39,315 nt of DNA from Bacteroidota bacterium (GTDB lineage Bacteria; Bacteroidota; Bacteroidia; SXHM01): positions 1 to 39,315 of the forward strand of contig CANKAM010000034.1 in NCBI GenBank assembly GCA_947479755.1, given 5' to 3'. The position numbers and the translations under genes were made by a program. Every line of letters starts with the position of its first letter. Positions within the stretch are counted from its first letter, which is position 1. This document shows positions 1 through 39,315 of the stretch, piece after piece. The notes under the pieces are model-generated. The model was not told where the DNA came from. It ran no database searches and saw only the letters and a list, made by a program, of their open reading frames with translations.

Positions 1-1
1 A

Positions 2-727
2 CTAATACTAACTATGGAGGAAAAACTAAAATCTCAGTTTGAGTTATCCAGCATGAAATCAAGTTTTATTAAGTTAATAACTCATGAGTTAAGAAATCCA
101 CAGGCAATGGTTTTAAGTAACTTAAATTTATTTTACAATAGGTGGGAGACTCATATGAAAGACATTCCTGAATTTTCAACTGGATTTAAGTTTATACAAG
201 GTGAAATACAAGGCATGAGTAAGATGATAAATACATTGATTAATTATGAAAATATTTTGTCTAGGGGGGCACTTTTAAAAACAGAAATTTATTGTAAAAA
301 CTTTGTAAGTAATTTTCTTAATTACCACTACAGCATATTTATTCATAGTAACAAGTTTGCCATTGATGAATCTATTGGTGAGGAAAAAATACTTGTGGAT
401 TTAGATTTGTTTGAAACCGCTCTGAGAAACCTTATTGAAAACTCGCTTAAATATACAATTTCAAACAGTCTCATTGAAATCTCAATCGGAATAAATAAAA
501 ACAGTTTATTTGTTATTAAAATTAAAAACAAAACAAGAAACGATATTAATTTGAATCAAGATATGCTAGGTGTTTCTTTTTACAGAGGGAATTATAACCA
601 GAGTGAAGGTTATGGTTTAGGCTTAAATATTGCAAAGCAAATTATACAAAACCATTATGGTGAATTAAGTTTTTCTTCTGAAAAGTCAATTTTTATAAGT
701 GAAATTAAGATGCCAATCATTATATAA
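2..727 (+). CDS. Sensor histidine kinase, C-terminal part (5' partial)
   Basis: The reading frame is open to the left edge, so the methionine at 14 is probably internal and an upstream sensor domain is missing. The visible part is the transmitter core. An H-box reads THELRNP, with the phospho-acceptor His at residue 24 counted from that Met. The N-box is NLIENSLKY and the G2 box is GYGLGLNIAKQI. The G1 box (D-x-G-x-G) is degenerate, with IKNKT in its place. No membrane segment is visible in this part. The stop lies 11 nt before a response regulator, so the two very likely form one two-component system. The gene is very AT-rich. Kinase identity is clear; the stimulus is unknown. Confidence 0.9.
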   Translation, partial: LILTMEEKLKSQFELSSMKSSFIKLITHELRNPQAMVLSNLNLFYNRWETHMKDIPEFSTGFKFIQGEIQGMSKMINTLINYENILSRGALLKTEIYCKNFVSNFLNYHYSIFIHSNKFAIDESIGEEKILVDLDLFETALRNLIENSLKYTISNSLIEISIGINKNSLFVIKIKNKTRNDINLNQDMLGVSFYRGNYNQSEGYGLGLNIAKQIIQNHYGELSFSSEKSIFISEIKMPIII

Positions 728-738
728 GTTAATATGCT

Positions 739-1365
739 ATGCCAAAAAAAATAATTGTATTTGAAGATGATTTTCGATTGTTATCTGCAATGACTACAAT
801 ATTAAATTCATCAAAATTTCAAGTTATTTCCTCATATGAATCGTATGAAGATTACAGCAAAAATAAAATTCTCGACCTTTCGTATGATATTGCTCTTATT
901 GATGTTAATTTAAATGGTATATCAGGTATAGATATTATTAAAAAGTTAAAATCCAGAAATCCTTATCTGAAAGTTATTATGCTTTCAAACGAAACTAATT
1001 TAAATACTGTTTATGATGCATTTATAAATGCGGCAGATGGCTACCTGTTGAAAATTGATGCAATTACCAATTTAGGGGTATTTCTTGATCAAGTTGATAC
1101 ATGTGAGTATGTAGTCAGTAATTCTATAGTCAGTGTTCTGGTAAAAATCATTAAGAATATTCCATCTAAGCAATTTAATACACTGCAATCTGTTAAACTT
1201 ACCAAATCACAGCATCGGGTATTAACTGAACTTATGAAAGGTCTTACTTATACTGAAATTGGCCATAAATTAAATATTTCAAACAGCACTGTTTCTTTGC
1301 ATATTCAAAAAATTTATCGCGCTTATAATGTAAAGAGCCGTAATGAACTTTACCAACGTTTATAA
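739..1365 (+). CDS. NarL/FixJ-type response regulator
   Basis: This 208-residue protein has a receiver domain at about 3-120 and a LuxR-type helix-turn-helix at about 148-208. Receiver landmarks are the acidic pair in FEDD (9-11), the phospho-acceptor Asp55 in IALIDVN, Ser83 in VIMLSN and Lys105 in YLLK. The output domain contains the typical LTKSQHRVLTELMKGLTYTE and the recognition-helix stretch ISNSTVSLHIQKIY. It lies 11 nt after the kinase gene and is presumably its partner. Its targets are unknown. The two SiaC-like genes downstream, with a dyad in front of them, are candidates by position only. Confidence 0.93.
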   Translation: MPKKIIVFEDDFRLLSAMTTILNSSKFQVISSYESYEDYSKNKILDLSYDIALIDVNLNGISGIDIIKKLKSRNPYLKVIMLSNETNLNTVYDAFINAADGYLLKIDAITNLGVFLDQVDTCEYVVSNSIVSVLVKIIKNIPSKQFNTLQSVKLTKSQHRVLTELMKGLTYTEIGHKLNISNSTVSLHIQKIYRAYNVKSRNELYQRL

Positions 1366-1536
1366 GTTATATTTTTTTTAAGTTAACATTATATTGAATT
1401 TGTTTAAAGCTGCCTCTTTGAGATTATTTGTTGAGAAACAGATAGCAGTTTATTCATAAAAATATAAAGAATTCATTTGGCGCGATTTGCTTGCCGGCAA
1501 ATTTAATCGTAAGCATTAATTGATTTAATTTTAAAT

Positions 1537-1568
1537 ATATTATATAGTGTATTTGTACTATATAATAT
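1537..1568. promoter_or_regulatory. 12-bp perfect inverted repeat upstream of the SiaC-like pair
   Basis: The 12-nt arm at 1537-1548 is the exact reverse complement of 1557-1568, with an 8-nt loop between. It sits 81 nt upstream of the start at 1650, in a 284-nt gap that otherwise shows only AT-rich sequence and a short TTGCCGGCAA palindrome at 1491-1500. There is no T-run after it, so it is not a standard terminator. It could be an operator for a dimeric regulator, such as the neighbouring NarL-type protein, or an RNA hairpin in the leader. Confidence 0.45.
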
Positions 1569-1649
1569 TTAGGGAAATAGTTATAGTTAACTATTGATAT
1601 TACATTATTACAGTCCGTTCTTTGTGACGTATACATAAATAGGTGCAAA

Positions 1650-2096
1650 ATGAACATATACTCTGGAGTAATTAATAACTATGAATATAATATTCGCAAA
1701 TTATGTTGCAAATCCAATATTTCGTTTTATTTAAAAAATAATGAAATTAATATCTTTATAACAGGTGATTTCGTTACAACACCTACTATAAACTCATTGT
1801 ATGATAAAGTTATTAATATTGATAAAATAATTACAAAGAAAGATAAACAAAAAGTAACATTAGATTTTTCGTTGTTATATACATGCGGAAAATCAGAGAT
1901 GTTATTTGCTCATTTATTTAAAATTATTAAAACTCATTTAGTTAACCATAAAGAGTATGAGATAATATGGCGTTACCAGAATGATAGTACTGATATACTT
2001 GAACTAGGACAAGTATTACAAGAAATAACTGAACTTGATTTTTGTTTTCTTGATGATAAAAATCGTTTAGAAATATTTCGAAATTATTTACAATAA
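1650..2096 (+). CDS. SiaC-like (DUF1987) protein, divergent copy
   Basis: This 148-residue cytoplasmic protein has no signal peptide or membrane segment. Its C-half resembles DUF1987: LDFSLLYTCGKSEML, then IIWRYQNDSTDILELGQVL, where the family has a beta strand, a phospho-threonine loop and a W-x-Y/D-x-D-M-L-x-x-G helix. Thr78 falls where SiaC of Pseudomonas carries its regulatory phospho-threonine. SiaC is a phosphorylatable switch that controls a partner enzyme in the SiaABCD c-di-GMP pathway. The match here is weaker than in the next gene: the Asn before the Thr is Tyr, and only part of the acidic motif is kept. AGGTG at 1641-1645 may serve as a ribosome site. The partner kinase (SiaB) and phosphatase (SiaA) are not in the window. 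Confidence 0.6.
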   Translation: MNIYSGVINNYEYNIRKLCCKSNISFYLKNNEINIFITGDFVTTPTINSLYDKVINIDKIITKKDKQKVTLDFSLLYTCGKSEMLFAHLFKIIKTHLVNHKEYEIIWRYQNDSTDILELGQVLQEITELDFCFLDDKNRLEIFRNYLQ

Positions 2097-2114
2097 CCTT
2101 ACCTGAACTAACTT

Positions 2115-2122
2115 CCCCCCCC
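2115..2122 (+). repeat. C8 homopolymer just upstream of a start codon
   Basis: Eight consecutive C residues lie in otherwise very AT-rich DNA, six bases before the ATG at 2129. Tracts of this length are prone to slippage. Here the tract would alter the leader or spacing, not the reading frame. Confidence 0.6.
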
Positions 2123-2128
2123 AATACT

Positions 2129-2581
2129 ATGTTAAATAAATTTATTTTACTCAATGAAAAAAATTTAAGGGCAAGTTTTGATATTTCAACCAATAAATTT
2201 TATATTGACGGTCCATCTATAGCGCTTTACCCGGAGAAAAACTATTTAACTTTAACCGGAATAATTCTTGATATTATTAATGTAATACCCTTAAAAGAAA
2301 AAGTAATAATTAGTTTTAACTTTTCATTATTAAATACTCGTAGTATTCTTGAATTGATAGCATTATTAAAAAATATTAAAATTTCAGACAAATGCAAACA
2401 CGATATTAATGTAAACTGGTTATATCAAAGTGATGATGAAGATATGTTGGACATAGGTCATGATTTAGCCGAACTCTTCTCAGAAATCAATTTTAATTTT
2501 AATGAAAGCTCAGAATGTAGTTATATTAAAACTAATAGTTTAACCACCTTCACTCTGAAAAGTAGCGAATCGAGTAATTAA
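2129..2581 (+). CDS. SiaC-like (DUF1987) regulatory phosphoprotein
   Basis: This 150-residue protein matches DUF1987/SiaC clearly. It has an N-terminal strand pair ending in FYIDGPS, the central ISFNFSLLNTRSILELIALL with Thr70 at the position of the SiaC phospho-threonine, and NVNWLYQSDDEDMLDIGHDL near the C-end, a family hallmark. The last 25 residues are Ser/Thr-rich and probably disordered. Known family role: unphosphorylated SiaC binds and activates an enzyme, while a kinase and a PP2C phosphatase set its state. The gene lies 32 nt after its divergent paralogue, so the pair probably arose by duplication and is co-transcribed. What it regulates here is unknown. Confidence 0.8.
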   Translation: MLNKFILLNEKNLRASFDISTNKFYIDGPSIALYPEKNYLTLTGIILDIINVIPLKEKVIISFNFSLLNTRSILELIALLKNIKISDKCKHDINVNWLYQSDDEDMLDIGHDLAELFSEINFNFNESSECSYIKTNSLTTFTLKSSESSN

Positions 2582-2650
2582 GCACAAAATAACTTTTACT
2601 CTACAGGTTCCAATATCATTTGCATTTGTTTGACGACATCAGATCGGCAA

Positions 2651-2896
2651 TTACAATAAATCAGACTTAACCCCGCTCGGCTGAATGTTCAACGCGTTCG
2701 GCTGTGCGGCATTTGCAACTAAGCGAAGCACTCTCATGAGTTCCTTATAAAAACAAATCAGTTCACGAATAATGCCGCTCGGAACACAAGACAATTTATA
2801 ATTGTCTTCACTGAAAATTACATCCCCTTCAAACATCTCCGTAAATGTAATCCGTTTTATTAATTCTCTGTATTTATCATTTGTCCCATTAGTCAT
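2651..2896 (-). CDS. Small hypothetical protein
   Basis: An 81-codon minus-strand frame starts at the ATG at 2896, which has AAAAGGA a few bases upstream, a reasonable ribosome site. The frame stays open to 2980, but the stretch before 2896 is low-complexity. The product is soluble and mixed charged/hydrophobic, with a helical stretch IIRELICFYKELMRVLRLVA. No family is recognised. It is divergent from the AraC-type gene at 2980. It could be spurious. Confidence 0.42.
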   Translation of the reverse strand: MTNGTNDKYRELIKRITFTEMFEGDVIFSEDNYKLSCVPSGIIRELICFYKELMRVLRLVANAAQPNALNIQPSGVKSDLL

Positions 2897-2979
2897 GCTT
2901 GTCCTTTTAAATATTTTCCACCCACACAATATTCCCCCCATCCCTCCGTTATACAATTTGCAAACCATCATCATTTTCA

Positions 2980-3795
2980 ATGCCTCCCCGCCAGAAAACA
3001 GCCTATCGGGTTTCTCCCTCCGTATCTGTTACTGCAATGGATGTAGGCAACATTGTATTAAATGAAATCAGCCACCGCGATGATAACACCACCTATTTCT
3101 ATCCTAATAAACACCCCGTTATCTACTTTATCTTAAAAGGCCGCTGTTCAATAACAGCAAATAAAACCACCAATCACTGCCTCAGCGGCACAGCCATCAT
3201 CATCAATGACAACAAAACCCTCCCCGTTGAATTTTCCCATGCCGGAACAAAAATATTCTCCTTCCCGTTAACGCCCGCCCTCTGTCAGCAGCTAAACATA
3301 AGCCTGCCAGATTTCACTACCCATGCCTTTTCCAACTACAGTTTTGTAAACAACCTCCTAACCCGCCTCTTTCATGAGTTCAGTAAAAATGATGACCACG
3401 CATCCGAATGTATCCTAAGTATTCTTTCATTAATCCTAATAGAACTAAAGCGCGAAGCTGCAACATCCTATGTACGCAAACCCCCATGGGTAAACAAACT
3501 CGCAACACTGCTCAATAATAATCTAAGCAAACCCATTGATCTCCGGTGGGTAGCCTCTCAGCTAAAACGTAACTACAACCATCTCTCCCGTGCAATACCA
3601 ATCTACTTCCACTGCACCTTTCATGAGTTGCTACTCTCATTAAGACTAAAAAAAGCAGCCACCCTTCTCCTCGAAACCAACCAACCCATCTACGCTATAG
3701 CTGCCGATTGCGGCTTTGCATCCACCAGTCATTTCGACAACCATTTTAGGCATGCCTATGGCCTTACCCCCCTCCAATTCCGTAGCCAATCCTAA
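2980..3795 (+). CDS. AraC-family transcriptional regulator
   Basis: This 271-residue protein has a cupin-like N-terminal domain (about 35-110, with HPVIYFILKGRCSI) and a C-terminal double helix-turn-helix of the AraC type (about 165-268). The C-part carries DLRWVASQLKRNYNHLSR as the first HTH and PIYAIAADCGFASTSHFDNH followed by FRHAYGLTPLQFR as the second, which is the family signature. The likely role is effector-responsive DNA binding; ligand and target are unknown. Third codon positions are rich in C, unlike the AT-rich genes to its left, so this may mark a change in DNA origin. A later start at Met20 is possible. Confidence 0.9.
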   Translation: MPPRQKTAYRVSPSVSVTAMDVGNIVLNEISHRDDNTTYFYPNKHPVIYFILKGRCSITANKTTNHCLSGTAIIINDNKTLPVEFSHAGTKIFSFPLTPALCQQLNISLPDFTTHAFSNYSFVNNLLTRLFHEFSKNDDHASECILSILSLILIELKREAATSYVRKPPWVNKLATLLNNNLSKPIDLRWVASQLKRNYNHLSRAIPIYFHCTFHELLLSLRLKKAATLLLETNQPIYAIAADCGFASTSHFDNHFRHAYGLTPLQFRSQS

Positions 3796-3835
3796 TCACT
3801 GTAATTTTATTTTATCTCTGAAACCTGCGCCACAT

Positions 3836-3870
3836 CCCCCTCTCCTTTGGAGAGGGGTTAGGGGTGAGGC
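3836..3870. repeat. REP-like palindromic element, copy 1
   Basis: CCCCTCTCC (3837-3845) pairs with GGAGAGGGG (3849-3857) around TTT and is followed by TTAGGGGTGAGG. The reverse complement has the form CCTCACCCCTAACCCCTCTCC-loop-GGAGAGG, which also occurs inside the gene at 10265. It sits 41 nt after the AraC-type gene and could also act as a weak hairpin terminator, though no T-run follows. Confidence 0.7.
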
Positions 3871-4008
3871 TCCCAAAATGCTAAATCCATGCAACAACGC
3901 TAAACAAACCTCCGCCAACCCCATTTCTTGCCCCACCTTTGTCCCGAATACAATCGCACACCGTTCTTTCACATCATAACAAGCTAAAAACCATCCCGCT
4001 ATAAAAAC

Positions 4009-4368
4009 GGCAGGTCTCGCGGAACACTTGGCAGGTCTCGCCAACGTGTCGGCAGGTCTCGCGGAAGGGTTGGCAGGTCTCGCGAACAACCCGGCAGGTC
4101 TCGCCAAAGACTTGGCAGTTATCGCGAACAACACAGCAGGTCTCGCGGAAGACTTGGCAGCTATCGCAAACAACAAGGCAGGTCTCGCGGAAGACACGGC
4201 AGGTAGTGTAAGCTATCTCGGCAGGTCTCGCGAAAGACACGGCAGGTAAGGTAAGCTATCTCGGCAGGTCTCGCGGAAGACACGGCAGGTAAGATAAGCT
4301 ATCTCGGCAGGTCTCGCCAAAGACAAGAACACAGTCGCGGAAGACAAGGAAAGCATCGCGGTAGACAG
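4009..4368 (+). repeat. Degenerate 21-nt tandem array 1 (17 units)
   Basis: Seventeen head-to-tail units begin with GGCAGGTCTCGC or a close variant, followed by nine variable bases such as GGAAGACTT. Nine units at 4009-4197 are exactly 21 nt. From 4177 to 4305 a 43-nt higher-order unit (21 + 22 nt) is repeated three times at 4177, 4220 and 4263. The second half of each ends in TAAGCTATCTC. Two decayed units follow the last full one. The 22-nt units break every reading frame, so the array as a whole is not coding, although parts read as heptad peptides. It ends 115 nt before the gene at 4484. A related array precedes the gene at 11522-12472. Confidence 0.9.
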
Positions 4369-4483
4369 CACAAATGTCCCCAATGTCCCAAAAGTCCCTG
4401 CGAAAAATTGAACAGCTGAAAAAATTAACCCGAACACATTAAAACTTGAACACACAAACACATTAATATCTAAAACAACAAAC

Positions 4484-5695
4484 ATGAAAAACCTAATCTC
4501 CAACCGCGTAAACATGGTACGCACAACCTTAAACCACATCGCTCTCGACCCTACACCCGTAATGAGCATTCCCGCATTCGCAGGTGTCCGCACAACAGCA
4601 ATCAACAAGCTCACCCTTATCGACCAGCTCACCCAAATTGCAAACCGCAGCGTAAGAGACGTAACCCTCGATACCAACCTTATCCGCATAACCATGTCCA
4701 ACATTGCCCTTAAAGTAGGTGATGCCGTTAGCGCTTATGCAGCTTCCGTAAATAACAACGTCCTCAGGGGCAAAGTAACATTCACCTTGCCTAAACTCAA
4801 TAAATTCAAAAAAGACGAAGTAGATGATATTTGCCAAACCATCCATGACGAGGCAAATACAAACATAGCTGTTGCAGGCCCCTTTGGTTACGATGCAACC
4901 GATGTTACCGACCTTCAGACAGCCATAGACCTCTATCGCACCTCCATGCAAAGCCCGCGCGAATTCACCATCACTAAAAAACAGGCAAACGCAAACATCA
5001 CACTCCTTGCTCGCGAAATCATCGACAACATCTTTAAAAAACAAATGGACAAAATGGTCAATACAAAAAAAGCCACCTTCCCCGATTTCGTAAAAGCCTA
5101 CTACTTCGCCCGCGAAATAATAAACATTGGCTCCACCACCGCCAAAGTCCGTGGAACACTCCGTAACCCCGAAGGCACCTACCTTGTAGGAGCTACCTTC
5201 TACATCACCAAAACAGGCGAAACCCAAAAGGTAGGGGAATCCCTTGCGGATTCCCTCGGAAAATACGGCATATCCCACCTCCTTGCCGATGATTACGATT
5301 TATATTGGTCAGCCCTCGGATATGAAACCCTCACCGAATCCAATCTACACATCCCAGCAGGCAAAGAATTCACCCGCAACAAAGTCCTTCAACACACTGT
5401 TATAACAGGAACAATCACCAGCGGTCAGCAACTCAACATCCTTGGCCCCTCTAACCCTGCATGGCGTGTAGGCGCAACCGTAAAAATTAAAAATACAACC
5501 ACCACACCAATGGTAGGAGGCATTGCATTCTTCCCCGCCAACAACCCCGGTGATGGCTATCCCGGTTCAGGAGGTTCAATCCTCCTACCTGGTCAGGAAG
5601 AAACACACATCATCACAGCAGCAGACTTCAAACCCTACCTTAATATTCAAAACCAAAGCACCAACCTTGGCACATACGAAATAACCTTCCTGTAG
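4484..5695 (+). CDS. Helical protein with carboxypeptidase-regulatory-like beta domain
   Basis: This 403-residue protein has no signal peptide or membrane segment. Residues 1-215 look mainly helical. From about 220 a carboxypeptidase-regulatory-like Ig fold begins (KVRGTLRNPEGTYLVGATFY, later GKYGISHLLADDYDLYWSALG). A further beta-rich segment follows at about 305-403 with Gly/Pro-rich loops. The domain is usually found in exported or surface proteins, so the lack of a signal is odd. The layout matches the protein at 11522-12472: helical N-half, beta C-part, 21-nt array upstream. Codons are C-rich at third positions. The function is not recognised. Confidence 0.8.
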   Translation: MKNLISNRVNMVRTTLNHIALDPTPVMSIPAFAGVRTTAINKLTLIDQLTQIANRSVRDVTLDTNLIRITMSNIALKVGDAVSAYAASVNNNVLRGKVTFTLPKLNKFKKDEVDDICQTIHDEANTNIAVAGPFGYDATDVTDLQTAIDLYRTSMQSPREFTITKKQANANITLLAREIIDNIFKKQMDKMVNTKKATFPDFVKAYYFAREIINIGSTTAKVRGTLRNPEGTYLVGATFYITKTGETQKVGESLADSLGKYGISHLLADDYDLYWSALGYETLTESNLHIPAGKEFTRNKVLQHTVITGTITSGQQLNILGPSNPAWRVGATVKIKNTTTTPMVGGIAFFPANNPGDGYPGSGGSILLPGQEETHIITAADFKPYLNIQNQSTNLGTYEITFL

Positions 5696-5739
5696 GGTCA
5701 CACTATCAATAGGCTATTTGTGTGCTCGCGGTTGCAAGC

Positions 5740-5785
5740 CCTTCTCCTTATTTCAAGGAGAAGGTGCCCGAAGGGCGGATGAGGT
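5740..5785. repeat. REP-like palindromic element, copy 2 (variant)
   Basis: CCTTCTCCTT (5740-5749) pairs perfectly with AAGGAGAAGG (5755-5764). A second small hairpin, GCCC-GAA-GGGC, follows at 5766-5776, then GGATGAGGT. In reverse this reads CCTCATCC-GCCCTTCGGGC-ACCTTCTCC, a common variant of the same palindromic family. It lies between the gene ending at 5695 and aceK. Confidence 0.65.
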
Positions 5786-5842
5786 CAAGGAGGCGGTGGT
5801 CACCTTTGTGGGAAAACTCTTTTAAACCACACTTCAGAACAA

Positions 5843-5850
5843 TATCTTTG
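5843..5850 (+). promoter_or_regulatory. -7 box TATCTTTG for aceK
   Basis: This is an exact match to the Bacteroidota -7 element TAnnTTTG. Only five bases separate it from the ATG at 5856, so transcription would begin at or next to the start codon. No convincing -33 element was seen. Confidence 0.5.
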
Positions 5851-5855
5851 CCCCA

Positions 5856-7592
5856 ATGCAGGATATAATTCTCCAGGCCGCAACAAACATCCGCGATAGT
5901 TTCGATCGCTTTCATGTCGAGTTCAAAATCATGACTCACCATGCCTCACTCCGTTTTGAGCACCGCGATTGGCAAGCCATCCAAAGCGACAGCATGGAGC
6001 GCCTCGATCACTACAAAAAATACGTAACCGCATCAGTCGACCGCACTCATGAGCTGTTAAGCGATAAAATCAACGATCATGCAACATGGGCCGAACTCAA
6101 AAAAGAATTCTCAAAACTGGTTGCCAACCGCTATGACGGACCAATTGTCGAAACCTTCTTCAATTCCGTGCTGCGAAAGATATTTATTTCAGAAGGTATT
6201 AACGAGGAAATTGAGTTCATAGATTTCGACCGCGATGTAATCTTTGTTAATCCCGACCAGCCAATTTATAATTCCTCTTTCCTGGGTAGCGATACCATTG
6301 AAATTGTTGTGCGCAGAATTATTGCATCCTATAACTTCAACTTTAAGTTTGCCGACTTTGAAGCAGACGTTGCTTACATCACTGACCGCATTACAAAGGC
6401 TGTACGCAAGGCTTTTGTAAAACTCTCCTTCGACCGTGTGGATATGTTGCGTTCCGTTTTTTATCGTAACAAGGGCGCCTATTTAGTTGGAAGAATTATA
6501 AAAGGCAACAAGCTCATTCCTGCTGTAATTCCTATGGTTCACAGCGAAAGAGGAGTAGAGGTCGATAACGTATTACTCACCCAGGATGAAATCAGTATCG
6601 TGTTTAGTTTTACTCGTTCCTACTTCTTTGTCGAAGCAGAAAATCCGGCAGAACTAATTCATTTTCTGCGCCCGCTGATGCCGCAAAAAGCAGTCTCCGA
6701 ATTATACAGTTCTATTGGCTACAACCGCCACGCTAAAACGGTTTTATACAAAGAAATATACCAGCATTTGGAGAAAACTGACGAGAAATTTATTGTTGCT
6801 CCCGGCATAAAAGGCATGGTCATGTCTGTCTTTACATTACCCACCTACAACATGGTATTCAAGGTGATTAAAGATGTTTTTAAGCCACCGAAGACCGTAA
6901 CACGCAAACAAGTAGTGGATACCTACCGCTTTGTATTTATGCACGATAGGGTAGGGCGCATGGCCGATCCGCAGGAATTTGAATATTTAAAGTTTGATAA
7001 AACCCGTTTCGAAGACGAAGTACTCAACGAGTTGCTCGAACTTTGTTCTGAAGCAGTTTATGTGGAAGGCAATCTGGTAATTATTCGTCAGCTTTTTACC
7101 GAAAGGAGAATGATTCCTTTGAATATTTACCTTGCTGAAGTGGACAAGGAAAAAGCAAAGAAAGCTGCCATAGATTATGGCCATGCTGTTAAGGAGTTGG
7201 CAGCAGCCAATATTTTCCCCGGTGATTTACTGATGAAAAATTTTGGTGTTACCCGCCATGGTCGTGTAGTTTTTTACGACTACGATGAGTTGTGTTTTCT
7301 TACCGAATGTAATTTTCGAAACAAACCGGAACCACGCAGTCATGAAGAGGAATACTCATCAGAAACATGGTTCACCGTTGGGGAGCGTGATGTTTTTCCT
7401 GAAGAGTTTCGCGCTTTTATGTTGCCAACCGGTGATTTGCGCGATGCCTTTTTAAAAGTACATAAAGACTTATTCAATGTTGAGTTCTGGAAAAACATGC
7501 AACAACTGCACACCACTGGACAGGTTATGGATTTCTTCCCTTATCAGCGCAGAAAAGCACGTAAGGAAGAAGGTGTTTTGAAGTTAGAGTAA
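5856..7592 (+). CDS. aceK: Isocitrate dehydrogenase kinase/phosphatase
   Basis: The 578-residue product has the same length as E. coli AceK and is collinear with it. It carries the ATP loop APGIKGMV (315-322), Lys336 in VFKVIKD, Asp371 in GRMADPQEF, Asp457 in NIFPGDLLMKNFG, and Asp475/Asp477 in VVFYDYDE. These are the positions of the known E. coli active-site residues. The enzyme phosphorylates and dephosphorylates isocitrate dehydrogenase, diverting carbon into the glyoxylate bypass. In enterobacteria it sits in aceBAK; here no aceA, aceB or icd is nearby. AceK is best known from Proteobacteria, so transfer into this lineage is possible. It is followed 30 nt later by an LptF/G gene with its own promoter box. 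Confidence 0.96.
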   Translation: MQDIILQAATNIRDSFDRFHVEFKIMTHHASLRFEHRDWQAIQSDSMERLDHYKKYVTASVDRTHELLSDKINDHATWAELKKEFSKLVANRYDGPIVETFFNSVLRKIFISEGINEEIEFIDFDRDVIFVNPDQPIYNSSFLGSDTIEIVVRRIIASYNFNFKFADFEADVAYITDRITKAVRKAFVKLSFDRVDMLRSVFYRNKGAYLVGRIIKGNKLIPAVIPMVHSERGVEVDNVLLTQDEISIVFSFTRSYFFVEAENPAELIHFLRPLMPQKAVSELYSSIGYNRHAKTVLYKEIYQHLEKTDEKFIVAPGIKGMVMSVFTLPTYNMVFKVIKDVFKPPKTVTRKQVVDTYRFVFMHDRVGRMADPQEFEYLKFDKTRFEDEVLNELLELCSEAVYVEGNLVIIRQLFTERRMIPLNIYLAEVDKEKAKKAAIDYGHAVKELAAANIFPGDLLMKNFGVTRHGRVVFYDYDELCFLTECNFRNKPEPRSHEEEYSSETWFTVGERDVFPEEFRAFMLPTGDLRDAFLKVHKDLFNVEFWKNMQQLHTTGQVMDFFPYQRRKARKEEGVLKLE

Positions 7593-7607
7593 ATAGAACT
7601 TTCAGGT

Positions 7608-7615
7608 TATCTTTG
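7608..7615 (+). promoter_or_regulatory. -7 box TATCTTTG for the LptF/G gene
   Basis: An exact TAnnTTTG match lies 7 nt before the TTG start at 7623. It supports that start and a leaderless or nearly leaderless transcript for the permease and glycosyltransferase operon. Confidence 0.45.
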
Positions 7616-7622
7616 CCCTGCT

Positions 7623-9068
7623 TTGAAAAAACTTCATCAGTTAGTTCTAAAATCTTATATCGGACCTTTTGTCCTCACGTTTTTTATTTCCCTGTTTATT
7701 CTGGTAATGCAGTGGCTGTGGAAATACATTGATGACCTTGTAGGTAAGGGTTTGGAATGGTATGTTGTTATGGAACTTTTGTTTTTTGCATCTGCCAGTT
7801 TAGTGCCGCTGGCTTTGCCTTTAGCTATTCTTCTTTCGTCCATTATGACGTTCGGAAATATGGGTGAACACTATGAATTGGTTGCTTTTAAAACAGCAGG
7901 AATTTCACTTTGGAAAATCATGTACCCGCTTATTATTACTTCCGTATTACTTAGCATTGGAGCATTCTATTTTTCAAATAATATTATACCTATTGCCAAC
8001 CTTAAAATGGGAACATTGCTTTATGATATTCGCCAGCAACGTCCTGCATTAAATATTAAAGAAGGAGTTTTTTATGACGGCATTGATGGTTATGTGATGA
8101 AAGTGAAAAGTAAAAGTGATGATGGTGAAGTGATGAACGATATTATTATTTATGACCACAGCGAAAGACAAGGCAATACCAAAGTAATTATTGCCGAAAA
8201 AGGACGAATGGATATCTCGAAAGATACCATGGTTATGTCACTTATACTTTATAATGGTTATAGTTACAAAGAAGAAGAAACTCCGCGCAGACAAAGAGGC
8301 TCGTATCCTCATCTCCGTACTTCATTTAAAATTGACACCATCCGTTTTGATTTAAGCTCTTTTAAACTTTCGCGCAGTGATGAGTCTATTTTTAAAGACA
8401 ATTACCAGATGCTGAATATTTCTCAACTTGAAAAAAGTCAGGATACACTGCAACTTAAGCTCGATAAAAGAAGAGTGGAAATGGCTTCAAATGTTTCTTC
8501 CGGTTTTAAATATTTTAGCGCACCACAACTGTATACTGAAAATGATAGTGTAAAAGTTGATAGTAATGCTGTTGTTTTTTCAGCAGATATTCTTGCTAAT
8601 TTTAATCATGACGATCAGATAAAAGTTGTGCATACTGCACTGGAACAGGTGCGCAGCCGCGAGCTTTATATCGATGCAGCATTAGCCGATAATTTTTCAA
8701 GAACAAAAGCTATCAATCGTCATAAGATTGAATGGCATCGCAAATTCACACTTTCATTTGCCTGTCTGGTACTGTTTTTTATCGGGGCGCCTCTAGGGGC
8801 AATTATCAGAAAAGGCGGACTAGGCATTCCTGTTGTGATTTCAATTCTGCTCTTTATATTCTATCACATTGTTTCCATAACGGGCGAAAAATTTGTGAAA
8901 GAAGGTTTGTGGAATGCTTGGAATGGGATGTGGATGTCATCAATGATATTATTGCCATTAGGTGTATTTCTTACATGGAAGGCAACCTCCGATTCTGGAA
9001 TATTTAATGCTGATGCCTACATGAAACCGTTCAGGTTCATTGCAGAAAAATTTCAAGCTAAGAAATGA
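7623..9068 (+). CDS. LptF/LptG-family lipopolysaccharide export permease
   Basis: This 481-residue inner-membrane protein has the YjgP/YjgQ layout: N-terminal membrane segments (about 14-34, 50-75 and 100-125), a large periplasmic beta domain (about 130-370), and three C-terminal membrane segments from about 375. The opening KKLHQLVLKSYIGPFVLTFF is typical and fixes the TTG start at 7623; no ATG fits. LptF and LptG form the membrane core of the LptB2FG transporter, which extracts LPS and passes it to LptC. Which of the two this is cannot be told. Its stop overlaps the next start (ATGA at 9065), coupling it to two glycosyltransferases, in keeping with envelope polysaccharide work. Confidence 0.9.
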   Translation: MKKLHQLVLKSYIGPFVLTFFISLFILVMQWLWKYIDDLVGKGLEWYVVMELLFFASASLVPLALPLAILLSSIMTFGNMGEHYELVAFKTAGISLWKIMYPLIITSVLLSIGAFYFSNNIIPIANLKMGTLLYDIRQQRPALNIKEGVFYDGIDGYVMKVKSKSDDGEVMNDIIIYDHSERQGNTKVIIAEKGRMDISKDTMVMSLILYNGYSYKEEETPRRQRGSYPHLRTSFKIDTIRFDLSSFKLSRSDESIFKDNYQMLNISQLEKSQDTLQLKLDKRRVEMASNVSSGFKYFSAPQLYTENDSVKVDSNAVVFSADILANFNHDDQIKVVHTALEQVRSRELYIDAALADNFSRTKAINRHKIEWHRKFTLSFACLVLFFIGAPLGAIIRKGGLGIPVVISILLFIFYHIVSITGEKFVKEGLWNAWNGMWMSSMILLPLGVFLTWKATSDSGIFNADAYMKPFRFIAEKFQAKK

Positions 9069-10261
9069 AGGTTCTTCAGATTTGCAATAAACCTCCTTTT
9101 CCTCCTGTTGATGGTGGTTGTGTGGCTATGAACGCAATAACTTCAGGTTTACTTGCAAACGGGCACAAAGTAAAAGTGCTGGCAGTAAGCACACAAAAAC
9201 ACCCCTTCCTTGAAAAGCAAATCCCTGCCGAATATTTTAAAAGAACAGGATTAGAAACTGTTTACATTGATACAAGTCTGAACGTTGGAAAAGGTTTTGT
9301 CAACCTTTTTTCAAAAGGTTCATACAATGTAGAGCGCTTTTATTCAAAGGCTTTTGAGGCAAAGTTGGAAGAGATTCTAAAAGCTGAAAACTATGATGTG
9401 GTCCAGTTTGAGAGTATTTTTGTCGCACCTTATTTTGAGACTGTAAAACGATTTTTACAGGCGAAAACAGTTTTACGTTCGCACAATGTTGAACATCAGA
9501 TTTGGGAGCGCATGGCAACGCAAACTTCAAACCCGTTGAAAAAATGGTATCTGCGTTTTCTTGCAAAACGATTGAAGGAATATGAGATGAATGTGTTAAA
9601 GAGTTTTGATGGAATTGCAACAATTACAACTGAAGATGAAAACTATTTTGTTGAAAAAGGTATTTCCGTAAAGACAGATATTTTTCCGCTTGGAATTGAT
9701 TCCGCACACTATAAACCTGCACAAATAAAAGATGTTGAGTTTCCTTCCCTGTTCCATTTGGGTTCAATGGACTGGATGCCGAATGAGGAAGCAATCAAAT
9801 GGTTTTTGGAAAAAGTTTGGATTGATATTCACTCTGCGTTTCCTGAGTTAAAACTATACCTCGCAGGACGCAATATGCCTGAGTGGCTTGCAACATTGCA
9901 ATTGCCAAATGTTATCATTAAAGGCGAGGTAGAAAATGCTCATGATTTTATGAGACAAAAAGCTATCATGGTTGTTCCTTTGCTTTCGGGTGGCGGAATG
10001 CGTGTGAAAATAATTGAAGGCATGGCCTTAAGTAAAGTCATTATTTCAACTACTATTGGTGCAGAAGGAATTGAAGTGAAAGACGGAGAAAACATTTTGA
10101 TTGCTGATACTCCTGAAGAGTTTGTTAATCAAATCGGAAAGTGTATTAGCGACAGAGATTTTTATAACCGTGTTTCTGCTAACGCCAGAAAATTGGTTCT
10201 TGCAAATTATGATTACAAGAAAGTTGCGGATAAATTAACCCATTTTTACAAGCAGCTATAA
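9065..10261 (+). CDS. GT4-family glycosyltransferase
   Basis: This 398-residue protein has two Rossmann-like halves of the GT-B fold. The N-half opens with VLQICNKPPFPPVDGGCVAM, including the glycine-rich acceptor-side loop. The C-half has the donor-sugar motif GGGMRVKIIEGMALSKVIIS, containing the GT4 E-x7-E-like region, then TTIGAEGI. It transfers an activated sugar, probably onto a surface glycan or lipid. The acceptor and sugar cannot be read from sequence. It overlaps the permease stop by 4 nt and is followed 3 nt later by a second GT4 gene, so the three are one transcription unit. Confidence 0.9.
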   Translation: MKVLQICNKPPFPPVDGGCVAMNAITSGLLANGHKVKVLAVSTQKHPFLEKQIPAEYFKRTGLETVYIDTSLNVGKGFVNLFSKGSYNVERFYSKAFEAKLEEILKAENYDVVQFESIFVAPYFETVKRFLQAKTVLRSHNVEHQIWERMATQTSNPLKKWYLRFLAKRLKEYEMNVLKSFDGIATITTEDENYFVEKGISVKTDIFPLGIDSAHYKPAQIKDVEFPSLFHLGSMDWMPNEEAIKWFLEKVWIDIHSAFPELKLYLAGRNMPEWLATLQLPNVIIKGEVENAHDFMRQKAIMVVPLLSGGGMRVKIIEGMALSKVIISTTIGAEGIEVKDGENILIADTPEEFVNQIGKCISDRDFYNRVSANARKLVLANYDYKKVADKLTHFYKQL

Positions 10262-10264
10262 TCC

Positions 10265-11464
10265 GTGAAAATACTGTTCCTCGTTTCCCGTGTTCCGTAT
10301 CCGCTTGAAAAAGGTGATAAACTGAGAGCGTTCAATCATCTGAAGTTATTGTCCGAGAAGCATGAGATAACATTGGTTGCTTTGAATGACACAGAACTTC
10401 ATCCTGAAGCAGAACAAGTATTATCACACTATTGTAAGCGTCTGCATATTTTAGATATTTCATTTACGCTAAGACTGCTAGGTCTTATCACTTCAGTATT
10501 TAACGGAAAACCTTTTTCAACAGGTTATTTTTATAATAAAATAGCACAGGATATTATTGATGATATTATCGATGAAATACATCCTGCACATATCTTCTGT
10601 CAGTTGACAAGGGTTTCAGAATATGTGAAAAATAGAACGGACATTTCTAAAACATTGGACTATCAAGATGCTTTTGCCAAAGGAATGGAAAAGCGTATCA
10701 GTAAAGAACCGTTTTATCTGCGCTGGCTTTTTAAGATGGAATATAAACGTTTGCTGAAGTATGAGGCAGAAGTTTTTGATTGGTTTGAGAATAAAATCAT
10801 CATCTCTAATCAGGACAGAGAAAATATTGCACACCAAAACAAACAAAATATTGTGGTTGTGCCGAACGGTGTAGACTTAGACTATTTCAAGCCAAGAAGC
10901 CTCACCCCAACCCTCTCCGAAGGAGAGGGAGCAGAAGGCAAAAAGAAATACGATTTACTTTTTACGGGAAACATGGCCTATCCGCCAAACATTGAAAGTG
11001 TTGTGTTTCTGGTAAATGAAGTTTTGCCTTTGGTGGCGAAGGAGAAGCCAGATATAAAACTATTAATTGCAGGAGCAACACCTGTTGCACGTGTTAAAGA
11101 TTTACAAAGCAATAATGTTGAAATCTGCGGCTGGGTAGATGATATGCGTGAGAGTTATGCTGCAACTAAACTGTTTATCGCACCTATGCAAATCAGCATT
11201 GGATTGCAAAATAAATTACTGGAAGCAATGGCAATGAAAGTTCCCTGCATTACTTCTGAACTTGCCAACAACGCCTTACACGGAACGCATAACGAAAACA
11301 TCATTGTATGCAAACAGCCACAGCAATATGCAGATGCTATTTTACGTTTGTTGGATAATCCTTCAGAAGCAGAACAATTAGCAATTGCAGGACATGAATT
11401 TGTGAAACTGAATTACGGCTGGAAAAAAATGACGGAGCCGTTATTAAGGCTGATTGAAAAATAA
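10265..11464 (+). CDS. GT4-family glycosyltransferase with in-frame palindromic insertion
   Basis: This 399-residue GT-B enzyme starts with GTG at 10265 (MKILFLVSRVPYPLEKGDKL). It resembles the Stp1-type sugar transferases described beside exosortase/EPS systems. The N-domain ends with VVVPNGVDLDYFKP; the C-domain starts at YDLLFTGNMAYPPN and holds GLQNKLLEAMAMKVPCI. Between them sits SLTPTLSEGEGAEGKKK, encoded by a REP-like palindrome at 10900-10932. The paralogue at 9065 has only a short linker there. The insertion keeps the frame and falls in the inter-domain linker, so the enzyme may remain active. A strong terminator follows. Confidence 0.9.
   Translation: MKILFLVSRVPYPLEKGDKLRAFNHLKLLSEKHEITLVALNDTELHPEAEQVLSHYCKRLHILDISFTLRLLGLITSVFNGKPFSTGYFYNKIAQDIIDDIIDEIHPAHIFCQLTRVSEYVKNRTDISKTLDYQDAFAKGMEKRISKEPFYLRWLFKMEYKRLLKYEAEVFDWFENKIIISNQDRENIAHQNKQNIVVVPNGVDLDYFKPRSLTPTLSEGEGAEGKKKYDLLFTGNMAYPPNIESVVFLVNEVLPLVAKEKPDIKLLIAGATPVARVKDLQSNNVEICGWVDDMRESYAATKLFIAPMQISIGLQNKLLEAMAMKVPCITSELANNALHGTHNENIIVCKQPQQYADAILRLLDNPSEAEQLAIAGHEFVKLNYGWKKMTEPLLRLIEK
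10900..10932 (+). repeat. REP-like palindromic element, copy 3, inside a coding region
   Basis: CTCACCCCAA is followed by CCCTCTCC (10911-10918), GAA, and GGAGAGGG (10922-10929). It is the same element type as at 3836-3870. It is translated as SLTPTLSEGEGA within the glycosyltransferase at 10265-11464. Confidence 0.85.
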
Positions 11465-11495
11465 AAAAGCCCCCGCCTGTGGCGGGGGCTTTTTA
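11463..11495 (+). terminator. Rho-independent terminator
   Basis: AGCCCCCGCC pairs with GGCGGGGGCT around TGT, flanked by A6 upstream and T5 downstream. It ends the permease-glycosyltransferase operon. The A-run before it makes it usable from the minus strand as well, for the gene ending at 11522. Confidence 0.92.
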
Positions 11496-11521
11496 TTATA
11501 AATCTTTACAATAAGAATCTT

Positions 11522-12472
11522 TTACGGCATCGGCATCATCACCACATTCAGCGTTACCGGATGGTCAATATCGGTAATTACTACACCGGGTATTGATTGC
11601 GGCATATAGCCGGGTTTATTAAAATTAATGTTATAAGTGCCCGCAGGTATGTTGCCAAAGCCATAGTTTCCGTTGCTGTCGCTTTGGGTAATGAGGCCGG
11701 GAAGTCCCATAACGCTGATGTTAACATCCTCCAGCGGGGTTGGTGGTGTAGCACCTCCGCCAATAGCAGGTTGTGTTACTTTTCCTTTCAGAATCATAGG
11801 AGTAGTTTCGTCACTGGCAGGAAGCAGGTACTGTTGGTATTTTGCGTATTGGTTGCGGAAAATAAGTTTTCCGGTTTCGCATACGGTTTGACAAAAATTC
11901 CATGCCGTTTTAAGTTTGGTCACGCGGGTTTCGGTAATGGAAAGGCGTTCTTTTTTAAATTGTTCCTGTATGTTGTTGGTAGTGTTAAGGGCTGCCCTGC
12001 GGGTTTCTATTTCGTCAATCATTACCTGAGTAAAGTTCACCGCTATCAGTTGGGCGCTGTATTTTACGGCTGTGCTGTGAAAGTTTTTCATGAATTGCAA
12101 CATTTCTGCCTGGTCTTTGCGCACCGTGTTGTAGTCTTCAAATCCAAACTCATTCCAGGTAGCCGGTTTGTTCGGGAATGCTTTTTTAATAAACGGTTTG
12201 GCATCCTGAAAATTGTTGCGGCACAATTCCATTTGTTCTTCTACATCATCGGTTTTCTGTGCCAGTTGGTCTTCAATGGTGTTGTCCGATGGCTGGTTTT
12301 CGGCATCGGTAATGGCCGCGTCCCAATTCATTTCGTAGGGATTGCCAAACGAAGGGTCCCGGGCAAGAAAGGTTGCCTGATCGGCAATAAATAATCCGCG
12401 CAGGGTTTTGCCGTATTGAAGCGCATACGCATCGGATACATCATAGGGGCGTTTTACTTGTTCTGCTGACAT
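11522..12472 (-). CDS. Helical protein with C-terminal carboxypeptidase-regulatory-like domain
   Basis: This 316-residue protein has no signal peptide. Residues 1-220 are helical and charged. Residues 228-316 form a clear carboxypeptidase-regulatory-like Ig domain: ILKGKVTQ, then LEDVNISVMGLPGLITQSDS, NGNYGFGNIPAGTYNINFNK, and a final strand HPVTLNVVMMP. The region before the domain has Gly/Pro/Thr linkers. The architecture parallels the protein at 4484-5695, and both genes are preceded by a 21-nt array, here ending 34 nt upstream of the ATG. Cellular role unknown. Lack of an export signal suggests a cytoplasmic particle or a non-Sec route; this is inference. Confidence 0.82.
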   Translation of the reverse strand: MSAEQVKRPYDVSDAYALQYGKTLRGLFIADQATFLARDPSFGNPYEMNWDAAITDAENQPSDNTIEDQLAQKTDDVEEQMELCRNNFQDAKPFIKKAFPNKPATWNEFGFEDYNTVRKDQAEMLQFMKNFHSTAVKYSAQLIAVNFTQVMIDEIETRRAALNTTNNIQEQFKKERLSITETRVTKLKTAWNFCQTVCETGKLIFRNQYAKYQQYLLPASDETTPMILKGKVTQPAIGGGATPPTPLEDVNISVMGLPGLITQSDSNGNYGFGNIPAGTYNINFNKPGYMPQSIPGVVITDIDHPVTLNVVMMPMP

Positions 12473-12506
12473 GGTTTTGAGTTTTTGTGGTTAGTGTTAA
12501 AATTGA

Positions 12507-12737
12507 GGTATTATTGTTTTCCGGACAAAAGCCAATGGTTGCTGCCCTGAGTTTATGTTTTTCCGGGATGCTGCTATCGTTTTCTGCCCCGCAGCGTTTG
12601 ACTGCTGACACCCTGCTATGGTTTTCCGGTCTGTAGTTATAGTTTTCCTAACGGTAGTTATCAATTTCCTACCTCCTGCAATAGATTTCCGACCTCCGGT
12701 AATGGATTTCCGCCCGGGGGTAATGGATTTCCGAAAT
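12507..12737 (-). repeat. Degenerate 21-nt tandem array 2 (11 units)
   Basis: Eleven units of exactly 21 nt start at 12507 and repeat every 21 nt to 12737. On the plus strand most contain a core close to GTAATGGTTTTCCG. Read in the direction of the downstream minus-strand gene, the core is CGGAAAACCATAGCAGG-like. Units 2 and 5 are the most diverged. Because 21 is a multiple of three, the minus strand is open across it and would give heptads such as RKSITGG; this is probably a by-product. Array 1, read in its own gene's direction, has GGAAGACTTGGCAGG-like units, so the two arrays share GGAARAC and GCAGG blocks with a 1-nt spacing difference. Confidence 0.88.
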
Positions 12738-12790
12738 CGGAAACCCTTAACTGGCGTGGGTTGTAGGGGTGTTTTTGAAAGAATGGTAGC

Positions 12791-12833
12791 AACCTGCAAA
12801 GTTGGCAGGTTGGCGGGGGCAGGTATTACCTGC
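12791..12833. repeat. Two adjacent GCAGGT hairpins
   Basis: AACCTGC (12791-12797) pairs with GCAGGTT (12805-12811). Eight bases later GCAGGTA-T-TACCTGC (12819-12833) forms a second perfect dyad. Both contain the GCAGGT block that is also the core of array 1. No T-run follows, so they are not ordinary terminators. Confidence 0.55.
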
Positions 12834-12853
12834 TTAACAAAGGATTTTAATCC

Positions 12854-12937
12854 GGCTGTTGGCTGTTGGCTGTTGGCTGTTGGCTGTTGGCTGTTGGCTG
12901 TTGGCTGTTGGCTGTTGGCTGTTGGCTGTTGGCTGTT
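12854..12937. repeat. 7-nt VNTR, 12 copies of GGCTGTT
   Basis: Twelve perfect consecutive copies of GGCTGTT run from 12854 to 12937. They are non-coding and lie between array 2 and the lipoprotein gene at 13009. Perfect identity indicates recent or continuing copy-number change. The gap 12473-13008 holds array 2, the hairpins and this tract, and no credible gene. Confidence 0.95.
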
Positions 12938-13008
12938 GGATTCATTCGGGCTACTAAAGTATGAACTTTATCCGACATAAACAACAGTTGAGCAAAAAAT
13001 TTATAAAA

Positions 13009-13452
13009 TTATTTAACGGCTGTAATAGTGCAGCTAACAGTATCAGAAGTACCAATCTCTACAGCTATATAATGAAGAACCATAGTGTAACCGCTCAATT
13101 CTCCTGAGCCGCTAATTATTTTAGTGCCGTAAGTATCTTCTGTAATTTCAACTAAACTTCCGCTCACGCTTGCATTAACATCAATAGCATAATCTCCAAA
13201 GTTTTGGATAACTATCTTATTTAACCCGGTTGCAGTAATTATAGAAATATTGTAAACATAAGAAGTGTCAGTGCAATTCGCCTGAACTAGATAATCACCC
13301 AAAAATTTGTCTCTTGCAGGAATACAGTTATCGCTGCTCTCCGTTGCATCAGGATCATAATTATCAGCAGTTGCATCAGTACAGCCTTTTTTTGAACAAC
13401 CATATAAAGCAATGGATGTTAATACCAATACAAGTCTTAATAATTTAATCAT
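13009..13452 (-). CDS. Small lipoprotein with one C-x-D...NYD...C motif
   Basis: This 147-residue protein has a lipoprotein signal with lipobox LYGC (Cys19). Directly after it come one Cys-rich motif GCTDATADNYDPDAT ending in a second Cys, and the segment IPARDKFLGDY. The rest is a beta-rich domain (about 60-147) of unknown function. It is a paralogue of the neighbour at 13527: both share IPARDKF, an N-terminal motif with NYD, IVIQNFGD/VIIQNLGD and CTIT at the end. It has one motif copy where the neighbour has two. It is probably anchored in the outer membrane or periplasm. A terminator separates the two genes, so they may be transcribed apart. Confidence 0.82.
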   Translation of the reverse strand: MIKLLRLVLVLTSIALYGCSKKGCTDATADNYDPDATESSDNCIPARDKFLGDYLVQANCTDTSYVYNISIITATGLNKIVIQNFGDYAIDVNASVSGSLVEITEDTYGTKIISGSGELSGYTMVLHYIAVEIGTSDTVSCTITAVK

Positions 13453-13480
13453 TTATCTGGAGTTTTGAAAATAATTTAAA

Positions 13481-13516
13481 AAAAAAGGAGGCTTCTTAGA
13501 AGCCTCCTTTTTTTTT
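13481..13516 (-). terminator. Rho-independent terminator after the 13527 lipoprotein gene
   Basis: GGAGGCTTCT and AGAAGCCTCC form a near-perfect stem flanked by A-runs and T-runs on both sides. The hairpin can work in either direction, but the gene upstream of it is on the minus strand. Confidence 0.88.
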
Positions 13517-13526
13517 AAAACATCAA

Positions 13527-14108
13527 TTATTGTTTAGTGCCAGTAATTGTGCAGGTAATACTTTGTCCGCTAGCATTGTCTGTAGCAGTATATGTTAGTG
13601 TCAGAACGTTGCCATTTAATGAGCCGGAACCAGTGAAAGATACGTTGTTGTAACTTGCCGCATCAATAGTAATGTTGCTTCCGTTTACAGTTGCTAAAGC
13701 GTCAACTTGAGTAGAAAAATCACCAAGATTTTGGATGATTACTTTTAAGGCTCCTGAATTTGAAGAAACAATAGTCATGTTATAAGTATAATTATCAGGA
13801 CCACATACTTCTTGACACGAGTATGCAGCAATAAACTTATCTCTTGCTGGGATACAAGAACCATCATCAACGGTAGCTGTTGCATCATAGTTGTCAGAAG
13901 TAGCATCCATACATCCTTCTATACCTGCATCTAAACATGAGCCATCGTCTTCTGTCGCAGTTGCATCATAATTGCTTGCTGTTTCATCTGTGCAACCTTT
14001 AGTAGCGCAACCTGAAAAAGTAGCAAGACCGCCAATAAATAATGCTGCTACACCAAGATATTTAGCAGTTGAAACGATTTTAGAGAAATTGAATTGTGTT
14101 GTTTTCAT
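13527..14108 (-). CDS. Small lipoprotein with two C-x-D...NYD...DDGSC motifs
   Basis: This 193-residue protein has a long N-region before the hydrophobic core and lipobox FSGC (Cys34). Two tandem motifs follow: GCTDETASNYDATATEDDGS plus Cys, and GCMDATSDNYDATATVDDGS plus Cys. The Asp/Asn-rich loops between cysteines suggest calcium binding, but this is inference. After IPARDKF comes a beta-rich domain (about 95-193) shared with the gene at 13009. Similar motifs are widespread in Bacteroidota surface proteins. A TATCTTTG box lies about 60 nt upstream. Confidence 0.85.
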   Translation of the reverse strand: MKTTQFNFSKIVSTAKYLGVAALFIGGLATFSGCATKGCTDETASNYDATATEDDGSCLDAGIEGCMDATSDNYDATATVDDGSCIPARDKFIAAYSCQEVCGPDNYTYNMTIVSSNSGALKVIIQNLGDFSTQVDALATVNGSNITIDAASYNNVSFTGSGSLNGNVLTLTYTATDNASGQSITCTITGTKQ

Positions 14109-14167
14109 TGTTTGTTTTGATTTAGGTTATTAATTGTATTATTATGTTAGTTTAAATTTTATCGGTG

Positions 14168-14175
14168 CAAAGATA
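14168..14175 (-). promoter_or_regulatory. -7 box TATCTTTG, minus strand
   Basis: On the minus strand this reads TATCTTTG, 59 nt before the ATG at 14108. It implies a leader of roughly 50 nt for the lipoprotein gene. It lies back to back with the plus-strand box at 14215. Confidence 0.5.
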
Positions 14176-14214
14176 AATATTTCACATTGCCGCGAAATTA
14201 ATTATTAAAAAAGT

Positions 14215-14222
14215 TACTTTTG
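14215..14222 (+). promoter_or_regulatory. -7 box TACTTTTG, plus strand
   Basis: An exact TAnnTTTG match lies 30 nt before the ATG at 14253. A TTG at 14187-14189 could be a -33 element, though the spacing is rather long. Confidence 0.5.
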
Positions 14223-14252
14223 TCGATCTAAACCTTAAATCAAAAAATAAAA

Positions 14253-14651
14253 ATGAAAAACGTATTGTCATTATTAGTAGTTGGTGGAATGTTGGCTGTT
14301 GCAGCTTGCGGACCCAGCGAAGCAGAAAAGAAAGCAGCAGAGCAAAAGAAATTAGATTCTATTGCAGCAGTTGAAAAAACAAAATTAGATTCACTTGCAG
14401 CTGATGCAAAATTAAAATTAGATTCACTTGCAGCAATTGCTGCTGAAGCTCAATCAGATCTGAAAGATGCTAAAGTAGATGCAAAAAGCGCAAAAGCTGA
14501 CGCTGCTGCTGCTAAAGCAAAAGAAGAAGCTGCAAAAAAAGCTGCTGAAGAAGCTGCTAAAAAACCAAGTACACTTGGTAAAAAAGGTGATGCTAACAAA
14601 TCAACTGAAAGCGGAACTACAACTTCACCTTTGAAAAAGAAAGGTAATTAA
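14253..14651 (+). CDS. Small Ala/Lys-rich lipoprotein with KLDSLAA repeats
   Basis: This 132-residue protein has a lipoprotein signal ending AVAAC (Cys19). The mature part is a low-complexity helix: three copies of KLDSIAA/KLDSLAA at about 33-62, then Ala/Lys/Glu-rich repeats to about 105, then a Ser/Thr/Lys tail. It probably forms a long amphipathic helix or coiled coil, comparable in style to Lpp-like or TolA-like spacers, but no family is recognised. A promoter box precedes it and a strong terminator follows, so it is a single-gene unit. Confidence 0.82.
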   Translation: MKNVLSLLVVGGMLAVAACGPSEAEKKAAEQKKLDSIAAVEKTKLDSLAADAKLKLDSLAAIAAEAQSDLKDAKVDAKSAKADAAAAKAKEEAAKKAAEEAAKKPSTLGKKGDANKSTESGTTTSPLKKKGN

Positions 14652-14674
14652 TTCTGAATATATGTTCAGCAATA

Positions 14675-14701
14675 AAAAGGAGGCAATTGCCTCCTTTTTT
14701 A
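14675..14701 (+). terminator. Rho-independent terminator after the KLDSLAA lipoprotein gene
   Basis: AAAAAGGAGGCAA and TTGCCTCCTTTTTT form a perfect hairpin 24 nt after the stop at 14651. Confidence 0.9.
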
Positions 14702-14721
14702 TTGCTTTAATTTAATGAAAC

Positions 14722-14755
14722 AAAAAAAGCCTCACTAATTAGTAAGGCTTTTTTT
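14722..14755 (-). terminator. Terminator downstream of tRNA-Lys
   Basis: AAAAAAAGCCT and AGGCTTTTTTT pair around a 12-nt loop that contains the palindrome ACTAATTAGT. It starts 1 nt after the 3' end of the minus-strand tRNA. Symmetric A- and T-runs make it usable in both directions. Confidence 0.85.
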
Positions 14756-14756
14756 G

Positions 14757-14829
14757 TGATCCCGCTGGGATTCGAACCCAGGACCACTACATTAAAAGTG
14801 TAATGCTCTACCAGCTGAGCTACGGAATC
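14757..14829 (-). tRNA. tRNA-Lys (anticodon UUU)
   Basis: On the minus strand the acceptor arms GATTCCG and CGGGATC pair with one G-U, followed by discriminator A. The D-arm is AGCTCAGCTGGTAGAGC. The anticodon loop CTTTTAA gives anticodon TTT. The T-arm contains GGTTCGAATCC. CCA is not encoded. The length is 73 nt. Confidence 0.97.
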
Positions 14830-14920
14830 GGCTTTTTTAAAGCGGGTGCAAATATAGAATCATTATGAACTAAATCAACAGCAAATTTTATTTTTTCTAA
14901 ACTTTATTAACAATGCTGCA

Positions 14921-16144
14921 TTACTGATTGATTTTCAGGTCGTGACCCATTTTATTTTTTTTTGTTTGCAGGTAAAGTTTGTTGTGTTCGTTTGATTCTA
15001 TTTCAAGTGCAATATTTTCAACTATTTCTAATCCATAGCCTATAAGTCCTGCTCGTTTGGTAGGATTGTTAGTAAGTAGTTTTATTTTAGAAATACCAAG
15101 GTCGCGCAATATTTGCGCACCAACACCGTAATCGCGTTCATCCATTTTAAAACCCAGTTCTAAGTTGGCTTCTACAGTATCGCGTCCTTCTTCCTGTAAT
15201 TTGTATGCTTTCAGTTTGTTCAGCAAACCAATTCCTCTTCCTTCCTGATTCATGTAAACAATTACGCCTTTGCCGTCTTTCTCCACCATTTCCATCGCTT
15301 TTTCCAATTGAGGTCCGCAATCGCAGCGGCACGAACCAAAAATATCGCCCGTTAAACAGGAAGAGTGAACGCGAACCAACACAGCTTCATCTTTTTTCCA
15401 TTCGCCTTTTACTAAGGCTAAATGCTCTTGTCCTGTTGTTGTTTGTTTGTAGGCATACAAATCAAAGTTTCCCAGTTTAGTGGGTAGTTTTATCTTCACT
15501 TCGCGCTCTATCAATGATTCCGTGCGCAAGCGATAAGCAATCATATCTTCAATTGAAATAATTTTCAGGTTGAATTTTTTTGCCATTTCCAGCAATTCGG
15601 GAAGACGAGCCATTGTTCCGTCTTCGTTCATGATTTCAACCAAAACACCTGCAGGCTCAAAACCTGCCATGCGAGCTAAATCAATAGTGGCTTCGGTATG
15701 CCCTGTTCTACGCAGAACGCCACCGCGTTTTGCTTTTAGTGGAAATATATGTCCGGGTTTTCCGAGTTCTTCCGGTTTTATGTTCGGGTCAATTAATGCT
15801 TTAATTGTTTTTGAGCGGTCACTTGCAGAAATTCCTGTAGTGCATCCATGCCCGATTAAATCAACTGAAACGGTGAAGGGCGTTTCATAAACGGCAGTAT
15901 TATCTGTTACCATTAATTGTAAACCAAGTTCATTGCAGCGATCTTCAATCAGCGGAGCGCAGATTAACCCGCGTCCATGTGTTGCCATAAAATTGATTAC
16001 TTCGGGAGTTGCGTTGCGGGCTGCTGTAATAAAATCTCCTTCGTTTTCGCGGTCGGCATCATCTACCACAATCACCACTTTTCCTGCTATAATATCTGTG
16101 ATTGCCTCCTCAACTGTGTTGAGTTGTTTTTTTAGTTCGTTCAT
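14921..16144 (-). CDS. ribBA: Bifunctional DHBP synthase / GTP cyclohydrolase II
   Basis: This 407-residue fusion catalyses two entry steps of riboflavin synthesis. Residues 1-200 are 3,4-dihydroxy-2-butanone-4-phosphate synthase (ribulose 5-phosphate substrate), with [22 protein letters not shown] and [14 protein letters not shown]. Residues 205-400 are GTP cyclohydrolase II, with the zinc Cys cluster in [20 protein letters not shown] and the catalytic region [20 protein letters not shown]. All key residues seen are intact and the length is normal. A TACTTTTG box lies 17 nt before the ATG. No other rib gene is nearby. Confidence 0.97.
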
Positions 16145-16161
16145 TCTTTAAAATAAGTGTG

Positions 16162-16169
16162 CAAAAGTA
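16162..16169 (-). promoter_or_regulatory. -7 box TACTTTTG for ribBA
   Basis: The minus strand reads TACTTTTG, ending 17 nt before the ribBA ATG at 16144. It also falls in the short gap to the dihydroorotase homologue, giving ribBA its own promoter. Confidence 0.5.
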
Positions 16170-16181
16170 GTGTTTTTTACC

Positions 16182-17453
16182 TTATCCACACTCGCTGAAC
16201 TGCCCGTTGTTGTAGATTGCTAAAGCCTTTCCTGTAAAGGATTTTCCAGTGAAGGGAGTGTTTTTAGATTTAGAGCGGATTTCTTTTTCCGTGAATGTCC
16301 ATTTCAGCGTTGGATTGAATAGTGTAAGGTTGGCATCGTTACCTTCATTCACAGAAGGAATATCAAGATTTAATATTTTCCGTGGGTTAATTGCTGTTTT
16401 TTCAATTAGCTGTTCTTGTGTCAGCGCATCTGAAAGTCCAGTGTTTGCTATTGCATAAGATGTTTCCAAACCTATTATTCCGAAAGCGGCATAATCAAAT
16501 TCTACCTTCTTGTTTTCTTCGTCTTCGGGACTGTGGTCGCTGGCAATAACATCTATTGTTCCGTCATTCAGACCTTTTACTAAGGCTTTAATATCGGCTT
16601 TGCCGCGCAATGGTGGTTTTACTTTATAGTTGCTGTCAAATCCGGTGAGTAAACTGTCGTCTAATGAAAGGTGGTGTGGTGTTACATCGGCAGTTATTTT
16701 CAATCCTTTTTTCTTTGCCTGCCTTATTAAGTCCACAGATTTTGCAGTACTTACCGAAGATATGTGCAGTGGTGTATCGTTGTATTCTGCAAGAAAAATA
16801 TCGCGTGAAATTTGTAACTCTTCTGCAACTGCAGGCATTCCCTGAATTCCAAGTGTGGTGCTTGTTTCACCTTCATTCATTTTTCCTGAAGCAGATATTC
16901 TTGCATCATCTGGAAAACTGATGATTAAGCCATTAAATCCTTTTGTGTAAAGCATGGCAAGTGAAAGTAATCTGGGGTTTTCTATCGCTTGTTTTCCGTC
17001 TGAGAATGCTACAGCACCAGCATTGTGCATGTCAAACATTTCAGCCAGTTCTTTTCCTTTTCGTTCTTTTGAAACCGTTCCTATAGGAAAGACATCTACT
17101 ATCTGGTTTTTTGTTTTGTTTTTTACGAATTCAATTTCTGCTTTGGTATGCAGTGGTGGATTGGTAGATGGTTTGCACGCAACACCTGTAAAACCGCCCT
17201 GAGCAGCAGCTTTTATTCCGCTCATCAAGTCTTCTTTTTGTTCGTATCCGGGTTCCCGGAAATTCACATTCATATCAAACCAGCCGGGAGAAACGCACAG
17301 GCCTTTGTGATCATACACTTTTATTTTACCTTCTGATTTCAGGTCTTTTCCAATCTTCTCAATTTTGCCTTTGCGTATTAGAATGTCAACTGTTTTTCCG
17401 TTGTGCTTTGAAGCGGGGTCAACCACTTTTGCAGATTTGATAAGAAGATCCAT
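16182..17453 (-). CDS. Dihydroorotase-like amidohydrolase, metal ligands missing
   Basis: This 423-residue protein has the class I dihydroorotase fold and length, with GLCVSPGWFDMNVNFREPGY at the start of the barrel and VIASDHSPED near the end. The metal-binding H-x-H is replaced by Asn62-x-Asn64. The later H-x-E-D ligand motif reads SFPDD and lacks the His. His230 in LHISSVST, Asp152 and Asp306 remain. Active dihydroorotase (pyrimidine synthesis) needs a binuclear metal centre, so this copy is probably not catalytic. Non-catalytic dihydroorotase homologues that support aspartate transcarbamoylase are known in pseudomonads. No pyrB is in the window. The gene is probably co-transcribed with the BatA-like gene 43 nt upstream. 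Confidence 0.85.
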   Translation of the reverse strand: MDLLIKSAKVVDPASKHNGKTVDILIRKGKIEKIGKDLKSEGKIKVYDHKGLCVSPGWFDMNVNFREPGYEQKEDLMSGIKAAAQGGFTGVACKPSTNPPLHTKAEIEFVKNKTKNQIVDVFPIGTVSKERKGKELAEMFDMHNAGAVAFSDGKQAIENPRLLSLAMLYTKGFNGLIISFPDDARISASGKMNEGETSTTLGIQGMPAVAEELQISRDIFLAEYNDTPLHISSVSTAKSVDLIRQAKKKGLKITADVTPHHLSLDDSLLTGFDSNYKVKPPLRGKADIKALVKGLNDGTIDVIASDHSPEDEENKKVEFDYAAFGIIGLETSYAIANTGLSDALTQEQLIEKTAINPRKILNLDIPSVNEGNDANLTLFNPTLKWTFTEKEIRSKSKNTPFTGKSFTGKALAIYNNGQFSECG

Positions 17454-17469
17454 GTTGTTTATTTTTAGT

Positions 17470-17496
17470 TTGTCACCCTGAGCATAGTCGAAGGGT
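17470..17496. repeat. Dispersed intergenic repeat (GTCACCCTGAGC type)
   Basis: The 43-nt gap between the two minus-strand genes contains TTTGTCACCCTGAGCATAGT followed by CGAAGGGT. From memory this short sequence recurs between genes in many Bacteroidota and other bacteria. ACCCT and AGGGT form short arms. Only one copy is visible here. Confidence 0.5.
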
Positions 17497-19545
17497 TTAT
17501 TTTAATAACCGTATCAATAATACTTCTGAAATAATAAAAGCAAGTGCCAGACACACAAACCATTTCCACAGTTTTATTCCTTCATTCAGTTCGGTCAAAG
17601 TTATTGCAAGACTTTTATTATTTGTTTCTACTACTGAAAAATTTCCACTTCCTGCTTTTTCAGCCATTGTTTCCAACTCTGTGGTGCTAAAATAGTTCAG
17701 CACAGATTCTTTGCGGTTGTAATTAAATGAAAGTCCGAAAAGTGTGTCCGTCTTTGCTTTCAGTAAATAGTTTCCTGCTTCTTTCAGTTGGTTGCCGAAT
17801 ACTACTGATGTAAGCGGACCAATAATTTTCTGCTCAGGAATAATTTCAAATGAGTTGGAAGAACCTGTAATGCGGTAAACACTTTCCCCTGCGATATTGG
17901 TATTGGGAAATTCAGTTGATTGTTCTTTTCCTATTGTATGAGAAAGCGGTCGCACCGGCTGACTGAACAAGGCAATATTGTAAAGCGTTGGCACAAAAAG
18001 TGCGTGTCGTGAAAAGTTGCTAAACTCATCTGAAAGGCTTACAGATAGCAGATATGTAATACCTTTTCCTGAAACATATTTCGAAAGAAAACTTTCACCA
18101 TTGCTCAGACGCATCAGAATTTCTTCGCGTGTTTTGGTGTTTTTAGAAATGATATAATGTTTTGAAACAACAGGTAAGTCAAGGTTCTTATTTTCTTTTT
18201 TCTTTTCAAAAACATTGGCGAAAATTTCACTTTGATAATTAATGCTGCTCACTTTTGATGCACTGCTGTCTTTTCCGGAAATGCTTCCTGCTTCTAGGGA
18301 AAGCAACAGCTCGTTGTATGAAGTGATGTCTGAATTCTGAGCAGGGATAATCATCACACTTCCTCCTGCCTGTGCAAAGCGTTTCAGTTCCTGCGTCAGT
18401 CCAGATGAAATGGAGCTGATTTCATTTGCGATAACCAATGAGTAGTTTGGCAATGAAGTATAATTCACATTTTTTTCATTCTGATTATCGAGAATAAAAT
18501 AGGGGTCGTTTCCGAAAAGAGAATTAATCGGTTTGCTCTCCTCTTTACCTTTGATGCAAAGCACCGGAATGTTTTTTGCCACATTGAACGTGAAGAAAAA
18601 CTTGTCGTCATACGTTACTGGATAATCAGTGATGGTCAGTTCGCCAAGTTGCAACCCTGTTTCTGAAAGCGTGAACGAAAGCGGAACTTCAGTTTCAGAT
18701 TGTGCCGCTATCGTAAAACTTGCCAACGCTTTCTGTGTGCCGTTGAGCATCAATTTTATAGGAATATTTTCATAATTTTCGTCTGAGTTGTTTCTTATTC
18801 TCAGCTTTAGTTCCTCCGGCCGGTTAATCTGACGGATAGGAGTGGAGAACCAGCAGGAGTCGATATACAGGTTGTTGCTTTGCGCAGGAGTTACAGGAAT
18901 AAAATAGCAAGATAAAGAACTATCTGCTTTTATCTCTTCAATATTACTCACGCTTTTCTGAAAGTCAGAAATGATGTAGTTGCTTCCGCCTGAATTTCCT
19001 TGTGACTTGAGTGCGTCTTTTTGTCTTGAATAAATTTCGGAAAGTGTTTTTACCGAAGGGCTGATTTTCACTTCGTTTAACAACTCCAGAAATTCTTCGC
19101 GGTTTACCAGGCGTTGTTGATGTCCTTCAAAATCATTGGTGAGCAATTGAAACTTCTGCGAAGATGGAAATGCTGAAGCAATTTCTTTTGCTTTGTTCTT
19201 CGCATCATCCAGCATTGTTCCAGAAGTTCCGTTGGCTTCCATACTGAATGAATTATCAACAAAAATGCTTGCAGCACCTTCGGGTGTGTTGGCGCTGCTG
19301 TTTTTTGCAGGAATAAAGGGTTGTGCAAATGCTAATACTAGACAAGCTATAGTCAGCAGTCGTGCAGCCAATACCAGTAAGTGTTTAAGTCGTGAGCGCG
19401 ATTGTGTTTCAATTTTTACTTCGCGCAGAAACTGCACATTGCTGAAATAAACGGTAACAAAGCGTCTGAAATTGAAAAGATGAACAAATACGGGAATAGA
19501 GAGAGCCGAGAGTGCAAAGAGAAATTCGGGATAGACAAAACTCAT
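17497..19545 (-). CDS. BatA-like membrane protein with VWA domain
   Basis: This 682-residue protein starts with the BatA N-terminal domain: MSFVYPEFLFALSALSIPVF, HLFNFRR, and a second membrane segment LLVLAARLLTIACLVLAFAQ. A VWA-type region follows with the metal site DNSFS at 97-101. A long periplasmic part without recognised motifs ends in a membrane segment near the C-end (about 660-680). This layout is frequent in Bacteroidota and is linked to the aerotolerance (Bat) group, but the full Bat operon with MoxR ATPase is not here. The function is probably cell-envelope related. The ATG is 7 nt after a TACCTTTG box. Confidence 0.85.
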   Translation of the reverse strand: MSFVYPEFLFALSALSIPVFVHLFNFRRFVTVYFSNVQFLREVKIETQSRSRLKHLLVLAARLLTIACLVLAFAQPFIPAKNSSANTPEGAASIFVDNSFSMEANGTSGTMLDDAKNKAKEIASAFPSSQKFQLLTNDFEGHQQRLVNREEFLELLNEVKISPSVKTLSEIYSRQKDALKSQGNSGGSNYIISDFQKSVSNIEEIKADSSLSCYFIPVTPAQSNNLYIDSCWFSTPIRQINRPEELKLRIRNNSDENYENIPIKLMLNGTQKALASFTIAAQSETEVPLSFTLSETGLQLGELTITDYPVTYDDKFFFTFNVAKNIPVLCIKGKEESKPINSLFGNDPYFILDNQNEKNVNYTSLPNYSLVIANEISSISSGLTQELKRFAQAGGSVMIIPAQNSDITSYNELLLSLEAGSISGKDSSASKVSSINYQSEIFANVFEKKKENKNLDLPVVSKHYIISKNTKTREEILMRLSNGESFLSKYVSGKGITYLLSVSLSDEFSNFSRHALFVPTLYNIALFSQPVRPLSHTIGKEQSTEFPNTNIAGESVYRITGSSNSFEIIPEQKIIGPLTSVVFGNQLKEAGNYLLKAKTDTLFGLSFNYNRKESVLNYFSTTELETMAEKAGSGNFSVVETNNKSLAITLTELNEGIKLWKWFVCLALAFIISEVLLIRLLK

Positions 19546-19552
19546 CGGAGTG

Positions 19553-19560
19553 CAAAGGTA
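19553..19560 (-). promoter_or_regulatory. -7 box TACCTTTG for the BatA-like gene
   Basis: The minus strand reads TACCTTTG and ends 7 nt before the ATG at 19545, again pointing to a leaderless or nearly leaderless transcript. Confidence 0.5.
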
Positions 19561-19597
19561 ATAAAAGCTACCCCATACCGAATTATTTTTTTAGTTC

Positions 19598-20506
19598 TTA
19601 AAACGAAAGCATAATTGTTCTCAGGCTGAGCAGAATTATTACGGCACCAACAATGAGCATCAGCGTGCGGTTGTTTACCTTCTGACATAAATAAGCTGCA
19701 AAGGGCGAGGCAATAACACCACCACTCATAAGTCCTGTTACCACTATCCAGTTGTCGATGCCTAGCATAAAAGTAAAGGTGCTTGCACCTGCCAGTGCCA
19801 CAAAAAACTCGGCAAGGTTAACCGAACCTATTGTATAGCGTGGGTTTCGACCATTGTATAACAGACCAGAAACTACAACTGCTCCCCAGCCTCCACCACC
19901 GGTTGTATCCAGCAGCCCTCCGGCAAAGGCAAGAGAGGTTATATGTTTTGTTTTTTTCTTCTTTGCTTTGTTAAACAGTGCTTTAAAAATTACTACTCCG
20001 CCCATCACAAACAGATAGGCTGCTATGTACGGCTTAATTATGTTGCCATCAATTGAACTCAGTAAAAATGCTCCGATTATTGCACCGATAACACCCGGAA
20101 TAACCAAACTGCGAAACAGTTTTTTGTTAACGTTTTTAAACTTCAGATGCGACAAGCCCGATGCACCTGTGGTAACTACTTCGGCAGCATGAACACTTGC
20201 GCTGGCGGATGCAGGAGGCAAACCTAAACTGAGAAGAAATGTTGTAGAACTTATTCCGTAAGCCATGCCCAATGCACCGTCTATCATTTGGGCAAGAAAA
20301 CCTACAAGCATGAATAGTAGAAAATCAGTAAGATTAAAGTCCTTAATTAATTCATTAAATGAAGCAGAATTGCTGAACTCAGGTTGAAATTGAAACGCAA
20401 TTAGCAGGAATACAGAAATAATGAGCAGTACAGAAACAGCTATAAGCACCCACTTGGTAAAGGGATGAACAATGCCTGCAAATAATAGATTTTTAAACTC
20501 CTGCAC
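19598..20506 (-). CDS. TSUP (TauE/SafE) family permease
   Basis: This membrane protein of about 302 residues has two TSUP repeats: FMLVGFLAQMIDGALGMAYG near the start and SLAFAGGLLDTTGGGGWGAV in the second half. Seven to eight hydrophobic segments are visible. The family exports sulfite, sulfoacetate or other small anions; the substrate here is unknown. The frame is open to a TTG at 20533. I prefer the GTG at 20506, because TATCTTCG, a near-match to the -7 box, lies 16 nt before it and would otherwise be coding. It is divergent from the NlpC/P60 gene. Confidence 0.88.
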   Translation of the reverse strand: MQEFKNLLFAGIVHPFTKWVLIAVSVLLIISVFLLIAFQFQPEFSNSASFNELIKDFNLTDFLLFMLVGFLAQMIDGALGMAYGISSTTFLLSLGLPPASASASVHAAEVVTTGASGLSHLKFKNVNKKLFRSLVIPGVIGAIIGAFLLSSIDGNIIKPYIAAYLFVMGGVVIFKALFNKAKKKKTKHITSLAFAGGLLDTTGGGGWGAVVVSGLLYNGRNPRYTIGSVNLAEFFVALAGASTFTFMLGIDNWIVVTGLMSGGVIASPFAAYLCQKVNNRTLMLIVGAVIILLSLRTIMLSF

Positions 20507-20611
20507 GATGTTGATTGTTGTGCGAAGATACAAAGTCTGAATATCAGGTAGGCTATTATGAAGAGAGTAATTTTTTGTTCACAGTATGCGTAACGATTGT
20601 ATTTTTAGAGC

Positions 20612-21133
20612 GTGAGAAAAATAATTATTTGTTCCTGTTTTATTCTGCTTTGTATATTTGGTGTAAGTGCACAAACTGATTCTCTTAAGTTTAAAATACC
20701 AGCACTCGATACCCTTGCCGCACTTAAGTATTTTGAAAGTAAAGGATTAAAAGTTGACAGTTGTGTTAATATGAACCTTTATTTCGAAATTTATAAATGG
20801 CTTAATACACCTTATTGTTATGCAGGTGAAACAGCTAAAGGAATTGATTGTTCAGGCTTTTCTAATAAAATATATCAATCAGTTTTTGGCAAAACACTAG
20901 AAGGGGGTTCGCGTGATATTTTTACTAAGGTTAAGCCCATTAATATTAAACTGGCACAAGAAGGCGATTTGCTTTTTTTTAAAATTTGGAAAGGACAAAT
21001 ATCACACGTTGGTGTTTATTTGCAGGGGCGAAAGTTTGCACACGCTACTACGCAGGCAGGCGTAATTATCAGTGACCTTGACGAGGCTTATTACAAGAAG
21101 TATTTTTACAAAGCAGGCCACTTACTGAAGTAA
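20612..21133 (+). CDS. Secreted NlpC/P60 family cell-wall hydrolase
   Basis: This 173-residue protein starts with GTG and has a Sec signal peptide (about 1-20, ending VSAQ). An NlpC/P60 domain covers about 55-170, with catalytic Cys80 in GIDCSGF, His132 in ISHVGVYL and a polar His144 in FAHATT. This triad arrangement is standard for gamma-D-glutamyl-diamino acid peptidases that cut peptidoglycan stem peptides. There is no extra binding domain. The gene stands alone between a divergent permease and a secreted YD-like protein. Confidence 0.9.
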   Translation: MRKIIICSCFILLCIFGVSAQTDSLKFKIPALDTLAALKYFESKGLKVDSCVNMNLYFEIYKWLNTPYCYAGETAKGIDCSGFSNKIYQSVFGKTLEGGSRDIFTKVKPINIKLAQEGDLLFFKIWKGQISHVGVYLQGRKFAHATTQAGVIISDLDEAYYKKYFYKAGHLLK

Positions 21134-21201
21134 TGATTGCCTAGCTGAGGAATGTTATCTTTCCATTAATAGTACTTTTAGCAACAATCTAATCTCATTT
21201 T

Positions 21202-22113
21202 ATGAAAGTTATTCTGCCTATACTTCTTTTTTCGGTTTCATCTTTCTTTGCATCAGCACAATCTACATCCGACAAAAGAAATGATCTCGAAAAGTCCTAT
21301 CTGAAAGGATCAGTAACTTCACTTAAAGAAGTCAAATACAGTATTCGTCTTGAAAAAGGCAAAGCAGTAAAAGACACTATTGCCGAAGCACCAAAATCCT
21401 ATCGCTACAATAATGCAGGATATATTACCGAAGAAGTTTATTACGAACTGAATGACAGCATTAGCGAAAAGTGGAGTTTTGTGTTTGATGCCAACAACAA
21501 GCAGCTGGAAGGCAACCGTTATATGGCTGATGGTTATTTGGTGTGGAATTATACCTGCACCTATAATGCTGCAGGCAACTGCACAGAGGTGAGTAAATAT
21601 GAGGAAGGCGTTCTGGTTGAGATTTCCACTTATAGATATGACAGCAGAGGCAACTGCACTTTTGTAAGTTCTGAATCAGAGGGGATTTGGACAGATACCA
21701 TGCGCTATGATGCCAACAACAATGAGATAGAACATTACACCACCAACCCAGAAGGCGAAAATGTATTGCATAAAACACATCACTATGATAGCAATAACAA
21801 TATGATTGAATCTATTGAGTACGATAACTTTGGCGCGATTTCATTTAAGCAAACCTTTGTTTACGATAAAAATAACAGGGAAACAGAAAGTAAGTTTTAC
21901 TCTGCTGAAGGCAATATGCTGGAGCGCGTTGGCCGCACTTATGATAGCAAAGGAAATGTAGCAAGCTATATTTCATACAAAGATAATGGCGACCCGAAAT
22001 GGACAATGACCTATACTTATGATTACGACAAGCGCCAGAACTGGACGCAGAAAACAGATTTTGCTGATGGCAAGCCTATTTATATTACCGAGCGGTTAAT
22101 AACGTATTATTAG
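21202..22113 (+). CDS. Secreted protein with YD-like repeats
   Basis: This 303-residue protein has a signal peptide (about 1-19, ending ASAQ). The body consists of degenerate beta-hairpin repeats of roughly 20-25 residues with Y-x-Y-D/N-x2-G-N cores, for example YRYDSRGNCTF, MRYDANNNEI, HHYDSNNNMI, FVYDKNNRET and RTYDSKGNVA. These resemble RHS/YD repeats, but no toxin or core domain is attached. It is probably a periplasmic or surface beta-solenoid. Function unknown. TACTTTTA, a near-match to the -7 box, lies shortly upstream of the ATG. Confidence 0.75.
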   Translation: MKVILPILLFSVSSFFASAQSTSDKRNDLEKSYLKGSVTSLKEVKYSIRLEKGKAVKDTIAEAPKSYRYNNAGYITEEVYYELNDSISEKWSFVFDANNKQLEGNRYMADGYLVWNYTCTYNAAGNCTEVSKYEEGVLVEISTYRYDSRGNCTFVSSESEGIWTDTMRYDANNNEIEHYTTNPEGENVLHKTHHYDSNNNMIESIEYDNFGAISFKQTFVYDKNNRETESKFYSAEGNMLERVGRTYDSKGNVASYISYKDNGDPKWTMTYTYDYDKRQNWTQKTDFADGKPIYITERLITYY

Positions 22114-22143
22114 TCTTTGTATAAATTTGAAAATTGTTACAAT

Positions 22144-22151
22144 TACATTTG
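22144..22151 (+). promoter_or_regulatory. -7 box TACATTTG for ptrB
   Basis: An exact TAnnTTTG match lies 17 nt before the ATG at 22169. It supports that start over the in-frame TTG at 22127, which would place the box inside the coding region. Confidence 0.5.
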
Positions 22152-22168
22152 CCCCAAACCCCGCATTC

Positions 22169-24322
22169 ATGTATAACAAACTACTCTTATTCACAGGCCT
22201 TATCCTTCTGGCAGCCTGCAACAACTCTTCTGATATGAAAACAACCCCTTACCAATGGCCCGACGTAAAGGCCCCCGTTGCCGAACTGAAGCCCCTGCAA
22301 CGCATCCTTCACGGTGATACCGTTACCGATAACTATTACTGGATGATAGACTACTTTAAAAATGGCCCCGACAGCACCAAAGTGGTTGATTACCTGAAAA
22401 CCGAGAATGCCTACTTAGATACTATGATGAGCGGCACTAAAAATTTTCAGCAGCAATTGTTTGCAGAAATGAAAGCCCGTATCAAAGAAAAAGATGAAAG
22501 CGTACCAGTTTTCAATAATGGCTATTTCTATTATACCCGCACCGATGAGGGCAAAGAATATTACAAATACTGCCGCAAAAAGGGCAGTCTTACCGCCCCC
22601 GAAGAAATAGTGCTGGACGTAGATGCCATGGCCGAAGGCAAAGCCTATTACGATATTGGCGAAATTGAAATCAGCGAAGACAATAAACTGGTGGCTTATG
22701 GTGTGGATGAAATATCGCGCAGAGAATACGTTGTTCATGTAAAAAATCTTGAAACAGGCGAGATTTACAAAGATGCCATACCCCGTACCGAAGGCGGTGC
22801 CGTGTGGGCCAACGATAACAAAACACTGTTCTATACATCCAAAAATCCCGAAACCCTTTTATCCGAAAAAATTAAGCGCCATGCACTGGGCACAGATGCC
22901 GCCAGCGATGTAACCGTGTACGAAGAACTGGATAAATCCAATTACATAGGCGTATCTAAAACTAAGAACAACCGATACATTGTTATTGGTTCGCAGGCCA
23001 CCATGAGTTCTGACTACCGCATGATTGATGCTGCTAAACCCGATGCAGCTTTCAAGGTGTTTCAGCCCCGCATGAAAGATGTGCTCTATTCTGTTACCCC
23101 GCTTGCCGATAAATTCCTTATCAAAACCAACTGGAATGCAAAGAACTTCCGCTTGATGGAGTGCCCGCTCGACAAGACCGAAAGCAGCAACTGGAAGGAG
23201 ATTATACCCAACCGAAGCGATGTATTACTCGAAGGTGTTGATGAATTCAAAGATTTTATTGTGCTCACCGAACGCAAAAACGGTTTAACACAATTAACCA
23301 TTCAAAGCCTTGCAGACGGCAAAGAGCATGTGCTTGATTTTGGCGAGCCTGCCTATGCAGCATGGCCGGGTGCAAACCCCGACTATAACAGCTCAACCCT
23401 GCGCTACCAGTTTACCTCCTTAGTTACTCCTTCATCAACCATTGATTACAACATGGCTACCCGCGAGAAAAAACTTTTGAAGCAGGCCGAAGTAGTTGGC
23501 GGCTACAACGCTGCCGATTATGTTACAGAGCGCCTGTATGCAACGGCCAAAGACGGAACAAAAATTCCCATCTCCATCGTTTACAAAAAGGGATTCGAGA
23601 AAAACGGAAAAGCTCCGCTCTTACTCTACGGCTATGGCTCATACGGCAACAGCATTGATGCCTATTTCGGAAGTGGTCGCCTGAGTTTGCTCAACAGAGG
23701 TTTTGCCTTTGCCATTGGTCACATCCGTGGCGGACAGGAAATGGGTCGCCAGTGGTACGATGACGGCAAGTTGATGAAAAAGATGAACACCTTTACCGAC
23801 TTTATTGACTGCGGTGAATTTCTTATCAAAGAAAAATATACAAGTGAAGAACACCTCTATGCAGAGGGTGGCAGTGCAGGTGGCCTGCTGATGGGGGCAG
23901 TCATAAACCTTGCTCCCGATATGTGGCGCGGTGTAGTGTCAGCCGTTCCTTTTGTGGATGTGGTTAACACGATGTTAGATGAAAGCATTCCGCTTACCAC
24001 CAACGAGTTTGACGAGTGGGGAAATCCGAAGAACAAAGACGCTTATTTCTACATGAAAAGCTATGCGCCTTATGAAAATATTGAGAAAAAGAACTACCCC
24101 AATATGCTGGTAACAACCGGTCTACACGACAGTCAGGTGCAGTATTTTGAACCAGCAAAATGGGTGGCAAAACTCCGTGCAACCAAAACAGACAACAACG
24201 TATTGTTATTGCATACCAATATGGATTTCGGACACGGTGGTGCCTCAGGACGTTTTGATTATTTAAAAGAGGTGGCGCTTAAATATTCCTTTATGCTTTC
24301 GCTGGAAGGCATAGATAAATAG
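22169..24322 (+). CDS. ptrB: Oligopeptidase B (S9A family), predicted lipoprotein
   Basis: This 717-residue protein starts at MYNKLLLFTG and has a lipoprotein signal with LAAC (Cys17). A seven-bladed propeller (about 70-430) precedes the alpha/beta hydrolase domain. Catalytic residues are Ser569 in GGSAGGLLMG, Asp654 in GLHDSQVQY and His689 in GHGGASGRF. The stretch PFVDVVNTMLDESIPLTTNE matches E. coli PtrB closely. The enzyme cleaves oligopeptides after basic residues. E. coli PtrB is cytosolic, so the lipoprotein form here would act in the periplasm or at the outer membrane. It ends 6 nt before a convergent gene. Confidence 0.95.
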   Translation: MYNKLLLFTGLILLAACNNSSDMKTTPYQWPDVKAPVAELKPLQRILHGDTVTDNYYWMIDYFKNGPDSTKVVDYLKTENAYLDTMMSGTKNFQQQLFAEMKARIKEKDESVPVFNNGYFYYTRTDEGKEYYKYCRKKGSLTAPEEIVLDVDAMAEGKAYYDIGEIEISEDNKLVAYGVDEISRREYVVHVKNLETGEIYKDAIPRTEGGAVWANDNKTLFYTSKNPETLLSEKIKRHALGTDAASDVTVYEELDKSNYIGVSKTKNNRYIVIGSQATMSSDYRMIDAAKPDAAFKVFQPRMKDVLYSVTPLADKFLIKTNWNAKNFRLMECPLDKTESSNWKEIIPNRSDVLLEGVDEFKDFIVLTERKNGLTQLTIQSLADGKEHVLDFGEPAYAAWPGANPDYNSSTLRYQFTSLVTPSSTIDYNMATREKKLLKQAEVVGGYNAADYVTERLYATAKDGTKIPISIVYKKGFEKNGKAPLLLYGYGSYGNSIDAYFGSGRLSLLNRGFAFAIGHIRGGQEMGRQWYDDGKLMKKMNTFTDFIDCGEFLIKEKYTSEEHLYAEGGSAGGLLMGAVINLAPDMWRGVVSAVPFVDVVNTMLDESIPLTTNEFDEWGNPKNKDAYFYMKSYAPYENIEKKNYPNMLVTTGLHDSQVQYFEPAKWVAKLRATKTDNNVLLLHTNMDFGHGGASGRFDYLKEVALKYSFMLSLEGIDK

Positions 24323-24328
24323 CAGATA

Positions 24329-24922
24329 TTAAGTGCCTTTTCTTAACGGCAGCAGCACTCTCGCAAAATTAAGTTTGCGGGTATTGCTCTCGTTAAAGAC
24401 ACCTTGATTGGTTTCGCGGATATCCTCAACCGAGTAGAACGAGCCTGGTAAATGGCGATCAATAAACTCCGAAATCTGTTTTACATTTTTGCGTTCGGCC
24501 ACAATAAAAATAACTTTAACAGGACCCATAGCTCCTTGTCCGTCAATAATGGTGAAACCGTGTTTCTCTTTTTTCAGATCCTCTAGAAAAGCATCAGAGT
24601 TTTTGTTTGTGATAACGCGTATTACCTGCGTGCCTATGGCCAGTGCCTGCTCTATGGTTAATCCTAAAAATGTTCCGGTGGCATATCCTGCAGCCCATGC
24701 AAAGTAGCACATAACATTGCTCAAGTTTTGCATAATCTGTCCTATGGCTATCAGCCACAACAAGACTTCAAAAAAGCCAATGATGGGTACAATCTTGCGC
24801 TTGCCTTTTGATATCATAACAATGCGCAGGGTTCCCAACGTAACATCTGTCATGCGCGCGAAATAGATAATCAGCGGGAGCAATACCCAGTTAAAATAAT
24901 CAAATCCTTCTTTTACTTCCAT
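24329..24922 (-). CDS. UPF0316 / DUF2179 membrane protein
   Basis: This 197-residue protein has three N-terminal membrane segments (about 12-30, 43-65 and 70-90) with TDVTLGTLRIVMISKGKR between the first two, typical of UPF0316. A soluble DUF2179 domain follows (about 100-170) with DGQGAMGPVKVIFIVAERKN. The molecular role is not known. The start lies 7 nt after the stop of the T9SS gene, so it is the third gene of an operon. Confidence 0.85.
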   Translation of the reverse strand: MEVKEGFDYFNWVLLPLIIYFARMTDVTLGTLRIVMISKGKRKIVPIIGFFEVLLWLIAIGQIMQNLSNVMCYFAWAAGYATGTFLGLTIEQALAIGTQVIRVITNKNSDAFLEDLKKEKHGFTIIDGQGAMGPVKVIFIVAERKNVKQISEFIDRHLPGSFYSVEDIRETNQGVFNESNTRKLNFARVLLPLRKGT

Positions 24923-24929
24923 TAATCAA

Positions 24930-26801
24930 TTAAGGCCTTGCAGCCTTTACAATTTTCTGTTTATAAATGTGCTTTTCTTCGCTGGTAATGGTGGCGAAAT
25001 AAATACCCGCTGCAAGCGGTGCCGTTGAAAACGTAAAAATATTCTGTCCGAATTTAGCCTGATCCTGAAATAATGAAATTACCCTGCGTCCGTTCATATC
25101 ATACAAGTCAACCGAAATATCAGCGGTCTGCTCCATGAAAAAGTTAAGTGTTACCAAATCAACCGTAGGATTAGGATAGGCTGTTATTTCCAGCGAAGGA
25201 AACTCATCAGGGCGAATGGAATCGGTGCTGGTAAGTTCTGCAATCCATGTTCCGTTTTTTTTGGTCTGCTGCCCGAATGAACCAACAGCCCAAACCGTTG
25301 CGGTTTCATTATACCTGCGTTGTGATCCGCTGTAATCACCCCATCGCTCGTAATCACCATCACCAAAAGCATCTACATAGTTATTACCTGTTTTGATTTT
25401 TTCAAATGATGAATAGGTTCCGTCATTGGTATAATACACGTAAGAGAAACCTGCAAAATCATTGGGCGAAGTATGGTTGTAAGTAATAATACTCTCCTGA
25501 TCGCGGTGGTCGCGCCCAGAGTAAGAAATATTAGGAAATCCGAAATCAAGATTGTCATCTCCCAAAATGGTTGCCCTGACATTAGGACTATTCGCTCCCG
25601 GACTTTCAATAAACCCGTGATAGATACCGGAAAGGCCCGTAGTTTCATTCATGCAGGCCTGCACAAATTGTATAACATCGTTCTCGTAAAATCCACCCAA
25701 TATTCGATTATCGTTGGTATCAAAGGTGTTGGTTCCCTGCTGATGTGCTTCAGGTGGCAACAGGTATTTCACATCCGATGTAAGAAATTTTATCTGCAAC
25801 GATGCATTGTTACTTTTTACGCTGTCGGAAATGTGCAGCAGAAAAATTGAGTCGTTCTTGTAAGAAGTGGCGCGGTTGCTCAACAAATACATATCAGGTC
25901 CGTAAGGTTTTGTTCCTCCTTTAACAGGGCAAATATTGAATATAGATTTAATTCCGTTGTCGAGAAAAATATCGTGATAATATTGTGTGGTGAGTGATGC
26001 TCCTGCATATCCATCGTAATTGCTTACCTGCCACAAGCAGGTTTCAGTAAAGCCCGAATTGTTACTTGAGCCGTTTGTAAATGTATTTACACCAATATAC
26101 AAATCACGGTTCGAAATTCCAATTACGGGGTAATCGCTCCAGGTATCATTGCTCAGAGGATTGCCGCTCAGTGCATATGAATTCCAGTTGCCCATGGGGT
26201 CATTTGTCTGCGAATAACAAACAATTACTTTGCTTTTTTGGTAAGTGCTGCCGTTCAAAAAAACCAGGATAAAGCGGTCGGCATCCGGATCGTAAACCAT
26301 CTTGGGGTCAAACTTGGAGTCGGTAGCATTTAGGCTGGTAGCATATGAACCAAGTGATTTAACTTTCAGAATGGTGTCGTTGTTAGTATCGTAAATCAGC
26401 ACACGTGAGTTGATAACCGAAACAATAATTCCTGAATCGGAAATAGCCATGTCGTTATCATTAGGAATACTGTTTTGGGCAATGTTTCCTTCAAAACTTT
26501 GTCCTACAATTACAGGCGAAATAGTATCTGTTTTATAAGAAGGTTGAAAACTATCTCCTCTTTTTAAAGGATATTTTTTGCGCATTTCTTCTTTCATGGC
26601 ACGCAACTGTGAGCGATACGAAGAGCCACCGGGAGCAGGCACTTCAATGTTTTGCAGCGAAACGTCCCATTCAGGATTGGTATCTGAAAAGCTAAGCACT
26701 GCAACTTTTTCCCATGTAAAATTTGTTGCCTTGTAAGTTGTTTGTGAATATGAAACAGACGCAAGCATTAATACTAAAACAAGAGCAGAAAGAAATCTCA
26801 T
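24930..26801 (-). CDS. Secreted protein with type IX secretion C-terminal sorting domain
   Basis: This 623-residue protein has a Sec signal (1-19, ending SYSQ) and a C-terminal sorting domain of type A (about 535-620) with AYPNPTVDLVTLNFFMEQTA, VDLYDMNGRRV and LAAGIYFATI. This routes cargo through the type IX system to the surface or medium. The central 500 residues look like a beta-propeller-type region with no recognised catalytic motif; aromatic and Asp/Asn-rich loops such as WSDYPVIGIS occur. Its ATG overlaps the stop of the upstream gene (TAATG), so the two are coupled. Confidence 0.88.
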   Translation of the reverse strand: MRFLSALVLVLMLASVSYSQTTYKATNFTWEKVAVLSFSDTNPEWDVSLQNIEVPAPGGSSYRSQLRAMKEEMRKKYPLKRGDSFQPSYKTDTISPVIVGQSFEGNIAQNSIPNDNDMAISDSGIIVSVINSRVLIYDTNNDTILKVKSLGSYATSLNATDSKFDPKMVYDPDADRFILVFLNGSTYQKSKVIVCYSQTNDPMGNWNSYALSGNPLSNDTWSDYPVIGISNRDLYIGVNTFTNGSSNNSGFTETCLWQVSNYDGYAGASLTTQYYHDIFLDNGIKSIFNICPVKGGTKPYGPDMYLLSNRATSYKNDSIFLLHISDSVKSNNASLQIKFLTSDVKYLLPPEAHQQGTNTFDTNDNRILGGFYENDVIQFVQACMNETTGLSGIYHGFIESPGANSPNVRATILGDDNLDFGFPNISYSGRDHRDQESIITYNHTSPNDFAGFSYVYYTNDGTYSSFEKIKTGNNYVDAFGDGDYERWGDYSGSQRRYNETATVWAVGSFGQQTKKNGTWIAELTSTDSIRPDEFPSLEITAYPNPTVDLVTLNFFMEQTADISVDLYDMNGRRVISLFQDQAKFGQNIFTFSTAPLAAGIYFATITSEEKHIYKQKIVKAARP

Positions 26802-27199
26802 TAGCGTATTTCAGAATTAATTTCCTGACGGATTTCGCGCTGTAGTTGTTGAACTGCTGGCGGAGTAGAGTAGCGGTTAATAAACTCCTTTACTTTATTT
26901 TCGTCCAATCCGCTTTTGCTGAAAAGTCCATTGTCAGTAATTATCTCCAGTGTTTTTTCTGCCGAGCGCACTGTAACATCGGGGTATGCAATTGAGCCGT
27001 TTGCAAAACGGTAGTAGTTTTCCTTAATGTTTATAAGGCGTTGCTTACCGTCTAATGAATAGGCAATAAAACCAACACCTGATTTTTTCAGCAAACCAGC
27101 CGGGGTATTATTGCTGTAAATAGTGTCGGTAGTTGTTTCGGTCTGAGCTGATGCAACAGAAAACGAAAGTAGCGCGAAGAGAAGAAGTGTATATTTCAT
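26801..27199 (-). CDS. Small secreted hypothetical protein
   Basis: This 132-residue protein has a clean signal peptide (1-18, ending ASAQ). The mature part is mixed alpha/beta, with a C-terminal charged helix VQQLQREIRQEINSEIR. No family is recognised. It is the first gene of a three-gene operon with the T9SS cargo and the UPF0316 protein, and is coupled to the cargo gene by a 1-nt overlap. A possible role as a partner of the cargo is inference. A TAATTTTG box lies 5 nt before the ATG. Confidence 0.75.
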   Translation of the reverse strand: MKYTLLLFALLSFSVASAQTETTTDTIYSNNTPAGLLKKSGVGFIAYSLDGKQRLINIKENYYRFANGSIAYPDVTVRSAEKTLEIITDNGLFSKSGLDENKVKEFINRYSTPPAVQQLQREIRQEINSEIR

Positions 27200-27204
27200 A
27201 ACAA

Positions 27205-27212
27205 CAAAATTA
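27205..27212 (-). promoter_or_regulatory. -7 box TAATTTTG for the T9SS cargo operon
   Basis: The minus strand reads TAATTTTG, ending 5 nt before the ATG at 27199. The leader would be absent or only a few bases. Confidence 0.45.
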
Positions 27213-27256
27213 TTGAAATTAATCGGACTGTGAAAAAGTGATTCGTCATTTAGGAA

Positions 27257-27808
27257 TTATAGTTTCTTCCACATACTGCGGTGCGCACCCACCTTGTTTA
27301 CATCGTATTCTTCCCCATAAGTCGTCCATCCGCATTTTTCATAAAATGGAATAGCGGCAATGCGCGCCTGCAGCCAACCTGTTCTTGCATCCCAATGTTG
27401 TTTGACAGTTTCTTCCAGTGCAGCAAGCACTTTTGCAGCAAATCCTTTTCCCTGAAATTCAGGAAGTGTTCCCATTTGTCTTACCTGAACGGCAGGTCGT
27501 AAACGCGAAGCAAAAGGTTCGCCTTTGTCGTCTGTTAAAACTATTTTAACATCCTCACCTAAAGGCTCAAATGCAGGACAATTACTGCCAACAGGATCTT
27601 TTACTGAGCCATCACCCGCAAGCAGGGCAATTCTTCCTACGGCAACAATTTTATCCTCAATTGAAATGTACGCATGAATAGATTTGTCATCATCAGTCAG
27701 TAATTCAGACCCGCGAGGACTTCCCAAAGGCTTGCGCAACACTTCATACCGCACATCAAAATATTCCTGCGGAAGTGCCTCACCCGGAAGCACAATGACT
27801 AAGTTCAT
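27257..27808 (-). CDS. GNAT-family N-acetyltransferase
   Basis: This 183-residue single-domain protein has the acetyl-CoA binding motif VRQMGTLPEFQGKGFAAKVL (about 128-147) and the C-terminal strand-turn AIPFYEKCGWTTYGE. It transfers an acetyl group to an amine; the substrate cannot be read from sequence. Its ATG overlaps the stop of the UbiA gene by 4 nt, so the two are translated from one message. The link may be only transcriptional. Confidence 0.88.
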   Translation of the reverse strand: MNLVIVLPGEALPQEYFDVRYEVLRKPLGSPRGSELLTDDDKSIHAYISIEDKIVAVGRIALLAGDGSVKDPVGSNCPAFEPLGEDVKIVLTDDKGEPFASRLRPAVQVRQMGTLPEFQGKGFAAKVLAALEETVKQHWDARTGWLQARIAAIPFYEKCGWTTYGEEYDVNKVGAHRSMWKKL

Positions 27809-28668
27809 AGATATAAATCTACTATTGCAAGCGAAGCAAACACAATGCTGGCAATTCCGTTAGTGGTAAAAAATGCGATGTTCACTTTGCTCAAATCATT
27901 TGGTTTTACAAGGCTATGTTGGTAAAGCAGTAGTCCGCTGAAGATGGCAGCAGCAATCCAGTAATAAATTCCTGCATCGCTAATAATTCCTGCTGCAAGA
28001 ATAAATGCCGCAGAACAAAAGTGGAAAACGGAAGATAGCAAGAGTGAGTTTTTTGTCCCGATGGATGCGGGAATGGAATGCAGTCCTTTTGATTTATCAA
28101 ATGTTTCATCCTGCAAAGCATAAATAATATCAAAGCCGCTTACCCAGAATAAAACGGCAAACGAAAATAAAACAGGAAGTAATGCAAACTCACCCGTTAC
28201 CGCCAACCATGCACCAATCGGTGCAAGAGATAACCCCAATCCTAAAATTAAATGACAAAGAAAAGTAAAACGTTTGGTATAGCTGTAACCAAGAATTACC
28301 AGCAGTGCAACCGGACTTAAATAGAAACAAATGGTATTGATAAAATAAGTAGCAGCAATAAAGAAAAATGAATTCAAAATCACAAAAACCAATGCTGAAC
28401 CCTTGCCGATAATTCCGGCAGGTATTTCACGGATAGCAGTGCGCGGATTGTCTTTATCCACATCGGTATCAATAAGTCGGTTGAATGCCATTGCCGCGCT
28501 GCGCGCGAAAACCATACAAAGAACAACAAGACCTAACAGCTTCCAATCAAAATTTTTTTCAGTGGTTTTTACCGCAAGGAAAAAACCAAGCAAAGCAAAA
28601 GGCAGTGCAAAAACAGTGTGACTGAATTTAATTAAAGAAAGGTAGTTGGAAACAGCGGATGTTTTCAT
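27805..28668 (-). CDS. UbiA-family aromatic prenyltransferase
   Basis: This 287-residue integral membrane protein has about eight or nine hydrophobic segments and both Asp-rich motifs: NRLIDTDVDKDNPRT (about 63-77) and FDIIYALQDETFDKSKGLHS (about 174-193). They bind Mg-prenyl diphosphate and the aromatic acceptor. It resembles the 4-hydroxybenzoate/MqnP-like branch of UbiA, which serves quinone synthesis. In Bacteroidota the product would be menaquinone rather than ubiquinone, so MqnP or a MenA-related role is likely. The ATG lies 7 nt after a TAAGTTTG box that overlaps the stop codon of the ABC permease. Confidence 0.88.
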   Translation of the reverse strand: MKTSAVSNYLSLIKFSHTVFALPFALLGFFLAVKTTEKNFDWKLLGLVVLCMVFARSAAMAFNRLIDTDVDKDNPRTAIREIPAGIIGKGSALVFVILNSFFFIAATYFINTICFYLSPVALLVILGYSYTKRFTFLCHLILGLGLSLAPIGAWLAVTGEFALLPVLFSFAVLFWVSGFDIIYALQDETFDKSKGLHSIPASIGTKNSLLLSSVFHFCSAAFILAAGIISDAGIYYWIAAAIFSGLLLYQHSLVKPNDLSKVNIAFFTTNGIASIVFASLAIVDLYL

Positions 28669-28675
28669 TTGTCTG

Positions 28676-28683
28676 CAAACTTA
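28676..28683 (-). promoter_or_regulatory. -7 box TAAGTTTG for the UbiA-GNAT pair
   Basis: The minus strand reads TAAGTTTG, and its TAA is also the stop codon of the ABC permease gene. Seven bases separate the box from the ATG at 28668. Confidence 0.4.
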
Positions 28684-29967
28684 CTTATACTTCTTCATCT
28701 GATTAAACTTAGCCGACAGCAAAATCATAACAACAAAGAACCCCAATAGTTTCAGCATATCCGGAACAAGTGCTGTAAAATCGGTCTGCCGCAGAAACAC
28801 ATTGTTTAGTCCATTCAACGACCAATTCAGGGGAGAAATTATGCTAATGTTTTGCATGATGCCCGGCATTACATAAACGGGAACCAATACCCCGCCAATG
28901 GCTGAAAGAATTACAACACTCACAGAACCAAATACCATTGCCTGATGATGACTATTGAAAATTGAACCCACCATGAAACCATAACCTGTGGCTGCAAGCG
29001 CACAAGCAATTATCATTAGTACTAATGCGATAAAATTATGTCCGATTTCAAAGGCCGGGAGACCAAGTAGAGGAAGAATATAAATGCCCACCATCATCAT
29101 TAGAATAAACTGGATAAGACAAACTATGGTGTAAATAAAAATCTTTCCATAAAGGCAGGTCATATATGAGCCGGGAATAATCAGCAGGCGCAGTGCGCTG
29201 CCTTCCTCGCGCTCTTTGATCATGGAAGAAGCCAACGGAATAACAATATAAAACATTGCAAAAATTGCCCATGCAGGAACATTGTGCTGAACAGAATTGG
29301 TAAGCAGTTCCGCCACTTTACTGTCGTTTGCCTGTATCTCTTTTAATGTTATCAGCGGACGGGATTCTATTGCTGCTTCCTGTTTTATTCCACTTGCTTC
29401 ACCCAATTTTTGTGAGAAGATGAGGAGCATAGTTTCCATCTCCGTGCGGGTGATAAACTTATCCAGCGTACTGCTTACTGAGCTTCGGAAAGCAATTTTA
29501 GCAGCCGGGTCAAACAGGATAATCAATTGAATAGAATCGGATTGAAAAACAGTGCTGTCTTTTTCAGCCATGCCGAAATTTGCCAGCATTTTGTCAACAC
29601 GATTTTCCACGTTTTTGTTCATCGTTTTGGTAGCTCCTTCGGGAATAATAATTCCTAAACGATATTCTCCACGTGCTACAGATTGTTTTGTGTTTTCATC
29701 GTTTGCAGCTGTTCCATCAATTTCTGTGATGACAGAAAATATACCGGAGTTCACCAATCCTTTTTCAATTATGCTTCCCAATGAATCTTTGTCGTTGTCC
29801 ACATACACAATCGGTATTTTATTCTCTTTGTAATCCTTGAAAGGAGCATCTTGTATCAACGACATGATGGTGATGAGAAACAAGGGCATGATAAAAAGTA
29901 TTGCAAGTCCCGCTTTATCGCGAAGCAGAATAAGGCATTCCTTTTTTATTGCAGCTATAAATCTCAT
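28681..29967 (-). CDS. ABC-2 type transporter permease
   Basis: This 428-residue protein has one N-terminal membrane segment (about 19-38), a large extracytoplasmic loop (about 40-235), and five or six membrane segments in the C-half (about 236-420) with the ABC-2 pattern. The motif ERGSALRLLIIPGSYMTCLY-like segment REEGSALRLLIIPGS is the usual coupling region. It pairs with the ATPase encoded directly upstream with no gap. As the last gene of the ketosynthase operon, it probably exports the product or lipid precursor. Substrate unknown. Confidence 0.9.
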   Translation of the reverse strand: MRFIAAIKKECLILLRDKAGLAILFIMPLFLITIMSLIQDAPFKDYKENKIPIVYVDNDKDSLGSIIEKGLVNSGIFSVITEIDGTAANDENTKQSVARGEYRLGIIIPEGATKTMNKNVENRVDKMLANFGMAEKDSTVFQSDSIQLIILFDPAAKIAFRSSVSSTLDKFITRTEMETMLLIFSQKLGEASGIKQEAAIESRPLITLKEIQANDSKVAELLTNSVQHNVPAWAIFAMFYIVIPLASSMIKEREEGSALRLLIIPGSYMTCLYGKIFIYTIVCLIQFILMMMVGIYILPLLGLPAFEIGHNFIALVLMIIACALAATGYGFMVGSIFNSHHQAMVFGSVSVVILSAIGGVLVPVYVMPGIMQNISIISPLNWSLNGLNNVFLRQTDFTALVPDMLKLLGFFVVMILLSAKFNQMKKYK

Positions 29968-30714
29968 TTAATCTCTCAGTTTTTTTTCTGTCAGTTTTAA
30001 GAAAATAGTTTCAAGGTTATCAAACCCCGGTTGACTGCCGATAATTTGTTGTGGTGAACCCTGAATAACAATTTTTCCTTCATCAATAATAGCGATCTCG
30101 GTGCAAAGGTTTTCTGCTTCTTCCAGGTAATGCGAGGTGTATAAAATGGTTGTTCCCTTTTTATTCAGGTCACGCAGAAACTCAATAATCAGATTGCGCG
30201 ACTGTACATCCACACTTGCCGTAGGCTCATCAAGAATTAAAATTTTAGGGTCGTGCAGCAGCGATGCAATTAAATTCAACCTGCGTTTCATTCCTCCCGA
30301 AAACTGCTCTACGCGCTTCTTTCCCGTATTCTCTAATCCGAATAAATTTAAATAGTTTTTGATTTTATCTTTCAATGCCGCTTTTTGAATTCCATACATA
30401 CTGCCAAAAAATTCAAGGTTTTCATTTGCTGTAAGAGTAGGGTAGAGTGCTATTTCCTGAGGCACAACACCAATCAATTTTTTGCTTTCGTCAATTTGTA
30501 GTGTTACATCAAAACCATGAATAGTAACCTTTCCCTGCATAGGTTTAAGTAATCCCGAAAGAATAGAAATAGTAGTAGTTTTTCCTGCTCCGTTTGGGCC
30601 GAGCAAACCGAAAATTTCGCCTTCTTTTATTTCTAATGAAATATCATTTACAGCAACTTGCTCCGCATCTTTGTAGCGATGTACAAGGTTTTCAATGCTG
30701 ATGGCAGCAGACAT
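29968..30714 (-). CDS. ABC transporter ATP-binding protein
   Basis: This 248-residue ATPase has Walker A GPNGAGKT (39-46), the Q-loop in VVPQEIALYPTLT, signature FSGGM (138-142), Walker B ILILDEP (158-164) and the H-loop His in LYTSHYLEE. It is of the type that pairs with ABC-2 permeases for drug or lipid export. Its start overlaps the stop of the BtrH-like gene (TGATG), and it abuts the permease gene. Confidence 0.95.
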   Translation of the reverse strand: MSAAISIENLVHRYKDAEQVAVNDISLEIKEGEIFGLLGPNGAGKTTTISILSGLLKPMQGKVTIHGFDVTLQIDESKKLIGVVPQEIALYPTLTANENLEFFGSMYGIQKAALKDKIKNYLNLFGLENTGKKRVEQFSGGMKRRLNLIASLLHDPKILILDEPTASVDVQSRNLIIEFLRDLNKKGTTILYTSHYLEEAENLCTEIAIIDEGKIVIQGSPQQIIGSQPGFDNLETIFLKLTEKKLRD

Positions 30715-31724
30715 CAGGCTTTAAGATTTTTCAGTTTTTTGAAAACCTTTTCTTCCTTGTCGGCACAATCCAAAAGAATATCGGCAAGCAAAGGATAGGT
30801 GATGTCGCTTGTTGCACGACCCTTGCAGACTTTACCTGCAAGGTAGGCGAACTCGCGCCAGCGGTCGCCAGCAATGGTCATCTCAGCCGATGCTTCATTG
30901 AACAAATCCTGGCGCATAATATCATTTGCTTCCTGCAAAAATGCAGCGAAAATAAAACGAAAACCTGCACCGCCTGTGCCTATTTCTTCCTGCATACGTA
31001 TTTGGTTTCCGAGGTAAAGCCCTGCTTGTTTCTCGCCTAATTTTTTATCCCAGGTACGTAAGCGTTTTGCAAGAAAACGCACACCCCACAAACCGAAAAA
31101 AGGTACAGGTATGGTTAGCATATCTGAAGTGGTTTTGTTAAGGCCTTTCATAATGGCAATTTTCATTTCCTTTTCGGTTGGAGTGGGCACTTCAATTGGG
31201 TAATACATTCTGCCTTTTGGCGGCATCACCCCTTTTGCAAAACGTGCGCGCATCAGATCTTCGTAAGAAATTTCGGTGGGATTATCCATCACCGGGTCGC
31301 TTACTAAATAGTTGCCGTTTTGCTTTCCGAAGACAACAATATTGTGTGCATTAAAATGAAATCGAAATGCCTTTGGAAGATAAGGTAAATAAAAGACACT
31401 GGTAAGCATACCAATAGGTAAGCCTTTATCCAAAGCACGATCAAGTTCATCCATTGCTTTTTTCTTGTCGCTGAATGTCTCTGATTTTATTTTGATGTTC
31501 AGGCGTTTGGTCATGCGCTGGAAAATTTCTCCCGGCAAAATGCGATAAGAAGTTGCAGGCATTCCGTTCAGTTTCAAAAAAGGCATGTAGCTGAAGAAAA
31601 GTCCGGAGCCAATGCCGAAAACCAAAGGCTCGCTCAATTCAAGTTTATGAAAATTCAGAAGATTGGAAACAGTGCCGTTCTCGCAGTGCGCGCTTTGCTG
31701 GTGCTTATAGTTAGATATAATCAA
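30714..31724 (-). CDS. BtrH-like protein (BtrH N-terminal domain plus DUF4872-like)
   Basis: This 336-residue soluble protein has an N-terminal papain-like BtrH domain, with Cys14 in HCENGTVSNLL and His127 in FNAHNIVVFG followed by VSDPVMDNP, a plausible Cys-His-Asp triad. The C-half (about 190-330) is helical and matches DUF4872 in style. BtrH of butirosin synthesis moves an acyl group from an acyl carrier protein to an amine. In this operon, a transfer or release step acting on a ketosynthase product is a reasonable inference. The start lies 12 nt after the small gene upstream. Confidence 0.82.
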   Translation of the reverse strand: MIISNYKHQQSAHCENGTVSNLLNFHKLELSEPLVFGIGSGLFFSYMPFLKLNGMPATSYRILPGEIFQRMTKRLNIKIKSETFSDKKKAMDELDRALDKGLPIGMLTSVFYLPYLPKAFRFHFNAHNIVVFGKQNGNYLVSDPVMDNPTEISYEDLMRARFAKGVMPPKGRMYYPIEVPTPTEKEMKIAIMKGLNKTTSDMLTIPVPFFGLWGVRFLAKRLRTWDKKLGEKQAGLYLGNQIRMQEEIGTGGAGFRFIFAAFLQEANDIMRQDLFNEASAEMTIAGDRWREFAYLAGKVCKGRATSDITYPLLADILLDCADKEEKVFKKLKNLKA

Positions 31725-31736
31725 TGCTTTATTTGC

Positions 31737-32135
31737 TTAAGCTATTTTAGTCAACTCTTCAACAGAAATTTTAAAAACTTCTGCATACTTTTTCAGAACA
31801 TCTTCTGAAAGTGTTTTGAATGTTTGCGGATTAAGATGCTCTTTCACTTTCCATTTTGAGAAGCCCATGTAATCGCCAATAAGTTTTTCGTCCATCATGT
31901 TTTTTTCAATCCAGTAGGCCAGCTGACTTACTTCACCTGACAAAACACGTTTGCGGGCATCTTCAACCTTTTCATTGATAACTTCCCAAGCTTGTTTCAG
32001 CGCAACGTTTTCGGGTTCCCAGCCAACGCTTGGAACTTTCACGTATTTCCCATTCTTGTCGAGGGCATACTTTACTACAGTAAACTTACCTTCTAGCAGG
32101 TTTTCATCGTCCTGCGGCACTTGTTCTTTTTCCAT
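31737..32135 (-). CDS. Small helical protein in the ketosynthase operon
   Basis: This 132-residue soluble protein has no signal. The N-part (1-45) looks extended, with GKYVKVPSVGWEPEN. The rest is helical. The end, KVKEHLNPQTFKTLSEDVLK then KYAEVFKISVEEL, looks like the last helices of a Cro/CI-type helix-turn-helix. No full HTH score can be given by eye. It lies 27 nt after the hotdog gene and 12 nt before the BtrH-like gene. It could be a regulator or an adaptor of the pathway. Confidence 0.7.
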   Translation of the reverse strand: MEKEQVPQDDENLLEGKFTVVKYALDKNGKYVKVPSVGWEPENVALKQAWEVINEKVEDARKRVLSGEVSQLAYWIEKNMMDEKLIGDYMGFSKWKVKEHLNPQTFKTLSEDVLKKYAEVFKISVEELTKIA

Positions 32136-32162
32136 TTTCTTTTAATTTGAAACCGCGCGAAT

Positions 32163-32606
32163 TTAGTCTTTTTTGATGAAGATTTTAAGCTCGCATTCAG
32201 CCGCTTTTTCTCCGTTGCTGCTTACAGAAGCATTTACAACAGTGGCGTCAAAAATCTGGTGAGTTACTTTAATTTCTGTTACTATTTCTGAATTAACAGC
32301 AGGTAGAAAATGGATTTTTAAATCTTTTATTGCACCGATAAAACCGATGGGTGCTTCTTTGTATTTGCCTTGTTCTGAGTTTAAACTTGAATTGTAACCT
32401 GCTTGGACAGCTGCAGTTTGTGCCATATTTTCAATCAATCCCGGCTCGCGGAATAAACCATCATTACAGAAAATATTTTCTTCCGTAATATGCAGACCCG
32501 TAATGCATTTTTCTGTATCGGAAAAAAGGAGTTTGTCTATCATCACCATAGGTGATCGTTGAGGAATAAATTTCAGGAGTTGTTCTCCTTCTGCAATTGC
32601 TTGCAT
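32163..32606 (-). CDS. Hotdog-fold 3-hydroxyacyl-ACP dehydratase-like protein
   Basis: This 147-residue protein (from the ATG at 32606) resembles FabZ and the ApeP-type dehydratases. It has FIPQRSPMVMIDKLL, where FabZ has its H-R-x-P-x-L strand, then FREPGLIENMAQTAAVQAGY, the hotdog helix with Glu at the usual active-site place. The His of the FabZ P-H-R motif is replaced by Gln (PQRSP), so activity may be altered. A TTG three codons upstream is also open, but the ATG, 1 nt after the ketosynthase stop, fits better. The likely role is the dehydration step or acyl binding in the pathway. Confidence 0.8.
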   Translation of the reverse strand: MQAIAEGEQLLKFIPQRSPMVMIDKLLFSDTEKCITGLHITEENIFCNDGLFREPGLIENMAQTAAVQAGYNSSLNSEQGKYKEAPIGFIGAIKDLKIHFLPAVNSEIVTEIKVTHQIFDATVVNASVSSNGEKAAECELKIFIKKD

Positions 32607-32607
32607 G

Positions 32608-33744
32608 TTATACAACCGTTAATAGCGAAAATGCATAGGAGAACCGAGCGCTTTCAGGAACCAGTAAAAGAATTTTTTGTCCTTTCTTCAGTTTGTCTGA
32701 TTTGTGCAATTCTTCCAGCATGAGGAAGATTGATGCTGCCCCAATATTACCGACTTGTACCAGATTGGTAAACCATTTTTCTTCAGGGAAAGGAATACCA
32801 TTGGAAGCCATTTCATCCATCATTTTCTTGCGGAAGAACTCAGATGATATATGAGGCAATACAAAATCAATTTTGGCAGAATCGATGTTGTGTTTTTTCA
32901 GTGTTTCGGCCAGTTTTTTCACACCAATGGTAACTATGAATTTGTCCAGCATTTTCACATCCTGTTTCAGCGAGAAAATAGATTTCTCCAACCATTCATG
33001 TTCTTCGTATTCTTTCCAGCCTTTCAGGCTTCCGTCTTCTTTTTTATCGGCACCGGCATACATGCAGGTTTCTAATTCTCCTGCAAACGAGAATAAATCC
33101 ATCCACTCAATTTTGAACGAGAGGCCATCAGCAGCAGGTGTATTCTGCAACAGGGCAGCACCTGCACCATCAGAAAGCATCCAACGTAAAAAATCTTTTT
33201 CAAAAGCCAATACTGGAAGTTCATCTAACTCCCGATGACTGCGTGTTTCTTCTTCAAAATTGCGTGCAAGCATCCATGATGATGTTTGTTCAGAACCTGC
33301 GCAAACAGCATTGTTTTCGCCTGAAAGAACCGACATATAAGCATATTTCATAGCATGCATTCCAGCACAGCAGGCACCTGAAAAAGTAACAACTTCGGTA
33401 ACAGGACTTGCTAATTCACCATGCACCATCGAGCCATGCGATGGCAATAACTGATCAGGAGAAGTAGTGCCGCAGGCAAGTAGTTGCATGTCGGCAGGAT
33501 TGAAATCTTTACCGAATAAACCTTTTACGGCTTCTGCTGTAAGCCCGGCATTGTTGTGGGTGATGTTGCCCTCTTTATCCAAGGCGTAGTAACGTGTTTT
33601 TATTCCGTTGTTGCGCAACACTATTCGCCTTCCGCGTGAGGGTTTGCCGTCAATCATACCCAAAATGCCTTCCATTTCATCATTTGAAACAGGGCTGTTG
33701 GGCAAAAATTTAGCTAAACGGGTTATGTAGACTTCCTTACTCAA
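32608..33744 (-). CDS. Beta-ketoacyl-ACP synthase III-like ketosynthase
   Basis: This 378-residue thiolase-fold enzyme begins with TTG (MSKEVYITRLAKFLPN). The predicted triad is Cys126 in SGACCAGMHAM, His298 in VLPHISSEFF and Asn333 in VGNIGAAS. It is longer than FabH (about 317) and lacks the usual H-Q-A-N motif, so it belongs to the secondary-metabolism branch, comparable to DarB or CerJ. It joins acyl groups by decarboxylative condensation, or acts as an acyltransferase. It is the first gene of a six-gene operon, with TATTTTTG 29 nt before the start. Confidence 0.88.
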   Translation of the reverse strand: MSKEVYITRLAKFLPNSPVSNDEMEGILGMIDGKPSRGRRIVLRNNGIKTRYYALDKEGNITHNNAGLTAEAVKGLFGKDFNPADMQLLACGTTSPDQLLPSHGSMVHGELASPVTEVVTFSGACCAGMHAMKYAYMSVLSGENNAVCAGSEQTSSWMLARNFEEETRSHRELDELPVLAFEKDFLRWMLSDGAGAALLQNTPAADGLSFKIEWMDLFSFAGELETCMYAGADKKEDGSLKGWKEYEEHEWLEKSIFSLKQDVKMLDKFIVTIGVKKLAETLKKHNIDSAKIDFVLPHISSEFFRKKMMDEMASNGIPFPEEKWFTNLVQVGNIGAASIFLMLEELHKSDKLKKGQKILLLVPESARFSYAFSLLTVV

Positions 33745-33773
33745 TTTCCGGGCAGATTTTTATCAGGGGAGCG

Positions 33774-33781
33774 CAAAAATA
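33774..33781 (-). promoter_or_regulatory. -7 box TATTTTTG for the ketosynthase operon
   Basis: The minus strand reads TATTTTTG, 29 nt before the TTG start at 33744. It is the only good box found upstream of the six tightly packed genes 33744-28681. Confidence 0.5.
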
Positions 33782-33895
33782 GCAGATGTTTTTGGTTTAG
33801 CAATAGCCGCTTTCCTAGCCTTTGTTGTTAATGCTTTCTAGAATGCTGATTATTATGGCTTAATAACACGTATGCGTATTTATTGTTCTGAAAAA

Positions 33896-34771
33896 TTAAT
33901 TCCGCTGCTTGTTTCTTATTTCCTGAAGAAGTTCGTTATTTTTCTTTTCCAAATCCAGAATTTTTTCTTCAAGCGAAATAACGGTGTCGTGCATTTTGCC
34001 GATGTCTTTTAATCCTTTCTCCAGAGTTGTTCTGCTTTCGCGGTTCATCTCATCAATAAAAATGGAGTTAATGAGCGAAAGACCAAGAATACTTCCGAAC
34101 AGAATAATTGCAGCAAAATAAATCTTGGTAAAAAATCCTTTTAGAGGGCTGGCATGAGTAACAATGTTTGTAGTTACATCAAAAAAGCCATCACCCGAAA
34201 ATACAATGAATGTGGAGAAAAAACTTTCAAAGCCATTGGAGAAATATTTGGGTGAATTGTGTTTGAAAAGACTGACATTGATAAGTGAAATAATGGTGGT
34301 GTAAATAAGGAATGAAATCAGAATAAACGATACGGAGCGAAGCGCTTTAAATACGCTGCGTGCAATTTCATTGGCGTTTGGAATAAACTCAATAACGCGA
34401 ACGAGCTTAAAAATTCTCAGCGCACGGAATACCACAAAAAATTCAATGAACACACCGTGTGTACTAAATGCAAGTAGTAGCGAAGGCACAGAACAGGAAA
34501 TAGCAATAAAGTCAACGTAATGCCACGAATCTTTAAAGTATTCTTTTATGCCAACAGAAAAATTGCGGAAAGCACCTTCGTGCGAAAAAAGAATTTTAAC
34601 AAGCAGTTCGCAAAGGAAATAAATGGTAAAAGCATGATCAGTCCAAATAAATAATGGAAAATAAGCAGACAGCGAATCAAACGAATGCAGATAAATAACA
34701 AAGGTATTAAGCAGGATGCCTGCCAATATCAGTTTCTCGCTGTAAAAATGACTGACTATCTTTTTCATCAA
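33896..34771 (-). CDS. Voltage-gated-type ion channel subunit with unusual filter
   Basis: This 291-residue protein has six membrane segments. The S4 carries positive residues every third position (Arg116, Arg119, Lys122, Arg125 in FRALRIFKLVRVIEF). The pore loop lies at about 180-200 between S5 and S6. The filter reads FIVFSGDGFFDV, neither the T-V-G-Y-G of potassium channels nor the L-E-S-W of bacterial sodium channels. A C-terminal coiled coil (about 262-288, LEEKILDLEKKNNELLQEI) resembles the tetramerisation tail of bacterial sodium channels. It is probably a tetrameric cation channel of uncertain selectivity. It sits between two arms of the biosynthetic locus and may be unrelated to it. 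Confidence 0.88.
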   Translation of the reverse strand: MMKKIVSHFYSEKLILAGILLNTFVIYLHSFDSLSAYFPLFIWTDHAFTIYFLCELLVKILFSHEGAFRNFSVGIKEYFKDSWHYVDFIAISCSVPSLLLAFSTHGVFIEFFVVFRALRIFKLVRVIEFIPNANEIARSVFKALRSVSFILISFLIYTTIISLINVSLFKHNSPKYFSNGFESFFSTFIVFSGDGFFDVTTNIVTHASPLKGFFTKIYFAAIILFGSILGLSLINSIFIDEMNRESRTTLEKGLKDIGKMHDTVISLEEKILDLEKKNNELLQEIRNKQRN

Positions 34772-34840
34772 TGCAAAGTAAACAATATTTTTATTTGACT
34801 GTTATCACATAATTCTTAGACTGTCTGTAATTCCTTTATT

Positions 34841-34848
34841 TATTTTTG
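34841..34848 (+). promoter_or_regulatory. -7 box TATTTTTG for the flavoprotein gene
   Basis: An exact TAnnTTTG match lies 21 nt before the ATG at 34870. Confidence 0.5.
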
Positions 34849-34869
34849 CAGTCCTAAGTAAAGAAAAAT

Positions 34870-36579
34870 ATGCAGAAAAAATACGATGTTGTTATTTTGG
34901 GTGGCGGACTTGCAGGTCTCACACTTTCCATTCAACTAAAAAATGCAAAGCCTGATATTTCAATCCTCTTGCTAGAGCGCAGAGATACAGCAGCACCTTT
35001 AGCTGCTCATAAAGTAGGCGAATCAACTGTTGAGCTTGCCAGTCATTACCTACGCGAAGTGCTGGATTTAAAAGGCTATCTGGAAGAACACGAACTGCCA
35101 AAACATGGTTTGCGTTTCTTTTTCAAATCACATACTAAGGAAGATATTGCAAGTCGTGTAGAATTAGGACCTCGCTATCGCTTGCCTGTTCCAAGTCATC
35201 AGTTAGACCGCGGAACACTGGAAAACTACATGACAAAACTTACACAGGAGAAAGGTTCAGATTATTTGCTGGGAGCAAAGGTCAGTAATGTGGAATTGGT
35301 TAGTGGTCCAGAGTCCACAGATCACAGTCATAAAGTGAGTTATATAAAAGACGGTGTGGAAGAAACTGTTTCCTGTCGCTGGGTAGCTGACGCTTCGGGA
35401 AGAGGAAGTATTTTAAAACGTAAACTGCAATTTCAGAAACCAATGGAACATCATATCAATACATCATGGTGGCGTTTGAAAGGTGTTATTGATATTGATG
35501 ATTGGAGTGATAACAAAGAATGGAAAAATTATCTGGAACCCAATTTGCGTTATCTGAGCACGGTTCATTTTTTAGATAAAGGTTATTGGTTGTGGGTAAT
35601 TCCACTGGGCACAAAAAATACAAGTATTGGTATTGTTGCTGACCCTGATATTCATCCGTTTGATACATTTAATACCTATGAAAAATCAGTAGAATGGATG
35701 AAAGTGAACGAACCGCTTGCCTATAAAATGCTGGAACCATTGGGCAGGGGAGAAGGTCTTCTTGATTTCAGAATTCTTAAGCATTTTGCGCACCATACAC
35801 AACGCATTTATTCTTCTAACCGCTGGGCGGTTACCGGTGAATCGGGTGCTTTCCTTGACCCGTTCTATTCACCCGGAAGCGATTTTATTTCACTGAACAA
35901 TACCTGGCTTGGCGATTTGATTTTGCGTGACCTTGCTGGTGAAGACATTGCTCTGCGAGCGCAGATTTATGAACAAGCCCATCTGGCCTGGGTTGACAGC
36001 TTTCTACCTATTTACCAGGAGAAATATAAGCTGATGGGCAACGCACAGATTATGGTCATGAAAATTTTCTGGGATTGGGCTGTTTACTGGGCTATTCCTT
36101 GTGTATTGTTTGTAAATAATGCCTTTACAGATTTGAAATTACTGCGTGAATTATTTGCATCTGAAAAAGGTTTAGGACGCAAGTTTGCAGACCTGCACAA
36201 ACGAATGCAGGATTTCTTTTTGGAATGGCTACCCTATGAAAATCGCATTTTTGAACACAGATACATTGACCCGTTTGACCTTGCTATGCTGCGTGAATTT
36301 CAGTCGGCAATAACTGTTGATATGGAATCTAAAGATTTGATGAAACAGGTGGCTGTTAACCTTAACAAACTTGAACAAATGGCTGTTGCAATGTTTCGTT
36401 TGGTAAGTACTCAAGTGAAAGGAACTTCACCGGATATAAGGGTAAATCCTTATACAATAACTCTGAAAGGTGAAGTAGATACTTCCAGTGATGAAGCGAT
36501 TGTGCCTTCTGAAGAAATTGTAAAAGACGTAGAAGTGATGTGGTTTTATGAGAATGAGTCCGCGGTCCGTAGTCGCTAG
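34870..36579 (+). CDS. FAD-dependent oxidoreductase of the flavin halogenase superfamily
   Basis: This 569-residue protein has the FAD dinucleotide motif GGGLAG (11-16), KVGEST (48-53) where halogenases have GVGEAT, the WLWVIP form of W-x-W-x-I-P at 240-245, and GESGAFLDPFYSPGSDF (323-339) in the FAD C-terminal site. W-x-W-x-I-P marks flavin-dependent halogenases, but some members of the superfamily do other oxidations, and the tunnel Lys cannot be placed by eye. The C-terminal 200 residues are helical and not typical of tryptophan halogenases. A ring or acyl chain made by the neighbouring ketosynthase is a possible substrate. Confidence 0.88.
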   Translation: MQKKYDVVILGGGLAGLTLSIQLKNAKPDISILLLERRDTAAPLAAHKVGESTVELASHYLREVLDLKGYLEEHELPKHGLRFFFKSHTKEDIASRVELGPRYRLPVPSHQLDRGTLENYMTKLTQEKGSDYLLGAKVSNVELVSGPESTDHSHKVSYIKDGVEETVSCRWVADASGRGSILKRKLQFQKPMEHHINTSWWRLKGVIDIDDWSDNKEWKNYLEPNLRYLSTVHFLDKGYWLWVIPLGTKNTSIGIVADPDIHPFDTFNTYEKSVEWMKVNEPLAYKMLEPLGRGEGLLDFRILKHFAHHTQRIYSSNRWAVTGESGAFLDPFYSPGSDFISLNNTWLGDLILRDLAGEDIALRAQIYEQAHLAWVDSFLPIYQEKYKLMGNAQIMVMKIFWDWAVYWAIPCVLFVNNAFTDLKLLRELFASEKGLGRKFADLHKRMQDFFLEWLPYENRIFEHRYIDPFDLAMLREFQSAITVDMESKDLMKQVAVNLNKLEQMAVAMFRLVSTQVKGTSPDIRVNPYTITLKGEVDTSSDEAIVPSEEIVKDVEVMWFYENESAVRSR

Positions 36580-36594
36580 TCAATAGTAGCAGCC

Positions 36595-37419
36595 ATGAAT
36601 ACAGCCGCACAAAAAATGGAATTCATTCGCGAAGTCTATCAGGCTGCGAAAGTTTTTTGTGCAGGGGAAAGCGATTTGGAGAAGATTGTTGATTATTGCG
36701 AAAGTTCAGATAGCGAGTTTCGTTCCATTGCCTATGAAGCGGCTTCCATGCAAATTGGATTGCGTGATTTTGCAGCCAATAACCAATTGCAAATCTGGAA
36801 ATATTTTGCAGATGATTTGGCAAAACCACATGCAGCACAGATTTATGCAGGTTTGGGTTGGGCAATAGCACAAGAGGTTTTGGAGTTAGAACAACTAATA
36901 GAAAGTTTTCCTCCATTGCTGCGCTATCGTGTTGCCGATGGCTGTGGTTATTACGATGGAACTTTCCGCAATCGCCAAACGGTTCGCATGAAAGCAGTGC
37001 CAACCTATATTCCGGAAAAAGCATTGCCCGCATATTATCAGGGTCTTGGCCGCAGCCTCTGGTATATCAGTAAGGGTGATGCTGCAAAGACAAATGAACT
37101 ATTAGTTGGCTTTCCGGAATTGCGCCATTCAGATATGTGGCGCGGTGTAGGAATTGCAGTTACTTATGTCGGAGGTTGTGATGAGGCAACTCTGAATGAA
37201 TTGAAAATTTTTTCAGGCAATTTTTTTCCGCAATTTAAATGCGGTGTTGCACTGGCTGCACGCTCAAGAATGCAGGCAGGAAGTATCACAGAAGATACTG
37301 AATTGTGTTCGCACATAATTTGTAATTATTCTGCTGCACAGGCAAGTCATCTTACTGTTGATTTAGAAGGTGATGATTACTTTCAATGGCTTAATAGCAT
37401 TGAAAATTCTTTTCTGTAA
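36595..37419 (+). CDS. DUF1702-family protein
   Basis: This 274-residue soluble protein starts 15 nt after the flavoprotein gene. It has the glycine-rich segments AQIYAGLGWAIAQE, VADGCGYYDGTFRNRQTV, YYQGLGRSLWYISKGD and MWRGVGIAVTYVGG, which I recognise as the DUF1702 pattern. The family is known next to enediyne and other polyketide loci, but its biochemical role is not settled. Residues 170-190 look like a repeat of the 110-130 segment, suggesting internal duplication. It is co-transcribed with the flavoprotein. Confidence 0.78.
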   Translation: MNTAAQKMEFIREVYQAAKVFCAGESDLEKIVDYCESSDSEFRSIAYEAASMQIGLRDFAANNQLQIWKYFADDLAKPHAAQIYAGLGWAIAQEVLELEQLIESFPPLLRYRVADGCGYYDGTFRNRQTVRMKAVPTYIPEKALPAYYQGLGRSLWYISKGDAAKTNELLVGFPELRHSDMWRGVGIAVTYVGGCDEATLNELKIFSGNFFPQFKCGVALAARSRMQAGSITEDTELCSHIICNYSAAQASHLTVDLEGDDYFQWLNSIENSFL

Positions 37420-37451
37420 CATTAGTCACCAACCACAACTTCGGGTAGCTG

Positions 37452-37459
37452 TAGTTTTG
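37452..37459 (+). promoter_or_regulatory. -7 box TAGTTTTG for the half-TSUP gene
   Basis: An exact TAnnTTTG match lies 22 nt before the ATG at 37482. Confidence 0.5.
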
Positions 37460-37481
37460 TGTCAACAAAAACAAAACACAG

Positions 37482-37856
37482 ATGGATATTCAAAATACAA
37501 TAGTAATAGCATTGATTGGCATTGTAAGCGGGATGCTGGGCGGTATGCTTGGTTTGGGCGGGGCAATCATTATTATTCCCGCAATGGTAATGTTACTTGG
37601 CTACTCGCAGCAAATGGCGCAGGGTACAGCATTGATGATGATGGTGCTTCCCGTTGGAGCATTGGCTGTTTTTCAATATTATCAGAAAAGTTTTGTGGAT
37701 GTGAAGGCTTCATTGGTTATGGCCCTGTTTTTTATGGCAGGCAGTTATTTCGGAGCAAAGTTTGCCACCGATATCCCGCAACTGTTGCTGAAGCGCGTGT
37801 TTGCTGTTATGTTGATTATTATTGCTGCTAAAATGTTGTTCATTGATAAAAACTAA
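37482..37856 (+). CDS. Half-length TSUP (TauE/SafE) permease
   Basis: This 124-residue protein has four membrane segments and contains a single TSUP repeat: IGIVSGMLGGMLGLGGAIII, then a loop and three more segments. Full TSUP proteins have two such repeats (compare 19598-20506), so this one presumably works as a homodimer. The frame is clean and followed 5 nt later by a methyltransferase gene, so truncation is unlikely. The family moves sulfite, thiosulfate or related anions, which fits the rhodanese further downstream. Confidence 0.85.
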   Translation: MDIQNTIVIALIGIVSGMLGGMLGLGGAIIIIPAMVMLLGYSQQMAQGTALMMMVLPVGALAVFQYYQKSFVDVKASLVMALFFMAGSYFGAKFATDIPQLLLKRVFAVMLIIIAAKMLFIDKN

Positions 37857-37861
37857 AACCC

Positions 37862-38497
37862 ATGGAAACTAAAAATAAAGAAATTGTATGCTGCTCGTGC
37901 GACCCGAAAGAAAAAGATTTAGGTCAGCAATTTTGGGATAACCAATATCAAAGTAATACTACCGGATGGGATCTGGGCGCAGTGTCGCCCCCGTTGAAAA
38001 CCTACATTGACCAACTGCAAAACAAAAACCTTCGCATTCTTATTCCCGGTTGCGGAAATACCTATGAAGCAGAATATCTATTGCAGCAGGGTTTTGCCAA
38101 TGTTACACTGATTGATATTGCGCCAACGCTGGTAACTAAATTGAAAGGGAAATTCAAAGACAATAAAAGCATCAACATTATTCTTGGTGATTTTTTTGAG
38201 CATAGCGGTGCGTATGATTTAATTCTTGAGCAGACTTTTTTCTGCGCACTAAATCCTTCGCTTCGCACAGCCTATCGCGATAAAATGCTTACGCTGCTTG
38301 CGCCCGGAGGCAAACTGACCGGACTGCTTTTTAATAAAGTGTTTGAAAAAGAAGGACCGCCTTTTGGGGGAAGTAAACAGGAATACGAACAGCTTTTTAA
38401 AACAGGCTTTAAATTTATTACCTGTGAGCCCTGTTACAATTCTGTTGCGCCACGAGCAGACAGTGAACTTTTTATTATTCTGCAAAAAGCTTTGTAA
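37862..38497 (+). CDS. SAM-dependent methyltransferase, TPMT family
   Basis: This 211-residue protein has FWDNQYQSNTTGWDLGAVSP (about 24-43), the N-terminal mark of thiopurine methyltransferase-like enzymes, and the SAM loop RILIPGCGNTYEAEYL (about 58-73). GDFFEHSGAYDLILEQTFFC follows. It transfers a methyl group to sulfur, selenium or tellurium compounds in known relatives. An extra Cys-rich N-terminus (CCSCDP) could bind a metal or metalloid. It lies between the half-TSUP permease and the DUF6132/rhodanese pair, which also points to sulfur or chalcogen handling. Confidence 0.88.
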   Translation: METKNKEIVCCSCDPKEKDLGQQFWDNQYQSNTTGWDLGAVSPPLKTYIDQLQNKNLRILIPGCGNTYEAEYLLQQGFANVTLIDIAPTLVTKLKGKFKDNKSINIILGDFFEHSGAYDLILEQTFFCALNPSLRTAYRDKMLTLLAPGGKLTGLLFNKVFEKEGPPFGGSKQEYEQLFKTGFKFITCEPCYNSVAPRADSELFIILQKAL

Positions 38498-38529
38498 CAT
38501 AAGTAGCTGTGTGCAGGCCGCTGATGTGG

Positions 38530-38537
38530 TAATTTTG
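38530..38537 (+). promoter_or_regulatory. -7 box TAATTTTG for DUF6132/rhodanese
   Basis: An exact TAnnTTTG match lies 19 nt before the ATG at 38557. Confidence 0.5.
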
Positions 38538-38556
38538 CACCTGAAAAAAATAAACA

Positions 38557-38775
38557 ATGAACTTTATTAAAAAATATTTACTCACCATCATTGGCGTTGC
38601 AGTAGGTGCAGTTGCGGGTTATCTCTACTATCATTATGTAGGTTGCGCCAGCGGAACCTGCGCCATAACTTCAAAGCCGCTTAACAGCACACTGTATGGC
38701 GCTATGATGGGTGGGCTGTTTTTTAACATGTTTCAAAAAGATAAAATCACCAATAACACCAATAACAATGACTAA
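38557..38775 (+). CDS. DUF6132-family small membrane protein
   Basis: This 72-residue protein has an N-terminal membrane segment (about 6-27), the cysteine motif GCASGTCAITSKP (about 29-41) and a second hydrophobic stretch (about 46-60), matching the DUF6132 pattern of Bacteroidota. The two Cys residues may take part in sulfur transfer or redox; this is inference. Its 3' end overlaps the rhodanese start by 8 nt, indicating coupled translation. Confidence 0.8.
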   Translation: MNFIKKYLLTIIGVAVGAVAGYLYYHYVGCASGTCAITSKPLNSTLYGAMMGGLFFNMFQKDKITNNTNNND

Positions 38776-39031
38776 CACTAAACAAACAATTGTAGACGTA
38801 AGAACTCCCGGAGAATTTATGGGAGGAAATGTAGCCGGTTCCATTAACATTCCTTTGCAGGAAATTCAGGAACGTCTGGATGAATTGAAATCACTTCCAC
38901 AACCTATTATTTTATGTTGCGCCAGCGGTGGCCGTAGCGGACAGGCAACATCATTTTTGCAGCGACAAGGTATTGACTGCGTAAACGGAGGCAGTTGGAT
39001 GGATGTAAACTATGATGTATACAACGGGTAA
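38768..39031 (+). CDS. Single-domain rhodanese-like protein
   Basis: This 87-residue protein starts at the ATG at 38768 (MTNTKQTIVDVRTPGEF). It has the rhodanese fold, VDVRTPGEFMGGNVAGSINI and the active loop CCASGGRSG with the catalytic Cys. It accepts and passes on sulfane sulfur. Tight coupling with DUF6132 and proximity to a TSUP half-permease suggest a small sulfur-transfer unit. The frame is open upstream to 38711, but that part only re-reads the DUF6132 gene. A terminator follows 18 nt later. Confidence 0.9.
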   Translation: MTNTKQTIVDVRTPGEFMGGNVAGSINIPLQEIQERLDELKSLPQPIILCCASGGRSGQATSFLQRQGIDCVNGGSWMDVNYDVYNG

Positions 39032-39048
39032 TTTCTAATAGTACTAAT

Positions 39049-39080
39049 AAAAAAGGCGACCCTTGGGTCGCCTTTTTTAT
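39049..39080 (+). terminator. Bidirectional rho-independent terminator
   Basis: AAAAAAGGCGACC and GGTCGCCTTTTTT form a perfect hairpin around CTTG. It serves the rhodanese unit and the convergent gene at 39100. Confidence 0.93.
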
Positions 39081-39099
39081 TAGAATTTACCAGAGTAAA

Positions 39100-39315
39100 T
39101 TATTTTTTTCCTGTCATAGCAATTTCCAATGCTACATCATTTGAAATAATCATGTCTTTGGCTCCTGTATCATATACAACATCATATTTTTTACGGTCAA
39201 AAGTCAACGTTCCTTTTGCATTAATTGTTCCGTTGTTTTCGGTAATGGAAATGTTCTTCAGTGTTTCAGTGTTTTCTTTTCCGCGAATTTTCAATGTTCC
39301 TGTAGCTTCGTTTCC
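39100..39315 (-). CDS. YceI-like protein, C-terminal part (5' partial)
   Basis: The last 71 codons of a minus-strand gene are open to the right edge. The visible part, GNEATGTLKIRG then GTINAKGTLTFDRKKYDVVY and DMIISNDVALEIAMTGKK, matches the end of YceI-like lipid-binding beta-barrels. Such proteins are periplasmic and bind polyisoprenoids. The N-terminus with a signal would lie outside the window, so a TTG at 39294 is not a real start. Confidence 0.85.
   Translation of the reverse strand, partial: GNEATGTLKIRGKENTETLKNISITENNGTINAKGTLTFDRKKYDVVYDTGAKDMIISNDVALEIAMTGKK

Follow-up and report, generated by a model that had tools for sequence, protein, structure and literature searches.

SiaC and related partner switches

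In Pseudomonas, SiaC is phosphorylated at Thr68 by SiaB and dephosphorylated by SiaA, and unphosphorylated SiaC activates the cyclase SiaD through its parallel stalk helices (PMC8457831, PMC7647112). SiaC grips the stalk helices with Thr68 and helices 2 and 3, the residues Asn67, Thr68 and Ser69 touching the stalk, and the 2021 structure paper goes only as far as to propose that a DUF1987 protein modulates the proteins adjacent to it (PMC8457831). SiaC-family genes were found in 172 of 295 sampled Bacteroidia genomes, with up to 14 in each by that search. To our knowledge, the cyclase SiaD of Pseudomonas is the only known target of a SiaC-family protein.

Coupling of a response regulator to partner switching is found in HptB-HsbR-HsbA of P. 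aeruginosa and CrsR-CrsA of Shewanella, and HsbR is itself the switch enzyme. HsbA differs from the proteins described here in being an anti-sigma factor antagonist with a STAS domain, and the outputs of that system are sigma and anti-sigma factors (PMC6482189). RsfS-RsfR of Mycobacterium smegmatis shows a histidine kinase and a REC-PP2C protein acting on a phospho-switch protein, comparable to the H-NOX or FIST, kinase and REC-SpoIIE genes of two relatives of our locus (G014 and G094, see below), but the switch protein is the STAS antagonist RsfB, the output is SigF and no second kinase and NarL-type regulator with SiaC-like proteins are described (PMC10950880). The literature searched, which consists mostly of journals outside subscription, yielded no study linking a SiaC-family protein to a two-component system and none on DUF6272. 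A reading of this DNA made without database searches (the sequence-only reading) had considered a link between His-Asp signalling and Thr-based switching to be new for the family. This stands in so far as no such link is reported for SiaC, but coupling of the two is known for STAS proteins from HsbR-HsbA (PMC6482189) and RsfSR (PMC10950880), so that the locus does not represent a new kind of switch.

The locus shares with SiaA/B/C/D of P. aeruginosa the SiaC domain and fold with a Thr at the N-terminal end of helix 2 and, in relatives, SiaB and a SpoIIE-type phosphatase at the locus. It differs in that a kinase and a regulator stand in the place of SiaD, in the presence of two divergent SiaC proteins, here called P1 and P2, in the lack of SiaA and SiaB in the cassette of the window and in the lack of Asn67 and Ser69 equivalents in P1. 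The pairing of a kinase and its regulator with SiaC-type proteins, found in a mobile four-gene cassette of a freshwater Bacteroidia genome, recurs in a distant family and suggests that two usually separate signalling chemistries are wired together.

Gene content of the locus

The window, that is, the whole stretch of 39,315 nucleotides analysed, starts at base 1 of its contig (G000:C34:1, G000 being the window's own genome). The kinase, the NarL-type regulator and the two DUF1987 proteins recognised by the sequence-only reading are all open reading frames where it had placed them, and both DUF1987 proteins exceed the cut-off of the Pfam family SiaC (PF09345, DUF1987; 24.5 bits) (Table 1). The regulator does not lie directly before the pair, as had been thought, since the intergenic region separates it from P1.

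Table 1. Features of the kinase-SiaC locus at the left end of the window.
Feature	Position	Strand	Evidence
Histidine kinase, 3' part, PAS-PAS-HisKA-HATPase	2..727	+	HATPase_c 39.0 bits (cut-off 26.4), HisKA 22.4 bits (cut-off 26.9)
NarL/LuxR-type response regulator, 208 aa	739..1365	+	Pfam Response_reg 57.0 bits, GerE 46.2 bits; alignment
Intergenic region, 284 bp, AT-rich (25% GC)	1366..1649	.	Dyad and palindrome
P1, divergent SiaC-like protein, 148 aa	1650..2096	+	Pfam SiaC 45.0 bits; predicted fold Z 14.1; tree
P2, second SiaC-family protein, 150 aa	2129..2581	+	Pfam SiaC 58.7 bits; predicted fold Z 14.5
AraC-type regulator	2980..3795	+	Pfam HTH_18 69.4 bits; 99%-identical tract ends with this gene

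The contig edge truncates the kinase, of which residues 251-491 of 491 remain by match to the intact protein (241 residues), and the HisKA domain of this truncated form scores under the Pfam cut-off. In G004, G001 and G006 the kinase is intact, a protein of 491 aa that contains two PAS stretches as well as HisKA and HATPase; in G004, HisKA reaches 28.8 bits (cut-off 26.9) and HATPase_c 37.9 bits. As in a two-component kinase, the phospho-acceptor His278 (intact numbering; codon 83-85 of the window), the N-box and GxGLGL are retained, and the regulator, 11 bp downstream, keeps Asp55, Ser83 and Lys105 of the receiver together with a GerE output domain.

No SiaB, SpoIIE or GG[DE][EQ]F motif was found on the contig, which agrees with the absence of SiaB, SiaA and a diguanylate cyclase noted earlier, and a motif scan found no GG[DE][EQ]F, the signature sought for SiaD, in ORFs of at least 120 aa in 21 loci. 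The left side had been proposed as a place to look for SiaB-like or PP2C/SpoIIE genes, but none lies left of the intact kinase in G001, G004 and G006, which show there a gene encoding a 515-aa membrane protein. Adjacent SiaB and SiaA, as in the SiaABCD module, are found neither on the window contig nor upstream in these three genomes. The window genome contains in total 15 SiaC, 8 DUF6272 (SiaB) and 14 SpoIIE matches.

Family, fold and switch threonine of P1 and P2

AlphaFold models, for which 10 sequences from the window and its relatives were aligned in each case, show a modest pLDDT of 66.8 for P1 and 76.0 for P2. For both proteins the best solved structures are those of Pseudomonas SiaC (Foldseek E at best 1.4e-3 for P1 and 1.0e-5 for P2). 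In VIA-align, SiaC entries occupy ranks 1-4 for P1, with Z 13.2-14.1 (best rmsd 2.7, 123 aligned), and the next-ranked structures are STAS proteins with Z 9.6; P2 shows Z 14.0-14.5 against SiaC (best rmsd 3.0, 124 aligned) and 8.4 against the next STAS protein. The earlier assignment of P1 to a SiaC-like pair therefore agrees with its predicted fold, for which SiaC is the nearest solved structure.

The threonine phosphorylated in SiaC was said to be kept in both proteins, and so it is: Thr78 of P1 (codon 1881-1883) and Thr70 of P2 (codon 2336-2338) fall on the conserved Thr column of a 41-row SiaC alignment and align with SiaC Thr68, the Pseudomonas chain 'YLNTSS' lying on the same profile column. 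The equivalents of Asn67 and Ser69 are Tyr and Cys in P1, and P2 keeps the preceding Asn and has Arg for the following Ser. In the alignments, inspected by eye, six of the seven SiaC-like proteins, P1 included, show Ser or Thr at the switch position, and none of them shows the neighbouring Asn, versus 34 of 35 ordinary SiaC rows. A target other than the cyclase stalk is plausible for the SiaC-like proteins, since they lack the Asn whose counterpart in SiaC touches the stalk. One copy in G094 (L083:368-787) has neither Ser nor Thr at the switch position; it may be a decoy, and some P1-type proteins, with the Asn67 and Ser69 equivalents missing and Ser/Thr lost in this copy, may not switch.

A tree of the 41 SiaC rows places P1 with the kinase-linked SiaC-like proteins of another family (98/98) and P2 with the ordinary SiaCs, and the placement of P1 holds (99/98) in a tree without P2 and with two more SiaC-like proteins. 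The P1, P2 and SiaC-like rows are all long-branched, and the rows of P1 and P2 are flagged by the tree analysis, yet P2, the longest branch, stays among the ordinary SiaCs, which speaks against pure long-branch attraction. A profile of the SiaC-like proteins ranks P1 a few bits above the ordinary SiaCs (48.1 vs 43.2 and 41.5 vs 37.8), a weak difference. P1 and P2 look, from their sequences, like two old and different paralogs. The suggestion that the pair had diverged, with one member acting as a decoy, fits poorly with their separate, long-branched positions in the tree and with a Thr kept in both; P1 and P2 are probably not a duplicate plus decoy, and a recent tandem duplication was discarded as the main reading because P1 belongs with the kinase-linked SiaC-like proteins and P2 with the ordinary SiaCs.

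An accessory insertion

Positions 1-3793 of the window are 98.9% identical to G004, and identity falls to 83.6% in the flank that starts at 3877; between G004 and G001 the high-identity tract covers approximately L039:1267-6797. The site is empty in G002 and G003, where the 515-aa gene immediately precedes a gene encoding a 578-aa protein (window 5856-7592). The same site holds the cassette in G001 and G004 and a different insert, with a 723-aa gene, in G005, and the contigs of G000 and G006 end inside the block. The part from the kinase to P2 shows a GC content of 24-33% versus about 32-49% around it. The identity tract, the empty sites and the low GC content show that these genes are accessory DNA, inserted at this site and transferred among the species of the genus. 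The AraC-type regulator is in the same inserted block, outside the conserved module.

The site flanked by the 515-aa and 578-aa genes (L039 2012-8915 compared with L210, L212 and L211) is a possible insertion hot spot. The inserted block also contains tandem repeats of 21-, 42- and 63-bp units next to the 99%-identical tract on its right side (window 4003-4367) and a 403-aa ORF with no assigned function (window 4484-5695). The window and G001 (L093) differ in positions 2-1365 and 1650-2581 by 16 amino-acid-changing and two silent codons, which are too few for a statement on selection. The labels Chitinophaga pinensis and Chryseobacterium gleum carried by the metagenome-assembled genomes of L092, L093 and L095 look doubtful, as these group with uncultured Bacteroidia.

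Conserved neighbourhood outside the genus

The copies within the genus are nearly identical and count as one event, so that their conservation was set aside as evidence. The regulator search in 295 genomes of the class gave matches at E <=1e-20 in 18 genomes; the module is present in four genus members and in G156, which belongs to another family (f9) and shows a 42% match, G094 and G014. Among the 11 other genomes with regulator matches, three were examined: no SiaC was seen by eye in G027 and G231, and in G124 about 4.2 kb separate a SiaB-SiaC pair from the regulator, which is unrelated.

Orthologs of the kinase, with 36-37% identity, are present in three genomes of another family, G156, G094 and G263. 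The kinase matches in eight genomes fall into two classes, E <=1e-100 and E >=1.5e-19, G156 and G094 showing 1e-100 to 1e-103 and the next-best kinase 1.5e-19; judged by these scores, the kinase orthology is clean. G263 was found by the kinase profile alone, in nine genomes of the same order as these relatives, and then showed a SiaC-like gene upstream. In these three independent loci a divergent SiaC-like gene lies directly upstream of the kinase on the same strand, at 69 bp in G156, 58 bp in G094 and 82 bp in G263. A conserved neighbourhood in relatives was a point on which the sequence-only reading had made its proposal depend, and the linkage of kinase and SiaC is conserved outside the genus.

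G156 shows on one strand a SiaC-like gene, the kinase (491 aa, with 37% identity across 485 residues), the regulator and a gene encoding DUF3050, and on the opposite strand SiaB and a canonical SiaC, with a SpoIIE phosphatase nearby. G094 contains, in this order, two SiaC-like genes, the kinase, a FIST gene, a second kinase, a REC gene, a REC-SpoIIE fusion, the NarL-type regulator, DUF3050 and a third SiaC-like gene. In the f9 loci, DUF3050 is located next to the regulator, where the block of the window has the AraC-type gene. In G014 the regulator is cut off by the end of one contig, and a second contig opens with SiaC-like, SiaB and SiaC genes facing REC-SpoIIE, REC, kinase and H-NOX genes; the two contig ends presumably adjoin. 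Kinase searches found no ortholog of the PAS-PAS kinase in G014, where the locus is on two contig ends. The G014 arrangement (G014:C50, L197 608-5775), with an H-NOX gene, a kinase with a HNOBA match, REC and REC-SpoIIE facing SiaC-SiaB-SiaC-like, could provide a nitric-oxide input to the switch; G094 shows a FIST protein where G014 has H-NOX.

Possible gating of the kinase by SiaC-like proteins

That His-Asp signalling and SiaC partner switching are functionally connected is well suggested by the SiaC-like fold of P1 together with a kinase/SiaC neighbourhood kept outside the genus. Our preferred reading, to which we give a probability of about 0.45, is a mobile cassette that couples phospho-switch proteins of the SiaC family to a dedicated kinase/regulator pair, where they may gate the kinase. 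In the mechanism considered most likely, the phosphorylation of Thr78 and Thr70 would depend on a kinase of the SiaB type and a phosphatase of the SpoIIE type, and the dephosphorylated SiaC-like protein would bind the kinase, probably at the helical linker between PAS and DHp, in the way in which SiaC grips the parallel stalk helices of SiaD, and would so set the output of the kinase to the NarL-type regulator. The linker before the His domain is presumably helical. The kinase, which would take the place of the Pseudomonas diguanylate cyclase, is favoured as the target because the constant neighbour of the SiaC-like genes is a kinase with a linker and no GGDEF motif was found in the 21 loci. 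The switch enzymes lie beside the locus in relatives and, in the genome of the window, would act from elsewhere.

The full set of switch parts at the G156 locus, SiaB, canonical SiaC and SpoIIE, counts in favour of gating. Against it count the lack of SiaB and SpoIIE in the window cassette, the non-adjacent kinase and NarL-type regulator of G094, the different gene order of the window, in which the SiaC genes follow the regulator behind the intergenic region, and the G1-box Asp of the HATPase, missing in all kinase orthologs aligned, which have Asn426 instead. A conserved kinase beside divergent SiaC-like proteins is a concrete candidate target and, if gating is correct, Ser/Thr partner switching and a two-component system would be directly linked outside the STAS family. 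A wider version is more tentative still: SiaC-family proteins would be partner-switch subunits of kinases, their Thr state toggling the His-Asp relay, with H-NOX or FIST and REC-SpoIIE upstream and a kinase-plus-SiaC core that spreads among species as a cassette, and relatives would then have a chain from His-Asp to Thr and back to His-Asp.

The main rival to kinase gating is transcriptional control, in which the regulator drives a promoter in the intergenic region and so determines the levels of P1 and P2, whose targets are elsewhere in the cell. This region contains a perfect 12-nt dyad with an 8-nt loop (1537-1568) and a palindrome (1576-1601), which may be a site for the regulator; a dyad with arms of 12 and a loop of up to 20 was reached by six of 1000 dinucleotide shuffles. 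An AT-rich gap of this length before the pair, with a dyad so rarely matched, speaks for transcriptional control, and the gene order of the window fits it equally well. However, in G156, G094 and G263 the SiaC-like gene is close upstream of the kinase on the same strand and not behind the regulator, the promoter scan for the P1/P2 pair is no richer than shuffled sequence (14 sites versus 11.1 +/- 3.6), and the gap is nearly identical in three genus copies, hence its conservation is unreadable. The scan of the pair found no terminator. The promoter box of Bacteroidota is TAnnTTTG, and this box was not found in the gap. Transcriptional control as the sole link is, on balance, rather unlikely.

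The opposite direction, in which the two-component system sets the phosphorylation state of SiaC, as a REC-SpoIIE protein could do, and the adjacent NarL-type regulator is an output, appears less likely again. The G014 and G094 loci, which carry an H-NOX or FIST sensor and a second kinase as well as a lone REC and a REC-SpoIIE fusion, favour this direction, as does the precedent with STAS proteins, RsfSR of Mycobacterium (PMC10950880), but neither the window cassette nor G156 shows a REC-SpoIIE gene, the SpoIIE protein of G156 has no REC match, and the conserved neighbour of the SiaC-like genes is the PAS-PAS kinase and not the kinase of REC-SpoIIE.

Background frequency of SiaC neighbours

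Gating of the kinase was also considered against the general distribution of SiaC genes. Of 61 loci (27 best P2 matches, 8 top SiaC loci and the complete set of 26 from four f9 genomes), three have a receiver or kinase gene within 1.5 kb of SiaC, all of them this module, and 35 have SiaB within that distance; the module loci L192, L194 and L195 are not counted at this distance. In a contig scan based on the regulator alignment, with 80 loci kept, a local SiaC profile found SiaC in four, each of which ranks in the top five by regulator match, and the fifth contig stops 136 bp into P1; many of the remaining 75 loci belong to Gammaproteobacteria, which makes this control only partly fair. It is improbable that two of many SiaC genes travel by chance beside an unrelated two-component system, as might be suggested by the 15 SiaC genes of the window genome and by G016, in which two canonical SiaC genes in tandem converge with an unrelated kinase-regulator pair at a distance of about 660 bp, since the association recurs by orthologous kinases in two families and different surroundings and none of the 12 assessed of the 13 other SiaC loci in the window genome (C10 was left out) has a kinase or receiver within 3 kb.

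The G016 pair and its kinase-NarL neighbours are located at L053 5496-9459 (G016:C44). In the window genome, only three of the assessed SiaC loci adjoin SiaB (C80, C37 and C58), and most SiaC genes are orphans with unrelated neighbours.
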